Assembly: GCA_028711995.1 (NCBI GenBank) | Contig: JAQTRE010000006.1 | Location: 1 to 54,718, forward strand | From: Dehalococcoidia bacterium | Lineage (GTDB): Bacteria > Chloroflexota > Dehalococcoidia > SZUA-161 > SpSt-899 | Reading direction: 5' to 3' | Length of the DNA stretch: 54,718 nucleotides | Part shown: positions 1 to 54,718 of the stretch, in pieces | Numbering within the stretch: position 1 is the first letter of the stretch | Layout of the letters: every line of letters starts with the position of its first letter | Notes under the pieces: model-generated | What the model saw: only the letters and a program-made list of their open reading frames with translations | What the model was told of the DNA's origin: nothing | The model's database searches: none | Translations under genes and position numbers: made by a program

Positions 1-166
1 ACGAGTCCTCTTCTTCTTATTGTCATAGGCCAGGCTGGCAAATGTGGGTCCATTTATCACGGCAGGTCTCCTTGAGTTGATCTGCCATTATTATCGCATG
101 ATTCGGGACTTAATCAGAGATTCCTTAGTGTAACAACGCTTGCTTTGAATATTCAGGTAATGGTAT

Positions 167-236
167 TGTCGTTCCCGCGAAAGCGGGAATCCATATAACG
201 AATCCTGGATTCCGGATCAAGTCCGGAATGACAGTC
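167..236. repeat. Palindromic intergenic repeat
   Basis: An imperfect inverted repeat whose left arm reads GTTCCCGCGAAAGCGGGAA and whose right arm contains ATTCCGGATCAAGTCCGGAAT; each arm is itself a small hairpin. Short paired-hairpin elements of this kind are scattered between genes in many bacterial genomes. It lies just downstream of the rubredoxin fusion gene and could act as its transcription end. The first 166 bases of the window show nothing recognisable. Confidence 0.6.
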
Positions 237-270
237 ATCATTGTAAAGCCATTATCAAAATACTACTGCG

Positions 271-957
271 CTAGGCAACTTTCTTGAACTCGTCCTTTCC
301 TGCCCCGCAAACCGGGCAAACCCAGTTATCGGGCAATTTCTCAAATGGAGTGCCCGGCGGGATTTTGCTTTCTGGATCGCCTGCTGCCGGATCATAGATA
401 TAACCGCAGACACCGCATTCGTACTTATCCATCTTCACGGCCTTTTCCTCCTTCTTTTCGATATAGGATGGGGCAGTCTTGGGAGTTGTGCCCTTCTTGA
501 CCTTTTGATAATAGGCATAGGTCAGAGGTTCGCCCTCTTTGATTACTTCTGCCGCCACCACCTCGCCAATGAACATCGTGTGAGTCCCGATATCTTGCTC
601 CCCGGTGACCTTGACCTCCAGATAGGATAACGCATAGTCCGTGAGGATCGGCGCGCCGGTCTGGCCTTTCTTCCATTTGAGCCCCGCGAGCTTGTCCCCA
701 TCACGTCCCGATTTGAATCCCAGGCTGCCGATATAGTTAAGCGGAGTATCCTGCTCCAGAATGGAAGCCGAAAAAGCTCTGCTTTGCTTGAGCAGCTCAT
801 GGGTGAAGTTGTTTTTGTTGATGCAAATGGAAACCCTCAATGGCTGCGAGGTCACCTGGATCAACGTATTGATGATCTGCGCGTTGTTGATCTTGCCGTT
901 GCTGGCTCCGATTACATGGAGGCCATAGGTCAGACTGTATAAAGCTTTTGGGTCCAT
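271..957 (-). CDS. Flavin reductase-rubredoxin fusion (high-molecular-weight rubredoxin)
   Basis: A 228-residue cytoplasmic electron carrier. Residues about 1-155 form an FMN-binding split-barrel flavin reductase domain beginning [18 protein letters not shown]. Residues about 175-228 are a complete rubredoxin with two CxxCG iron knuckles ([10 protein letters not shown] and CPVCGAG). The domain order matches Hrb of acetogens such as Moorella, which passes NAD(P)H electrons to an FprA-type diiron flavoprotein that reduces O2 or NO. Rubrerythrin lies 54 bp upstream on the same strand, so the pair probably forms a peroxide and oxygen defence unit. The terminal acceptor here is inferred, since no FprA gene is in the window. 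Confidence 0.9.
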
Positions 958-1011
958 TCTGCCCCCTTCAAGTGTTTTTGGAATCTCTGGGGCGTATCAT
1001 ATACGCCCTTA

Positions 1012-1587
1012 CTAATAAGACTCACACCAGAGTTCATAGTATGCCTGCGGATGAGCACAGGCCGGACATTCAGTTGGAGCCTCGGCGCCTTCGTGGATAT
1101 AGCCACAGTTGCGGCAATGCCACTTAACCACCTTGTCCTTCTTGAAGACCTTGCCTTCCTTGACGTTGGCCAGCAGTTTGCGGTATCGCTTTTCGTGCTC
1201 TTCCTCAACCTCCCCGATCTCCTTGAACAGATCGGCGATTTCCTTGAACCCTTCCTCGCGCGCCACCTTTTCCGCTTCCTTGTAAAGCTTGGTCCACTCC
1301 AGGTGCTCACCCTCTGCTGCGGCAAAAAGATTGGCTGCGGTGTCACCGATGACCCCCGCAGGGTAGCTGGCGGTGATCTGAACCTCTCCGCCCTTCAGGA
1401 ACTGAAAGAATCTCTTGGCGTGCTCCTTTTCGTTATCGGCAGTCTCTAGGAATATCGCCGCGATTTGTTCAAACCCGGCCTTTTTTGCCTCGGAGGCAAA
1501 GTAGGTGTAGCGATTCCTCGCCTGCGATTCTCCGGCAAACGATGCCAGTAGATTCTGTTCTGTCTTGCTTCCTTTCAGATGATGCAT
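1012..1587 (-). CDS. rbr: Rubrerythrin
   Basis: A 191-residue protein of usual rubrerythrin length. The N-terminal four-helix ferritin-like domain carries the diiron ExxH motifs (ADNEKEHAKRFF near residue 50 and EEEHEKRY near 130). The C-terminal rubredoxin domain has CRNCGYIHEG and CPAC. Rubrerythrins reduce hydrogen peroxide in the cytoplasm of anaerobes using electrons from rubredoxin. The gene sits directly upstream of the rubredoxin fusion, its likely electron donor. The ATG follows an AAGGAGTAG ribosome site. No truncation or missing ligand is visible. Confidence 0.95.
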   Translation of the reverse strand: MHHLKGSKTEQNLLASFAGESQARNRYTYFASEAKKAGFEQIAAIFLETADNEKEHAKRFFQFLKGGEVQITASYPAGVIGDTAANLFAAAEGEHLEWTKLYKEAEKVAREEGFKEIADLFKEIGEVEEEHEKRYRKLLANVKEGKVFKKDKVVKWHCRNCGYIHEGAEAPTECPACAHPQAYYELWCESY

Positions 1588-1633
1588 TCTCTACTCCTTT
1601 CTTATTCGTGAGGAAATTTTGATTAAATCCAAG

Positions 1634-1718
1634 TCAACCCCCTGGCCCCCACTCTTGGGGGAAGATTAAAGAATTTGGGGGACACCCCCAAACCCCCGGC
1701 AGGGAAGTATCCCTGCAC
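1634..1718. repeat. Triple-hairpin repeat, copy A
   Basis: Three consecutive hairpins: CCCCCA/TGGGGG (1646-1661), TTTGGGGG-ACA-CCCCCAAA (1674-1692) and GCAGGGA-agta-TCCCTGC (1699-1716). The same three-hairpin order recurs at 4591, 5383 and 45831 on this strand and at 17968 and 50344 inverted. It lies between rubrerythrin and the SufB-like gene and may also terminate transcription. Confidence 0.85.
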
Positions 1719-1742
1719 TCTCTGGAATTCCCGTTCCCGTTA

Positions 1743-2972
1743 TCAGAATAGCTCTTCCTCGCTCTCTTCGATCGCTCGTTTCAGCTCTGCCTCAAGCTCA
1801 GGCGGCAGTCCTTCGATATCCACTTTCAAAAATCCCCTCACGATCATAGCCGTAGCTTTATCGCGAGTGAGCCCGCGCGCCATCAGGTATTCCACCTCTT
1901 CCTCAGCAATCTTCCCCACGGCGGCCTCGTGCGAAAGATCGACTCCGGCCACGCGTCCAATCAGTTCCGGGATGGCATGAATCACGCCTTTCTCTCCAAG
2001 GATCAATCCCCGGCATTCCAAATGCCCCTTGACGTCTGGCACGTTTGCCTGAATATCGCCCCTGGCAATGATGGTGCCGCCGGTGGTGATCGTCCGGGAG
2101 ACGATTTCAGCGCGGGCTCCTTTGCCGTCCAGAATTGCCCGCGATCCCACATCGATATGCGAACCCTCGGGAGCCACCAGCACGCTATTGAATCGGACAA
2201 TAGAGTTCTGGCCCACGCAATGCGCCGTGGGATACATCTGCATTGAATGCACGGGCTTCATGGATACGTAGTTGTTCAGAAAAATACCGTCATCTTCAAT
2301 AATGGCCACACTGCGGGGACGGACTTCCACCTCAGGAGCCCAGTTGTGAATCATGGTGAAGGTGATTTTGGCCCCTTTCTTGATATAAAACTCAGACACC
2401 CCAAGATGCAACCCTGCCGACATCGGATGAGTGGTGCATCCGGTGATGATATGAAGCTCAGAGCCCTCTTCGGCGATGACCACGTTATGAACCCGCTGGG
2501 CCAGTTGCTTGTGCCCCAGGTAAAGACAGGCCTGAACCGGGAAGCTGGTCTTGACGCCGGGCAACGTCCGAATGAAATACCCATCGGTTTCGTTCAGCTC
2601 CACGTGCGCCGTGTACTTGTCCGCATCGACCTTCACCGCCTTCCACCAGTAATCCCCCAGCCAGGCGTGCTTTTTGAAGGCCTCGGAAATGCTCATCACC
2701 TCCACACCTTCCTGGACCGTGGAAAAATGTACCGGTTTCTGATCCTGCTGAATGAAGGTTCCCGTGCGCTGGCTCAGGTCATCCAGAACCACCCCTACCT
2801 TCATCATGATGGCCTTTTCTTCCGGGGTCATTTGTGAAGGGTCTTTATGGTAATCGTGTTCGTCGCTCTTGCCGGTATACTTGCTCAGATCGATATCGGG
2901 CCCGAGTGCGGCGGCTTTGCCGATGGCTTTTTCCGCCAGATCGCGGCTGCTTTGAGTCTTCATCTCTGACAT
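1743..2972 (-). CDS. sufB: SufB/SufD-family Fe-S scaffold protein (SmsB-like)
   Basis: A 409-residue SufB/SufD-family beta-helix protein that works with the SufC ATPase to build Fe-S clusters. The family core runs from about residue 130 to 350, with typical segments such as GCTTHPMSAGLHLGVSEFYI, HNWAPEVEVRPRS and a C-terminal GVDLSHEAAVGKI. It is shorter than proteobacterial SufB and there is no separate SufD, as in the minimal SufBC (SMS-type) systems of archaea and many anaerobes. ATG 2972 is preferred over the upstream GTG 2981 because GAGGAG lies eight bases before it. It overlaps the end of sufC by 13 bp, implying translational coupling. Confidence 0.9.
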   Translation of the reverse strand: MSEMKTQSSRDLAEKAIGKAAALGPDIDLSKYTGKSDEHDYHKDPSQMTPEEKAIMMKVGVVLDDLSQRTGTFIQQDQKPVHFSTVQEGVEVMSISEAFKKHAWLGDYWWKAVKVDADKYTAHVELNETDGYFIRTLPGVKTSFPVQACLYLGHKQLAQRVHNVVIAEEGSELHIITGCTTHPMSAGLHLGVSEFYIKKGAKITFTMIHNWAPEVEVRPRSVAIIEDDGIFLNNYVSMKPVHSMQMYPTAHCVGQNSIVRFNSVLVAPEGSHIDVGSRAILDGKGARAEIVSRTITTGGTIIARGDIQANVPDVKGHLECRGLILGEKGVIHAIPELIGRVAGVDLSHEAAVGKIAEEEVEYLMARGLTRDKATAMIVRGFLKVDIEGLPPELEAELKRAIEESEEELF

Positions 2973-3691
2973 ACGCGGCACTCCTCAAACCCTTTTTCCT
3001 TGATGCACTTCAGGATTTCTACCGACTCGCCATCGGAGATCACCCGGCCATCGATCATCACATACCCTTTCCCGGCATGGACATAATCTAGGATGTGCCC
3101 GGTATGGGTGATGATCAGTCCGGAGCGAGTGCGGGAACGGTGCAAATCCTTCTGGAGCAATTCATTGGTCATCTGACCGATCAGCGCCATATTGACCAGG
3201 TCCACTCCCGATTCGGGTTCATCCAGAAGCACCAGATCGGGTGCCTGTGCCAGAAGCTGCATCAGTTCCGACCTCTTGATCTCACCTCCGGAAAAACCAT
3301 AGTTGATCTCTCGGTCCATGAGTTCGACCACATTCAGTCGTTGGGCCAGAGAGTCGATGGCCAGATCATCGGCTTTCCCTCCTGAAGAAGCCACCACTAA
3401 GTCCCGGGTTTTCACTCCTCTCACCACCGGCGGGCGCTGGAAAGACATGCCGATTCCCATGCGGGCCCTCTCATCAAGTGATGTGTGAGTGATATCTTGC
3501 CCTTTGAAGATAATCTTCCCGCGCGTTATCTTGTAGCGAGGAAAGCCCATAATCGCCATGAGCAGCGTTGTCTTGCCGCTGCCGTTAGGCCCAAAAAGGG
3601 CTTGCGTTTCGCCTGCTCCGATAGCGATGTTGACGTCGCGCAGGATTTCCTTATCCCCTATGGCCACAGCCAGGTGTTGTATTTTCAACAT
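2960..3691 (-). CDS. sufC: Fe-S assembly ATPase SufC
   Basis: A 243-residue ABC ATPase of the SufC type. Walker A is GPNGSGKTT, the signature is FSGGEIKRSELMQLL, and Walker B is LVLLDEPESGVDL followed by the switch histidine in IITHTGH. The ExxSGxD pattern after Walker B is typical of SufC as opposed to transporter ATPases. It supplies ATP-driven conformational change to the SufB-like scaffold encoded immediately downstream. ATG 3691 was chosen because GGAGG sits about eight bases upstream. The gene begins 5 bp after the ferritin-like gene, so the group is probably cotranscribed. Confidence 0.95.
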   Translation of the reverse strand: MLKIQHLAVAIGDKEILRDVNIAIGAGETQALFGPNGSGKTTLLMAIMGFPRYKITRGKIIFKGQDITHTSLDERARMGIGMSFQRPPVVRGVKTRDLVVASSGGKADDLAIDSLAQRLNVVELMDREINYGFSGGEIKRSELMQLLAQAPDLVLLDEPESGVDLVNMALIGQMTNELLQKDLHRSRTRSGLIITHTGHILDYVHAGKGYVMIDGRVISDGESVEILKCIKEKGFEECRVCQR

Positions 3692-3696
3692 GGTTT

Positions 3697-4206
3697 CTAA
3701 CCTCCGTCCAAGCTGATATGTTCGCTCTTGGCAAACCATCCGGCGGTATCGATCAGATACTCGCGATAGTCCACCAGAGAAAGATAATGCCCCCGTTCCT
3801 CTTGTTCCAGAGCGGTGAAGAATCTTTTTTCAAAATCCGACCCCGCATGACCGCTGTTATCTTCGTAGAATTTGCGGCTCTTCTCTTCCATGTTCAAGGC
3901 AAGCTTGATCACTTCCATCTCATTCGAGGCGACTTTGCGCCTGGAGGCAAGCCCCTTCTTGGCTTTGGCGAAAATGGATTTCGTTTTCTTGCCCTTATCG
4001 AGAGATTCCTCTATTGCCATCGGCTTCTCGCCCCGCTTCAGGAAGTCGCTGATCTCTCGCGCCTTGGCGGCGTGGGAATCCTCCTCCTGAGCCAGCCGTG
4101 CGAAAAGCTCCTTGCCCAGTTCATCCCCTGCCTTTTCACTGGCCTTGAGATAGAATTCCTTGCCCTCGATTTCCATTTGAATAGCCATTTCCAACGGTTC
4201 CATCAC
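3697..4206 (-). CDS. Ferritin-like diiron protein (rubrerythrin-type, no rubredoxin domain)
   Basis: A 169-residue protein with two ferritin-like helix pairs. The first has MEIEGKEFYLKASE and EEDSHAAKA, the second has NMEEKSRKFYEDN and EQEERGHYLSL, giving the spaced E...ExxH ligands of a diiron centre. A basic linker (GKKTKSIFAKAKKG) joins the halves. It lacks a rubredoxin domain. Likely roles are iron or peroxide handling next to the Suf genes. It lies directly upstream of sufC in the same transcription unit. The exact reaction cannot be told from sequence. Confidence 0.8.
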   Translation of the reverse strand: MMEPLEMAIQMEIEGKEFYLKASEKAGDELGKELFARLAQEEDSHAAKAREISDFLKRGEKPMAIEESLDKGKKTKSIFAKAKKGLASRRKVASNEMEVIKLALNMEEKSRKFYEDNSGHAGSDFEKRFFTALEQEERGHYLSLVDYREYLIDTAGWFAKSEHISLDGG

Positions 4207-4296
4207 CCACCTCCCTTTGAGATGCCCGCGATCACTTATCAGCGATCAGCTATGGTTCTGGCCGACTGCTGAATGCCGATGACTGATCGCCAATCG

Positions 4297-4527
4297 CTAC
4301 TTCGTTTTCTTGACGTACACTTTATACTGGCCTTTTTCCTCTTCCATTCCCACAAACTGGTTCCCGGTGGTTTTGCACCAGGCAGGCATATCCGATTTGA
4401 TTCCCTCGTCATCGGCCAGAATTTCCAGCACTTCTCCCACCTTCAGATCCTTCATCTTTTTGGATGTGTGGGCAATGGGCATGGGACAGTAAAGTCCAAC
4501 GCAATCTAATGTGGCATCTGCTTTCAT
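4297..4527 (-). CDS. TusA/SirA-family sulfur carrier protein
   Basis: A 76-residue TusA-family protein. The conserved CPxP motif is present as LDCVGLYCPMPI, where the cysteine carries a persulfide in characterised TusA proteins. The rest of the fold is intact (LEILADDEGIKSDMPAWC). The start at 4527 is set by an AGAGGAGA ribosome site, and an upstream in-frame ATG lacks one. Together with the DsrE-like gene on the same strand it forms the common TusA-DsrE pairing used for sulfur trafficking, here inside an Fe-S assembly cluster. Confidence 0.9.
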   Translation of the reverse strand: MKADATLDCVGLYCPMPIAHTSKKMKDLKVGEVLEILADDEGIKSDMPAWCKTTGNQFVGMEEEKGQYKVYVKKTK

Positions 4528-4546
4528 GAATGCATCTCCTCTATCT

Positions 4547-4581
4547 GTCATTGCGAGCCCTGGAAGGGCGTGGCAATCTCC
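4547..4581. repeat. Short intergenic repeat of the GTCATTGCGAG...GGCAATCTC type
   Basis: The sequence starts GTCATTGCGAG and ends GGCAATCTCC around a small GCCCTGGAAGGGC hairpin. Repeats with these ends are widespread in unrelated bacterial genomes. It sits immediately upstream of the TusA-like gene and next to a triple-hairpin repeat. Only one copy is visible in the window. Confidence 0.45.
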
Positions 4582-4590
4582 ATTGATTAC

Positions 4591-4712
4591 CTCACCCCCT
4601 CGATCCCCCTCTCCTCAAGGAGCGGGGGAAGAAAAAGAAACTTGGGGGACACCCCCAAACCCCCGATCGAGGTCGAGGGCGGGCCTCCGGCAGAGGGAAA
4701 GCCCTCTGCACA
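4591..4712. repeat. Triple-hairpin repeat, copy B (variant)
   Basis: The same three-hairpin layout as copy A with changed stems. Hairpin 1 is enlarged (CTCCT-ca-AGGAG inside flanking C/G runs). Hairpin 2 is TTGGGGG-ACA-CCCCCAA (4642-4658). Hairpin 3 is GCAGAGGG-aaag-CCCTCTGC (4690-4709), two base pairs longer than in copy A with both arms changed together. The rest of the 4713-4862 gap shows no gene. Confidence 0.8.
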
Positions 4713-4862
4713 CCCTGACAACTGATCTTAGATTCCCCGTCACTCCGCTGAAGGCCGGAGTCTATACCAATATTAGAGGGTATCCCTGTCTCCTATACTC
4801 TCTCGAAGGGCGATCACAGGGAATCTCCCCTACCGACAATTGATAACTGGTGTTCACTGATC

Positions 4863-5339
4863 TCAAATAAAGAGATTGACCTGGCCCTCAGAGGCATCGG
4901 CCAGATAGGTGGCCACACCGGCAAAGGTATCCACTTCGGGGATAAAGGCTTCTTTCCCGATTCCCATCATGCCCATCGAGGTGGTACAGGCGATAAACTT
5001 CACTCCCATCTCATGGGACATGGTTACCAGCTCCTCCAACTGAGGAAAGTTCACGTCTTTCATCAGGCGTTTCATCATCCACGTGCCCGCGCCCATCATG
5101 TGGAATTTGGAGAGCTTGGCCCTTTTTGAGCCGCCCCGATTCATGAAGTTGAGCATCTTCCTCATGATCCCTTTGCTCTTGATAGGGCCTTCGTCCTTTT
5201 TGATGATATTCAGCCCCCAGAAGGTGAAGAACATGCTGACTTCCATCCCCGAAGAAGCAGACCCGATCGCAATATTGAAAGCGGCCAGAGCCTTATCCAT
5301 TTCCCCGCTGAAGACAATAATTGTAACCTTTTTTGCCAT
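4863..5339 (-). CDS. DsrE-family sulfur-relay protein
   Basis: A 158-residue DsrE/DsrF-like protein. It starts KKVTIIVFSGEMDKALAAF, the first beta strand and helix of the fold, and carries the conserved cysteine in VKFIACTTSMGMMGI near residue 120. The long Met- and Lys-rich middle (IMRKMLNFMNRGG) resembles DsrE2-type proteins, which occur with TusA. It probably passes persulfide sulfur between carriers in the cytoplasm. The start is the ATG preceded by CAGGAG. Copy C of the triple-hairpin repeat lies upstream. Confidence 0.85.
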   Translation of the reverse strand: MAKKVTIIVFSGEMDKALAAFNIAIGSASSGMEVSMFFTFWGLNIIKKDEGPIKSKGIMRKMLNFMNRGGSKRAKLSKFHMMGAGTWMMKRLMKDVNFPQLEELVTMSHEMGVKFIACTTSMGMMGIGKEAFIPEVDTFAGVATYLADASEGQVNLFI

Positions 5340-5382
5340 AAGAAGCTCCTGCATTTAATCCAGACAAGCTTCGCTAAACCCT

Positions 5383-5493
5383 TATCAACCCCCTCGCCCC
5401 CAATCTTGGGGGAACAGAGGGAAATCGGGGGACATCCTTCGACAAGCTCAGGACAGGCTCCCCGAACCCCCGGCAGGGAAGTATCCCTGCACC
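5383..5493. repeat. Triple-hairpin repeat, copy C, with nested insertion
   Basis: Hairpin 1 (CCCCCA/TGGGGG) and hairpin 3 (GCAGGGA-agta-TCCCTGC) match copy A. Hairpin 2 is opened: CGGGG and CCCCG arms are separated by a segment containing TTCGACAAGCTCAGGACAGG, a motif of another common intergenic repeat. This looks like one element modified by, or fused with, another. Confidence 0.8.
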
Positions 5494-5503
5494 TTCTTGT
5501 TAA

Positions 5504-5698
5504 CTATTTCAGCTTGGCCCCGCAGTAGGGACAAGTGGTCGCATCTTTTGGCACCACCTCGTGACAACTGGCGCAAGACGGCAAAGTCACCCCGCAGGGT
5601 TGGCAGAATGGGTTTTTGGCGTTTTTGACTTCTTCATCGCAATAGGGACATCCCGGCCTTTGCGCTTTGTCCTTTTCCCCTTTCAGTTCGTTTCGCAT
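5504..5698 (-). CDS. Small double zinc-ribbon protein
   Basis: A 64-residue protein with four CxxC pairs: CPYC, CQPC, CASC and CPYC. They make two zinc ribbons after a charged N-terminus (MRNELKGEKDKAQR). It overlaps the end of iscU by 16 bp, so it is translated with it. The function is unknown. A metal-binding partner or regulator of the Fe-S assembly proteins would fit the position, but that is inference. The cysteine spacing and clean overlap argue that the gene is real. Confidence 0.8.
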   Translation of the reverse strand: MRNELKGEKDKAQRPGCPYCDEEVKNAKNPFCQPCGVTLPSCASCHEVVPKDATTCPYCGAKLK

Positions 5699-6120
5699 GA
5701 TTCTCCCTCCTCATGCTCGTGCTTTTCAGGCGACGGCTCTTTTCTGCCCTGTTTCACCAGGTAGTTATCGATAGCTTTATTCAGCGCCTGAGCGCCGAGA
5801 TTGGAACAGTGAAACTTGTTCTTGGGCAGCCCGTCCAACTCTTTAGCCACCAGTTCCGGCGTGATCTTTTGCGCTTCCTCGATGGTTTTGCCCTTGGCCA
5901 TCTCGCTCACCATGCTGGAAACCGCAATGGCAGCCCCGCAGCCAAAGGTTTTGAACTTGACATCGCTGAGGCGGTCCTTGTCATCGACCTTGATATAGAA
6001 GGTCATCATGTCCCCGCAGACCGGATTGCCCTCCTCGCCGATGCCATCGGCATCCTTGATCCCCCCCACGTTGCGAGGGTTGGAAAAGTGATCCATTACC
6101 TTTTCGCTGTAAATAGGCAT
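5683..6120 (-). CDS. iscU: IscU/NifU-type Fe-S cluster scaffold
   Basis: A 145-residue scaffold protein. The three cluster-binding cysteines are present in GNPVCGDMMTFYIKV, FKTFGCGAAIAVSS and KFHCSNLGAQAL, with the conserved aspartate after the first cysteine. The C-terminus carries an extra acidic, His-containing tail (KHEHEEGESCETN). It builds [2Fe-2S] or [4Fe-4S] clusters with a cysteine desulfurase. The start MPIYSEKVMDHFSNPRNVGG follows AGGGAGGA. The iscS-like gene ends 4 bp upstream, so the two are one unit. Confidence 0.95.
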   Translation of the reverse strand: MPIYSEKVMDHFSNPRNVGGIKDADGIGEEGNPVCGDMMTFYIKVDDKDRLSDVKFKTFGCGAAIAVSSMVSEMAKGKTIEEAQKITPELVAKELDGLPKNKFHCSNLGAQALNKAIDNYLVKQGRKEPSPEKHEHEEGESCETN

Positions 6121-6124
6121 CGCA

Positions 6125-7309
6125 TCATCCTCCCTTCTTTTCTTTGAGGAACTTGTCATAAAGTGGCGACATCTGTCGAAGCCGCTCGACTATCGGCGGC
6201 ATCACTTCGAGCACGTAGTCGATATCTTCCGGCGTACTCTCCAACCCCATACTGAACAGCAAAGACCCCTGGGCAATTTCCGGAGGGAGCCCCATAGCCG
6301 TCAGCACATGCGAAGCTTTGAGCGCCCTTGAGGTGCATGCCGAACCACTGGAGACAGCAACCCCCTTGGCTGAGAGCATCATCAGCATCGATTCCCCTTC
6401 GATGAATTCCACGCAAAAGCTGGCATTGCAGGGAAGCCGGTTTTGCGGATGCCCTGTCAAAATAACATGGTCGATCCCCGATATAAGCCCCTTGATCAAT
6501 CGGTCGCGCAGAAAGGAGAGATGCTCAATGCGCGATTTCATGTCTCTCCTTGCCAGTTCCGCGGCCTTTCCCATACCCACGATGGCCGGGACGTCCTCTG
6601 TTCCTCCCCTCCTCCCGCCTTCCTGGACTCCGCCATCGAGCAAAGGGATTACTCGCGTGCCCTTGCGAACCCATAACGCGCCTGCCCCTTTGGGACCGTA
6701 AAACGGGTTTGCCGCCATGCTGAGGGCATCGACTCCGAGGTCGGCGACGTTCACCGGTATTGTGCCGGCAGTGGCTACCGCGTCCGTGTGAAATACAGCA
6801 CCGGTCTTCTTGACCACCTGCGATATTCTCTTGATATCCTGGATGGTACCTACTTCTCCGTTGGCGTGCATGATGGAAACGAGGATAGTGTCGTTTCGTA
6901 TTGCAGCAGCCAGCTTATCGATATCCACCAGGCCGTGTTTATCGACCGGAATATGGGTGATCTCAAAGCCGCGCTTCTCCATCGTCTTGGCGGCATTGGC
7001 CACCGAAAAGTGCTCGATGGAGGATATGAGAATATGCTTGCCCTTGGTTTGCTGGGCCTGAGCCAATCCCTTGATGGCGAGGTTGTTGGCTTCCGTCCCG
7101 CTGGAGGTGAAGATGATCTCCTCGGGTTGGCCCCCGATCAAGTCGGCGACTTTCCCCCGGGATTCTTCCACAGCGTCTCTGGCACCATCTCCCCATCCGT
7201 GAATCGATTGAGGATTGCCGTATATTTTGCTGAAGTAGGGGAGCATGGCTTCCAGAACTTCCGGAAGCAACGGAGTTGCGGCGGCATTATCTAGATAAAC
7301 CTGGCGCAT
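6125..7309 (-). CDS. IscS/NifS-like protein lacking the PLP-binding lysine
   Basis: A 394-residue fold-type I aminotransferase of the cysteine desulfurase family. Family marks are present: [14 protein letters not shown] at the start, [29 protein letters not shown] and the active-site cysteine loop [10 protein letters not shown]. The segment that normally reads SxSGHKxYGPKG reads [12 protein letters not shown], so the Schiff-base lysine is proline and the preceding histidine is asparagine. The PLP-contacting glutamine after HTDA is alanine. The bases (GCG GCA AAC CCG TTT TAC) leave no ambiguity. PLP-dependent desulfuration therefore looks impossible. Archaeoglobus IscS is a known homologue without this lysine that still binds IscU. 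It probably acts as an IscU partner using external sulfide. Confidence 0.9.
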
Positions 7310-7403
7310 TGAAATCCTCCCTCCCCACGGGCAGAGCCCGGGCACTCGTATTCGAGTCCATTCGATGCCTCGATTTGTGTTTTCTCTCCTTGCGCTGGAA
7401 CTC

Positions 7404-7437
7404 AGGGTAGCTGGCCCGACGTCGGGCCAGCTACCCT
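7404..7437. terminator. Perfect 34-nt palindrome below the desulforedoxin gene
   Basis: Two 17-base arms (left arm AGGGTAGCTGGCCCGAC) are exact reverse complements with no loop. It lies 6 bp beyond the desulforedoxin stop codon and about 95 bp before the iscS-like start. No T-run follows on the minus strand, so it could be a terminator, an RNA processing hairpin or a protein-binding palindrome. Confidence 0.55.
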
Positions 7438-7443
7438 CTTAAT

Positions 7444-7566
7444 CTATTGCATCAACTCCATGTTCTTACCGCAACAAACCAGGGTTCCCCCACCCACTTT
7501 CGTTACGGTGACCTCGTTGCCGCAAATCTTGCAGCGATACTTTTCGCCCTCTTTTTTGACTGCCAT
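7444..7566 (-). CDS. Desulforedoxin-like protein (40 residues)
   Basis: A very small gene encoding MAVKKEGEKYRCKICGNEVT and a C-terminal half containing GGGTLVCCGKNMELMQ. The CxxC pair followed by an adjacent CC pair is the rubredoxin-like iron site of desulforedoxin and of the N-terminal domain of desulfoferrodoxin. The length agrees with stand-alone desulforedoxin. AGGAGG lies eight bases before the ATG. It probably shuttles electrons to superoxide- or peroxide-reducing enzymes. It sits between a ferritin-like gene and the iscS-like gene. No superoxide reductase domain is attached or adjacent. Confidence 0.9.
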   Translation of the reverse strand: MAVKKEGEKYRCKICGNEVTVTKVGGGTLVCCGKNMELMQ

Positions 7567-7618
7567 TTTCTTTTCCTCCTTTTTATCGGCGCTCGTTGCC
7601 AAGCCTTTCAACCTTCAG

Positions 7619-8110
7619 CTACCCCTGACGATCAGCAAGCTTCCCGTTGAGCTCGGAGAGCTCTCGTAAATGCCCCCTCTCTTCATTAATGATCCTATCC
7701 AGCAGCTTGAATGTAGACTTCGGGACAATCCGGCGCATCTCCGAATAGAAAAGTATGGAGTCCTTCTCCGCCCCTATGGCAATCTGAATGGCCGCAGCAT
7801 CGCTGGTGACTTTCTCTGCCATTTGCCGGGCGGTTTTGTCGTCTCTAAAAATCGCGGAATCAACCAGGGCTTTGAGATATCTATCGAATTCCTCGGCATA
7901 AGAAGCTTTTGGGTCATAGCCGCCCAGTACTGAGCGTAATCCCTCAAATATCTGGCCATGCTGCCTCTCCATCGCAGCCAGACCCTTGTACACGCTCTGA
8001 GCTGCTACCTCTCCATCCAATTTCGCCAGCGTTTCATAGAATGCAGCGCCGTTGTTCTCGATACCAACGGCAACGTCTATAATCTCAGAACCGGAAAAAA
8101 GGATGCTCAT
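7619..8110 (-). CDS. Ferritin-like protein (rubrerythrin-type diiron domain)
   Basis: A 163-residue four-helix protein. Ligand-type motifs are AVGIENNGAAFYETL and MERQHGQIF in the first half, and GAEKDSILFYSEM and EERGHLRELSEL in the second. It is related to, but clearly different from, the ferritin-like gene at 3697-4206. It probably binds two iron atoms and takes part in peroxide or iron detoxification. It heads the minus-strand run that continues into desulforedoxin. AGGAGAAATAG precedes the ATG. Confidence 0.8.
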   Translation of the reverse strand: MSILFSGSEIIDVAVGIENNGAAFYETLAKLDGEVAAQSVYKGLAAMERQHGQIFEGLRSVLGGYDPKASYAEEFDRYLKALVDSAIFRDDKTARQMAEKVTSDAAAIQIAIGAEKDSILFYSEMRRIVPKSTFKLLDRIINEERGHLRELSELNGKLADRQG

Positions 8111-8408
8111 CTATTTCTCCTCCGATCAGTCTCGTATTGTAACACCAGCCTTGTTGAGCGTTCCCTTCGAAGCTTTTTTATGGTACTGCCATATTACTTC
8201 AAGTGAAGGCTATTGGCAAGAGTCATCCCAGTAGGCCCGGTATCCATTCGAACCATCTTATTTCCGATCCGTTGTGGCTCACTACAGGACCGAATCGATT
8301 GATTCGATTCTAACGGCGCGCTTGAATTCCAACTATGACTGAAGTCACATACATATCTCTCATAGTCCCAACTCCAGCTATTGGTGATCAGGCATCAGCA
8401 GTCTGTGG
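8111..8408 (-). promoter_or_regulatory. Upstream region of the ferritin-like gene with possible extended -10
   Basis: This stretch has no convincing gene. On the minus strand it contains TGTTACAAT (8136-8144), an extended -10 candidate about 25 bases before the ferritin-like start. No good -35 hexamer is visible at standard spacing. The rest shows nothing recognisable. Confidence 0.3.
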
Positions 8409-8430
8409 GGGCGATCCTCTGTGATCGCCC
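8409..8430 (-). terminator. Hairpin downstream of the YkgJ-like gene
   Basis: GGGCGATC and GATCGCCC arms around a 6-base loop, 24 bp past the stop codon of the gene at 8455-8934. A clear T-run is missing, so it is only a probable terminator. Confidence 0.5.
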
Positions 8431-8454
8431 TAATTCGGGAATGTCAGAGGAGTT

Positions 8455-8934
8455 TCAGATGGGAGCCTGTTTCCGGCCTTGTGGTTGGAGAAAGGATTGA
8501 AAATCCCGTAACTTTTCCGGAGGTCCCTGAATCTCACCGGATGCAGTTACCCTCAATCCCCAGAACTTAATCAGACCATCCCGGCAGCCTCGCCGGTGGA
8601 GGCCGGATGTCCATTCCCGGCAGGCGGCGGGCTTGAAAGGATGAATCGAGCAAGCTTTCAAACGAGTGCCTTCCACTGGCTTGAGGAAAACACAGGCTCC
8701 ATCAGACTGGCGAAGGCAGAAGCTGTCAATCACATATGGGAACGCCTCAACGTATTGCTCCAGAAACTCATCCGAGCTGATGCCCAACTCCTCGGCGATG
8801 TGCATGGCCTCCTCCAGACTCAATTTCACCCGATACAGACTGCAGCAAGTACCACATTGGAAACATGGGATATGCGGATCTGCCGGTTTGTAGGAGCAGT
8901 TGTCCCTATACGGTAGAGTTCCTTCTTTGGACAT
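8455..8934 (-). CDS. YkgJ-family cysteine-cluster protein
   Basis: A 159-residue protein with the cysteine pattern of the putative zinc- or iron-chelating YkgJ family. An N-terminal CFQCGTCCSLYRVKLSLEEA is followed by CVFLKP, KACSIHPFKPAACREW and GCRDG. The CxxC-x2-CC start and the CxIHxxRPxxCRxxP-like segment define the family, here with KPAAC. The biochemical role is unknown. It is a monocistronic gene between the tRNA cluster and the sulfur block. ATG 8934 is the first good start. Confidence 0.8.
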   Translation of the reverse strand: MSKEGTLPYRDNCSYKPADPHIPCFQCGTCCSLYRVKLSLEEAMHIAEELGISSDEFLEQYVEAFPYVIDSFCLRQSDGACVFLKPVEGTRLKACSIHPFKPAACREWTSGLHRRGCRDGLIKFWGLRVTASGEIQGPPEKLRDFQSFLQPQGRKQAPI

Positions 8935-9053
8935 CTCAACTGCCAGCTCACCAAATTATGATTGGAGCTGCCTTCCATGATGCTGATTCGAGCCAGTCAA
9001 GTCTTCTAGCGGGGTAAGCAGGGCTTCACCTGAGGTTCCCTGATCGGTCTTGA

Positions 9054-9130
9054 TGGCGCGCCTGGGGGGATTCGAACCCACGACCTCAGCCTCCGCAGGG
9101 CTACGCTCTATCCAACTGAGCTACAGGCGC
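9054..9130 (-). tRNA. tRNA-Arg, anticodon GCG
   Basis: A cloverleaf with 7-bp acceptor (GCGCCTG/CAGGCGC), discriminator G and encoded CCA. The anticodon stem is TAGCC/GGCTG and the loop is CTGCGGA, giving anticodon GCG for CGC and CGU. Most bacteria use an ACG tRNA modified to inosine here. The T-stem (GTGGG/CCCCC) has one mismatch at 50-64. Confidence 0.9.
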
Positions 9131-9166
9131 GTGTAAACAGTGACTTTTCCCAGAGGCGCAGATTGT

Positions 9167-9252
9167 TGGTGCCGAGGGAGGGATTTGAACCCACACGTCC
9201 TTTCGAACACTGCGCCCTGAACGCAGCGCGTCTGCCATTCCGCCACCTCGGC
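9167..9252 (-). tRNA. tRNA-Leu, anticodon CAG
   Basis: A class II tRNA with a long variable arm and encoded CCA. Acceptor GCCGAGG pairs with CCTCGGC. The anticodon arm is CTGCG-TTCAGGG-CGCAG, anticodon CAG for CUG codons. The T-stem (GTGGG/CCCTC) has a T-T mismatch at 50-64. Confidence 0.93.
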
Positions 9253-9514
9253 ATTTTGTGTCCATTTTCGAAAAGTGCTGTCTGCTGCAATCAATGCGCA
9301 ACAGGATGATTGTAGCAATAAAGATCGTGGTCTGCAACTGGCAGTCTCTTCTGCTGATCCCGGATGTCAGGGTTCAGTGGGGAATTCCCCTCTTAATCTG
9401 GATCTCGGCTGATTCGAGTGGACCGTAGGGCAGAAGGGCATCACGAAGTCTATTAAGATCAACAGAGATGGGCGCCGAAGAGATTTTGCCCTGATTCGAA
9501 GTTGCTTTCGAAAA

Positions 9515-9589
<75 letters not shown>

Positions 9590-9782
9590 ACGGATTCGAA
9601 TTATACCTCATTTTATGCCGTCTTGTCCATATTTAGTCTCTTCCAATACAAGATGAGTTCGGAAGAGCAAATCTTGTGAGCCTGAAAGGGCGTCTGTGAA
9701 AAAGAAAGTGCTATCATCGTGCCTAGAAGGAAGGCCTCTTATCTCAAAACGTATCCCGATTTTCACAAGGAGACCGTCATCT

Positions 9783-9838
9783 TTGACTAGCGCAATATTA
9801 TAGCGTTAACTCTATATAATCGCATAAATAGTGTTAAC
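9783..9838 (+). promoter_or_regulatory. AT-rich regulatory patch with paired GTTAAC sites
   Basis: The only structure in the 390-bp gap after tRNA-Lys. TTGACT (9783-9788), TATAAT (9815-9820) and two AGYGTTAACY boxes (GTTAAC at 9805-9810 and 9833-9838, 28 bp apart) lie together. They may form a promoter with paired operator half-sites for the small zinc-binding gene downstream. Spacing between -35 and -10 is not standard. Confidence 0.3.
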
Positions 9839-10065
9839 CTATTGACACAAAGTGGCAATCTTTCTCAGGCTGCTGCTGATCATATGGGTCTGAGCAGAGA
9901 GAACTCGAAGTCGTTTTCCCCGTCGTTCTTTGGGCCTTGATATGACGAGATGTTCATGCCTTCTAAATCTTTAGGCCCATGAACAAATTGACAAAGTGTG
10001 GTATAATGCGTTCTATGTTCAATTCCGAATCCCGAAAAGAGCCATCTGAAGGGAACACCGGAGTC

Positions 10066-10224
10066 ATGGTCTACATTCATTACTGTGGCTATGGGCACGG
10101 TGAATTTAGCCGCGATGAGCTTCTGGACGATCCTGACAGAGTATTCGGATGGCTGTGCCCTGTTTGTTATAAACCCATCTTGAGCAAACTTGTGGAGTGG
10201 AATGGCGGAGACTTTTATGTATAA
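10066..10224 (+). CDS. Small putative zinc-binding protein
   Basis: A 52-residue protein from MVYIHYCGYGHGEF onward, with a Cys/His pair (CGYGHGEF) and a CPVC pair in VFGWLCPVCYKPIL, consistent with a zinc ribbon. An in-frame start at 10015 would add 17 residues that look less conserved in style. An extended -10 TGGTATAAT at 9999-10007 fits a start near 10015 or 10066. I do not recognise the family. The metal-ligand pattern and isolated position make it plausible, not certain. The opposite strand is open here too, but its translation has no recognisable features. Confidence 0.5.
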   Translation: MVYIHYCGYGHGEFSRDELLDDPDRVFGWLCPVCYKPILSKLVEWNGGDFYV

Positions 10225-10493
10225 GCCATCCTCAAGTTCGCAGTCATCAATCACACCCCAAAATCTGCTTCAATAAGAATGGCGCAAACCGTTTTCAATG
10301 GTTGGGCATCAGTATCGATATCCTCACCGATCCTCAATCCTTCGTAAGGGCGCCTAAAGAGAGCCCTTGAAGGGGACGCTCTCAGGCCCCTGGAAGGAAG
10401 AGTCCAATCACATCGTGTTGGAAAAACACGGCATGCCCATCATGAGCCGCTCCACGTCAAGAAAGGGCCTCAGGGAAGGGAACAAAAACAGGC

Positions 10494-10505
10494 GAACGAT
10501 CGTTC
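10494..10505. promoter_or_regulatory. GAACGATCGTTC palindrome, possible operator
   Basis: A perfect 12-bp palindrome 46 bp upstream of the best promoter of the beta-oxidation operon. Palindromes of this composition are typical TetR-family sites. No regulator gene is adjacent, so binding is inferred. The rest of 10225-10551 has no convincing gene. Confidence 0.35.
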
Positions 10506-10551
10506 ATGCAAGTACTCTGATTGACCCAACGAGACGGTACCATCGTGATAG

Positions 10552-10580
10552 TTGATTCAGTCCCGTGCTTATGTTATATT
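10552..10580 (+). promoter_or_regulatory. Candidate sigma-70 promoter of the beta-oxidation/thiolase operon
   Basis: TTGATT (10552-10557), a 17-bp spacer and TATATT (10575-10580). The transcript would have a leader of about 150 bases before the hydratase start at 10741. This is the best match in the 500-bp gap upstream of the operon. Confidence 0.4.
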
Positions 10581-10740
10581 CCTCATGGGAATTGGAAGCA
10601 TAATGCTTCAGAGAGAAGCAGATTAACACAGGCATGTAGTTTACATAACATAATCCCCTGAATAAATTGCTGTTCTTGGCCGGTTGAATCATTCCGCATC
10701 CAGGAGAATCAATGGTCAGGCAGGGAAAGGAGTCGGCCCG

Positions 10741-11502
10741 ATGTTAGTTCTCTATGAGAAGAAAGACAAAGTGGCAATTATCACCCTCAACCGCCCCGAA
10801 GCATTCAATTCGATCAACCCCGATCTTCTACAAGAAATCAGCAATATCCAGATCAAATTCCGAGATGACCCCGATGTTTTGGTCGGTATCGTCACCGGCA
10901 GTGGGAAAAAAGCTTTCTGTGCCGGAGCCGATATCAAGACAATGATCCCCAGACTAGCCGATAAGTTATACGTCCAGCCCTCTACAACGATGAGAGGCCT
11001 CGATATATGGAAACCCCTGATAGCCGCGGTAAACGGCATGGCGCTGGGCGGCGGCATGGAACTGGCGATGTCCTGCGATATCAGGATTGCTGCGGAGAAT
11101 GCCGTCTTTGGGCAGCCCGAAGTCAAATGGTCATTCATACCGGGATGGGGAGGCACTCAAAGATTGCCCAGGTTGGTTCCCTCGGCAAGGGCTGCGGAAC
11201 TGCTGCTCATGGGGAATAACATCGATGCCAATGAAGCTTATCGCATCGGATTGGTCAATAAGGTGGTTCCTCAGGATCAGCTTCTGAGCACGGCTCTGGA
11301 ATGGGCTGCCAAGATATGTGAGAACGGTCCCATGGCCGTGAGGGCAGCGAAAGAGGCGATGATGAGAGGACTCAATACGAACCTTGAAGACGGCTTGTAT
11401 GTGGAGAAGTATTTATTCGATTATGCCCTCTCCACCAAGGATGCAGCAGAAGGTTCTGCCGCCTTCTTGGAAAAGAGAAAGCCTCAATATAAAGGAACAT
11501 AG
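10741..11502 (+). CDS. Enoyl-CoA hydratase
   Basis: A 253-residue crotonase. The oxyanion segments are KAFCAGADIKTM and NGMALGGGMELAM. Both catalytic glutamates are in place (GGGMELAM and FGQPEVKW), as is the IPGWGGTQRLPRLV motif. It should hydrate trans-2-enoyl-CoA to 3-hydroxyacyl-CoA. ATG 10741 is selected by AAAGGAGT eight bases upstream, and a longer reading frame from 10684 lacks a ribosome site. It is the first gene of a six-gene plus-strand operon that continues with 3-hydroxyacyl-CoA dehydrogenase and thiolases. Confidence 0.93.
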   Translation: MLVLYEKKDKVAIITLNRPEAFNSINPDLLQEISNIQIKFRDDPDVLVGIVTGSGKKAFCAGADIKTMIPRLADKLYVQPSTTMRGLDIWKPLIAAVNGMALGGGMELAMSCDIRIAAENAVFGQPEVKWSFIPGWGGTQRLPRLVPSARAAELLLMGNNIDANEAYRIGLVNKVVPQDQLLSTALEWAAKICENGPMAVRAAKEAMMRGLNTNLEDGLYVEKYLFDYALSTKDAAEGSAAFLEKRKPQYKGT

Positions 11503-11550
11503 CTTCCCTGATCGGGTGAAGCTGCAAGTCTGGGAAAAGGAGATGAAGTT

Positions 11551-12402
11551 ATGCAGATAAAGAAGGTAGGGGTTGTGGGATGTGGACAAATGGGGGCCGG
11601 CATTGTGCAAACCTGTGCTCAATCCGGGTACGAAGTCGTAGCGTCCGAAATCAACGAAGACCTCCTGCAAAAAGGTTTGGCAGGAATCAAGAAAATTCTG
11701 GACAAGAATGTAGAGAAAGGCAAGATGGCCAAGGCCGATGCCGATGCCACTCTGGCTCGGATCAAAGGCACTACCAATATGAATGATTTCTCCGGTTGCG
11801 ATCTGGTGATCGAGGCAGCCGTGGAGAAGATGCCGCTCAAGAAGCAGATTTTTGCCGATCTGGATAAAATCTGTCCCAAACATGCCATTCTAGCCACCAA
11901 CACCTCATGTCTGTCGATCATTGAGATCGCATCAGCGACGAAACGCCCTTCTCAGGTGGTGGGTCTGCATTTCTTCAATCCGGTACCGATAATGAAGATC
12001 GTGGAGATCGTAAGGACCATCGCCACCAACGACGAGACAATGGAAGCCAGCAAGAAGTTCAGTCTGTCCCTGAACAAGGAAATCGTTATCGCCAAGGATA
12101 CGCCGGGATTCTTGGTGAATCTTCTGCTGATCCCTTACCTTTATCAAGCAATAACAACCCTTCAAAATGGGGTTGCCTCCAGGGAAGATATCGATGCAGC
12201 TATCCGGTTGGGCTTGAATCATCCCATGGGGCCTTTGACGCTGGCCGACTTTATCGGGCTTGATACCGTTCTGTTCATCGGCCAGGCGATCTATGAAGAG
12301 TGGAAGGATCCCAGGTACGTGCCACCGACCCTCCTGAAGCAGATGGTCATCTCCGGCTGGTACGGGAAGAAGTCAGGCAAGGGTTTCTACGATTACAAAT
12401 AA
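11551..12402 (+). CDS. 3-hydroxyacyl-CoA (3-hydroxybutyryl-CoA) dehydrogenase
   Basis: A 283-residue NAD(P)-dependent dehydrogenase. The Rossmann motif is VGVVGCGQMGAGIVQTC. Substrate and catalytic residues lie in NTSCLSI, GLHFFNPVPIMKIVEIV and the NLLLIPYLYQAI helix. The C-terminal domain contains LGLNHPMGPLTLADFIGLD. The length is that of short-chain PaaH/Hbd enzymes. It oxidises the hydratase product to 3-oxoacyl-CoA for the thiolases downstream. AAAAGGAGATG lies upstream of the ATG. Confidence 0.95.
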   Translation: MQIKKVGVVGCGQMGAGIVQTCAQSGYEVVASEINEDLLQKGLAGIKKILDKNVEKGKMAKADADATLARIKGTTNMNDFSGCDLVIEAAVEKMPLKKQIFADLDKICPKHAILATNTSCLSIIEIASATKRPSQVVGLHFFNPVPIMKIVEIVRTIATNDETMEASKKFSLSLNKEIVIAKDTPGFLVNLLLIPYLYQAITTLQNGVASREDIDAAIRLGLNHPMGPLTLADFIGLDTVLFIGQAIYEEWKDPRYVPPTLLKQMVISGWYGKKSGKGFYDYK

Positions 12403-12473
12403 TGAACCGAGCTTACCCACAATGTGGGGGTTTTCGAAGCGAGATGCAAAACTAATGAAAAGGAGAGTTCAGT

Positions 12474-13916
12474 ATGGCGGGGATTGTTTCATATGATGCG
12501 TACGTTCCTTGGTATCGAATGAAGCGCGACACTATCTTTGCTGCTATGGGGTGGCTAAACGGCGCGCGCGGAAAAGGAGAGAAGGCGATATGCGGCGACG
12601 ATGAGGACAGCATTACAATGGCAGTAGGAGCGGCCAAGGCTTGTCTCGGAAATCTGGCTCCTGAGAAGGTTGACGGAGTCTTTTTTGCCACAACCACCGC
12701 TCCTTATCGGGATCGGCAGGATGCGGGCATTATCACCGGCGCACTTGATCTTAGACCCAATATAAGAAACGCCGATTTCACCGACTCAACAAAGTCCGGC
12801 ACTGCGGCGCTGCTTTCCGCCATCGATGCTGTTAAAGCAGGATCATCGAAGAATATCATGGTTTGTGCTGCCGACTGTCGGCCGGCCAAATCAGGCGGGA
12901 ACGAAGAGCAGCTCTACGGCGATGCCGGTGCAGCGCTATTGATCGGCAATGAGAAGGTCGTGGCTACGCTCGAGGGTTTCTATAACATCTCGCGTGACTT
13001 CATGGGACACTGGCGCGCTGAGTATGACAGGTTTGAGCATGCTTCCGAAGACAGGTTCAACCGGGATATCGGTTATGTTGCTTTCATTCAAGAAGCTATC
13101 CAGGGTCTCCTGAAGCAGCAGAATATCACCATGAAAGACGTTTCCAAGGTGATATTCCCTGGACTTTATGCCAGGGAGCATTCCGCCATATGCAAGAAGA
13201 TCGGGGCCGAAGCTGCTCAGATTCAGGATACCATGCTGGAGACAGTCGGCGACGCCGGTTCCGCCCAGCCTTTGCTGATGCTGGTGGCCGCGCTGGAAGA
13301 AGCCAAACCCGGAGACCTGCTGTTGGTTGCCAGCTTTGGCGGAGGAGCCGATGCGCTCCTGTTCAAGGTGACGGATGAGATCAATAATGTCAAGGGCAAG
13401 GCCCGGTTCAAGGGTTATCTCAACAACAAGAAGTATCTCGATAACTACCAGAAGTATCTTGCCTTCCGCAATCAGTTGCCGATTGAGATCGGCGTTCGCG
13501 GCGAAGAGGTTATCTTCAGCCAGGTGACCAGACTCTACAGGGAGCGCCGGGGCCTTCTGGGTCTTGTCGGTTCAAAGTGCAAGAAGTGCGGCACTCCTCA
13601 GTATCCGGCTCAAAGAATTTGCGTCAGACCGGATTGCGGCGCCATCGATCAGATGGAAGACTATCGCTTTGCGGATAAGAAGTGCAAGGTGTTCAGCTAT
13701 ACTGGGGATAATCTCTCCTTCAGTATCAACCCTCCGACGGTTTACGGCGTGGTGGACTTCGATGGCGGCGGGCGTTTCTGGTTCGATATCGGCAACTGCG
13801 AATTGGAGAACGTAAAGATTGGAATGCCGCTGGAGATGAGTTTCCGCAGAAGGTATCATGACGTTCAGCGCGGTTTCGAAGGATATCACTGGAAGGCAGT
13901 GCCCATTCGCGCATAG
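12474..13916 (+). CDS. HMG-CoA-synthase-like/DUF35 fusion protein 1, apparently non-catalytic
   Basis: A 480-residue fusion. Residues about 1-330 form a thiolase-fold HMG-CoA-synthase-like domain. Residues about 360-480 are a DUF35 domain: zinc ribbon (CKKCGTPQYP...CVRPDCG) plus OB-fold ending KIGMPLEMSFRRRYH. The synthase catalytic cysteine (usually ACxxGT) is threonine in DSTKSGTAAL. The general-base glutamate is threonine in ATTTAPY. The FHxP histidine is missing in IFPGLYARE. In archaea DUF35 bridges thiolase and HMG-CoA synthase and binds acyl-CoA. A non-catalytic partner of the thiolase encoded 29 bp downstream is the best inference. Confidence 0.85.
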   Translation: MAGIVSYDAYVPWYRMKRDTIFAAMGWLNGARGKGEKAICGDDEDSITMAVGAAKACLGNLAPEKVDGVFFATTTAPYRDRQDAGIITGALDLRPNIRNADFTDSTKSGTAALLSAIDAVKAGSSKNIMVCAADCRPAKSGGNEEQLYGDAGAALLIGNEKVVATLEGFYNISRDFMGHWRAEYDRFEHASEDRFNRDIGYVAFIQEAIQGLLKQQNITMKDVSKVIFPGLYAREHSAICKKIGAEAAQIQDTMLETVGDAGSAQPLLMLVAALEEAKPGDLLLVASFGGGADALLFKVTDEINNVKGKARFKGYLNNKKYLDNYQKYLAFRNQLPIEIGVRGEEVIFSQVTRLYRERRGLLGLVGSKCKKCGTPQYPAQRICVRPDCGAIDQMEDYRFADKKCKVFSYTGDNLSFSINPPTVYGVVDFDGGGRFWFDIGNCELENVKIGMPLEMSFRRRYHDVQRGFEGYHWKAVPIRA

Positions 13917-13945
13917 CGATGCGCATATTCTAGGGAGGTAATGAG

Positions 13946-15154
13946 ATGGCGGAAGGAATTAAGAATAAAGCAGCGATAATCGGGATGGGATGCACCAAGT
14001 TTGGCGAGCTTTGGGACAAGGGCGCCGAGGACTTGATGATTGATGCATATCTTGAAGCCATGGCAGATGCCGGCATAGAGAAGAAGGATATCGGCGCTGT
14101 CTGGTGCGGCACTCACTATGAGGAAGTCAGCGTGGGCAAGGGCGGTATTACCGTAGCCACCACGTTGAAACTGCCCTTTATACCAGTGACTAGGACCGAG
14201 AACTTCTGCACCACCGGAACAGAAACCCTCAGGGGAGCTGTTTATGGTGTGGTTTCGGGCGCCTGCGACATCGCTCTGTGCATCGGCGTTGAGAAGCTGA
14301 AAGATACCGGCTACGGCGGACTTCCTGAGAACGCCAACGTGAGTACCGGCGGAACCAGAGATAGACTAACCGGACCGAACAGAACCGGCCCGGGATCGTT
14401 TGCCATGATGGCTGTCCGGTATTTCAATAAATACAACTTGACTCCGCAGGAAGGAAAAAGAGCCCTGGCGATGATTTCATCAAAGAGTCATCACAACGGT
14501 TCTTTGAACCCGAAGGCTCACCTTCGCAAGGAAGTGAGTGTGGAGGCTATCATGAACGCCCCCATCATCGCCTGGCCTCTGGGTCTATTTGACTGTTGCG
14601 GCGTGAGCGATGGAGCAGCGGCAGCTATCGTGGTTCGGGCTGATATGGCCAAGAATTTCCGGAAGGACCCTGTCTACGTTAAGGCCCTGCAGATTGCCCT
14701 GAGTTCCGGAGAAGAAGTGATGTATACTGACTGGGACGGCGCTCATGTAGAGACCACTTATCGAGCCGCCCAGCAGGCTTATAAAGAGGCCGGAATAACC
14801 AATCCTCGAGAAGAACTGAGCATGATGGAAACTCATGACTGCTTCTCCATCAATGAGCTGACCCAGTACGAAGACCTCGCGATTTCTCCTCGTGGCCATG
14901 CCAAGGATGATATCGAGGCCGGATTCTTCAATCTGGACGGCAAGATCCCGAACCAGCCCTCCGGCGGACTGAAGTGCTTCGGACATCCCATCGGCGCTTC
15001 CGGACTGAGAATGGTTTACGAGATGTACAAACAGTTGCAGGGGAAGGTAGATAATCCCGCGCGGCAGATCAAGAATCCCAAATATGGCCTGACGCACAAT
15101 ATGGGCGGCGTTCCAAATAAGAATATCGTTAGCGTGGCTATTGTTGGTCTCTAG
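13946..15154 (+). CDS. SCP2-type thiolase 1 (acetyl-CoA acetyltransferase family)
   Basis: A 402-residue thiolase. The nucleophilic cysteine is in RTENFCTTGTETLRGAVYG. The two acid-base motifs are HDCFSINELTQYEDL and KCFGHPIGASGLRM. It has the shorter SCP-x-like form that works with a DUF35 protein. It should cleave, or form, 3-oxoacyl-CoA. It follows fusion protein 1 by 29 bp and GGGAGGTAATGAG precedes the ATG. The middle includes MNAPIIAWPLGLFDCCGVSDGA with tandem cysteines also seen in its paralogue. Confidence 0.9.
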   Translation: MAEGIKNKAAIIGMGCTKFGELWDKGAEDLMIDAYLEAMADAGIEKKDIGAVWCGTHYEEVSVGKGGITVATTLKLPFIPVTRTENFCTTGTETLRGAVYGVVSGACDIALCIGVEKLKDTGYGGLPENANVSTGGTRDRLTGPNRTGPGSFAMMAVRYFNKYNLTPQEGKRALAMISSKSHHNGSLNPKAHLRKEVSVEAIMNAPIIAWPLGLFDCCGVSDGAAAAIVVRADMAKNFRKDPVYVKALQIALSSGEEVMYTDWDGAHVETTYRAAQQAYKEAGITNPREELSMMETHDCFSINELTQYEDLAISPRGHAKDDIEAGFFNLDGKIPNQPSGGLKCFGHPIGASGLRMVYEMYKQLQGKVDNPARQIKNPKYGLTHNMGGVPNKNIVSVAIVGL

Positions 15155-15209
15155 GTTGAACCGGAGCACTCAACAAGAAGTCGTTTGCTAATCTTGAAGG
15201 GGGAAAACA

Positions 15210-16616
15210 ATGGTAGGAATTGTTTCATACGGGGCATATGTGCCCTGGTATAGACTGGGCCCCGGCTCTGTCGGCTGGACGGCAAAAGGCGAGAAGGCTG
15301 TTGCCAATTGCGATGAAGACAGCATAACTATGAGTGTGGCTGCGGCGAGGAATTGCCTGGGCGATTCTTCACGCAAGGACATTGTCGCCCTGTATTTTGC
15401 TTCAACGACAGCGCCTTACATCGAAAAAAGTAATGCCAGCGTTGTTGCTGTAGCCAGTGATCTGGCGTCAGATATCTTCACCGCTGATTTCGGTAGTTCG
15501 CTGAAATCGGGAACCAGCGCTCTAAAAGCAGCCCTGGATGCGGCTCGAGCGTCGAATAAACAAGCGCTGGTGACTGCTGCCGATATGCGAACAGCGCAGC
15601 CTCGATCCTCGATGGATGAGACGTTTGGCGATGGCGCTGCGGCCATCCTTGTCGGAAGTTCGAATGTGATCGCTGAATGCGAGGATAGCTGCTCCGTTAG
15701 CCATGAAATGCTGGATATCTGGAGAGATGCTGGCGACAAGTTTGAGCGGTCCTGGGAGGATCGTTTCGTCATCGAGGAGGGCTATCAGAAGTCATTGCCT
15801 CTGGCGATTTCGACTCTCCTGAAGAAACACAATCTGACGCCTAAAGACTTTAACAAAGTAGTGTTCTACGCCCCGGAGGCCAGAAGGCACACAGAGATGG
15901 CCAAAAAGCTCGGCCTCGACCCGAAGACTCAAGTTCAGGATCCCATGTTGAATTTGGTGGGCAATACGGGGGCCGCATCCGCCTTGATGACATTGACCGC
16001 AGCTCTTGAAGACGCCAAGCCCGGAGATCGGATTCTGTTTGCCGGTTACGGGGACGGCGCTGATGCCTTCATGTTCAAGGTGACTAAAGAGATTGAGACC
16101 GCTCGGAAACCCGGGAAAACCATGAAGGACTATCTGAAGTCCAAGAAAATGCTCCCTGATTACGAGACTTATATGGTCTGGCGCGGGTTAATCAGCCGGG
16201 CTGCGCCGTCACGGCGTCCTCCCTTCCGGACACCTTCTCCCTCGGCCATGCTGAGAGAGGTGGACAAGAACCTGCGTTTCCAGGGTACCAAATGCGGAGC
16301 TTGCGGATATCCTCAGTACCCGCCGCAAACCGTTTGTACCAAGTGTCAGGCTAAGGGACAGGGACAACCCTACAGCTTCGCGGATAAGAAAGCCACTGTA
16401 TTCACCTATACGCTCGACACCATGGCTCCCACCTTGGATCCGCCAATGGTGGTGACGGCGATCAACTTCGAAGGCGGCGGCAGGGCATTTACCACCATGA
16501 CCGACAGGGATACCAAGGACATAAAGGTCGGTATGCCGGTAGAGATGACCTTCAGGCAGTTCTATGTGTCGGAAGGAATTCATAACTATATCTGGCGATG
16601 CATGCCCGTACGATAA
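15210..16616 (+). CDS. HMG-CoA-synthase-like/DUF35 fusion protein 2, apparently non-catalytic
   Basis: A 468-residue paralogue of the protein at 12474-13916 with the same architecture and opening (MVGIVSYGAYVPWYRL). The position of the catalytic cysteine is leucine (SSLKSGTSAL). The glutamate position is threonine (ASTTAPY). The FHxP histidine position is tyrosine (VFYAPEARRH). The C-terminal DUF35 has CGACGYPQYPPQTVCTKC and an OB-fold ending IKVGMPVEMTFRQFY. Divergence from paralogue 1 at the dead site shows neither keeps a cysteine. It probably pairs with thiolase 2, which begins 61 bp downstream. Confidence 0.85.
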   Translation: MVGIVSYGAYVPWYRLGPGSVGWTAKGEKAVANCDEDSITMSVAAARNCLGDSSRKDIVALYFASTTAPYIEKSNASVVAVASDLASDIFTADFGSSLKSGTSALKAALDAARASNKQALVTAADMRTAQPRSSMDETFGDGAAAILVGSSNVIAECEDSCSVSHEMLDIWRDAGDKFERSWEDRFVIEEGYQKSLPLAISTLLKKHNLTPKDFNKVVFYAPEARRHTEMAKKLGLDPKTQVQDPMLNLVGNTGAASALMTLTAALEDAKPGDRILFAGYGDGADAFMFKVTKEIETARKPGKTMKDYLKSKKMLPDYETYMVWRGLISRAAPSRRPPFRTPSPSAMLREVDKNLRFQGTKCGACGYPQYPPQTVCTKCQAKGQGQPYSFADKKATVFTYTLDTMAPTLDPPMVVTAINFEGGGRAFTTMTDRDTKDIKVGMPVEMTFRQFYVSEGIHNYIWRCMPVR

Positions 16617-16677
16617 GGCTGGCTAAAGAGAAAAACACGGGATTTGGGAGACCATCTCCTATCAGGAGGAAAGAAAG

Positions 16678-17874
16678 ATGGCAAAAGGAATCAGAGATAA
16701 AGTAGCCATAGTAGGTATGGGGTGTACTTATTTCGGTGAGAAGTGGGATCAGAGTGCTACCGACATGATGATCACTGCTGCCTATGAGGCGTATGAAGAT
16801 GCGGGAATACAGCCAAAGGATATTCAGGCAGCCTGGGTAGGAACAACGCAGGCCGGCGTCCGTGGCACAGTGTTGTCAGCCCCTCTCAAGTTACAATATA
16901 TACCGATAACCAGAATTGAAAATGCCTGCGCCACAGGCACCGATGCATTCCGCAACGCCTGCTACGGAGTAGCTTCCGGAGCATATGACATTGCACTGGC
17001 GCTGGGAGTGGAGAAGATCAAGGATACCGGTTATAGCGGACTGGAGACTTCACTTTCCCGACATAAAGCGCAGGATACCTGGGTTGACCCCGAGGTATTC
17101 ATGGGAATGCCGGCTCAGTTCGCCATGGCGGCCACCCGATACTTCCACCGCTATGGGTTAAGCCCTCAAGACGGCAAAATGACTTTGGCCAAGATATCGG
17201 TAAAGAATCACCATAACGGAACTCTGGCGCCGAAGGCGCATCTTCACAGAGAGATAACCTTGGAGCAAGTTATGAACGCGCCGATGTTTGCTTGGCCGTT
17301 GGGACTGTTCGACTGCTGTGGCGTCAGCGATGGTTCCGCCGCCGCGATTGTCACCACTCCGGAAATAGCCAAGAAACTCCGCAAGGATTACGTTCTGGTG
17401 AAGGGTCTTGGAGTTGCCTGCGGCGCCGATCAGGCTCAATTGCAGGATGACTACGACTTCACTCATTTCGAGGAGACGGTTATGGCCGCGAAGCTGGCAT
17501 ATGCAGAGGCTGGTATAACCAATCCTCGTGAGCAGGTGAGTATGGCGTCGGTTCACGATTGCTTCAGCATCACCGAACTCATCAACTATGAGGATCTCGG
17601 GTTCAGCCCTCATGGCAAGGGTAAGGAAGATGTTGATTCAGGATTCTTCGCGCTTGATGGAAAGCTGCCGGTCAATACCGATGGCGGCTTGAAGTGCTTT
17701 GGACACCCCGTCGGTGCAAGCGGGCTGCGAATGATCTACGAACTCTACAAGCAGCTCCAGGGAAAGGCCGATAAACGTCAGCTGAAAGACCCCAAGTTCG
17801 GGGTATCTCACAATCTTGGCGGCATACCTGGTCGTTTCACTTGCGCGGTTTGCGTTCTGGGAAAGCAAGATTAG
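16678..17874 (+). CDS. SCP2-type thiolase 2
   Basis: A 398-residue paralogue of thiolase 1. The catalytic cysteine is in RIENACATGTDAFRNACYG. Acid-base motifs are HDCFSITELINYEDL and KCFGHPVGASGLRM. The first 15 residues (MAKGIRDKVAIVGMG) match its paralogue closely. It ends the operon and is followed after 30 bp by a perfect hairpin. Two separate fusion/thiolase pairs suggest two complexes of different chain-length or substrate range. AGGAGGAAAG precedes the ATG. Confidence 0.9.
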   Translation: MAKGIRDKVAIVGMGCTYFGEKWDQSATDMMITAAYEAYEDAGIQPKDIQAAWVGTTQAGVRGTVLSAPLKLQYIPITRIENACATGTDAFRNACYGVASGAYDIALALGVEKIKDTGYSGLETSLSRHKAQDTWVDPEVFMGMPAQFAMAATRYFHRYGLSPQDGKMTLAKISVKNHHNGTLAPKAHLHREITLEQVMNAPMFAWPLGLFDCCGVSDGSAAAIVTTPEIAKKLRKDYVLVKGLGVACGADQAQLQDDYDFTHFEETVMAAKLAYAEAGITNPREQVSMASVHDCFSITELINYEDLGFSPHGKGKEDVDSGFFALDGKLPVNTDGGLKCFGHPVGASGLRMIYELYKQLQGKADKRQLKDPKFGVSHNLGGIPGRFTCAVCVLGKQD

Positions 17875-17904
17875 GCTAGCTTTACATAAAGTTACCAGTT
17901 AAAG

Positions 17905-17941
17905 AAAGTGCCTCCGAGGCTAAGAGCCTCGGAGGCACTTT
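17905..17941 (+). terminator. Terminator of the thiolase operon
   Basis: A perfect 17-bp stem (left arm AAAGTGCCTCCGAGGCT) with a 3-base AAG loop, 30 bp after the last stop codon. The A-run on the left and T-run on the right make it a plausible bidirectional terminator. Confidence 0.8.
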
Positions 17942-17967
17942 GCTATTGAGCCTTTCAATAAGTAAGT

Positions 17968-18074
17968 GGTGCAGTACTCCTCCTTCGGGGGTTTTAGGGC
18001 CTGCCCCGAGCTTGTCGAAGGGGGTGTCCCCTGAATTCCTTTTTCTCTCCCAAGATGGGGGGCCAAGGGTTGAC
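17968..18074. repeat. Triple-hairpin repeat, copy D (inverted, degenerate)
   Basis: Read on the minus strand it starts TCAACCCTTGGCCCCCCATC and ends AGTACTGCAC, with an internal TTCGACAAGCTCGGGGCAGG as in copy C. Hairpins 1 and 3 are decayed. Opposite orientation to copies A, B, C and E. Confidence 0.65.
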
Positions 18075-18618
18075 ATTACTTGAACAAATCTTCCATATGT
18101 CAGCCGCGCTTTTCGTAATCTTTGCACTGGGTGGCATTGGGGCGCTCGCGATTGTGACAGGCGCTGCGCCAATCCCACTTACAGGTATCGCAAAGAATGC
18201 CATTCATCCCCAGGAATTTTCTGACTCGAAACTTGATGTTTTGAAAAAATCCGCCTGCCAACGGAACCTCCCTTCAGCGTCAACGCATGGTCGCACTATA
18301 TATATTATGTATACTTATGTACTACCTTGCGAATGGCCGCGTAGTAGCTAGAACCGATACTATTATGCCACAACCTCAGCCTCAGCGACAAAGTGGTTGT
18401 CATAATGTTACGGCATTGATCACATTGTTCGACAGGCGCACGGATCATCAGAGTAAAGAGGGAAAAGCGCTCTATTTGTGCCGAAGGGTATCGAAGGAGT
18501 GACCGCTCGCCCTGAGCCTGCCGAAGGGCGAGCGGTCACTCTAGAATCGAAAGCAGAACATTTCGGATTTGCCTTCCTCCCAGTGCTATCAACAAGTCAT
18601 GACATTATGTAAAGTTAA
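18075..18618. other. Intergenic stretch with one long hairpin repeat
   Basis: No convincing gene. The notable structure is a perfect 16-bp stem at 18498-18540 (arms AGTGACCGCTCGCCCT and its complement, 11-base loop GAGCCTGCCGA), a widespread type of intergenic hairpin repeat. Short reading frames here have no ribosome sites or recognisable motifs. Confidence 0.6.
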
Positions 18619-19185
18619 TCACTTTTCAAGTTTAAACTCCCATCGGCAAGCGCTATCATAAGGGCTAGGGTTTTTGCGGGGAGGCAAGGAAAGGGGCGTT
18701 GCCAGCATTTCGGGATTGAAAAAGTGGGCGTAATCGGCCATGAAATCCAGTTCCAGTTTGTGGCACACCAGGTTGATCCGGTCCTCGCGGTTATGTTTCT
18801 CGAAAACATCGAGAGCGGGACATCGCTTGACGGTGAGGATGCAGTGATTGTTGTTGATGAGTTCAAAGTCGAGATCGCAGACGCCAGCCCAGGCCGGAGC
18901 CACCTGGACGAGTTTCATACAACTGGCCACATCGTTCCCCCGGATATTCAAAGCTTCGGCACACCGTTTGCTCTCTGCTACAGCCGCCTTGCTCCAGACC
19001 TTATGTGACAGCTCCCAAGCAAAGTCCTCACCGAATCGCTTTACCATCTGATCAAACCATATCTTGTCCATCGCCAGATACATGAATGATGCTGCGGTCC
19101 ACATTCGGGTAAGCGCGTCTTTGGATAGATCCTGAGGTTTAAAGTCTGCCTTGAATGGTCCGCTGTAGTCGTTCAATTCTGCCAT
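18619..19185 (-). CDS. DUF6125-like protein, paralogue 1
   Basis: A 188-residue soluble protein of a family I tentatively equate with DUF6125; its function is unknown. Shared marks are MAELNDYSGPFKADFKPQ at the start, AEALNIRGNDVASCMK at mid-length, VKRCPALDVFEKHNRED and a C-terminal SACRWEFKLEK after LSLPPRKNP. Conserved Asn-Asp, three or four cysteines and a CxWEF end suggest a ligand- or cofactor-binding role. GAGGAGGAAAAT precedes the ATG. Four further members lie within 14 kb, next to CoA-transferase and Lrp genes. Confidence 0.8.
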   Translation of the reverse strand: MAELNDYSGPFKADFKPQDLSKDALTRMWTAASFMYLAMDKIWFDQMVKRFGEDFAWELSHKVWSKAAVAESKRCAEALNIRGNDVASCMKLVQVAPAWAGVCDLDFELINNNHCILTVKRCPALDVFEKHNREDRINLVCHKLELDFMADYAHFFNPEMLATPLSLPPRKNPSPYDSACRWEFKLEK

Positions 19186-19230
19186 ATTTTCCTCCTCTTA
19201 ATATTTACTACGATTCCAGCCAATAATCCT

Positions 19231-19680
19231 TTACATGAAATCCAGTTCCAGCTTCTGGCAGACCAGTTTGATACGCTCCTCGCTGTTCTGCTTCTCAAAA
19301 ACATCGAGAGCGGGGCATCGATTGACGGTGACGATGCCGTGATTGTTGTTGATGAGTTCGCAGTCAAAATCCAAGTATCCGGCCCAGGCCGGAGCTACCT
19401 GGAAGAGCTTCATGCAAGCGGCCACATCGGTTCCCCGGATATTCAAAGCTTCGGCACACCGTTTACTCTCTGCCACAGCCGCCTTGGACCAGGCTTTATG
19501 AGACAACTCCCAGGCAAACTCCTCTCCGAATCGCTCCACCATCTGTTGGAACCAGATCTGGTCCATTTTGAGGTACATGAATGATGCTGCCTCCCACATC
19601 CGGGTGAGTGCGTCTTTCGAGAGATACTGAGGCTTGAAATCCGCCTTAAATGGTCCGCTGTAGTCGTTCAATTCTGCCAT
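19231..19680 (-). CDS. DUF6125-like protein, paralogue 2, C-terminally truncated
   Basis: A 149-residue near-copy of paralogue 1, starting MAELNDYSGPFKADFKPQYL. It matches to KLELDFM and then meets TAA, where paralogue 1 continues for about 39 residues including the conserved LPPRK and CxWEF parts. The two genes are in tandem, 45 bp apart. The truncation point at a shared LDFM sequence suggests recombination between tandem copies. The ribosome site is intact, so a short protein may still be made. It may equally be a decaying copy. Confidence 0.65.
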   Translation of the reverse strand: MAELNDYSGPFKADFKPQYLSKDALTRMWEAASFMYLKMDQIWFQQMVERFGEEFAWELSHKAWSKAAVAESKRCAEALNIRGTDVAACMKLFQVAPAWAGYLDFDCELINNNHGIVTVNRCPALDVFEKQNSEERIKLVCQKLELDFM

Positions 19681-19761
19681 ATTCTCCTTTTTCTTTTTAG
19701 CAATATTCCGATTATGTTCTGATCACTACCAAACTCTTAGGAATTCCTCTTCTGCTTGATC

Positions 19762-21993
19762 TCACTGGGTGACAATAACACGAATGCGCGCCATATTATC
19801 CACCAGTCCCAGCTTGGCGTTGACATCGCCACTGCGGTTTGAGGTGACCCGCACCACCGGGAAGTAAGTACCGGCCTTGGTGTAGGTGTAGCTGGCGCTG
19901 AACTGCATTTTCGATAATGATCCGTCGATTCCGGTGTTCGTGAATGGATAAACCCCGGTGCCTTCGAAGTCCCAGTCAGCCTTGATAAGTGTTCCCGCTC
20001 CCGGAGGGACTTCTGCTTCGGCAGAGAAGTTGACTGTCGTTCCCACCTTAACCTCTAACCGATCAGAGGCACTGTTGGCAGTCACTGTGACCACCGGCTG
20101 TATGCCACCCCTTTCAGCAGCCGTATCGGCCAAGGTGATCTTGCCATCTTTGTAATCGTAGTTGGTTGAGGGTGCCGGTGCCTTGCCGTTTTCTACCCAG
20201 TCTACCAGATCGGCTAGGGCTTGCTGGATATTGCCAGAGTAGTCGATCAAGCGGGTTGACGGGACAGGCGGCTTGCTGGACGATGTCATGGTAGCCATCA
20301 TTACGCCAGAGTGATCCGCATGATCGGTGTACCACAGCCTGAAGGTATCATTGATGCTTTGGCCAAGGTTCTTCAGGACCATCTCTTGATAGGCAGGACC
20401 GGTGGAGGGCCAGCAATCGCGATCAAAGGTATTCAATACCAGAATCATCTTCTTGCCCGGGAATTTGTAATCGTAGTATAAGCCGGCGGGATGTGGGCAA
20501 ATGGGGCGCTGTGTATAAATGGGATTGTCGTCCACCAGGAAGCGCTCCCACCCCGAGAGTTGCGGCTGAACCTGATAGCGGTGCCAATAGCAGTGGGCCA
20601 GATAGTCCCGGTTATCGATCTGAACCTCATCGCCGACCTGCACGCCGGTGAACTGCTGATTGCCAGCCTCGGTGGACGCTAGGCACAAGATCATCCCGTC
20701 AACAATGCAGAAGACGATCAACTCGCGTCCGGCGGCTTTTCCATTCCGGATCGTCAGTCGTGCCCCGGGCATTTTCTTGAGCGTAGCATCATCTACATCC
20801 AGTTTGACTGCAAATGCGCCGTCACTGGGTTGCCCCATAGCCATCAACAGGGCAATGGTGCCGCCTCCACTGATGACCGTGTTTTCGGTTACTTTGTAAG
20901 CCATTATTTCCTTAGCCGTCAGCACCTGGGTCACCCGGGCCGTCTGATTCACAATGCTATCGGCCACCGCTTCGGGATTATCGTGTCCCACATAACCGGG
21001 AACCGTCCAGAAATCCGTCCAGTAAGTGGGGTCAGCCGTTTTGAGCAGCTCCGCATAGTACGACCATGATATCAGTTGGCCGTATGGGTAATCCAGCGGC
21101 ACACCGCGAGGGTATCCGGCCGTATACAGAGCAGCCAGCGCTTCGGCCTCCTCGGTGGTAAGACCCTCAAACGGATCTCCGCTTCCCCCCACCTCGATCG
21201 CATCGTTAATCTGAGCCAGTTTGGGTTCCAGCAAACGCTCGGCATTGGCCTGAATGGAGAGGAAGTGACCCTGCGAAGCGTGCGGCGCAACAAATGGAAC
21301 AGCACCATCCCATACATCGGCGACATTCTCTATACAGTTGAGCGACCGGACACCTCCGCCGCTGCCACCGTATACATAACTGTTATGGGGCTCAGCCCCG
21401 TACATCTCGGCAGCCACCAGCTTGGAATACCGGGCCGTTTCAGCGCTCGCCCGGTAAGCGAGAATAGTCATATCTCCTTTAAGGCCGGACATATCCGAAC
21501 CCAGATGGCCCTGGTTGGACTCGATAAGATAGCCTCCAAGACTGAAAGCGGTTTCAATTAGCTTTTGTGATGCGGAGAAGGCAGACGATACGGTGTCTTC
21601 GCTGCCTCCCTGGCTCCCTTCCAGGAACTGGAACATCCTCCCGTTATATTGCTCCGGCGGAGGCAAGTAGAACGAGAATCGGGTGTCGGTATCCTTGAAA
21701 CCGCCGTGCACATAACGATGCCTCACAGGAGAGTTTCGCCACTCGTCCACATCGATGTACGGCGCTCCGAAGAATTTGTCCTGAAGCACCGTGGGAGGCT
21801 TCTGTACTGTTGATGCCGGTGTAGTTGCGGCAGGAGTTGTCGCGGATGGGGACGTCTGTGTGGGTGTTGTTATATCTGGAGTATTTGTTACCGCCTCTTC
21901 ATCGTCATCGCAAGCTACTATCAACGGAATCACCAGGGTCAGTGCCAGCAACAGAATTGCAGGTTTATGCCAGAACCTGATCTTGTGAGACAC
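19762..21993 (-). CDS. Secreted lipoprotein: tannase-like alpha/beta hydrolase with PKD domain
   Basis: A 743-residue exported lipoprotein. The signal peptide ends IPLIVAC with CDDDEE after the lipid-modified cysteine and a Thr/Pro/Ala linker to about residue 65. The hydrolase core has nucleophile motif YVYGGSGGGVRSLN near residue 220, a likely acid in NTFDRDCWPSTGPAYQE and histidines in WYTDHADHSG. The segment LADLVDWVENGKAPAPS is typical of tannase/feruloyl-esterase proteins. Residues about 640-743 form a PKD-like beta domain (ADWDFEGTG, SYTYTKAGTYFPVVRV). It probably hydrolyses esters outside the membrane. The substrate is unknown. Confidence 0.7.
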   Translation of the reverse strand: MSHKIRFWHKPAILLLALTLVIPLIVACDDDEEAVTNTPDITTPTQTSPSATTPAATTPASTVQKPPTVLQDKFFGAPYIDVDEWRNSPVRHRYVHGGFKDTDTRFSFYLPPPEQYNGRMFQFLEGSQGGSEDTVSSAFSASQKLIETAFSLGGYLIESNQGHLGSDMSGLKGDMTILAYRASAETARYSKLVAAEMYGAEPHNSYVYGGSGGGVRSLNCIENVADVWDGAVPFVAPHASQGHFLSIQANAERLLEPKLAQINDAIEVGGSGDPFEGLTTEEAEALAALYTAGYPRGVPLDYPYGQLISWSYYAELLKTADPTYWTDFWTVPGYVGHDNPEAVADSIVNQTARVTQVLTAKEIMAYKVTENTVISGGGTIALLMAMGQPSDGAFAVKLDVDDATLKKMPGARLTIRNGKAAGRELIVFCIVDGMILCLASTEAGNQQFTGVQVGDEVQIDNRDYLAHCYWHRYQVQPQLSGWERFLVDDNPIYTQRPICPHPAGLYYDYKFPGKKMILVLNTFDRDCWPSTGPAYQEMVLKNLGQSINDTFRLWYTDHADHSGVMMATMTSSSKPPVPSTRLIDYSGNIQQALADLVDWVENGKAPAPSTNYDYKDGKITLADTAAERGGIQPVVTVTANSASDRLEVKVGTTVNFSAEAEVPPGAGTLIKADWDFEGTGVYPFTNTGIDGSLSKMQFSASYTYTKAGTYFPVVRVTSNRSGDVNAKLGLVDNMARIRVIVTQ

Positions 21994-22072
21994 ATGTCAC
22001 CCCTTTTATTTTATTGGTCACCCTTCGGCAACACTAACTGCAAATGTGGCAACTATCTTCAGGCAAGTGCCA

Positions 22073-22632
22073 CTATTGTCCAAGTTTGAACTCCCATCGG
22101 CAGGCGATATCCCTGGGAGTTTGTCGCGGCGGTAGCAAGACAGGTGTAGCCTTCATCTTTGCATTGAAAAAGTGGGTGTAATCATTCATGTAATCCGCTT
22201 CCAGCTGATGGCAAACCAGTTCGATGCGCTCTTCGCCGTAATGCTTCTCGAAATTTTCAAGGGCGGGGCACCGCTTGATGGTGACGACGCCATGATTCTT
22301 GTTAATGAGTTCGTAGTCGAGATCGTGGAAGCCGGCCCATCCCGGAGCTACCTGGAAAAACTTCAGGCAAGCGGCCACATCATTCCCCGGATATTCAGAG
22401 CCTCAACACTCCGTTTTCTCTCCGCTACCGATGCCTTTGACCAAACTTGAAGCGACATTTCGAAGGCAATATTCTCACCGAATCGCTCCGCCACCTGCCC
22501 GAACCATATCTTGTCCATTGCAAGATACATGACAGATGCTGCCATCCACATCCGGATGATCGCATCTTGAGTGAGATTCTGGGGTTTGAAGTCTGCCCTG
22601 AATGCTCCACTGTAATCTCTCATTTCCGCCAT
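22073..22632 (-). pseudogene. DUF6125-like protein, paralogue 3, frameshifted
   Basis: The two halves of one family member in different frames. The first half starts MAEMRDYSGAFRADFKPQ and runs to ALNIRG. The second resumes at VAACLKFFQVAPGWAG and ends CRWEFKLGQ. The break is at a G-run: paralogue 1 has CGGGGGAAC where this copy has CGGGGAATG, one G fewer, so the frame shifts and stops after MMWPLA. Restoring one base gives a full-length protein. Natural decay or a homopolymer sequencing error are both possible. Confidence 0.8.
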
Positions 22633-22790
22633 AGTAACCTCCTGTTCAGTAAGCTGCTCAAGAGTTACCGTTTAATCAGAGCTTCCTTAGCATATGATTC
22701 AAGTTGCTGCCCTTGCATTATGTCAACTCTTGGTATTTCATCAGGCGATCGCCTTCCAGAGAACCGGGATAAAAATGCGTCTCCGGTTCT

Positions 22791-23741
22791 TTATCTCATC
22801 AGACTGAACCGCCGTTTGGCTCCCGGCATATATAACAATGTCTCGGTATGCAAAACACCGGCTGAACCTCTCAGATCATCTCGAATAAACTGTGAGAGCT
22901 CCGTTGAATTGTGAAAGATGGCCAATATCAGCAACTGAAAACTGCCGGTAGTTATCGCCAGATGGTTAACCCTCTTATCCAGAAGCAACCTGTCCGCCAG
23001 AGCCACTATCTCGCCGGGATGGACTTTCACCAGTAAGGCAGCCTGCACATCGAACCCAAAGGCCTTAGGGTTAGCAACGCTGACCACTTGCAGGATGCTG
23101 TCATCGAAAAGCGATTGCAGTTTCCGGCTGACAGACAAGCGGCTGAGACCGAGAATATTGCTCAGATCGGTCATGCTCGCTCTGGGCTGCGATTCCATCT
23201 CCTTGATCAACCGGAGTTCTTGCGGATCAAGCTCGCGCGGCTTGGCCTCCCGTGGGCCTGCTTCTTCGCCCCTCAGATACTTCCACGAGTTTTTCATCAT
23301 CTTCAGGACGGTCATGGTTTCAAAATCTGCCAGATCGGGATTGGCGCCCAGATCTTCACTGATAAAGACGAAGAGTTCCTGAGAATTTCGAAAGGTCGCC
23401 GAAAGGAAAATCTCATAACGGCCGGTGGTGGCAATAATAGCTCGTGCGGATCGGCGCTCTCTCAGATAGTCAGCTACACTGTCGGCCTTGCCGGACCGGG
23501 TGTTGATTCCGATCAGCACCATGAGTGGAAACCCCAGGGCTCGCCGGTCCGGGATGGCCACAATGCTGATCACCTCCAGGTCAATAAGCCGTTGTATTCT
23601 GCGGCGAACAGTGGAGGGACTCATGCCGAGATTTGCAGCCAGCTCAGAGTTGCTTTGCCTGGCATCAACCTCCAGTTCCTTGACCAGCATCAAGTCGATC
23701 TCGTCGATTTTCTCTGCCTGGGATAATGGCATATCTTCCAT
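22791..23741 (-). CDS. Tandem Lrp/AsnC-type regulator 1
   Basis: A 316-residue regulator about twice the normal Lrp length. It has two helix-turn-helix units (ELAANLGMSPSTVRRRIQRL near residue 40 and DLSNILGLSRLSVSRKLQSL near 200). Each is followed by an AsnC-type ligand domain (NTRSGKADSVADYLRER and KVHPGEIVALADRLL). Such double-Lrp proteins are probably internal dimers that sense amino-acid-like or acyl ligands. It is closely related to the regulator at 33209-34159. Both have a DUF6125-like gene downstream and a shared 33-bp element upstream. Confidence 0.88.
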   Translation of the reverse strand: MEDMPLSQAEKIDEIDLMLVKELEVDARQSNSELAANLGMSPSTVRRRIQRLIDLEVISIVAIPDRRALGFPLMVLIGINTRSGKADSVADYLRERRSARAIIATTGRYEIFLSATFRNSQELFVFISEDLGANPDLADFETMTVLKMMKNSWKYLRGEEAGPREAKPRELDPQELRLIKEMESQPRASMTDLSNILGLSRLSVSRKLQSLFDDSILQVVSVANPKAFGFDVQAALLVKVHPGEIVALADRLLLDKRVNHLAITTGSFQLLILAIFHNSTELSQFIRDDLRGSAGVLHTETLLYMPGAKRRFSLMR

Positions 23742-23794
23742 CTCACATCAGAATTCACCCATCGATATTACCATAGCAGTTTTTCGTATAGTAG

Positions 23795-23827
23795 CATATG
23801 ACGAATATGAAATACAATATACCATAT
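23795..23827. promoter_or_regulatory. 33-bp element upstream of Lrp-type regulator 1
   Basis: The element begins CATATGACGAATATGAAATA and ends CCATAT, 54 bp before the regulator start. An element of identical length, matching at 24 of 33 positions, lies at 34222-34254 upstream of regulator 2. Core TGAAATRCAATA is shared. Position and AT-richness suggest an Lrp autoregulatory operator or promoter. Confidence 0.5.
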
Positions 23828-23911
23828 AACTAAGCATTATGGCCACATTGTGGTCGTCATAGTGTGAAACTGATTTTTGGAGGTGGCCTAAAGCGGTGAA
23901 CAACGAAAGCA

Positions 23912-25222
23912 TCATGCCGGGCTGAAGCGTTTTTGAACGTCTTCTGCCACCATACGACCGCTCTTGATGGCTGCCAGAGAGCACCACCACCCTTGAGGAG
24001 CCGATCTGTCGCCCGCGACGTATAACCCATGGACCGGCGTTTTTATGGACAGGTTGCCTCGCCCGGGAATGTTTCCGGTGACGCCCCAGTCTCCTCGGGC
24101 GACCCTCACTTTCAGCAACTCTGCATTCTTGGCTAAATCGGGCATATTCTGCCGCAGATCCTCCATGGCCAACACAATCTCTCTCCTGATGTCATATGGC
24201 GGGTAGATCGAACCGGGAACGCATAACGCCTCGAGCAGATGCTTCCCTTTTGGAGTCATCTCCGGGCACAAGGGAGTGAAATCCAGGATCATGAAGGCCC
24301 GTTTGGATTCCGTGAAGCAATAACAGGACGAACCTTCCAGCGATGGCAATTGCTTGTCGGTGACAAATTCAAAAAGGATCATCGGTGACCCGAGAATGTT
24401 ATCGACATCCTTAAGGTAGCCGGGGCTGAAATTCTCCTTACCCGCCAGTTCGGCCATCTGACGGGGCGGAGCATTGCTGATAACTGTCTGGGACACGATC
24501 TCGATTTGTTCGCCATCTTTTTGAACCACCACCCCTGTGGCTTTGCCGCCCTTGACCTTGATTGACAGTGCTGGACAGCGAACCCACACATCACCACCCA
24601 TTCGCTTGATGGCGGCGACCATGGCATTGGTGAAATCGCCGCATCCTCCCGGTGGATAGGCCCAGGTCATCACTGCTCCCTGGGTGATGTGGCGGAAGAA
24701 TTCACCTGCAGGCAATTCATAGCTGTTAACTCCGATGCCGCAGGTGAGAAAATGGAACAACTTCAAGATCAGGATATTGTTGGTATGTTGCCGGGCCCAT
24801 TCATCCATGGACATGGAGTAAGAGGGTTCAGCCCAAGTGATGGCCTGCATCCAAGCCGAGTAGACCCGGTCAGCTTCGGCGTCATCATGAGCGGCCTCAC
24901 CGATAAGAGCCTTCCACATGCCCTTTTGTGGGGCGATGAAATCCTTCCCCCTGATACGAAACCTGAATACCGGATCAGGAACGCGAAGTTCCAGCTCGGC
25001 GCCGACCTCCCGGCAGAGTTCTCCGTGAATTTCATCGCCGATCATTCCGGCTCCGGTGTTAAGCTTGAAGCCATGATGATCGAGCGTCTGGCATCGCCCC
25101 CCGGTAAACGGCAGCTTCTCAACAATCTGAACGCTATATCCTGCCTTCAACAAAAGGGCGGCAGAGGTGGTCGCCCCGACTCCGCTCCCGATGATAGCGA
25201 CATCGCATTTGATCTGTTTCAT
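23912..25222 (-). CDS. FAD-dependent oxidoreductase (phytoene-desaturase-like)
   Basis: A 436-residue flavoprotein. The N-terminal dinucleotide motif is VAIIGSGVGATTSAALLLKA, followed by the FAD segment EKLPFTGGRCQTLDHHGFKL. The C-terminal FAD motif is GLYVAGDRSAPQGWW. It resembles NAD(P)-binding phytoene desaturase-type enzymes, which saturate or desaturate hydrophobic substrates. Its ATG overlaps the stop of a two-cluster ferredoxin gene (ATGA overlap), so the ferredoxin is its probable redox partner. The substrate is unknown. Confidence 0.85.
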   Translation of the reverse strand: MKQIKCDVAIIGSGVGATTSAALLLKAGYSVQIVEKLPFTGGRCQTLDHHGFKLNTGAGMIGDEIHGELCREVGAELELRVPDPVFRFRIRGKDFIAPQKGMWKALIGEAAHDDAEADRVYSAWMQAITWAEPSYSMSMDEWARQHTNNILILKLFHFLTCGIGVNSYELPAGEFFRHITQGAVMTWAYPPGGCGDFTNAMVAAIKRMGGDVWVRCPALSIKVKGGKATGVVVQKDGEQIEIVSQTVISNAPPRQMAELAGKENFSPGYLKDVDNILGSPMILFEFVTDKQLPSLEGSSCYCFTESKRAFMILDFTPLCPEMTPKGKHLLEALCVPGSIYPPYDIRREIVLAMEDLRQNMPDLAKNAELLKVRVARGDWGVTGNIPGRGNLSIKTPVHGLYVAGDRSAPQGWWCSLAAIKSGRMVAEDVQKRFSPA

Positions 25223-25392
25223 GCCTGCACCTCATGGAGGGCGTCCATGGGACAGGTACCGACGCAGTCGAGGCACTCGGTGCACTTCTCTCGTTTCATC
25301 TCGATCACCCCGTATCCCTCCAGCGCACCGAACTCACAAAACGCGGTGCAGATCTGGCAGCCGATACATTCTTCCATATCGACAACGATCAT
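25219..25392 (-). CDS. Two-[4Fe-4S] ferredoxin
   Basis: A 57-residue ferredoxin starting MIVVDMEECIGCQICTAFC. The second cluster motif is CTECLDCVGTCPMDAL. The first motif has glutamate where proline usually follows the fourth cysteine (CEFGAL), while the second keeps CP. AGGAGGAAACAC precedes the ATG. It is translationally coupled to the FAD oxidoreductase and likely carries its electrons. Confidence 0.92.
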   Translation of the reverse strand: MIVVDMEECIGCQICTAFCEFGALEGYGVIEMKREKCTECLDCVGTCPMDALHEVQA

Positions 25393-25710
25393 GTGTTTCC
25401 TCCTTTTTGGGTTTTGAGTGTGCGTATGTAAGGGCTTTCCTTGGCTAATCGCGGTCTGGCGGCATGCGATAGTTCGCGACTGACGCATGCCACTCAGAAG
25501 CGTAAGAATTCAATTGTACTCCTTGCCGATCAATTCGCTCACCATGACAGTCTTCATTACCTGAGCCACGCCATTATCTCCAATCTCACGGCCAGACACA
25601 TCCCTGCGTCGGTTTCGAAAACCGATTCAGCCCCCATCAGGCGGATCCTAACCACCATTCTTAACAGCCTCTAGGGGCAACCCCCGTGGAACTCTGCCCT
25701 GCCGGGTTGT
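25393..25710. other. Intergenic gap between ferredoxin and CoA-transferase genes
   Basis: No gene, RNA or strong repeat is visible. The right edge next to the ferredoxin holds its ribosome site. A promoter for the ferredoxin/FAD pair must lie here, but I see no clear hexamers. Confidence 0.5.
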
Positions 25711-26922
25711 TTAGATGACTTTCTCTTCTTTGAGCCTGCTGATATCCTCCCAACTGTATTCAAGAATGTTTTGAAGCACCTCTTCGGTATGCTCCCCAAA
25801 CTCCGGTGAGGGCAACCTGATCGATGGCGTAGAGCCGCCGACGCGGATTGGGGTGACCATCATCTGAGTCCTACCGTAAGTGGGATGCTCAAACTCGGCT
25901 ATGTAGTTATTGGCCCACACCTGCGTGTCTTCCAGCAAATCAGAGAAGGTGTTAACCGGCTCGACGACGAAATCCCCTTCACAACCCAGAATATCGAGCC
26001 ATTCCGCCCGGGTCTTGGTTGCAAAGACCTCGTCCATAATGGCAATGCATTCGGCTGCATTCGCACTTCTCGCCCAAATATTCTCGAATCGTTGGTCTTT
26101 TTCCAGATGCTCCAAACTTGTAACCTTGCAAAAGGAAGGCCAGTATCGGTCTGCCTGAAGCATGCCCAACGAAATCCATTTGTCATCCTTGCACCTGTAT
26201 TCGTTCCAGAACGGATTGGGCGTACTGGTCCTGGCGTGCCGCGGCACTTCTACACCCATTATCAACTTGGCATCAACATTCATACTAAGCAGATGCATCA
26301 TGCTGCCGAGCAGCGAACACTCCACCTCCTGTCCCTGCCCAGTTCTCTCCCTCTTCAAGAGTGCGGCCACTATACCAAAAGCGGTCATTGAGGCTCCCAT
26401 GTGATCGGCGATGGCACCGTTTATATAGCTGGGCGGAGTGTCCGGTTGTCCGATAATGCTCATAAGCCCGGATCTGGCTAATGCCAGCCTATCATAAGAG
26501 GCCCTGCCCGCATTTTGGCCATTGGATCCCCATGCCGAGCCCAGCGCGTATATCAAGAGGGGATTATATGTGGACAAGGTGGCGTAGTCAACGCCCAGTC
26601 GGATCGCTGCATTCATACGCAAGTTATGCACAAAGACATCCGACTTTCCCACCAGCTTGTATAGAATCTTCCGGCCTTCCTCCTTTGTCAGGTCTAGAGT
26701 GATACATTTCTTGTTGAAGTTGGCGTGCTCAATCATCACATTGCGCTCTGACCCACCCATTTCCAGCTTTGTCTGAGTGATACTTCCGCGCATAGGGTCG
26801 CCAGTGATCGGAGACTCTATTTTTATTACTTCCGCTCCCAGGTCTCCCAGCATCCTTGGGGCCACACTCTGGAACCAGGTGGTTGCGTCCAAAACACGAA
26901 ACCCTTCAAGTGGCAAAGTCAT
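25711..26922 (-). CDS. CaiB/BaiF-type (class III) CoA-transferase 1
   Basis: A 403-residue CoA-transferase. It opens MTLPLEGFRVLDATTWFQSV and has LGDLGAEVIKIESP and the usual LDLTKEEGRKIL. The catalytic aspartate is in AIADHMGASMTAF, followed by ALLKRERTGQGQEVECSLL. Class III enzymes move CoA between carboxylic acids and acyl-CoAs. The ATG follows GGAGGACCTCC. It lies downstream of substrate-binding protein 1, with a hairpin between, suggesting that the imported acid is activated by CoA transfer. That link is inference. Confidence 0.9.
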   Translation of the reverse strand: MTLPLEGFRVLDATTWFQSVAPRMLGDLGAEVIKIESPITGDPMRGSITQTKLEMGGSERNVMIEHANFNKKCITLDLTKEEGRKILYKLVGKSDVFVHNLRMNAAIRLGVDYATLSTYNPLLIYALGSAWGSNGQNAGRASYDRLALARSGLMSIIGQPDTPPSYINGAIADHMGASMTAFGIVAALLKRERTGQGQEVECSLLGSMMHLLSMNVDAKLIMGVEVPRHARTSTPNPFWNEYRCKDDKWISLGMLQADRYWPSFCKVTSLEHLEKDQRFENIWARSANAAECIAIMDEVFATKTRAEWLDILGCEGDFVVEPVNTFSDLLEDTQVWANNYIAEFEHPTYGRTQMMVTPIRVGGSTPSIRLPSPEFGEHTEEVLQNILEYSWEDISRLKEEKVI

Positions 26923-26988
26923 GGAGGTCCTCCTCAATTGATTGTTTGTCACGGAGATACCGATAAACTTAAGATGGCTTCCCAGGCT

Positions 26989-27033
26989 GGGAGGACTTTG
27001 AGTTTTTCTTGATGGAAGACTCAAAGTCCTCCC
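26989..27033 (-). terminator. Hairpin after substrate-binding protein 1
   Basis: A perfect 15-bp stem (GGGAGGACTTTGAGT and complement) around a 15-base loop containing TTCTTGAT, 32 bp after the gene. The corresponding hairpin at 28755-28803 has a different stem but keeps the loop motif. It may terminate or attenuate readthrough into CoA-transferase 1. Confidence 0.7.
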
Positions 27034-27065
27034 GGAGACAATGCCGATAGTTCAGCAGACAAGGA

Positions 27066-28316
27066 CTATTTCCCAACCGGAGTAAGCTTGCCATCTTTGA
27101 ACTGCATCATATGTCCTGCGTTGGTGTGAGTGCCATCAGGATTGATTTTGAACGGCCCCCCTGGTGCATCATTCCACATCAGATTGCCCGAGCGGGCCGC
27201 CTTCGCTATATCCTCAGGCTTATCCGATCGGGCCAACTCTATGGCCTTCAGGGCCATCTCAGGAGCATAATACAGAACAGCATCGTTTGTACTGGGGTCA
27301 CGTCCGGCTGTCTCCGGAAAGCTTTGCTCAAATTCTTGAGACCCCGCATAAGGCAACCCGGGCCCCCATACAACCCAATGGTAAGAGCCTTCGGCTCCCT
27401 TTTCCTTCAAGGCAGTGCCGCTTGAAGACACGCTGGAGCCGACAACCTTAATATCGCCCCAGCCGCCCAGTTCTGGCATCTGCTTGAACACATTAACATA
27501 GAAACTCTCAGTACCACCGCTATCTGCAATAAGGACATCGGGTTTTTCCATCCTGATGCGGGTAAGGAAGGACGAGAAGTCTATGGTGCCGGAAGTGACG
27601 TATTCTTCGTAGACAACCTTTATCCCGGCTGCATTGGCTATTCCCTTCATCTGAGATCCACGTGTACGTATCTCTTGCATATCCCCCATAAGAAAGCCCA
27701 TTGTTTTAGGTTTGAGATCATTCACTGCAAAATCCATCACCATATTTGTGGCACTGGACATATTGGGATAGACGCAGCGTATGGTGTACGGCCTGTTGCT
27801 CAGATCCGCTGGGGTAGAACCTACACTGAACAACGGCACTTTAAGCTCTTCCGCGGAATCGGAGGAGGCCGTGAGAGCGGATGCTGTTGCCCCGCCATAA
27901 ATCACTGCCGAAACTTTATCTTCCAGCACCAGTTTCTTATAGCCGGACGTATTATCGGCTACCTGAGTCTTGTCATCATACTTGATCCATTTGACGGGCC
28001 TTATCACTCCCCCGACATTAATGCCTCCCTTCTTCTCCAATTCCTTGTCCACCACCTTTAATACCCCGTCAACAAGGAGGCCCGCAATGCCTGCCGGACC
28101 GCTCCAGCTGCAAAGAACGCCGATCTTTATCGGCTCCTGGGAAATCGTCGGTGCAAGTGTTGTTGCCCCAGGAGTCGTTTCTGCAGGTGTTGTTGCCATC
28201 GATGCGGCGGATTCTACTTCATCATCGTCATCACAGGCGACCAGAGCAGGCATTAAAAGTGCCAGAACCAAGACTATCGCTGCCAGTTTGTACCATGGAA
28301 TACTTCTGGTTCGCAT
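27066..28316 (-). CDS. Branched-chain-amino-acid-type substrate-binding lipoprotein 1
   Basis: A 416-residue periplasmic-binding-fold protein of the LivK/Peripla_BP_6 type. The signal peptide ends LMPALVAC, then CDDDDE and a Thr/Ala/Pro linker. The mature domain starts IKIGVLCSWSGPAGIAG and includes GGINVGGVIRPVKW and YGGATASALTASSDSAEE. No permease or ATPase gene is adjacent, so it either works with a transporter elsewhere or acts as a sensor. GGAGGACAGCG precedes the ATG. A 17-residue leader ORF lies just upstream. It is a clear tandem paralogue of the protein at 28835-30082. Confidence 0.9.
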   Translation of the reverse strand: MRTRSIPWYKLAAIVLVLALLMPALVACDDDDEVESAASMATTPAETTPGATTLAPTISQEPIKIGVLCSWSGPAGIAGLLVDGVLKVVDKELEKKGGINVGGVIRPVKWIKYDDKTQVADNTSGYKKLVLEDKVSAVIYGGATASALTASSDSAEELKVPLFSVGSTPADLSNRPYTIRCVYPNMSSATNMVMDFAVNDLKPKTMGFLMGDMQEIRTRGSQMKGIANAAGIKVVYEEYVTSGTIDFSSFLTRIRMEKPDVLIADSGGTESFYVNVFKQMPELGGWGDIKVVGSSVSSSGTALKEKGAEGSYHWVVWGPGLPYAGSQEFEQSFPETAGRDPSTNDAVLYYAPEMALKAIELARSDKPEDIAKAARSGNLMWNDAPGGPFKINPDGTHTNAGHMMQFKDGKLTPVGK

Positions 28317-28346
28317 CGCTGTCCTCCTTATAGTTTATGCTGTTAC

Positions 28347-28400
28347 TCAGGTGTACACCGAATAGCATCCAAAGCAGGTTTTGTTGCGATGTCGTCTCAT
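28347..28400 (-). CDS. Putative leader peptide MRRHRNKTCFGCYSVYT
   Basis: A 17-residue ORF ending 30 bp before the binding-protein 1 start. AGGAGGTGA lies upstream (AGGAGG 14 bases before the ATG). The counterpart upstream of binding protein 2 encodes a 19-residue peptide sharing the start MRRHRN and the end SVYT. Between copies the changes include synonymous third-base changes, conservative replacements and a 6-base in-frame indel. Non-triplet indels occur just outside the ORF. That pattern supports translation. Arg-rich start and Cys pair are conserved. A regulatory leader role is inferred. Confidence 0.55.
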   Translation of the reverse strand: MRRHRNKTCFGCYSVYT

Positions 28401-28754
28401 CCTGTGTCGTTTCACCTCCTCATTTTGATCAACTCCTCTGCCAAGGCTCCAGCACATCGACCGCTTATCCCTAACACATTTGACAATCGAGCATCATCAC
28501 TCGGAGATTTCGGCAACTACCGCATTCCTCAATCTCTTCTGTGCAGCTAACTTTAACCCAGTCTCATGAAACCGACTCTTCCGCGTTGCCTCCTTTCAGG
28601 GCATATGCCCCTTGTTCAGGCCCAAGGGCTCAAGACTGCGGATTTTCCTTCTTCCCCCTGTTCTGGCTGGTTTTGGATTAGTTTCAGGTATGTGGCCTCC
28701 ATAATTGCTATTGTTTTTCATGGAGACACCGATCAACTCAAGATGGCTTCTTGC
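28401..28754 (-). promoter_or_regulatory. Conserved leader and promoter region of binding protein 1
   Basis: About 130 bases next to the leader ORF (28401-28550) match the corresponding region above binding protein 2 closely, including ATCAAAATGAGGAGGTGA and GAGTGATGATGCTCGATTGT (copy 1 reads CGAGTGATGATGCTCGATTG). The part from 28560 to 28754 is not shared and has no gene. Promoter hexamers are not obvious. Confidence 0.5.
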
Positions 28755-28803
28755 GTGGGAGCACATTGACACCTTCTTGATAGAGGACTCAATGTGCTCC
28801 CAC
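28755..28803 (-). terminator. Hairpin after substrate-binding protein 2
   Basis: A perfect 15-bp stem (GTGGGAGCACATTGA and complement), 31 bp after the gene. The loop contains TTCTTGAT as in the hairpin at 26989-27033. The stems differ at many paired positions yet both pair fully. Confidence 0.7.
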
Positions 28804-28834
28804 AGACATTCCCGATAGTTCAACGGAAAAACAA

Positions 28835-30082
28835 CTACTCCCCAACCGAGATAAGCTTTCCATCCTTGACCTGCATCATATGGCCTGTGTTATTGTGAAT
28901 GCCATCTGCAGTGATCGTGAACGGTCCACCCGGTGCATCCTCCCACAAAAAGTTGCCCGAGCGGGCCGCCTTCGCTATATCCGCAGGCTTATCAGAGCCG
29001 GCCAATTCTATGGCCTTCAGGGCCACGCTCAGAGGATAATACATATTAACATCGACTGTTTGGACGCGTTTCCCTAATACCGCCTCGTAGGCTTGCTCAA
29101 ACGCTTTGGCCCCGGCATAAGGCAATCCAGGCGCCCATAGAACCCAATGATAAGAGCCTTCGGCTCCCGCCTTATTCTCTAAGGAATTCAAGGCATTGCC
29201 ACCTGAAGCCGAACTGGGGCTCACCAACTTGATATTGCCCCAGCCGCCCAGTGCAGGCATCTGCGTGTAGAGATTGATATAGAAAGTCTCAGACCCTCCA
29301 CTGTCAGCAAAAAGCACATCGGGATTATCCATCCTGATGCGGGTGAGGAAAGGGGAGAAGTCAACAGTTCCAGATGTAACGAACTGTTCGTAGACAACCT
29401 TTACCCCGGCTGCGCTACACCTTTCCTTCATCATGGATGTCCGGTCACGCGTCTCTTTCATGTCCCCCACAAGAAAGCCCACCGTCTTGGGCTTAAGATC
29501 CTTCAGCACAAAGTCCATCACCATCGTTGACGCACTGAACAGATTCGGCATCAAACAGCGTATGGTGTAAGGCCTGTTGCTCAGGTCCGCAGGGGTGGAT
29601 CCTAAGCTGAACAATGGTACATGGAGTTCTTCCGCGGAATCGGAAGCGGCGGTAAGACTGGTTGCGGTTGCCCCACCAAAAACCACTGCTGATACATGAT
29701 CATCTAGTACCAGCTTCTTGTAACCAGCCACATTATCGGCCACCTGAGTCTTATCGTCGTACCTGACCCACTCGATTGGCCTTATCACGCCACCAACATT
29801 GATGCCTCCCTCCATCTTCATTTCGTTGTCTACCAACTTAATTAAGGTGTCGGCCGTGGTGCCGGCGATGCTTGCCGGACCGGTCCACGACATAAGAATT
29901 CCGATCTTTACCGGCTCCTTGGAGACAGTCGCTGCAGGGGTTGTCTTTTCCAGCGTGGTCGTTGATGGCATTGTAGCGTCCTCTTCATCATCGTCATCAC
30001 AGGCAACCAGAGCGGGCATCAAAAGTGCCAGAACCAAAACCATCGCTGCCAGTTTGTGCCATCGAATATTTCTGGATCGCAT
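28835..30082 (-). CDS. Branched-chain-amino-acid-type substrate-binding lipoprotein 2
   Basis: A 415-residue paralogue of the protein at 27066-28316. The signal peptide is of the same design (LALLMPALVAC, CDDDDEEDAT). The mature domain starts VKIGILMSWTGPASIAG and shares GGINVGGVIRPIEWVRYDDK. The ligand cleft regions differ (VSPSSASGGNAL against VGSSVSSSGTAL), so ligands may differ. It has its own leader ORF, conserved upstream region and hairpin. CoA-transferase 2 is the next gene upstream. No membrane components are nearby. Confidence 0.9.
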   Translation of the reverse strand: MRSRNIRWHKLAAMVLVLALLMPALVACDDDDEEDATMPSTTTLEKTTPAATVSKEPVKIGILMSWTGPASIAGTTADTLIKLVDNEMKMEGGINVGGVIRPIEWVRYDDKTQVADNVAGYKKLVLDDHVSAVVFGGATATSLTAASDSAEELHVPLFSLGSTPADLSNRPYTIRCLMPNLFSASTMVMDFVLKDLKPKTVGFLVGDMKETRDRTSMMKERCSAAGVKVVYEQFVTSGTVDFSPFLTRIRMDNPDVLFADSGGSETFYINLYTQMPALGGWGNIKLVSPSSASGGNALNSLENKAGAEGSYHWVLWAPGLPYAGAKAFEQAYEAVLGKRVQTVDVNMYYPLSVALKAIELAGSDKPADIAKAARSGNFLWEDAPGGPFTITADGIHNNTGHMMQVKDGKLISVGE

Positions 30083-30112
30083 CGCTATCCTCCTTCACAC
30101 TTTGTGCTTTAC

Positions 30113-30172
30113 TCAGGTGTATACCGAATCGCATCCATAATCACGGCAGGTTCTGTTACGATGTCGTCTCAT
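30113..30172 (-). CDS. Putative leader peptide MRRHRNRTCRDYGCDSVYT
   Basis: A 19-residue ORF ending 30 bp before the binding-protein 2 start, with AGGAGGTGA upstream. It corresponds to the 17-residue ORF at 28347-28400. The difference is a two-codon insertion (CGT GAT) and mostly conservative or synonymous changes. Placement, stop codon and distance to the main gene are identical in both loci. The function is unknown; translational coupling or attenuation is the simplest idea. Confidence 0.55.
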   Translation of the reverse strand: MRRHRNRTCRDYGCDSVYT

Positions 30173-30512
30173 CCTATTTCTCTCACCTCCTCATTTTGAT
30201 CGACTCCTCTGCCCAGAGCTCCAGCACATCGACCACTTATCCCTAACACCTTCGACAATCGAGCATCATCACTCAGAGATTTCGGCAACTACCCTATCCT
30301 CAATCTTTTCCCTTCAAAAATGTGCTTAACGGAAATATAGGAAGAATCAGACCTCTTTCTGCACCGTGCCAGTCCTTTTCGTCCGCCGGACAAAGATCAC
30401 ATCTCTCACCTCTCCTACAGCCCGTCCCTCGCCCACGTTCTCATGTGATTTTGGAGCATGGGAATATCCAAGACCCAGACTGGCACCTGCGCTACTCAAC
30501 CTCCATCTACTT
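30173..30512 (-). promoter_or_regulatory. Conserved leader and promoter region of binding protein 2
   Basis: Bases 30173-30305 match the upstream region of binding protein 1, ending near GGATAGGGTAGTTGCCGAAA on the minus strand. Bases 30310-30512 are unique, contain no convincing gene and separate this locus from CoA-transferase 2. Confidence 0.5.
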
Positions 30513-31727
30513 CTAGATCACTTCCTCTTCTTTGAACTTTGTTATATCCTCCCAGTCATACCCGCACACCTCAAGCAGGATTTCTTCCGTGTGTTGTCCG
30601 AAGTCCGGAGCGGGCCGGGTATGAGTTGCAGGAGTCTCACTGAAACTCACAGGAAAACCCATTCGCTTGATTTTCCCTAGGACCGGATGGTCATAGTCGC
30701 AAATATATTGGTTTGCCAACACCTGCGGATCGGAGGGCAGATCACATATGTTATTTACGGCAGTGGCGGTGACCTTCTCTTTCTGCAGTTTCTCCAACCA
30801 TTTGTGGCGCGGCTCTTGGGCAAACACACCGTCCAGCAACTTGATGAGCTCTGAGCAATTTTGCCACCGTTTCTGCATGGTATCGAACCGGGGATCATTT
30901 TCCAATTCCGGTGCGTCGATGGCACGACAAATAGGCCCCCAATCGGTCTCTCGATGAGCTGCCAGCGCCATCCAATTCCCGTCTTTGCACTCGTAGAAAT
31001 TATATGTAGGAGCAAACATACTTTCTCTTCGCAATCTCGGGGCTTCCTTGCCAGTGAGCAAAAAGATATCCAAATCCATAGCTAGCAGATTCATTGATGA
31101 CGCAAGCAGGGAAGACTTCACCTCCTGCCCGATCCCGAATCTCTCTCTCGCCAGAAGCGCGGAAATAACCCCAAGGGCGATCATTATCCCCGCGGTCACG
31201 TCCGAAATGCCATGTGGCGGCCAGCAAGGCCCGGAGATCGATCCATATCCGCACGCCATAGTAATTCCGCTTCGAGCCGAACCCAAAAGATCGAACGAGG
31301 GCATTTCGCTCTCGGGCCCTTCGTCTCCAAAACTCGAGGTGCTGGCGTAGATCAACCTGGGGTTCACGGCACTCAGGTTTGCATAATCAAGGCTGAACTT
31401 CGTGACGATATCTCTCTGGAAACTGGTAACAAATACGTCAGAATTCTTGACCATGCGATAGATTATTTCCTTGCCCATTGGCTTAGTCAGATCCAGAGCC
31501 ATGCCTCGTTTATTGCGGTTAACACGTTCAAAATGAGCATGGCGCCCCCCGGGCAAGGCTAATGGGAGCCCACGATCCGCACGAAGACCCCGATACTGAT
31601 CTCCTACACCTCTTTGCTCTATGTGGCAGACGTCAGCGCCCAGATCTGCTAAAATCGCGGCTGCCTCAGGAACAGCATGCCACTGCCCCCAATCAACAAC
31701 TCTGATCCCTTCAAGTATTCTTTTCAC
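30513..31727 (-). CDS. CaiB/BaiF-type CoA-transferase 2
   Basis: A 404-residue class III CoA-transferase. Features are ILEGIRVVDWGQWHAVPEAA, ILADLGADVCHIEQRG and MALDLTKPMGKEII. The catalytic aspartate is in GISDVTAGIMIALGVISALL, followed by RERFGIGQEVKSSLLA. GTG 31727 is chosen because AGGAGG lies eight bases upstream; a GTG at 31736 overlaps that site. It lies between binding protein 2 and two DUF6125-like genes. Together with CoA-transferase 1 it brackets the two binding proteins. Confidence 0.88.
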   Translation of the reverse strand: MKRILEGIRVVDWGQWHAVPEAAAILADLGADVCHIEQRGVGDQYRGLRADRGLPLALPGGRHAHFERVNRNKRGMALDLTKPMGKEIIYRMVKNSDVFVTSFQRDIVTKFSLDYANLSAVNPRLIYASTSSFGDEGPESEMPSFDLLGSARSGITMACGYGSISGPCWPPHGISDVTAGIMIALGVISALLARERFGIGQEVKSSLLASSMNLLAMDLDIFLLTGKEAPRLRRESMFAPTYNFYECKDGNWMALAAHRETDWGPICRAIDAPELENDPRFDTMQKRWQNCSELIKLLDGVFAQEPRHKWLEKLQKEKVTATAVNNICDLPSDPQVLANQYICDYDHPVLGKIKRMGFPVSFSETPATHTRPAPDFGQHTEEILLEVCGYDWEDITKFKEEEVI

Positions 31728-31823
31728 GATTCTCACCTCCTCCTGTTGTGCCTTGGAATGTATTAATCCGCCGAATCTAGGCGAGGCTGGAGCATCGTCC
31801 TCTAACGATACCAGTTTTGATCG

Positions 31824-32381
31824 TTATTCAAGTTCCAACTCCCATTGACAGGCGATGTCTTTAGGGCTTTTCCGTGGAGGCAGTAAGAGGGATTTGACTG
31901 TTATCCTTGGATTGATGGCATGCGCGTAATCCTCAAAATAGCCCTTCTCCAACGTATGACAGACGAGCTTCATTCGCTGCTCATCATTGTGTTTTTCAAA
32001 ATGTTCAAGGGGGCCGCATCTCTTGAACGTCACTATGCCGTGATTTCTGTTCTTCATCTCAAAATCACACTCGCATATTCCAGCCATCCCTGGAGCCGTT
32101 TGCCAAACCTTGAAACATGTGGCGACATCATTTCCTGTAATATTCAGTGCTTCAGCACAGCGTTTGCTTTCCGCTACCGCGGATTTAGTCCAAGCCTCTT
32201 GGCTCAATTCCCAGGCAACCGACTCTCCGAACCTTTTGGCTACCAGTTGAAACCAATGGCTATCCATTTTGAGGTACATGAATGATGCTGCCAACCACAT
32301 CTGGGTGATTGCGTCCTTGGAGAGATGCTGCGGTTTGAAATCTGCCTGGAATTCTCCGCTGTAGTCGCTCAACTCTGCCAT
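31824..32381 (-). CDS. DUF6125-like protein, paralogue 4
   Basis: A 185-residue intact family member starting MAELSDYSGEFQADFKPQ. It keeps ALNITGNDVATCFKVWQ, TFKRCGPLEHFEKHNDEQ, LLLPPRKSPKD and ACQWELELE. GAGGAGGGCACA precedes ATG 32381; a longer frame upstream lacks support. It lies between CoA-transferase 2 and another family member. The function is not known. Confidence 0.8.
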   Translation of the reverse strand: MAELSDYSGEFQADFKPQHLSKDAITQMWLAASFMYLKMDSHWFQLVAKRFGESVAWELSQEAWTKSAVAESKRCAEALNITGNDVATCFKVWQTAPGMAGICECDFEMKNRNHGIVTFKRCGPLEHFEKHNDEQRMKLVCHTLEKGYFEDYAHAINPRITVKSLLLPPRKSPKDIACQWELELE

Positions 32382-32485
32382 TGTGCCCTCCTCTTCAAAT
32401 GTATGCAGGCGTAATTCTTTCGCCCGGCAGTGCAACTGATCGTCAGATTATGCACAGTTAAGTATCTGTAGCCGAAGGGTTGCGT

Positions 32486-33049
32486 TTACTGTTGAAGCTT
32501 CCATTCCCATTGGCAACAAGGAGTTTCATCCTTGCTCTTGCGGGGAGGCAACTTGAGTGGCGTCACTTTTATGGCGGCATTGAAATAGTTGGCATGGGCC
32601 TGGAACGTGGGTTGTTCCAGTTCGTGGCAAATTCTGAAATCTCTCCCTTCCCCTTCTCTCTCGAAGTAGAAGAGGGAGGGACAGCGGTTGACCGTCACAA
32701 TGGCGTAATTCGGATCTTTGAGATCAATAGTGTAATCGAAGAACCCCATGGTGAAACCAGGACTGAGCCGGAGTGCCTTCAGGCAGGCGGCTACATCATT
32801 TCCCTTAATGTTCATCGCTTGGGAAATTCTCCGGGGATCGTAGGTGTAGCACTTATCCCAGACAATCAATTCGCAAGCCATGGCTTCGTCATCGCCATGC
32901 CTCTGTTTTATTAGTGAATACCAGTATCCGTCAGTGGCCAAGAATATTCGGGCATACTCGTCCAGCAGCCTGATGAGAGCTTCCTTGGAAAAATCCTCAA
33001 ATTTCAGGTCCGGTTTGAAATGCCCGCTGTAGTCTATGAGTTCTGGCAT
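32486..33049 (-). CDS. DUF6125-like protein, paralogue 5 (divergent)
   Basis: A 187-residue member of the same family, more distant than the others. It starts MPELIDYSGHFKPDLKFEDF and has AMNIKGNDVAACLKALRLSP, TVNRCPSLFYFEREGEGRDF and LKLPPRKSKDE followed by CCQWEWKLQQ. The retained NDVAAC, RCPxL, LPPRK and CxWE positions are probably the functional core of the family. AAGGAGGATGAC precedes the ATG. The Lrp-type regulator 2 gene is 159 bp upstream. Confidence 0.8.
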   Translation of the reverse strand: MPELIDYSGHFKPDLKFEDFSKEALIRLLDEYARIFLATDGYWYSLIKQRHGDDEAMACELIVWDKCYTYDPRRISQAMNIKGNDVAACLKALRLSPGFTMGFFDYTIDLKDPNYAIVTVNRCPSLFYFEREGEGRDFRICHELEQPTFQAHANYFNAAIKVTPLKLPPRKSKDETPCCQWEWKLQQ

Positions 33050-33208
33050 GTCATCCTCCTTCAGCTGTGTTTATCGCCTGGCTCTGAGGGCAACTACCCT
33101 GAAAAGATGACTGGTCGCCATGAATCTGGACTGCTGTCACGGGGTGTTTTCTGCACCCAATCGGTTTTCGTTACTCAACATCGATCCTGGTGCGTCTTTG
33201 TCAATCTC

Positions 33209-34159
33209 TTATCTAATCAGTCCGAATGGGCATTTGGCTCCTGGCATGTAGAACACCGTCTCGGTGTCCAAAACACCTGCCGATCCTCTCAAATCATTCC
33301 GAATGAAATAGGAGAGATCATTTGCATTGGGAAAGATTGCTAATATCAGCAACTGAAAGCTGCCGGCGGTTATTGCCAGATGGTTAACCCGCTTGTCGGG
33401 AAGAAGCCTGTCCGAGAGAGCGATAATCGCTCCTGGTTGGACCTTCACCAAGATTGCGACCTGTACGTCAAAACCAAGGGCCAGAGGATTGGCAACGCTG
33501 ACCACATGCAAGATATTGTCATCGAAAAGGGCCTGCAACTTTCGGCCGACGGACAACCGGCTAAGGCCAAGTTTCTTGCTCAGATCAATAATGCTCGCCC
33601 TGGGCTGCAACGTTATCTCTCTAATCAGCCTCCGCTCATGCGGATCAAGCTTCCTCAAATTGGCCTCCCTGGGGCCTGTTTCCTCACCCTTCAGGTACCG
33701 CCATGAGTCCTTGACCATCTTCAATACAATCATGGTTTCAAAGCCATCCACATCGGGGTTGCTGCCCATTTCCTGAGTCATAAACAGCAAGAGTTCCTGT
33801 AAATTGCAGAAAGTCGCCGGCAGAAATACCTGGTAGCGGCCGGTGGTAGCGATAACGGCTCGCGCAGATGGGAGTTCTCTCAGATAATCAGCCACATTGT
33901 TAGCTTTTCCGGGCCGGGTGTTGATTCCGATCACTGCCATCAGTGGAAACCCCAGAGCCAGCCAATCCGGAATCGCCACAATGCTGATCATCTCCGCATC
34001 AATGAGCCGTTGCATTCTGCGCCGGACGGATGGAGGACTGATGCCGAGCTTCGCACCCAGTTCAGCATTGCTTTGTCTGGCATTGACTTCCAGCTCTCTG
34101 ACCAGCATCAAGTCCAGCTCGTCGATCTTCTCTGCCGGGGATGGTTGCATATCCTTCAT
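33209..34159 (-). CDS. Tandem Lrp/AsnC-type regulator 2
   Basis: A 316-residue paralogue of regulator 1 with the same two HTH and two ligand-domain layout (ELGAKLGISPPSVRRRMQRL and DLSKKLGLSRLSVGRKLQAL). The end YMPGAKCPFGLIR matches YMPGAKRRFSLMR of regulator 1. Start 34159 is chosen because it aligns with the start of regulator 1; a GTG at 34168 is possible. It is divergent from the reductase operon at 34359, which it may control, and upstream of two DUF6125-like genes. Confidence 0.88.
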   Translation of the reverse strand: MKDMQPSPAEKIDELDLMLVRELEVNARQSNAELGAKLGISPPSVRRRMQRLIDAEMISIVAIPDWLALGFPLMAVIGINTRPGKANNVADYLRELPSARAVIATTGRYQVFLPATFCNLQELLLFMTQEMGSNPDVDGFETMIVLKMVKDSWRYLKGEETGPREANLRKLDPHERRLIREITLQPRASIIDLSKKLGLSRLSVGRKLQALFDDNILHVVSVANPLALGFDVQVAILVKVQPGAIIALSDRLLPDKRVNHLAITAGSFQLLILAIFPNANDLSYFIRNDLRGSAGVLDTETVFYMPGAKCPFGLIR

Positions 34160-34221
34160 TTCAATCACAGGGACTGCGCATGTTGAAAACTATATTGCCA
34201 TATCGATTGTTGATATGATAA

Positions 34222-34254
34222 CATATAGCTGATTTGAAATGCAATACGGCATAT
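34222..34254. promoter_or_regulatory. 33-bp element in the regulator 2 / reductase divergent region
   Basis: Begins CATATAGCTGATTTGAAATG and ends GGCATAT. It matches the element at 23795-23827 at 24 of 33 positions and lies 62 bp from the regulator start. Being between divergent genes, it could serve both autoregulation and control of the reductase operon. Confidence 0.5.
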
Positions 34255-34358
34255 TTATAATCATTACGAAAATATAGTCCCGAAAATAATTCTATACTGC
34301 TCTTAAATTTTTGACGATGCTACATGCTACAATAGTAGAAACGACAAGGAGGTGATCC

Positions 34359-36398
34359 GTGCGCAAACTGAGCAGACTGTTTGAGCCGATCATGGTAGGG
34401 AATGTGGAGCTGAAAAACCGTCTGGTCATGCTAGGCATGTCAACGGGGCTCGCGGATAATTATAGGGTAGGCGATCGGCTGACCGGGTTCGTCAGGAGAT
34501 CTGCAAGCGGCGGAGTTGGTTTGATCACGCTGGGTTGCTGTTATCCCTCTGACTTCGATTCGACTCAGCCGCTCTACACTGCTACTCCTATGGGTGTTGG
34601 CTTGTGGAGTGATGAATTCATCCCTGGACTGCGCACTTTGACGCAGGCAGCTCATGATAATGGCGCCAAGATATCCTGCCAGATGTTACTGAACTATGAA
34701 TGGAGGCTTAGCAAGGATGCGCCCCTGGAGGCGGTCGGACCATCAGAAGGGCCAGGAGGACCGGGAGTTCGTCATGTCAGAGAATTGACAATTCCAGAGA
34801 TTCACCAAATCGTTGAGCACTTTGGGGAGGCTACCAGAAGAGCACGAGAAGCTGGGTTTGATATGGTAGAGTTCCATGCAGGAATAGGCTACTTCATCAA
34901 CCGCTTCCTGTCGTCTTATTCAAACAAACGGACCGATGAATACGGGGGAGACATTCAAAAAAGGTTGCGTTTCTTTCTGGAAATCATCGATCTTGCCAAG
35001 AAGAAGGCAGGCAACGATTACACCTGCATATGCCGCATCTCAGCTGATGAGTTCATGGACGGGGGTAATACCATTGAGGATACCAGGCAGATAGTGCCTG
35101 TGCTGGAGAAGGCAGGCATTGCCGCTTTTAATGTGCAGATGGGGTGGCATGAAAGCACGAAACCGATGATCCAACAGTGGGTGCCGGCCGGGGCTTTCGT
35201 CTACGCGGCGGAAGAAGTCAAGAAGCTGACCAGTCTACCGGTAGTTGCCGCCTACAGGATTGACGACCCAGTTCTAGCTGAGGAGATCGTAGCAAAGGGG
35301 AGAGCCGATCTTGTGGGCATGGGGAGAGCTCTGCTCGCCGATCCCGAATTGCCCAATAAAGCCAGAGAGGGGCGTTTTGAGGATATCCGCCGTTGCCTGG
35401 CTTGTTGCCGGTGCATCGAGACCGTCATGGCAGGTAGCCCCGTGGTTTGCAGCGTGAATGCAGGGCTGGGAGTAGTAGAGACACCAAAGCCTACCCCGGA
35501 GAGCAAGAGAGTTGTTGTCATCGGAAGCGGGCCTGCCGGAATGGAGGCGGCCAGGGTGGCAGCGATGCGAGGTCATAAAGTAATCCTCTGCGAGAAGGAT
35601 CAAAGACTGGGCGGCCTTATGATATTGGGAGCCGTCTTGAACGATAAGCTTGAAAACCTGGTCAAGTGGATGAGCAAACAGGTGAAGATTCTGCCTATCG
35701 ATATTAAGCTTGGAACTGAGGTAACCCCGGCCCTGCTGGAAAGCATGAAGCCGGATGTGCTGATTGTAGCTCCCGGCGGTGAGGCCGTCACCTTGGAAGT
35801 GCCTGGCATCCGGGGCAAGAATGTGATTGCCGGTTATGATATCAAGAATCTGTTAAACGGAATCTCGCCTGGAAAAGGTATCCTGTGGGGGCTTAGCGCT
35901 GTTGTTGCCAAACGCGCCGGCGGCCACCCTTCGCTGATGAGGATGTTCATGGGCATGCCCTTTCCGATCGGAAAAAGGGTAACCATTATCGGCGGGCAAT
36001 TTGCAGGTTGTGAGCTTGCTCTCACCCTGATGGAAAAGGGCAAGAAAGTCACCATTCTGGAAGAATCCAAACGTCTGGGTTCAGATATCGGGTCAGCCTC
36101 AAGATGGGTAGAACTGGACATGCTGAAAAAGGGCGGGGTCAAAATGGAAACCCTGGTCAAGGTGAAGGAGATTACAGATAAAGGGGTCAGGGTGATTCGT
36201 GCAGGGGGTGGCGAGGAGTTCTTCGAATCGGATACTGTGATATTGGCACTGGGGCTCAGGAAAAACTCTACTCTGGTCAACGGGCAAGAGGGAAAACTCC
36301 CTGCTGTTTATTTGATCGGTGATGCCACAGGGGACAATGCGGTTAAGAGAATCAGCGGGGCCATCGCTTCGGGATTTGAAATCGGCAACACTATTTAG
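34359..36398 (+). CDS. Old-yellow-enzyme-type FMN/Fe-S/FAD reductase (2,4-dienoyl-CoA reductase/BaiH family)
   Basis: A 679-residue three-part reductase. Residues 1-340 form an FMN TIM barrel (LFEPIMVGNVELKNRLVM, FLSSYSNKRTDEYGGDIQKR). A [4Fe-4S] motif follows (CLACCRCIE...VVCSVN near residue 350). Residues 385-679 bind FAD and NAD(P)H (VVVIGSGPAGMEAARVAA, VTIIGGQFAGCELA, VYLIGDATGDNAV). Relatives reduce enoyl or dienoyl C=C bonds of CoA thioesters or steroids. The barrel histidine motif is altered (FHAGIGY), so the substrate may be unusual. GTG start follows AAGGAGGTGATCC. It leads a three-gene operon. Confidence 0.9.
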   Translation: MRKLSRLFEPIMVGNVELKNRLVMLGMSTGLADNYRVGDRLTGFVRRSASGGVGLITLGCCYPSDFDSTQPLYTATPMGVGLWSDEFIPGLRTLTQAAHDNGAKISCQMLLNYEWRLSKDAPLEAVGPSEGPGGPGVRHVRELTIPEIHQIVEHFGEATRRAREAGFDMVEFHAGIGYFINRFLSSYSNKRTDEYGGDIQKRLRFFLEIIDLAKKKAGNDYTCICRISADEFMDGGNTIEDTRQIVPVLEKAGIAAFNVQMGWHESTKPMIQQWVPAGAFVYAAEEVKKLTSLPVVAAYRIDDPVLAEEIVAKGRADLVGMGRALLADPELPNKAREGRFEDIRRCLACCRCIETVMAGSPVVCSVNAGLGVVETPKPTPESKRVVVIGSGPAGMEAARVAAMRGHKVILCEKDQRLGGLMILGAVLNDKLENLVKWMSKQVKILPIDIKLGTEVTPALLESMKPDVLIVAPGGEAVTLEVPGIRGKNVIAGYDIKNLLNGISPGKGILWGLSAVVAKRAGGHPSLMRMFMGMPFPIGKRVTIIGGQFAGCELALTLMEKGKKVTILEESKRLGSDIGSASRWVELDMLKKGGVKMETLVKVKEITDKGVRVIRAGGGEEFFESDTVILALGLRKNSTLVNGQEGKLPAVYLIGDATGDNAVKRISGAIASGFEIGNTI

Positions 36399-36439
36399 TG
36401 GGGGAACGTTTCAACGTGCCCCTAAATGAGGAGGGAATC

Positions 36440-37225
36440 ATGAACTACGAGACAGTCCTCCTTCAGAAGGAAGACAAGGTAGCAACAATTATCCTGAACC
36501 GACCTGAAAAACTGAACACGATGAGCCCCGAACTGATGTCTGATTTGACGAAGGCAATCGGCGAGGTGGAAAGGGATGATGAAGTCAGGGCGGTCATCGT
36601 CACCGGAGCGGGCAGGGCCTTTTGCGCCGGAGGAGATGTGCACAAACTCCTTGCGCCTTCCAGAGATCCGTTAAAGATTATGGGGCTTGCCCATGATGGG
36701 GCCAAGATGGTCTCCGCCATGCGGAACCTTCCCAAGCCGCTGATCGCGGCAGTCAACGGCCCCGCCATAGGGGGAGGTTTCAATATTGCCCTTGCCTGCG
36801 ACATCATCATCGCGGCTGAAAACGCCAGCTTCTGCTCTGCCTTTGTCTTGTTGGGATTGCACCCCGACACCGGAGGAATATATTTCCTGACCCGGCTGGT
36901 TGGCACTGCCCGAGCCTGCGAATTGATCTTCACAGGGAAGACCATAGGTGCTGCGGAAGCGGAGAGAATCGGTTTAGTGAACCACGTGGTTCCTGCAGAT
37001 AAGTTGGAGACGACAGTCAGAGAACTGGCAACCCGATTGGCCAACGGCCCGTCAATGGCAATCGGTCTGGCCAAGGCTTCCATCTATCAATCATTGACCA
37101 TGGATATGGCCTCAGTGCTGGAACTTGAGGCCAGGTCTGTCGGTATGACACTTGCCACTGAAGATGCCAATGCCGCAATAGACGCATTCCTGGAGAAAAG
37201 GAAGGTTGTGTTCAAAGGAAAATGA
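36440..37225 (+). CDS. Crotonase-family isomerase (PaaG-like)
   Basis: A 261-residue crotonase. The oxyanion segments are RAFCAGGDVHKL and NGPAIGGGFNIALACD. Both hydratase glutamates are absent (GGGFN in place of GGGxE; SAFVLLG in place of QPEVxxG). LGLHPDTGG provides an aspartate in the position used by PaaG-type ring isomerases. Isomerisation of an unsaturated or cyclic CoA ester is therefore likelier than hydration. The ATG follows GAGGAGGGAATC. Its stop overlaps the flavoprotein start (ATGA), so the genes are coupled. Confidence 0.85.
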   Translation: MNYETVLLQKEDKVATIILNRPEKLNTMSPELMSDLTKAIGEVERDDEVRAVIVTGAGRAFCAGGDVHKLLAPSRDPLKIMGLAHDGAKMVSAMRNLPKPLIAAVNGPAIGGGFNIALACDIIIAAENASFCSAFVLLGLHPDTGGIYFLTRLVGTARACELIFTGKTIGAAEAERIGLVNHVVPADKLETTVRELATRLANGPSMAIGLAKASIYQSLTMDMASVLELEARSVGMTLATEDANAAIDAFLEKRKVVFKGK

Positions 37226-37815
37226 AAATCGTAGCAGTATTAGGGAGTCCGAGGAATGGCGGCAGCAGCGACACACTGGCTGAAGCATTTCTCAGGGAGG
37301 CGGAGCAACTCGGAGCGCAGATCGAACGATTCCGGCTGAGCAAGCTGAATTACAGGGGATGTCTGGGATGCGGCCGCTGCAAGACCGATAGCCAAGAATG
37401 CATCCAGAGGGATGACTTGACCCCCGTCCTGCAGGCCGTCCGCCAATGTGACGCTCTCCTTGTTGCATCGCCGGTCTATTTTCTGGATGTATCTTCACAG
37501 ACGAAGGGGTTTATCGACAGGTGCTATTCTTTCTGTGAGCCTCACATTGTCGGCAGTCCCTCCCGGAGCAAACTGCCAAAAGGAAAATCCATTGTATTTG
37601 TAGTTACCCAAGGAGCCGACGCGGAATCTTTCGCCGATCTCCCCCAGCGATACCGATTCGTCTTCGATATGATCGGCTTTGCCCCCGTACACGTGATCCG
37701 TGGCTGCGGGCTCGGGTTCAAGAAGGATGCCGTTGCCAGGCGCGAAGACTTACTGAAAGAGTCCCGGGAAACGGCTCGCAAGGTCATTCAAAACATGAAA
37801 CCACTGGAAAAGTGA
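37222..37815 (+). CDS. NADPH-dependent FMN reductase-type iron-sulfur flavoprotein
   Basis: A 197-residue flavodoxin-fold protein starting MKIVAVLGSPRNGGSSDTLA, the FMN phosphate loop. A cysteine cluster GCLGCGRCKTDSQEC (residues about 47-61) gives the spacing of archaeal-type iron-sulfur flavoproteins. ASPVYFLDVSSQTKGFIDRC is the second FMN contact. It likely passes single electrons between ferredoxin and the upstream reductase. Translation is coupled to the crotonase. Its end overlaps a remnant of another reductase gene. Confidence 0.88.
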   Translation: MKIVAVLGSPRNGGSSDTLAEAFLREAEQLGAQIERFRLSKLNYRGCLGCGRCKTDSQECIQRDDLTPVLQAVRQCDALLVASPVYFLDVSSQTKGFIDRCYSFCEPHIVGSPSRSKLPKGKSIVFVVTQGADAESFADLPQRYRFVFDMIGFAPVHVIRGCGLGFKKDAVARREDLLKESRETARKVIQNMKPLEK

Positions 37816-37901
37816 AACTGCACCTTATCGGTGACGCTGCTGGAGCACGGAGGATTTCTGATGCTATTCGCGAGGGCTGGGAAGTCGGCTGCTGGATATA
37901 A
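37812..37901 (+). pseudogene. C-terminal remnant of an OYE-type FAD reductase
   Basis: Twenty-nine codons reading KLHLIGDAAGARRISDAI then REGWEVGCWI and TAA. The LIGDA...RRISDAI...GWEVG pattern is the extreme C-terminus of FAD-binding OYE-type reductases; the gene at 34359 ends YLIGDATGDNAVKRISGAIA. Nothing of the remaining gene is upstream, because the flavoprotein gene runs into it. It looks like the scar of a deletion that removed a second reductase. Confidence 0.6.
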
Positions 37902-37911
37902 CCAGATAGTT

Positions 37912-37942
37912 TTCTCCGGGGCAACAACGTTGCCCCGGAGAA
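37912..37942 (+). terminator. Terminator between convergent operons
   Basis: A perfect 14-bp stem (TTCTCCGGGGCAAC and complement) with an AAC loop, followed on the plus strand by GCTTTTCTTAATT. It ends the reductase operon and probably also serves the convergent crotonase gene ending at 37961. Confidence 0.85.
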
Positions 37943-37960
37943 GCTTTTCTTAATTATAGT

Positions 37961-38929
37961 CTAGTCTTTCTCGTATCTGGCTCTGCCCATTCTCCATGCC
38001 TTCGGGGCCTTCTTGTCCCGGAAGTACATGGCTTCCTTGAGTCCCATATCTCTTCTGTATTTGAGGAAGTTGAACTCGTTATCGGCATAGGAGAGGTTGG
38101 TGAACCAGCCGTGGCCGGTCCAGGACTGGACGAAACTCAGGCCGTAGCCGCGGTTTTCCAAACCCTGTTCAATCAGGCCATGGCCCATGCAAATGCCGTC
38201 CATCGGCAGCAGGTTGATTGCCTGAACATATTCGTCGGTTGTCTTGCGCAGATCTTTCTCATCCACAACCTCTGTGCAAAGGCCGTTGCGGGACATGTCC
38301 TCAGCTACCATCGGCTTGGCGGTGAGGATACATTCCTTCGCCTTCTTGACGCCCAGATTCTCGATGAGGATATTGGTGTTGCCGAAAGGTCCAAGATACC
38401 GATAAGCCGGATGGGTGAAAAGGGTCCCTTTCGCGGCAATGACGATATCGGCGACCAAGGCATTGGTAAAATGCTGGCCGTAGCACAATCCCCTGACCTC
38501 GAAGATGCTGGTCTTCATTCCGCGGTGAATGGCCTGCTCAATACCCCTGTTTCCGAAAACCACATCCCTATCCGGAATCATGCGCGACATCTGGGTGGGG
38601 CGCTTCTGTGTTTCTTTCGTTTTGCCATCGCCGTATCCGATGTATCCGCCCAACTCATTGGCGTCATTGCCGCCGCCGAAATCGGTCCCCGGGTCGCATG
38701 CCAACACATAACTCTTAACTTGATCGTTCTTGTTGACGTTCTCGTAGATGAACTCGGTCAGCCAGCGCCAGAAGGCGATGGGCATGGAGTTCTTCTTGTC
38801 CGCATATTTCTCGACGATCCTGACCGACTTGACCTCGGGCTGCCACTGGACATCTACCATGTCCTCGTAGAGGATGCTGTCCACATTGTTCGTGTGGTGT
38901 TTGAAGAGTATTTTCCTTTCTTCTGCCAT
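37961..38929 (-). CDS. Crotonase-superfamily protein, divergent hydratase/hydrolase
   Basis: A 322-residue crotonase-fold protein with a long N-terminal part (FKHHTNNVDSILYEDMVDVQ) and an insertion after the first oxyanion loop (DFGGGNDANELGGYIGYG). The second oxyanion segment is GLCYGQHFTNALVADIVIA, without the usual glutamates. It recalls large crotonases such as ring-cleaving 6-oxocyclohexene-carbonyl-CoA hydrolase, but identity is uncertain. It lies 71 bp downstream of an enoyl-CoA hydratase in a TetR-headed operon. GGGAGGAATCTA precedes the ATG. Confidence 0.7.
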   Translation of the reverse strand: MAEERKILFKHHTNNVDSILYEDMVDVQWQPEVKSVRIVEKYADKKNSMPIAFWRWLTEFIYENVNKNDQVKSYVLACDPGTDFGGGNDANELGGYIGYGDGKTKETQKRPTQMSRMIPDRDVVFGNRGIEQAIHRGMKTSIFEVRGLCYGQHFTNALVADIVIAAKGTLFTHPAYRYLGPFGNTNILIENLGVKKAKECILTAKPMVAEDMSRNGLCTEVVDEKDLRKTTDEYVQAINLLPMDGICMGHGLIEQGLENRGYGLSFVQSWTGHGWFTNLSYADNEFNFLKYRRDMGLKEAMYFRDKKAPKAWRMGRARYEKD

Positions 38930-39000
38930 TAGATTCCTCCCTTTTTATTTTTACGGCAAAACTTTCTGCTAACGCCACTCTTTTGGCGATATGCATTCCT

Positions 39001-39786
39001 TTACTTTTCTTTTTTCAGTCCGGCAGCTGCCTCGGTGGGTTTTCCGGCCAGAGACACTGAGTAGCAAGCCATCGATGTCTCATAGGCGATTCCCTCTTTC
39101 AGTCCCTGCGTCCACCCTGCGTTGATCGCTTTCTTGGCCGCCTGTATCGTAGCCGGGTGTTTCTTGGCGATTTCCTGAGCCAGCTTCTTGACCTCCGGCA
39201 TCAATTGTTCCCTGGGATATACATGATTAACCAGCCCGATTCGCAATGCTTCCCTGGCATCAATCCTGCGAGCGGTGTAGGTGAGCTCTTTGGTGTATCC
39301 CGGACCGATAATTTTCGGCAGACGCTGGGTACCTCCGATATCGGGAATCGTGCCGATATTGACTTCAGGCAAAGAGAAGAGAGAATTTTCTGCCGCAATC
39401 CTTATATCGCAGCACAGAGCTAATTCCAATCCTCCGGCAAAGCAATACCCGTGTATTGCCGCGATCACAGGCACGACGAGATCTTCATAAAGGGTGAATA
39501 TCCTGCCCATGTTGGTAAGTCTATCGGCAGCGTTGCGATGAACCCGACCTGCTGTCGGCAGTCCACCTTCTGCCACAAATGCTTTTACGTCCAAACCGGG
39601 GCTGAAGGCTTTATCCCCAGCTCCAGTGAGTATAACTACGCTTATTGCGGGGTTATTGGTTATATCCAGAGCGGCCTTCTCAAGCCCTGCAAAAACATCG
39701 GAGTCAAGGGCATTTATAGCGTCGGGACGATTCAGAGTGACGGTGGCAATCGCTCCCTCGACTTCTAAAAGCACTTTGTTATCCAT
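39001..39786 (-). CDS. Enoyl-CoA hydratase
   Basis: A 261-residue crotonase with both catalytic glutamates (FAGGLELALCCD and FSLPEVNIGTIPDIGGTQRL) and the oxyanion segment KAFSPGLDVKAF. It should hydrate 2-enoyl-CoA. Compared with the hydratase at 10741 the first oxyanion loop has SPGLD in place of CAGAD. GGAGGATAC precedes the ATG. It is the middle gene of a TetR-hydratase-crotonase operon, starting 22 bp after the regulator. Confidence 0.92.
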   Translation of the reverse strand: MDNKVLLEVEGAIATVTLNRPDAINALDSDVFAGLEKAALDITNNPAISVVILTGAGDKAFSPGLDVKAFVAEGGLPTAGRVHRNAADRLTNMGRIFTLYEDLVVPVIAAIHGYCFAGGLELALCCDIRIAAENSLFSLPEVNIGTIPDIGGTQRLPKIIGPGYTKELTYTARRIDAREALRIGLVNHVYPREQLMPEVKKLAQEIAKKHPATIQAAKKAINAGWTQGLKEGIAYETSMACYSVSLAGKPTEAAAGLKKEK

Positions 39787-39808
39787 GTATCCTCCTCGTT
39801 TGGCTCAC

Positions 39809-40405
39809 TCACATTGCCACATTCACATCAGCTGCCTGAGATACACCTCGGATAGCAATGTCGGTGAAAATGTCGGCAATCTCATCCGGGCCGCGCTGGC
39901 CTTCGGGATGATACCACGCCGCCACCGAATTCGTCGTGGCTACCAGTATCATAGTAACGATATGGGTATCGCAAGGGCGAAAAACACCCTCCTGTACCCC
40001 TTGATCCAGAATCAGCCGGAATCTCTCGATATATGCCCTCTGCAATTGTCTTAACTCGTCTTGCTGTTCACGTTCAAGATTGCGCAACTCAAACCCCAGG
40101 CCAGCTTCATCACGTCGTTCCAGAAAGAAAATCATGTGATTATTGAGGAATCTGCGCATCTTGTCCATAAGGGTCACTTCATTTTTCAGAGCGGAATCGG
40201 AGGTTTCTATCAGATCAAGAACGGCCTTTTTCATGATGGCGTAGAGTATCTCGCCTTTGCTTCGGTAGTAATAGTACAGCGCAGCCTGCTCCACCCCGAC
40301 CGAAGCCGCCAGATCTCGCATACTTGTACCGTGGTAACCTTTGGTGAAAAACAACCGCGCGGCAGCCCGATAGATTTCCTCTTGCCTGGTCAGTTCCTTT
40401 TCCAT
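39809..40405 (-). CDS. TetR-family regulator
   Basis: A 198-residue TetR/FadR-like repressor. The N-terminal HTH is typical (LFFTKGYHGTSMRDLAASVG then VEQAALYYYYRSKGEILYAI). The C-terminal domain is the ligand-binding helix bundle. It is the first gene of the operon with enoyl-CoA hydratase, so the inducer is probably an acyl-CoA. A strong promoter and a palindromic operator lie about 90-150 bp upstream, indicating autoregulation. Confidence 0.93.
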   Translation of the reverse strand: MEKELTRQEEIYRAAARLFFTKGYHGTSMRDLAASVGVEQAALYYYYRSKGEILYAIMKKAVLDLIETSDSALKNEVTLMDKMRRFLNNHMIFFLERRDEAGLGFELRNLEREQQDELRQLQRAYIERFRLILDQGVQEGVFRPCDTHIVTMILVATTNSVAAWYHPEGQRGPDEIADIFTDIAIRGVSQAADVNVAM

Positions 40406-40493
40406 CTATTGCTCGTCCTGCAAGCGAATCCTCTATTGGCACACTTTCAGTTCCGGTGCAATTCTCGGTGCATCAGATGCAGTGGGGAAGTGA

Positions 40494-40513
40494 TTTATTG
40501 AACACTCATTAAA
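40494..40513. promoter_or_regulatory. Probable TetR operator TTTATTGAACACTCATTAAA
   Basis: An inverted repeat with 7 of 8 matching arm positions around ACAC (TTTATTGA and TCATTAAA). It lies immediately downstream of the -10 box of the TetR promoter, the classic position for autorepression by this family. Confidence 0.6.
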
Positions 40514-40526
40514 TTGCAACCACTAG

Positions 40527-40555
40527 ATTACACCATATTTCCTGAGCGGTGTCAA
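40527..40555 (-). promoter_or_regulatory. Sigma-70 promoter of the TetR operon
   Basis: On the minus strand TTGACA (40550-40555), a 17-bp spacer and TGTAAT (40527-40532). The predicted start near 40520 falls at the edge of the operator. Confidence 0.7.
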
Positions 40556-40915
40556 TGGATTATTTAGATCGTTGACTTGCAATTTGAACCCATGATAAAA
40601 TCTACGCAATTCAATATTATCTGCTCTTCGAGCCGTACACCTAAACCACGCTGGCATGGGGTCACGGCCGGAGAATTCTCGCCAGAGCACGAGCGAGGAT
40701 TCCAAGGGTAACTTGCGGAAACGGAGATGCCTCCCAGATTCGGAAAGGAGAGAAGTGAACTTCAACCACAAGTCAGTTTGTGGAGTGGGTGGTGTGGCCT
40801 TGGTAACAATCTCTTTCCCCGTTTCCTTTTTTCTTGATTGGCTGTTTTCACTAGTTAAAGTACAGAGCTCCATCGAATTCCGTAGGCTACTCCTCTATTT
40901 CAGAACGGAGGTGTT
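40556..40915 (+). promoter_or_regulatory. Upstream region of the hydrogenase operon
   Basis: The best promoter candidate is TTGATT (40834-40839), a 16-bp spacer and TAAAGT (40856-40861), about 50 bp before the small-subunit start. The rest of the stretch has no convincing gene. GGAGGTGTT at the right end is the ribosome site. Confidence 0.3.
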
Positions 40916-42040
40916 ATGAGAGACTTCCTGTTTCCGACTATCGAGCTAACACGACGTGACTTTCTCAAGGTGGCCGGTGGAGCGGCTGCACTTCTGGGGC
41001 TCAGCCAGGCACTCACTCCCCAGATGGCAAAAGCACTGGAAGAATCTATCGGCAAGCCGGCCGTCATATGGCTGGAAGGACAGGATTGTACCGGATGCTC
41101 GGAGTCCTTTGTCAACAGCCTCGAACCTGTAACCACATCCATACTATTGAACAGTATCTCCTTGCGCTACCATGAAACGTTGATGGCGGCATCGGGATAT
41201 CATGCGGAAGGAGCCCGGCAGGAGACCATCAAGCAAGAGAAAGGCAAATATATTCTGGTGATCGAAGGGTCGATCCCGCTAGCTGAGGACGGCAAATATT
41301 GTGTCATTGCGGGAGCACCCTTCAAGGAAATCGTCCGGGAAACAGCAGCCGATGCAGCGGCGATTATCTGTGTCGGATCTTGTGCCACATACGGGGGCAT
41401 TCCGCGATCCGGCCCAACCGATGCCGTTGGGTACTTATTCCGGGGTACCCAGAAGCATCACGAATATGATGATGTCACCGGCAACAAACCGGTAGTGAAT
41501 TTGCCCACCTGCCCGGTTCATCCGGAACGGTTGGTGGCGACGATTGTTCACTACCTGACCTTCGGCACCATCCCTCCGCTCGATCATTTCCTTCGCCCCA
41601 AAGCCTTCTATGGTTTTAACCAACATGATAACTGCGAACGCAGAGGTCAATTCGAGGCGGGCCGCTTTGTCACTGATTGGGGAGACCCTTCTCAACAGGG
41701 CTACTGCCTCTACATGAAGGGATGCCGCGGCCCTGTAGCCAATCAGGATTGCTGGAAGCGGCGCTGGAATCAGCGGACCAATTATTGCATTAAGGCCAAC
41801 ACGCCATGCGTTGCCTGTTCCGAACCTGAATTCTTTGAATGGTTCAGTCCGGTCTATGAACGTCAGTACGATATTTCCGTGCCGGGAATTGGGCGAGTGG
41901 ATATCGATAAAGTAGCGGCATCTGTGGCTGGCGCCACGGCGGCAGGTATTGGCGTGCACATGCTGGCCAGCCATATTAAGGGAAAACGGGATGATTCTTC
42001 TGCAGACACTGAACCCAAAACAGAAGCGAAGGAGAGCTAA
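40916..42040 (+). CDS. [NiFe] hydrogenase small subunit, Tat-exported
   Basis: A 374-residue group 1-type small subunit. The Tat signal is LTRRDFLKVAGGAAALLGLS. Proximal cluster ligands lie in GQDCTGCSESF, CVGSCATYGG and CPVHPERLV. The distal site has NQHDNCERRG and further cysteines. The medial region reads NQRTNYCIKANTPCVACSEP, with cysteine where many enzymes have proline, predicting a [4Fe-4S] in place of a [3Fe-4S] medial cluster. A weak C-terminal hydrophobic segment and charged tail follow. It acts outside the membrane with the large subunit, 3 bp downstream. Confidence 0.95.
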   Translation: MRDFLFPTIELTRRDFLKVAGGAAALLGLSQALTPQMAKALEESIGKPAVIWLEGQDCTGCSESFVNSLEPVTTSILLNSISLRYHETLMAASGYHAEGARQETIKQEKGKYILVIEGSIPLAEDGKYCVIAGAPFKEIVRETAADAAAIICVGSCATYGGIPRSGPTDAVGYLFRGTQKHHEYDDVTGNKPVVNLPTCPVHPERLVATIVHYLTFGTIPPLDHFLRPKAFYGFNQHDNCERRGQFEAGRFVTDWGDPSQQGYCLYMKGCRGPVANQDCWKRRWNQRTNYCIKANTPCVACSEPEFFEWFSPVYERQYDISVPGIGRVDIDKVAASVAGATAAGIGVHMLASHIKGKRDDSSADTEPKTEAKES

Positions 42041-42043
42041 AAT

Positions 42044-43642
42044 ATGACACGTATTGTCATTGACCCTTTGACGCGCATCGAAGGCCACCTCAAGATTGAA
42101 GTGGAGGTGGAGAACGGGAAAGTCGTTGACGCCTGGTCTGCCGGAATGATGGCTCGAGGCTGGGAAGTGTTGCTCAAGGATCGAGACCCCAGGGATGCGC
42201 CCTACCTCAGCAGCCGTGTCTGTGGAGTGTGTGAAGGCGTACATACGGTGGCTTCGGCTCAGGCTCTTGATCATGCCTTTGGCGCCGAAATCCCTGAGGC
42301 AGGCCGGATCATGCGCAACCTTTTCTGCTCCGGCCTCTACATGCACGATCACTTCATTCATTTCTATGTCCTCTCGGCGCTGGACTATCTGGATATCATG
42401 GCAGTGGCCAGTTATAACGGGAGCGATCCCGGTTTGAGAGCGCTGCGAGACAAGATCGCGGCGTTAGCCAAGAACAAGGACACCTCTCCTTTCACACCCC
42501 GATACAAACTGGATGAGTTTTGCGTCACCGATCCCGAAACAGTTACCACGCTGGTGTCACATTATGTCAAGGCTGTGGAAATGAAGGCCAAATCCTCCAA
42601 GATGCTCAATATCATTTGCGGCATCCAGCCGAACCCGGCCACCATCATGGCGGGCGGTTGCACGGCAACCCCTTCAGTCGAGGAACTTCGGGAATTCCGG
42701 ACTCTATGGGAAGAGCAGCTGGATTTCGTCGAGAATGTCTATCTCAAAGACGTGATCGCTGTGGGCACGGGGCCACTGTTGCCGCTGGCGCTGAATGGAT
42801 TCGGCGGAGATATGAATCCAGACTATCACGGCAACTATATGTGCTACCCGATGTTCCCGCAGGATAACCCGGCCAGTGAAGCCGATTATTCTTTCGGCGG
42901 CAGCAACCATCTGGTCAAAGGCGGGGTCATCTTTAATACTCAGTTGAATGCGACGGGGGCAGTGGATTACGGGAAAATCACAGAGTCGGTAACAACCTCC
43001 TGGTATGATTATCCGGCGGGAGTGGATAATCTCCATCCGAGCGAAGGCCTAACCAAATTCAACCCCAACAAGCCAGGTGCTTATTCGTTTATCAAAGCGC
43101 CTCGGTATGATGGACAACCGATGGAGGTTGGCCCACTAGCCCGTGGTTTGGTCAATCAATTCCCAGAGCTAATGGATTTAATCAACGCCGGTGCCAAGCC
43201 GGGAGCGATAGCTCGCCATTTCTGTCGAGCTATCGAGTCTAGAGATGTGGGAAGGGCTGGGCTGGCCTGGATCGATCGCCTGATTGAGCTGGCTTCCAAG
43301 GGCCCAATCGTCGGTATGAATGACAAGAAGGTTCCAAGGTCCGCCAGAGGAATGGGGGTCTGGGATGCGCCCAGGGGAGCGCTCGGCCACTGGATTGAGA
43401 TCGAAGACCACCGCATCAAGAATTACCAGCTGGTGGTGCCGAGCACGTGGAACGCTTCTCCTCGCGATGAGAAAAGCGTCAGAGGAACCTATGAGCAGGC
43501 CCTGATCGGCACGCCGGTGCCGGATGTGGATAACCCGATTAACCTGGTGCGCATCATCCGCTCGTTTGACCCTTGTTTGGCTTGTGCCATTCACCTGATC
43601 GATCCGGAGACAAACGATATCAAGGTCTACAAGGTGGCTTAG
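42044..43642 (+). CDS. [NiFe] hydrogenase large subunit
   Basis: A 532-residue catalytic subunit. The nickel ligands are in SRVCGVCEGVHTVASAQALD (L1) and SFDPCLACAIH (L2). After the L2 histidine a 15-residue tail (LIDPETNDIKVYKVA) would be cut by the maturation protease. The start MTRIVIDPLTRIEGHLKIEV is typical. All four ligands are cysteine, with no selenocysteine. It oxidises H2 and feeds electrons through the small subunit to cytochrome b. Confidence 0.97.
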   Translation: MTRIVIDPLTRIEGHLKIEVEVENGKVVDAWSAGMMARGWEVLLKDRDPRDAPYLSSRVCGVCEGVHTVASAQALDHAFGAEIPEAGRIMRNLFCSGLYMHDHFIHFYVLSALDYLDIMAVASYNGSDPGLRALRDKIAALAKNKDTSPFTPRYKLDEFCVTDPETVTTLVSHYVKAVEMKAKSSKMLNIICGIQPNPATIMAGGCTATPSVEELREFRTLWEEQLDFVENVYLKDVIAVGTGPLLPLALNGFGGDMNPDYHGNYMCYPMFPQDNPASEADYSFGGSNHLVKGGVIFNTQLNATGAVDYGKITESVTTSWYDYPAGVDNLHPSEGLTKFNPNKPGAYSFIKAPRYDGQPMEVGPLARGLVNQFPELMDLINAGAKPGAIARHFCRAIESRDVGRAGLAWIDRLIELASKGPIVGMNDKKVPRSARGMGVWDAPRGALGHWIEIEDHRIKNYQLVVPSTWNASPRDEKSVRGTYEQALIGTPVPDVDNPINLVRIIRSFDPCLACAIHLIDPETNDIKVYKVA

Positions 43643-43649
43643 GGGGAAC

Positions 43650-44291
43650 ATGATGGCTGATTTACAAACGCAACTGAGCAGACATCCGATCGCATTTCGT
43701 ATCCTTCACGAGATCATGATGATCTCCATCTTCCTGCTGATCGTCACCGGATTTTACATCCATCGTCCTTTTGTTGAAGGCGGCGGATTCCTGATGACCA
43801 CAGCCCGGGGCGTACACTATTTCTTCGCGGCGATTCTCATGGTCACTGCAGTTACGCGCATTCTGTGTATGTTCATCGGGAAGAACCGGGATTGGCGATC
43901 CTTCCTTCCGACCTGGTCCGATTTCAAACTGCTGCCGGGCTTTCTCCTTTATTACGCCCTGATTGCCAAAGAACCAAAGCTCAAAAAGAAGTACAACCCG
44001 CTGCAGATGATCTCCTATTCCTTTGTTTTTGTGATGGTCCTCTTCCAGATCGTCAGCGGCTTTGCCATCCAGTATCCCAATGGCTGGCTGCAATGGTTCA
44101 ACACCGGCCTCTTCAATAATGTTGTTCAGGTGAGGATGGCGCATTACATCGTGAACTGGGCATTCGTCTTGTTCATCATGATTCATGTGTATTTGACCAT
44201 CCGGGAGTCCTTCCATGAAGTGAAGGAAATGCACCTGCTTGCCAAGTCCGAAGAGGGCCATCCCGGCGGCAAGGAGCCAATTCATTCATGA
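43650..44291 (+). CDS. Hydrogenase cytochrome b subunit
   Basis: A 213-residue integral membrane protein with four hydrophobic segments (for example MMISIFLLIVTGFYI, YFFAAILMVTAVTRIL, FVFVMVLFQIVSGFAI and WAFVLFIMIHVYL). Histidines suited to heme b lie in RILHEIMM, GVHYFFAA, MAHYIVNW and MIHVYL. It anchors the hydrogenase and passes electrons to the quinone pool. The stop overlaps the protease start by 4 bp. Tandem ATGs at 43650 and 43653 make the exact start uncertain. Confidence 0.92.
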   Translation: MMADLQTQLSRHPIAFRILHEIMMISIFLLIVTGFYIHRPFVEGGGFLMTTARGVHYFFAAILMVTAVTRILCMFIGKNRDWRSFLPTWSDFKLLPGFLLYYALIAKEPKLKKKYNPLQMISYSFVFVMVLFQIVSGFAIQYPNGWLQWFNTGLFNNVVQVRMAHYIVNWAFVLFIMIHVYLTIRESFHEVKEMHLLAKSEEGHPGGKEPIHS

Positions 44292-44800
44292 CGAAAGAGA
44301 CCGGTCAGCAAGCAACTCTGATATTAGGGTTGGGCAATGTGCTCATGGGCGACGAAGGCTTTGGCGTCCATGTTGTTCGCCGATTGAAGGGGATTGATCT
44401 GCCCGGCAATATCAGGGTCGTGGAGGGAGGTGTAGGTGGCTTTGGACTGCTGAATCACCTCGATGGTGTTGAAAGGCTGCTCATAATCGATGCGATGATG
44501 ACCGATTCACTCCCCGGGGAACTGCTGATCGTCAAGCCGGGCCCAAATCTGACAGAACCTTCAAAAAGGGTCCTTTCCTTTCATCAAATCGGAGCGCTGG
44601 AACTGGTGGCGATGGGTCAGTTGCTCGGCTATGAACCGCAGACTTCATTCATGGTTACCCGGCCGGAACGAATAGAGATGGGCATGGAATTATCGCCGTC
44701 TGTGGAGAAAGCGGTCGGTCGTGCAGCCAGGCTGATAGAGGAAATGTGCCGGGGCGATTTTGCCATGCTGGAAAGGAGTGAAAATTCATGCACACTGTAA
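44288..44800 (+). CDS. Hydrogenase maturation protease (HyaD/HybD type)
   Basis: A 170-residue endopeptidase. Nickel-sensing residues are in LGLGNVLMGDEGFGVHVVRR (Glu), LLIIDAMMTDSLPGEL (Asp) and RVLSFHQIGALEL (His). It removes the C-terminal peptide of the large subunit after nickel insertion. Overlapping genes on both sides show that it belongs to the hydrogenase operon. Other hyp genes are not in the window. Confidence 0.95.
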   Translation: MTKETGQQATLILGLGNVLMGDEGFGVHVVRRLKGIDLPGNIRVVEGGVGGFGLLNHLDGVERLLIIDAMMTDSLPGELLIVKPGPNLTEPSKRVLSFHQIGALELVAMGQLLGYEPQTSFMVTRPERIEMGMELSPSVEKAVGRAARLIEEMCRGDFAMLERSENSCTL

Positions 44801-44973
44801 CGTTCATTACTGTGGCCATATTTATGTTGATTGCCGCTGTCTTCTCAATCTTTGCGTTGGTTAAATTATCAAGAAACGATGCCGGAGCGAAGAGTACACT
44901 GACCGCAGGATTTGTTTTCGCGCTTTTCGGCGTTATGTTCGGCTCGCTGTTCTTCCTTGTCGGTGGGAACTGA
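44788..44973 (+). CDS. Small two-helix membrane protein
   Basis: A 61-residue protein with two hydrophobic helices (FITVAIFMLIAAVFSIFALV and FVFALFGVMFGSLFFLV) joined by KLSRNDAGAKSTLTAG. It overlaps the protease gene by 13 bp and is preceded by GAAAGGAGTG, so it is the last gene of the hydrogenase operon. I do not recognise a family. An assembly or stability factor of the membrane complex is possible. Confidence 0.7.
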   Translation: MHTVTFITVAIFMLIAAVFSIFALVKLSRNDAGAKSTLTAGFVFALFGVMFGSLFFLVGGN

Positions 44974-45035
44974 ATTGCCGGTGCGGGATTGAGAACGGAG
45001 CCACAATACAAAGCCGACTGAGAAGAAAGCTGATC

Positions 45036-45761
45036 CTATAGTCTGGCCAACAAATCCGGGCGGTTGCTGGCCACCCCATCGAAGCCCATCTTTTCCAGCT
45101 GACGCATCACCGGCAGGTCGTCCACAGTCCAGGCAAAGACCCGGTAACCAGCCCGATGGGCTGCGGTTACCGCCTCCGGGGTGATGAACTGATACCGCAG
45201 CATGACCGCATCGGCATGAGCGGCTGCAATGATCCCTTTGATACGCCAGGGCAGGATATGCCGGATGATCTGACTTGCGACCGGTGTCAAGTATCGTTTT
45301 CGCGGGGGATAGGAAAGTCCGAGGGATACCTCAGGGGCCAGCATTTTGAGCGTCCGCAGGCTGGATGGAATCACCGAACTGATGATCACATCGCTCAGGA
45401 CTTTGTGTTGTCTGAGTACTTCCAGCACCTCGCCTTCGTATCCCGTTTCCTTCAGATCGACGTTCATCTGTGCCCGGCCTTTGAGCAACGAGACGGCTTC
45501 ATGCAATGTTGGGATGACCTCGCCATGGCCAACGTCAATCCCTCGCAGCTCCATCAACGAATGATCCCGCACATTGACTCGAACTCCTGTGCTCGCCGCC
45601 ATATACGGATCATGGATAAGCACCAGTGCGTCGCGGCAGCGGCGCACGTCGAATTCAACCATGTCTACTCCGAACTGGAGGGCCAGCTCAAAGGAGCGCA
45701 ATGTGTTCGGAGGCGCATACACTCCCGCCCCTGTGTGTCCGATACGCAATATCTTCGCCAT
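45036..45761 (-). CDS. Glycerophosphodiester phosphodiesterase family protein
   Basis: A 241-residue TIM-barrel GDPD-type protein. Active-site histidines lie in IGHTGAGVYAPPNT and VLIHDPYM, and metal-type acids in MVEFDVRRC and MNVDLKE. The usual HRG and PENT are HTG and PPNT, so one substrate arginine and one glutamate differ from the consensus. It likely cleaves glycerophosphodiesters in the cytoplasm, since no signal peptide is seen. It is convergent with the hydrogenase operon. Confidence 0.85.
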   Translation of the reverse strand: MAKILRIGHTGAGVYAPPNTLRSFELALQFGVDMVEFDVRRCRDALVLIHDPYMAASTGVRVNVRDHSLMELRGIDVGHGEVIPTLHEAVSLLKGRAQMNVDLKETGYEGEVLEVLRQHKVLSDVIISSVIPSSLRTLKMLAPEVSLGLSYPPRKRYLTPVASQIIRHILPWRIKGIIAAAHADAVMLRYQFITPEAVTAAHRAGYRVFAWTVDDLPVMRQLEKMGFDGVASNRPDLLARL

Positions 45762-45830
45762 ACATCATTTCTGTGATCGACGCCACTTCACTGTTCTCTA
45801 CTACTTGTTGGGATGCTCTGATTAAGTTCT

Positions 45831-45914
45831 GATCAACCCCCTTGCCCCCAATCTTGGGGGAGGAAGGGGGTCTGGGGGACACCCCCAGACCCCCGGCAGG
45901 AAGTATCCTGCACC
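45831..45914. repeat. Triple-hairpin repeat, copy E
   Basis: Hairpin 1 is CCCCCA/TGGGGG. Hairpin 2 is a perfect 13-bp stem GGGGGTCTGGGGG-ACA-CCCCCAGACCCCC in two arms (45866-45878 and 45882-45894). Hairpin 3 is GCAGGA-agta-TCCTGC. Compared with copy A both arms of hairpins 2 and 3 changed together. The neighbouring bases 45915-46047 hold only a short repeat scrap (GTGAGCCTGTCGAACC). Confidence 0.85.
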
Positions 45915-46047
45915 ACTTAATCAGAGGTTCCCTTGCTTACAAGGACGAACGTGACACTCTCCGTTCGTGGTGAGCCTGTCGAACCATAAAAGGAGGGCTT
46001 CTTTCGACCTGCGCCAATATTATGTCAACTACATGGCGGAGCCTCTC

Positions 46048-47265
46048 TCATTTAAAAACACCTTCATCGGTCAGTCTTTTGATCTCGTTTTCGGACATCC
46101 CCAGCAGTTGCCCATAGACATAGTCATTATCTTCGGGAATCCGACCGGTTGGTCCGAACGTGCAGGGTGTCTCCGAGAAGTTGACGGGTACCGGCATTGC
46201 CAAAGAGGGGCCAGCAAAAGAAGCGTCCCGATCAAAAGGATAAACCGGATACATCGTTTCCTGATAGAAGTTCCTCTGTTTTAAGTGAGAACTTTCAACA
46301 AGATCGGAACACTTGGAGACGATCCCTGCAGGTATTCCGCCTTTTTGCATTTTCTCCATTATCTCCTCGGCACTTTGGCTCATGCTCCACTCGGAAATCA
46401 ACTGATCCAGATCGGCGGCATTTCGGATTCTGCCGGCCAGGTCAGCGAACTTGGTTTGCTTTGTCCAAGCCGGATTGCCGAGGATGGTGCAGAGAGCTTC
46501 CCAGTGTTCATCGGTGGAAGCGGCAATGACGCACCATCGATCATCACCTTTGCAGGGATAGGCTCCATGAGGAGAAGCGAACGGGGATCGATTGCCGATC
46601 CGATTGGCCACGCGGCCATTGGCCAGATAGTCCATGATCTCAACGGCAAAACAGCTGATGGACATCTCATAAAGCGGAACCTCAATGAACACACCTTGTC
46701 GCGTACGTCGCCTCTTGGCAAGAGCTGCTACCGCCAGAAAGGACATATAAGTGGCCGAATGGAAATCAGCAAATGCCGTTCCATTCCATGTCGGTGGCCC
46801 GTCAGGGAAACCGGTCATGTGAACCAGGCCGGCCATGGAGGTCAAGGCTGCTCCGTAAGCCTTGTTCTTAGCGTAAGGCCCCTCACTTCCCATGGCCGAA
46901 CCCCACACCATAACGATGTCCGGTTTGATTTCCCTGACCGATTGGTAATCCAGCCCGAAGTTACGCAGCGCCTCATGGCCGATATTGGAGATCAGAACAT
47001 CACACTTCTCTATCAGTTTGCTGGCCACTGTCTTGCCTTCAGGGGTGTGCAAATCCAAAGCCACATGCCGTTTTCCTGCCTCAAAATCGGGGACGACGCT
47101 CCCTGCAGGCTCAGGCCCTCCTCTCCATGAAGAATCAATTGCCTTAGAAGAAGAAACCCTGATCACCTCGGCTCCCTGACTTGCCAGTATGCGACCGCAG
47201 AGAGGAGTGGCGACATATAGGCTTACCTCAAGAACTCGTACTCCGTTCAATGTGCCTTTGGTCAT
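46048..47265 (-). CDS. CaiB/BaiF-type CoA-transferase 3
   Basis: A 405-residue class III CoA-transferase starting MTKGTLNGVRVLEVSLYVAT. The catalytic aspartate is in GTAFADFHSATYMSF, followed by ALAKRRRTRQGVFIEVPLYE. The start at 47265 is supported by AGAAGGAGAGAAG. It is 22 bp downstream of CoA-transferase 4 and probably cotranscribed, suggesting a heteromeric enzyme or two steps of one pathway. Confidence 0.88.
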   Translation of the reverse strand: MTKGTLNGVRVLEVSLYVATPLCGRILASQGAEVIRVSSSKAIDSSWRGGPEPAGSVVPDFEAGKRHVALDLHTPEGKTVASKLIEKCDVLISNIGHEALRNFGLDYQSVREIKPDIVMVWGSAMGSEGPYAKNKAYGAALTSMAGLVHMTGFPDGPPTWNGTAFADFHSATYMSFLAVAALAKRRRTRQGVFIEVPLYEMSISCFAVEIMDYLANGRVANRIGNRSPFASPHGAYPCKGDDRWCVIAASTDEHWEALCTILGNPAWTKQTKFADLAGRIRNAADLDQLISEWSMSQSAEEIMEKMQKGGIPAGIVSKCSDLVESSHLKQRNFYQETMYPVYPFDRDASFAGPSLAMPVPVNFSETPCTFGPTGRIPEDNDYVYGQLLGMSENEIKRLTDEGVFK

Positions 47266-47287
47266 CTTCTCTCCTTCTGATTGACCC

Positions 47288-48514
47288 CTATATAACCCCG
47301 GCGTGTCGTAGCGTGAGTAATTCATCCTTTGTCATTCCAAGTTCCCCGGCGTACACTTCATTATTGTGTTCACCGAGAAGAGGGGCAGTTCGCTGCAAGT
47401 TCCAACCTCTTATCCCATCCAGATACAGAGGCGAACCGATATAGCTCAACCGGCCTGCCACCGCGTGGTCTGCTTCGACGAAAAAGCTTCGGTGAGTCAG
47501 TTGAGGACAACGGGCTATATCCTCGGGTGTGTTGACGGGCAAAATCACAAAGCCTCTTCTCAACCCCTCAGCAAAGAGCTCTTTCTTCCCAAAACGTCGG
47601 ACGAAACGGCTCACGAAGCTCCTTACAATATCTGCAACGTGCTTACGGCTGTATACCGGCCCTTTGTACATGGGATCAAGCAGTTCATCCCCTCCACCCC
47701 AGTCACTTACCAACTGAGCGAACGTATCCCATTCTGCAGCGGACGCAAGGCAGAGAAAGACCCATCCGTCTTTACACTCGTAGATGCCCCAAGGTTCCGC
47801 AGCAGGTCTGTTGTTTCCGCTACGGACCATGTTTATATTCTCCAGGCTCCAGAACTGATGGGCCAACTTATCTTCCACAAAGGTGATAAGCGCCTCCTGT
47901 ATCGAAATGTCTATATATTGCCCAACCGCGGAGACCTCTCGATGGTACAGGGCCATCATGATGGCGGATGCTGCATATAAGGCTGCCGGTGGAAAAGACT
48001 GACTGCCTCCCAATTTCAACGGGGGACCATCCGGATTTCCGCAGATTTGCATTACGCCAGACATGGCCATGCTGATCAGGTCTGTGGATTGATAGTGGTG
48101 AAGAGGCCCTGATTGTCCGAATGGAGTGATCGAAGCCATCACCAGCGCCGGATTGATCACTTTGAGCGCTTCGTAATCCAGCCCCAGGTTTTTGAGGTAT
48201 CCGGGGGGGGAAGTCTCCAGCAGAACATCAGCCTTCCGAACCAGTTTCTTGAGAATGGCCTGCCCATCCGTATGTTCGAGGTTCAACGTGACGCTTCGCT
48301 TGTTGGTATTGTTGTGCAAAAAAAAGAGACTCTTGTCCAGATGGGGATCGTCATGGACAAACGGTGGCCATCGCCTGGTCCTGTCACCCTCTGGAGGCTC
48401 CACCTTGATGACATCTGCCCCCAGGTCAGCAAAGAGCTTGCTGCAATGGACCCCCTTCTCATCGGCGAGGTCAATCATTCGGAATGCGCCCAGCAATGTT
48501 TCCTCATGCGTCAT
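47288..48514 (-). CDS. CaiB/BaiF-type CoA-transferase 4, catalytic Asp not evident
   Basis: A 408-residue class III CoA-transferase fold starting MTHEETLLGAFRMIDLADEK. It has LFADLGADVIKVEPPEGDRT and VTLNLEHTDGQAILKKLV. Where CoA-transferases 1-3 have the aspartate, this reads GGSQSFPPAALYAASAIMMA, with no acid residue. It may be a non-catalytic partner of CoA-transferase 3 or belong to a clade using another residue. AAGGAGTCCAACAGAAA precedes ATG 48514. Confidence 0.82.
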   Translation of the reverse strand: MTHEETLLGAFRMIDLADEKGVHCSKLFADLGADVIKVEPPEGDRTRRWPPFVHDDPHLDKSLFFLHNNTNKRSVTLNLEHTDGQAILKKLVRKADVLLETSPPGYLKNLGLDYEALKVINPALVMASITPFGQSGPLHHYQSTDLISMAMSGVMQICGNPDGPPLKLGGSQSFPPAALYAASAIMMALYHREVSAVGQYIDISIQEALITFVEDKLAHQFWSLENINMVRSGNNRPAAEPWGIYECKDGWVFLCLASAAEWDTFAQLVSDWGGGDELLDPMYKGPVYSRKHVADIVRSFVSRFVRRFGKKELFAEGLRRGFVILPVNTPEDIARCPQLTHRSFFVEADHAVAGRLSYIGSPLYLDGIRGWNLQRTAPLLGEHNNEVYAGELGMTKDELLTLRHAGVI

Positions 48515-48614
48515 TTTCTGTTGGACTCCTTCCTGAGCAAGTCGATTACATCCATCCCCGTCAGGCCGACATTCTTCCCCCTGAAGTATATCATCCATCT
48601 TCGATAAATCGAAA

Positions 48615-48647
48615 GCGCCTGGCATCGGTCATCCTGATGCCAGGCGC
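48615..48647 (-). terminator. Hairpin between the CBS-ACT and CoA-transferase 4 genes
   Basis: A perfect 12-bp stem (GCGCCTGGCATC and complement) with a 9-base loop, 138 bp beyond the CBS-ACT stop. The rest of 48515-48784 has no gene. Confidence 0.6.
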
Positions 48648-48784
48648 AGATTAGCCTCCGGTGGTTATTTATACCATTTGAAGGGTTAGAGTGATGAGTG
48701 GTTATTCTGCTTATGTTGCCGAGGCGCTCCTTCGATGGCGAGGATCGGCCAGTAGATCGAAAGCAGTCAATGCTTGAGCGGCAA

Positions 48785-49435
48785 TCACAATTTGTCCGGC
48801 ACCAGGTTGAACTTGTACCCCTGTTTACGCAATGCGTCACCGATGGCAGCCAGATCGCTGGCCTCGACGTGAACGGCAAATAGTTTCTCGACTTCCCTCC
48901 CCGGGGGGACGGTCATCAGAGTGACGATCCTGGCATGATGACTGTTGAGGACTTGGATGATATCAGGCAGGTCCTCCTGTTTGGTCTCGCTCTCGAAATA
49001 CAGATTGGCACCGTGTTCCCTGGGGCGCATGATTTCCTCGAAAAGCCGGATGAGGTCCGTTGTGGTGATGATGCCGATCATTTTCCCGCTCCCATCAACC
49101 ACCGGCAGGGCTCCAACGCGATGTTTGCGGCCGACTGATGCAGCCTGACTCACATAGGCATCTGGCAAAATGGTGACGACGTCGCTGGCCATGACTTTCT
49201 GCACCGTTGTAGTCGAGATCGAGTCGCCGGAATGCCTGCCAGATTGAGACGATCCGAGAGAGGCGATTGACTCCCTCAGCCGCGCATCGGTCAGCATTCC
49301 GATCAGTTTCCCGTTTCCATCTACCACCGGCAAATGGTGTATGCGATTATCCCGCATCATTGTCTGTGCCATATGGATCGGAGTATTGGGAGTGGTGGTA
49401 ATCACTGGTGTTCGCATGCACTGGCGTATAAACAT
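48785..49435 (-). CDS. CBS-pair and ACT-domain protein (AcuB-like)
   Basis: A 216-residue protein with two CBS motifs (MFIRQCMRTPVITTTPNTPI with HLPVVDGNGKLIGMLTDARL, and VQKVMASDVVTILPD with ALPVVDGSGKMIGIITTTDL). An ACT-type domain follows (residues about 145-216, LPDIIQVLNSHHARIVTLMT). CBS pairs bind adenine nucleotides and ACT domains bind small metabolites. It probably senses energy or CoA-related status, though its target is unknown. It lies upstream of the two adjacent CoA-transferase genes. Confidence 0.88.
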   Translation of the reverse strand: MFIRQCMRTPVITTTPNTPIHMAQTMMRDNRIHHLPVVDGNGKLIGMLTDARLRESIASLGSSQSGRHSGDSISTTTVQKVMASDVVTILPDAYVSQAASVGRKHRVGALPVVDGSGKMIGIITTTDLIRLFEEIMRPREHGANLYFESETKQEDLPDIIQVLNSHHARIVTLMTVPPGREVEKLFAVHVEASDLAAIGDALRKQGYKFNLVPDKL

Positions 49436-49779
49436 CTCAAACCTCCCGAATCAAGTTTCTCAAACAAGAATCTGTTGATAGTGTGCTCTATATGTGATGC
49501 AGATTCGTGGATATATCCTACTCTCTTCTCGCTAAGCAATCAAGCCTTCCGGTGCTGCTATGGGCCTGAAGAGGCAGATACCGTGAGTTCACCTGCTAGA
49601 GATCATCTTGGCAGATGGCCATTTCCCATTCCCCTCAACAGAAGGCGCAACGGAACTATAGATATCAGAAGGGGCTGCTTTCCAATTCAGATGCAGCCCC
49701 CAAATCCCCGCCGTACATAAAGAGCCGGATACAAATACCTGCAACCCCTTTCCAGATGCCTTCTCACTTGGAGCAAGTC
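49436..49779. other. Intergenic gap with a terminator-like hairpin
   Basis: The only structure is GGGGCTGC (49671-49678) pairing with GCAGCCCC (49693-49700), a probable terminator for the minus-strand gene ending at 49780. No gene is convincing in the remainder. Confidence 0.5.
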
Positions 49780-50091
49780 TTATTGGTTGGCCTCTTTGAT
49801 GTTCTCAATATAGGCTTTCATCGTTGCGTTTATATCGGCCAGCGCGTATACCTCAAAATCCATGAACGCACCGATGGGAATGGAAGCAATCGTTTGAGCG
49901 GCGTCATCTGCATCGGGAAGCTCCCATATGATTACAGCTCGCCCTCCGGGAATCGCATATGCCTCCAGAACCTTGCCGATCTTCTTCTGTTCCCCGATCC
50001 AATCGAGGGTCGCCCTTAACATCTGTCTCATGGGCGATTTAGGAGACGTGGCCGCTACGTCTTTCATGGCACAAAAGCTGAGGAACTTCAT
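49780..50091 (-). CDS. Muconolactone-isomerase-like small alpha/beta-barrel protein
   Basis: A 103-residue protein starting MKFLSFCAMKDVAATSPK. The part IPIGAFMDFEVYALADINAT resembles the end of muconolactone delta-isomerase-type dimeric ferredoxin-fold proteins. ATG 50091 has AAGGAGG six bases upstream; an ATG at 50097 abuts that site. The function is not known, and no ortho-cleavage genes are nearby, so a different small-molecule role is likely. Confidence 0.7.
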   Translation of the reverse strand: MKFLSFCAMKDVAATSPKSPMRQMLRATLDWIGEQKKIGKVLEAYAIPGGRAVIIWELPDADDAAQTIASIPIGAFMDFEVYALADINATMKAYIENIKEANQ

Positions 50092-50343
50092 CTTCATCCT
50101 CCTTTCGGCTCTTCTTGTTTGCGGGGGATTGATTATATATCCACAAGCCGCTAAAGTCAACAGTGAGTCTCTTCCAGCACCAGATGAGCTTGAAGGGAGG
50201 GCCGATTTTCATCGGCCTCAAGCGCCGTCAAATGGGCAGGTAATCGGTCCCAGTTTCGAGTATCAAGTGGTACGATGCAGCCAGTGGTATCATATTTGCC
50301 GGGCTGCACTAACAGGCTGTTGAAAAAGAGGTGAAGGATTCCT

Positions 50344-50378
50344 CTTCTTCCCCCAAGAGTGGGGGCCAGGGGGTTGAT
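50344..50378. repeat. Triple-hairpin repeat, copy F (partial, inverted)
   Basis: Only hairpin 1 and its flank remain. On the minus strand it reads TCAACCCCCTGGCCCCCACT then CTTGGGGGAAG, matching copy A. It is downstream of the amber-interrupted lipoprotein gene. The rest of 50098-50398 has no gene. Confidence 0.7.
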
Positions 50379-50398
50379 TAGGACTTAGTCGAGTTTTC

Positions 50399-50887
50399 TT
50401 ATCTCTTCTCCGCCACATAAATATCCGCTTCGATCATTTGCCCGTTTTCGAAGAAATGATGGGCGAAATAGAGGTTTCCCTCATCATCGAGAGAGAGGTC
50501 GTCATTCAAAACTACCCGTTGGGGCTCCTGCCATGCTGAATCGATTCTGTGGGAAACGTAAATCCCGGTAGTGCCATCGATGAGCTGCTTTTCCGCGGGC
50601 ACCTTCACGTCCGGGGTGAAGAAGAAATAGAGGGTGTTGCCGTCGGGTGTGACAAAAGGCGAATCTTCTGTTCCGGCGCTGCTGATCGGAGCGGACACCG
50701 GCACTGGGATTGCCCACTGGCTGGAATGGAGCACAGTCGGATACACAGCCGTTTTGGGAGTGACCTTGATTGCATTCGACGGCATCTTGCTTTCTCTGGG
50801 CATAATTTCCAGAGAGCCCTATTCATCGGCGCATCCGGTGAATAGGATCAAACACACCGATATCCCAACCATGATCACTTTCCACAT
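50399..50887 (-). pseudogene. Lipoprotein gene interrupted by an in-frame TAG
   Basis: The frame starts MWKVIMVGISVCLILFTGC, a lipoprotein signal peptide with GAGAGG upstream. It continues ADE, then TAG (50819-50821), and stays in frame through GSLEI and the body starting MPRESKMPSNAIKV. The body has beta-propeller-like repeats (SPFVTPDGNTLYFFFTPD, LSLDDEGNLYFAHHFFENG). An internal ATG at 50803 lacks a good ribosome site and would give a protein without export. A single substitution could restore a 161-codon lipoprotein. Confidence 0.7.
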
Positions 50888-51038
50888 ATGCTGCCTCTCA
50901 TTAGCCTTCTGTCCAATGGCGACACAAATCCAGGACCCTATTCTAGCATAAACGGACATGAGAGCGTTGCTCGAGTTATTGGGCTTCCGATATGATGGTA
51001 CAATAATGGTAGATGTCCGAGCATACAGAGCAGATGAG

Positions 51039-51878
51039 ATGAAAACCCTATCACAATGGTTTGATCGGAGGAGAAACGTCTGGAAATGGGCAATCAAAGT
51101 ATTGCTCTTGCTTCTGTTGGTCTTGCTGGTGTTGTTCCCCCGGGTGGACCGTTTGCCGGTGACAATTCACCGCTACTTCAATCCTAATAGTCTGGTAGAT
51201 CCCCAGTCTCCTGCCTTAGATCCGCTGATCGATGAATTCGAAAAATATCGTCAGCCGGATTGGTCCAAGACGGAGTTGATGAATTACATTGAAGCTTTTG
51301 TCTATTACAAGATTCCCTATGCTTATGATTGGAACACCTGGGCCAATGCCGACTATTTGCCGACCGTTGAAGAAGTGATTAAGAAGGGCAAAGAGGATTG
51401 TGACGGCCGGGCGGTCCTGGCAGCTTCGATGCTGCGCCGATACGGTTTCGATGCCACCCTCGCCGGAAACTTCCAGCACATCTGGGTCAAGACGGAGGTT
51501 GGGGAAACCATGGGACCGGGCGAGAGATCGTTTATGGAATACACCGAGGAAGGCAGGCGATTCAATTGGGATGCTTTACGGGATATGCCGAATGAATACA
51601 GCTTTAACATATCGGTCTTCCCGCTGTGGCGGGAGTTGATTATTGCGATAGGGGCATGGCTCATCTTGAAGGGACGTCATCTGAGCTTCAGCGAGGGCCT
51701 GATATGGCTGGGGCTGGCAGTGGTCGGCCTGTTGCTGATCCGCGGCGGAGGCTATGACTCAGAGAGCTTCAAAAACTGGCTGGGATCGCTGATCCTCGTG
51801 TTCGCGGTGATAGCGCTGGTGGTGCGATCTTACCAAACCAACAAACGGGAGTCGCCGCAAGGCCCCTACAGCGCGTAA
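51039..51878 (+). CDS. Membrane-bound transglutaminase-like protein
   Basis: A 279-residue protein. A membrane helix (WAIKVLLLLLLVLLVLF) is followed by an outside domain with a transglutaminase-like core: cysteine in KEDCDGRAVLAASMLRRYGF and histidine in GNFQHIWVKTEVG. The C-terminus has three more hydrophobic segments (LIIAIGAWLIL, LIWLGLAVVGLLLI, LILVFAVIALVV). It may be a cysteine peptidase or peptide-crosslinking enzyme. The start is uncertain: ATG 51039 fits a TGGTACAAT extended -10 at 50996-51004, while 50958 gives 27 more residues. Its end overlaps the convergent ACT gene by 13 bp. Confidence 0.7.
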   Translation: MKTLSQWFDRRRNVWKWAIKVLLLLLLVLLVLFPRVDRLPVTIHRYFNPNSLVDPQSPALDPLIDEFEKYRQPDWSKTELMNYIEAFVYYKIPYAYDWNTWANADYLPTVEEVIKKGKEDCDGRAVLAASMLRRYGFDATLAGNFQHIWVKTEVGETMGPGERSFMEYTEEGRRFNWDALRDMPNEYSFNISVFPLWRELIIAIGAWLILKGRHLSFSEGLIWLGLAVVGLLLIRGGGYDSESFKNWLGSLILVFAVIALVVRSYQTNKRESPQGPYSA

Positions 51879-52300
51879 AGCTCTCGCCCGTAGGTGGTCA
51901 CCCAGTTCTTTTTGAGAACCTTCAATGTTTCTTCAATCTTGTCCACGCTGAGGATGACAATGGGTTGGCCGCTCTCTCCCCTGCCTAGGTAGGTGTAAAT
52001 GGACTGGATGTTGATTCCGGCATTGGCTAAGGGTTTGAGCACTGCTTGAAGCGCGCCGGGATGGTCGGGGACTTCCACTGCGATCACATCACGCTCGCGC
52101 ACAGTATAGCCGCGGCTCTTGAGCACATTGAGGGTCTTATCGGGATTATCGGTGATGAACCGCACGTTACTGACATCGGAAAGATCGCCTGCCGCCAGAG
52201 CCCGGATGTTGATCCCTTCATATCCCAGAAACTCGCTCACGCGCAGAAACTGGCCCGGCTCATTCTCCAGCGTCATGGAAATCTGTCTTACCGTAGTCAT
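51866..52300 (-). CDS. Tandem ACT-domain protein
   Basis: A 144-residue protein with two ACT domains (ISMTLENEPGQFLRVSEFLG and IAVEVPDHPGALQAVLKPLA). Such proteins bind amino acids and often sit beside 2-oxoacid:ferredoxin oxidoreductases, as here, 10 bp after the gamma subunit. It probably senses an amino acid linked to the enzyme's substrate. No enzymatic domain is attached. Confidence 0.88.
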   Translation of the reverse strand: MTTVRQISMTLENEPGQFLRVSEFLGYEGINIRALAAGDLSDVSNVRFITDNPDKTLNVLKSRGYTVRERDVIAVEVPDHPGALQAVLKPLANAGINIQSIYTYLGRGESGQPIVILSVDKIEETLKVLKKNWVTTYGRELYAL

Positions 52301-52310
52301 GGCTCACTCC

Positions 52311-52838
52311 TCACAAGTTATATCCTGCCATCAGCGCTTTCTTGTTGATTTCGATCAGCGATTTCTTGCTCTTGAGCGTATCTTCCAGCACGTGGAACAG
52401 GGAATTGACCGAAACCAGATTGCTCTTCTTGCAGAAGGATCCCAGCATGATCATATTGGCCGATTTGGGGCTCTTGAGTTCCTCGGCCATGGCGTTGGCA
52501 GGGACTTCAACGATATCGATATCGCCCCGGGTGACTGTGGTTCGGGTTATCGAAGAATTGATGAAGAGGACTCCCCCGGAATGCACATGGTTCTGATATC
52601 GATCCAGGGACGGTTGATTCATCACCACCAGAAAATCGGGGGATGAAGCCACCGGAGAGGCAATCTCTTCATCGGATATGGCCACGGTGCAATGGGCGGT
52701 GCCGCCGCGAACCTCCAGCCCGTAAGCGGGCAGGTAGGTCACGTATTTGCCTTCCTCCATCGCCGCTTCCGCCAGGTTGAGGCCCATCGAGAGCACCCCT
52801 TGGCCGCCAAAGCCTGTAAACATCGTCTTAATCAGCAT
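52311..52838 (-). CDS. 2-oxoacid:ferredoxin oxidoreductase, gamma subunit
   Basis: A 175-residue gamma subunit starting MLIKTMFTGFGGQGVLSMGL, the typical GxGGQG opening. YLPAYGLEVRGGTAHCTVAI is also characteristic. It binds CoA in these enzymes. It overlaps the beta subunit by 11 bp and belongs to a delta-alpha-beta-gamma operon. The enzyme interconverts a 2-oxoacid plus CoA with acyl-CoA, CO2 and reduced ferredoxin. Confidence 0.95.
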   Translation of the reverse strand: MLIKTMFTGFGGQGVLSMGLNLAEAAMEEGKYVTYLPAYGLEVRGGTAHCTVAISDEEIASPVASSPDFLVVMNQPSLDRYQNHVHSGGVLFINSSITRTTVTRGDIDIVEVPANAMAEELKSPKSANMIMLGSFCKKSNLVSVNSLFHVLEDTLKSKKSLIEINKKALMAGYNL

Positions 52839-53586
52839 CTTCTTTCTTCCCGGTTGTATCTTTGATTACGCCCAGCGGAAAGACCTTGACCATCTCCTTA
52901 TCGATCCACTTCCAGGAGTCCAGAGGTTCCATCTTCCAGTTGGTGGGACACGGAGAAAGAACCTCCACCATGGAAAACCCCAGGCCATCGATCTGCGCCT
53001 GGAATGCCTTTCGAATGGCCTTCTTGGTCTTGCGGATATTGGCCGGAGAATTGACCGCCGTCCGCTCAAGATATACTGTGCCATCAAGCAGAGCCAGCAT
53101 TTCGCTCATTTTGATAGGGCTTCCCTCTTTGGCCGCATTCCTGCCCAAAGGGGTGGTGGTGGTCTTCTGGCTCAACAGTGTGGTCGGAGCCATCTGTCCG
53201 CCGGTCATTCCGTAGATGGCGTTATTGATGAAAATGGTGGTCAGATTCTCTCCCCGGTTGGCGGCATGGATGGTCTCGGCAATGCCGATGGCGCAGAGAT
53301 CGCCGTCTCCCTGGTAGGTGAAGACGATGGCCTCGGGATTGACCCTCTTCATACCGGTGGCCACTGCCATTCCCCTGCCGTGCGCTACTTCGGCCATGTC
53401 GACATCAAAATAGTTGTAGGCAAAGACGCAGCATCCGACGCCGGGAATTCCAACCGCGATGTCCCGGAGGTTCATCTCATCGATCACCTCGCCGACAAGC
53501 CGGTGCGCAATGGAGTGACCGCACCCGGCGCAGTAGTGGAACTGGACTGGCTTCATGCATTTGGGTCGACTGTATACCTTGTTCAC
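52828..53586 (-). CDS. 2-oxoacid:ferredoxin oxidoreductase, beta (TPP) subunit
   Basis: A 252-residue subunit with cysteines in FHYCAGCGHSIAH, TPP-magnesium motif TYQGDGDLCAIGIAETIHAA followed by INNAIYGMTGGQMAPTT. The early GIPGVGCCVF region supplies a further cysteine pair. It binds thiamine diphosphate and one [4Fe-4S] cluster. ATGA overlap with the alpha gene shows coupling. Relatedness is to 2-oxoglutarate or branched-chain types; the substrate is not fixed by sequence alone. Confidence 0.93.
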   Translation of the reverse strand: MNKVYSRPKCMKPVQFHYCAGCGHSIAHRLVGEVIDEMNLRDIAVGIPGVGCCVFAYNYFDVDMAEVAHGRGMAVATGMKRVNPEAIVFTYQGDGDLCAIGIAETIHAANRGENLTTIFINNAIYGMTGGQMAPTTLLSQKTTTTPLGRNAAKEGSPIKMSEMLALLDGTVYLERTAVNSPANIRKTKKAIRKAFQAQIDGLGFSMVEVLSPCPTNWKMEPLDSWKWIDKEMVKVFPLGVIKDTTGKKEDAD

Positions 53587-54659
53587 TTCTCCGCCCTCAG
53601 CCCTTTCTGATAATAAAGACGATTGATTACCCGGAAGACCTCGTCTGGTGTAGGAATCACGCCTCCCGGCCTGCCGTAGAAGGAGATTTCTCCTTTACCT
53701 GCCAAGGCCAGCTGAACATCCTCCAGCATCTGCCCCATGTTCATTTCAAAGACCAGGAAGTGGTTGGTTTGATGGATCAAAGCTTGAACGGCTTCCGATG
53801 GGAACGGCCAGAGAGTGATCGGCCTCAGTAGTCCCACCTTCAGCCCGCTTTCCCGCGCCCGCTTGACCGCTCCTTTGGCGATTCGAGCGGAGCTCCCGAA
53901 AGCCACCACCACCAGCTTGGCATCTTCCGTCAGGAAGGTTTCGGAGGTGGTTTCATTCTTTTTGATCAGCTGATATCGCCTGAAGAGGCTCCAGTTGAGC
54001 TCTTCCAGCTCAACTGGCTTTGAGGTCAGCACTTTTATAATCCGGCTGGGCCTTCCCTGTGCGCCTCTCAAGGCGGGGCTTCTGATCGGCAGCTCAACCG
54101 GGGCTTCGTGTTTGAACTCCACGGGCTCTTTCATCTGGCCCACCATGCCGTCGCCGAGGATGATCACCGGAATCTTGTACTTATCGGCCAGATCGAAGGC
54201 GCGATGGGTGAGATCGGCCAGTTCCTGCACCGAGGAGGGAGCCAGAACAATCGTGCGATAGTCTCCATGCCCGCCGCCTCTGGTGGCTTGAAAATAATCC
54301 GATTGAGAGGGGGCGATGCTTCCCAGTCCGGGACCTCCCCTCGACATATTGACGATGACGGCCGGAAGCTCGCAGGCGGCCAGATATGAGATGCCTTCCT
54401 GCTTTAAGCTGATCCCCGGACTGGAAGAGGATGTCATTGTCCTCACTCCCGCCAGGCTCGCGCCGTAAACCATATTGATAGCGGAAAGTTCACTTTCCGC
54501 CTGGATGAAGGTGCACCCTTTTCTCTTGGGCAAATTTGTGGCCATGTACTCCGTCAGCTCATTCTGAGGGGTGATCGGATAGCCGAAATAGGAGGCGCAT
54601 CCGGCCCGGATGGCCGCTTCCCCGATGGCGCTGTTGCCGTCCATGAGAACCTTAGTCAC
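53583..54659 (-). CDS. 2-oxoacid:ferredoxin oxidoreductase, alpha subunit
   Basis: A 358-residue alpha subunit starting VTKVLMDGNSAIGEAAIRAG with a GTG codon. GYPITPQNELTEYMA, FIQAESELSAINMVYGASLA, SSSSPGISLKQEGISYLA and SRGGPGLGSIAPSQSDYFQA mark the substrate and CoA channel. The C-terminal part (VGLLRPITLWPFPSEAVQAL) is typical. The start overlaps the stop of a ferredoxin-type delta subunit. No fused gamma domain is present. Confidence 0.95.
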   Translation of the reverse strand: MTKVLMDGNSAIGEAAIRAGCASYFGYPITPQNELTEYMATNLPKRKGCTFIQAESELSAINMVYGASLAGVRTMTSSSSPGISLKQEGISYLAACELPAVIVNMSRGGPGLGSIAPSQSDYFQATRGGGHGDYRTIVLAPSSVQELADLTHRAFDLADKYKIPVIILGDGMVGQMKEPVEFKHEAPVELPIRSPALRGAQGRPSRIIKVLTSKPVELEELNWSLFRRYQLIKKNETTSETFLTEDAKLVVVAFGSSARIAKGAVKRARESGLKVGLLRPITLWPFPSEAVQALIHQTNHFLVFEMNMGQMLEDVQLALAGKGEISFYGRPGGVIPTPDEVFRVINRLYYQKGLRAEK

Positions 54660-54717
54660 GGTACACCTCGATCACGATATCCGGGCACACCACCGCGCAG
54701 GTGGCACAGCCGGTGCA
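54652..54717 (-). CDS. 2-oxoacid:ferredoxin oxidoreductase, delta ferredoxin subunit (partial, window edge)
   Basis: Only the last 21 residues are inside the window: CTGCATCAVVCPDIVIEVYR then Asp and TAA. This is the second [4Fe-4S] motif of a small ferredoxin subunit. It overlaps the alpha gene by 8 bp. The start lies beyond the window end. Confidence 0.85.
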   Translation of the reverse strand, partial: CTGCATCAVVCPDIVIEVYRD

Positions 54718-54718
54718 C

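Follow-up and report, generated by a model that had tools for sequence, protein, structure and literature searches.

A 16S rRNA-complementary box upstream of expanded lipoprotein genes in a Dehalococcoidia bacterium: candidate ribosome-binding element rather than start of a conserved leader peptide

Two genes for substrate-binding lipoproteins lie in tandem on the minus strand of the window, the whole 54,718-nucleotide stretch of Dehalococcoidia bacterium DNA analysed here, and each is preceded by a short open reading frame (ORF) whose product begins MRRHRN. The question raised by this locus is whether the two ORFs are translated leader peptides that regulate the downstream gene by coupling or attenuation, as proposed in an earlier note on this DNA, or whether a different part of the leader is the functional element. 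The features from which we began are listed below.

27066..28316, minus strand: substrate-binding lipoprotein gene (Peripla_BP_6), 416 aa
28835..30082, minus strand: substrate-binding lipoprotein gene (Peripla_BP_6), 415 aa; protein 68% identical to that of the first gene
28323..28327, minus strand: GGAGG core of the first gene's own Shine-Dalgarno sequence (AAGGAGGACAGCG-ATG)
30089..30093, minus strand: GGAGG core of the second gene's own Shine-Dalgarno sequence (AAGGAGGATAGCG-ATG)
28347..28400, minus strand: small ORF MRRHRNKTCFGCYSVYT, then stop; putatively coding; ATG 14 nt past GGAGG, end 30 bp before the gene ATG
30113..30172, minus strand: small ORF MRRHRNRTCRDYGCDSVYT, then stop; putatively coding; ATG 13 nt past GGAGG, end 30 bp before the gene ATG

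The two lipoprotein genes are paralogs within a larger set, in which gene starts were set by Shine-Dalgarno (SD) strength and the lipobox. Approximately 17–20 related paralogs are found in this 240-contig, 3.3-Mb assembly, and a genome from another genus of the same family (G003) has 54 Peripla_BP_6 matches in 4 Mb; in both genomes the substrate-binding lipoproteins are a large expansion. A class-wide A1 profile search returned close homologues from these two genomes only.

The earlier account of the ORF pair was accurate as a description. Both ORFs are present at the positions given, ATGAGGAGGTGA precedes each of them, and the distance from their ends to the lipoprotein gene ATGs at 28316 and 30082 is exactly 30 bp. 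The copies differ by five substitutions (CGC/CGT, AAA/AGA, TTT/TAT, TAT/GAT and GTG/GTA), synonymous and conservative changes among them, as well as by an in-frame indel of 6 bases; a further indel, of 1 base, lies in the spacer ahead of the leader ATG. If the ORFs were leader peptides, translated from the AGGAGGTG box and controlling the lipoprotein gene, the retention of frame, start and stop despite these changes, next to spacers that have diverged and acquired a non-triplet indel, would speak for them. The same can be said of the very strong SD-like box, from which initiation is possible at a spacing of 13–14 nt (the usual spacing is 5–9 nt), and of a pN (0.075) lower than pS (0.185) in the leader ORF.

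The wider alignment of the two copies places these observations in a common segment, given here for the first gene.

28220..28523, minus strand: 5′ block, from -207 to +96 relative to the first gene, ~91% identical to the second gene's block, with sharp homology edges

Identity along the copies rises from a random level (~38%) upstream to 92–94% at about -207, continues at ~91% to +96, and falls to 75% in the remainder of the gene; the exception inside the block is the diverged spacer before the gene start. For the first 33 codons, which encode the signal peptide, Ks is 0.19, versus 0.71 for the remaining gene (Fisher p 0.008). Such a pattern would be expected from gene conversion or from a partial re-duplication of the 5′ segment. 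Since the ~91% identity runs across the whole block, synonymous sites included, recent homogenisation explains the likeness of the two ORFs. Conservation of the leader ORF, with 5 differences in 51 positions, is no better than that of the non-coding DNA upstream of it in the block, with 9 in 101 (90% versus 91% identity, p 1.0), and it is the spacer from leader stop to gene start that is more divergent (12/33, p 0.005). When five random substitutions were simulated, the ORF stayed intact, start and stop included, in 49% of cases, so that an intact frame says little for coding. Ka is lower than Ks in the comparison that the earlier note had proposed (0.08/0.21), but these values derive from three and two changes, and a ratio built on five substitutions is uninformative. 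Leader codon usage is poorer than that of real genes, with scores of -0.17 and -0.30 versus 0.11 (sd 0.16), or 1.7 and 2.5 standard deviations under 18-codon segments of real genes. The suggestion that an early CGA codon is slow finds no support in its original form: CGA makes up 14% of arginine codons (797/5,660 in 455 kb sampled), and both tRNA-Arg(gcg) and tRNA-Arg(ccg) were seen in the part of the genome scanned.

The related genomes in which the earlier note had proposed to look for the leader yielded nothing comparable. The MRRHRN peptide occurs in no further paralog of this genome and had no match in a relevant place among 98 relatives, and the leader DNA had no convincing match in 59 relatives. 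Two weak leader-DNA matches in G003 were rejected because they appear to lie in coding DNA: one falls within an ORF, the other at the C-terminal end of one. Matches to an MRRHRN-type pattern in four other genomes did not exceed the number expected by chance, and the sole result from a scan of genome contigs was a distant Comamonas protein. The leaders had no match in Rfam, a search of the leader strand found no terminator in either leader region, and the leaders fold no better than shuffled sequences (z -0.64 and 0.01). With no other MRRHRN leader in the genome and no relevant or convincing match in relatives, evidence for coding is limited to one pair of copies. These findings remove most of the argument for translation of the MRRHRN ORFs. 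The ORFs may still be translated at a low level, but we think it unlikely that they are leader peptides through which the lipoprotein genes are controlled.

What withstood comparison from the earlier proposal was the ribosome-related box itself, which is conserved, enriched, and confined to the sense strand. Its two copies in the window are as follows.

28413..28420, minus strand: AGGAGGTG box at -104, strongly complementary to the 16S 3′ end (about -17.6 kcal/mol for the duplex)
30184..30191, minus strand: AGGAGGTG box, position -109

Besides the gene's own SD, 11/18 paralogs of this genome had the pattern [AG]GG[AG]GGTG at -60..-140, as did 7/50 Peripla_BP_6 genes of G003. Over the interval from -40 to -200, 12 of 17 paralogs of this genome carried the box, compared with 7/182 other genes (p 4.5e-11) and 4/219 coding windows (p 2e-13); on the reverse strand of the 17, no box was found in this interval. 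For G003 the controls were coding windows and the reverse strand, not the upstream regions of other genes; here the box preceded 8 of the 49 genes read, versus 5/584 coding windows (p 7e-7) and none on the reverse strand, and 7 of the 8 boxes fell at -75 to -124. An analysis in which no motif was preset gave the same answer: the commonest 7-mer at -140..-55 was GGAGGTG, in 17/65 genes and never on the reverse strand. Genes whose best site had at most one mismatch numbered 25 on the sense strand (13 exact, 12 with a single mismatch) and 0 on the reverse strand. In five of the 12, the mismatch is an A-to-G change facing U, by which pairing is kept. The anti-SD used in these comparisons, TGGATCACCTCCT, is this genome's own 16S 3′ end, and its duplex with the box is usually stronger than that with the same gene's own SD. 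When upstream regions of the paralogs were compared side by side, the sequences flanking the boxes were mostly unalignable, and this, together with the occurrence of the box in a second genus, argues against simple inheritance. The box is most simply read as an RNA site complementary to 16S rRNA, and not as an accident of one gene pair.

Alternatively, the box could act in DNA, as an operator or part of a promoter recognised by a regulator, and resemble an SD by accident. Its variable position relative to the gene would suit such an element, as would its intergenic location upstream of a paralogous gene family. Against it, the match to the anti-SD extends over 8 bases on the sense strand only, and the commonest box variants still pair with 16S rRNA. 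Nor did the box keep a constant distance from promoter-like hexamers. Of the alternatives considered here, we hold this one to be the least probable.

A box that pairs with 16S rRNA might still mark the start of short leader ORFs that differ from gene to gene, their sequence being irrelevant and translation itself keeping the leader open or coupled to the gene. ATG, GTG or TTG occurs 4–13 nt downstream of 11 of 22 boxes (kinship among the paralogs makes such counts partly non-independent, and truly independent boxes number fewer than 22), and the ORFs that follow are for the most part short and end ahead of the gene. The 11/22 is, however, the background level, since 44% of other leader positions are followed by a start codon in the same way (p 0.38); for ATG alone the figures are 7/22 versus 21% (p 0.17). 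For several boxes, namely those of L011(-71), L016, L079 and L096, the next 25 nt contain no start codon. The ORFs after boxes are unrelated in sequence and length, and most other box-bearing paralogs have none comparable to MRRHRN. We therefore consider translation of diverse leader ORFs quite unlikely as the role of the box. Because start codons are not enriched after boxes and the ORFs that follow them are unrelated, the MRRHRN ORFs, with their ATG 13–14 nt after the box, are best seen as two instances of whatever follows a box. Of the translated, coupling or attenuating leader peptide first proposed, the box stands; the peptide as a conserved element lacks support, given its absence from other paralogs and from any relevant place in 98 relatives, the retention of boxes with no usable start codon, the lack of a terminator in the leader regions, and folds no better than shuffles.

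The explanation that we favour, and to which we give about an even chance, is that the functional element is the box and not the MRRHRN peptide, the box acting as an untranslated 16S-pairing site in the manner of the STAB-SD of Bacillus. Its probable role is to stabilise the mRNA or to serve as a landing pad for ribosomes, and not to start a peptide. In this scheme the box in the mRNA would pair with the 3′ end of 16S rRNA, ~100 nt ahead of the site at which ribosomes bind to translate the gene itself, and a 30S subunit parked there would shield the 5′ end of the message, feed ribosomes to the true start, or both. Such an arrangement would suit abundant exported lipoproteins. A box that serves as a ribosome reservoir instead of a stabiliser is a possible variant. 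We infer that the box is included in the transcript, that it binds 30S subunits, and that it affects stability or expression. Among the points against are the absence of the strict box at -60..-140 from 43 of the 50 G003 genes, the ATG that follows the box at 13–14 nt in the two window genes, the kinship of the paralogs counted and, in predicted folds, an accessibility of the box no higher than that of other G-rich stretches. A promoter scan, moreover, gave scores upstream of boxes equal to those of shuffles and no consistent -10/-35.

Leader-peptide systems, including uORF attenuators and translational coupling, share with these leaders a short ORF placed between an SD-like site and the ribosome-binding site of the gene. 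They differ in that the peptide here is conserved in one gene pair only, that no terminator or switch structure was found, and that the box is not followed by an excess of start codons. In ermC, a drug-stalled ribosome occupies a leader ORF; nothing like it was seen here. The long-lived mRNA leaders of ermC and atpE (reviewed in PMC3997798) are nonetheless similar in that a strong SD in the 5′ leader gives protection to the entire message.

The closest parallel is the STAB-SD of Bacillus thuringiensis cry3A mRNA (PMC4113751, citing Agaisse and Lereclus 1996), an SD-like sequence ~100–130 nt upstream of the start that matches the 16S 3′ end and does not serve to start translation. In Bacillus, strong SDs that lack an initiation codon have a stabilising effect on mRNA (PMC3997798; PMC4113751). 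Here too an SD-like leader site complementary to the 16S 3′ end lies well upstream of the true ribosome-binding site, its place in the transcript being presumed. The anatomy also agrees in that, over all boxes, start codons show no association with the site, although both window copies have an ATG 13–14 nt after it. The systems differ in two respects. First, the box described here, with its extended motif AGGAGGTG, recurs over a large paralogous family. Second, the 30S subunit on a STAB-SD blocks RNase J1, whereas no RNase J scored above the TIGR00649 cut-off in this MAG, which is 96% complete; a weak beta-CASP-like match was the only candidate. We describe the box as working like a STAB-SD and do not claim it as a member of that class, because the place of the box in the transcript is presumed, no RNase J passed the cut-off, and a reservoir role is possible.

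These results move the focus from a two-copy peptide, which is beyond further comparative testing, to a short RNA box that is shared by many genes and is open to direct tests. Should 30S subunits bind the box and not begin translation there, an mRNA-protection trick of Bacillus and other Gram-positive bacteria would extend to a lineage that apparently has no recognisable RNase J, and a route to high expression for expanded families of binding proteins would be apparent. The results also urge caution, as a conserved AGGAGGTG with a nearby ATG can pass for a leader peptide. In this assembly (G000) the box also precedes genes for a membrane pyrophosphatase (PF03030) and for a protein of 715 aa that has a signal-like N-terminus and matches no Pfam family (L050:10906-13176 and L065:5158-7305, both minus strand, with boxes at -95 and -142). 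A broader reading would make a start-codon-free 16S-docking site the standard 5′ mark of the substrate-binding lipoprotein genes expanded in this bacterial family, together with a few other membrane or surface genes (the pyrophosphatase and an archaeal-type flagellin), with a reservoir or stabiliser function independent of RNase J. This generalisation is a doubtful but conceivable one.

The flagellin-type gene in G000 (L056:1749-2885, plus strand) encodes an archaeal-type flagellin N-terminal domain (PF01917), in an assembly whose other genes look bacterial, and has a GGGAGGTG box ~100 bp upstream. Both leaders in the window also contain a possible three-codon minigene, ATG AGG AGG TGA (M-R-R-stop; 28410-28450 and 30180-30222, minus strand), which has its own GAGGAG 9 nt upstream and overlaps the box.

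A repeated, G-rich element (GAGGAGAGGGGG..CGAGGGGGTGAGG, preceded by a T-rich run) lies ahead of several unrelated genes and resembles the box; GGGGGTGAG boxes before pyruvate-kinase-, mtnA- and tusA-like genes were set aside as part of this element. Sites of the element include L055, L066 and the region upstream of a small TusA-like gene on the minus strand, where the box is 74 bp before the start (reverse-complement position 50191, about 4530-4750 in the window). A class-wide two-SD pattern gave 36 matches for the family versus 2 in a backward control, but was not used as evidence because the class-wide matches that we opened lay within NfeD-like coding genes upstream of SPFH-like genes, names that we presume from our own reading of the translation. 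In six genomes of the class (L154-L159), the NfeD-like gene ends in a conserved EEV-ITK-GLKLxVxKK tail directly before the SPFH-like gene, and this tail mimics a leader ORF with a AGGAGGTG start.
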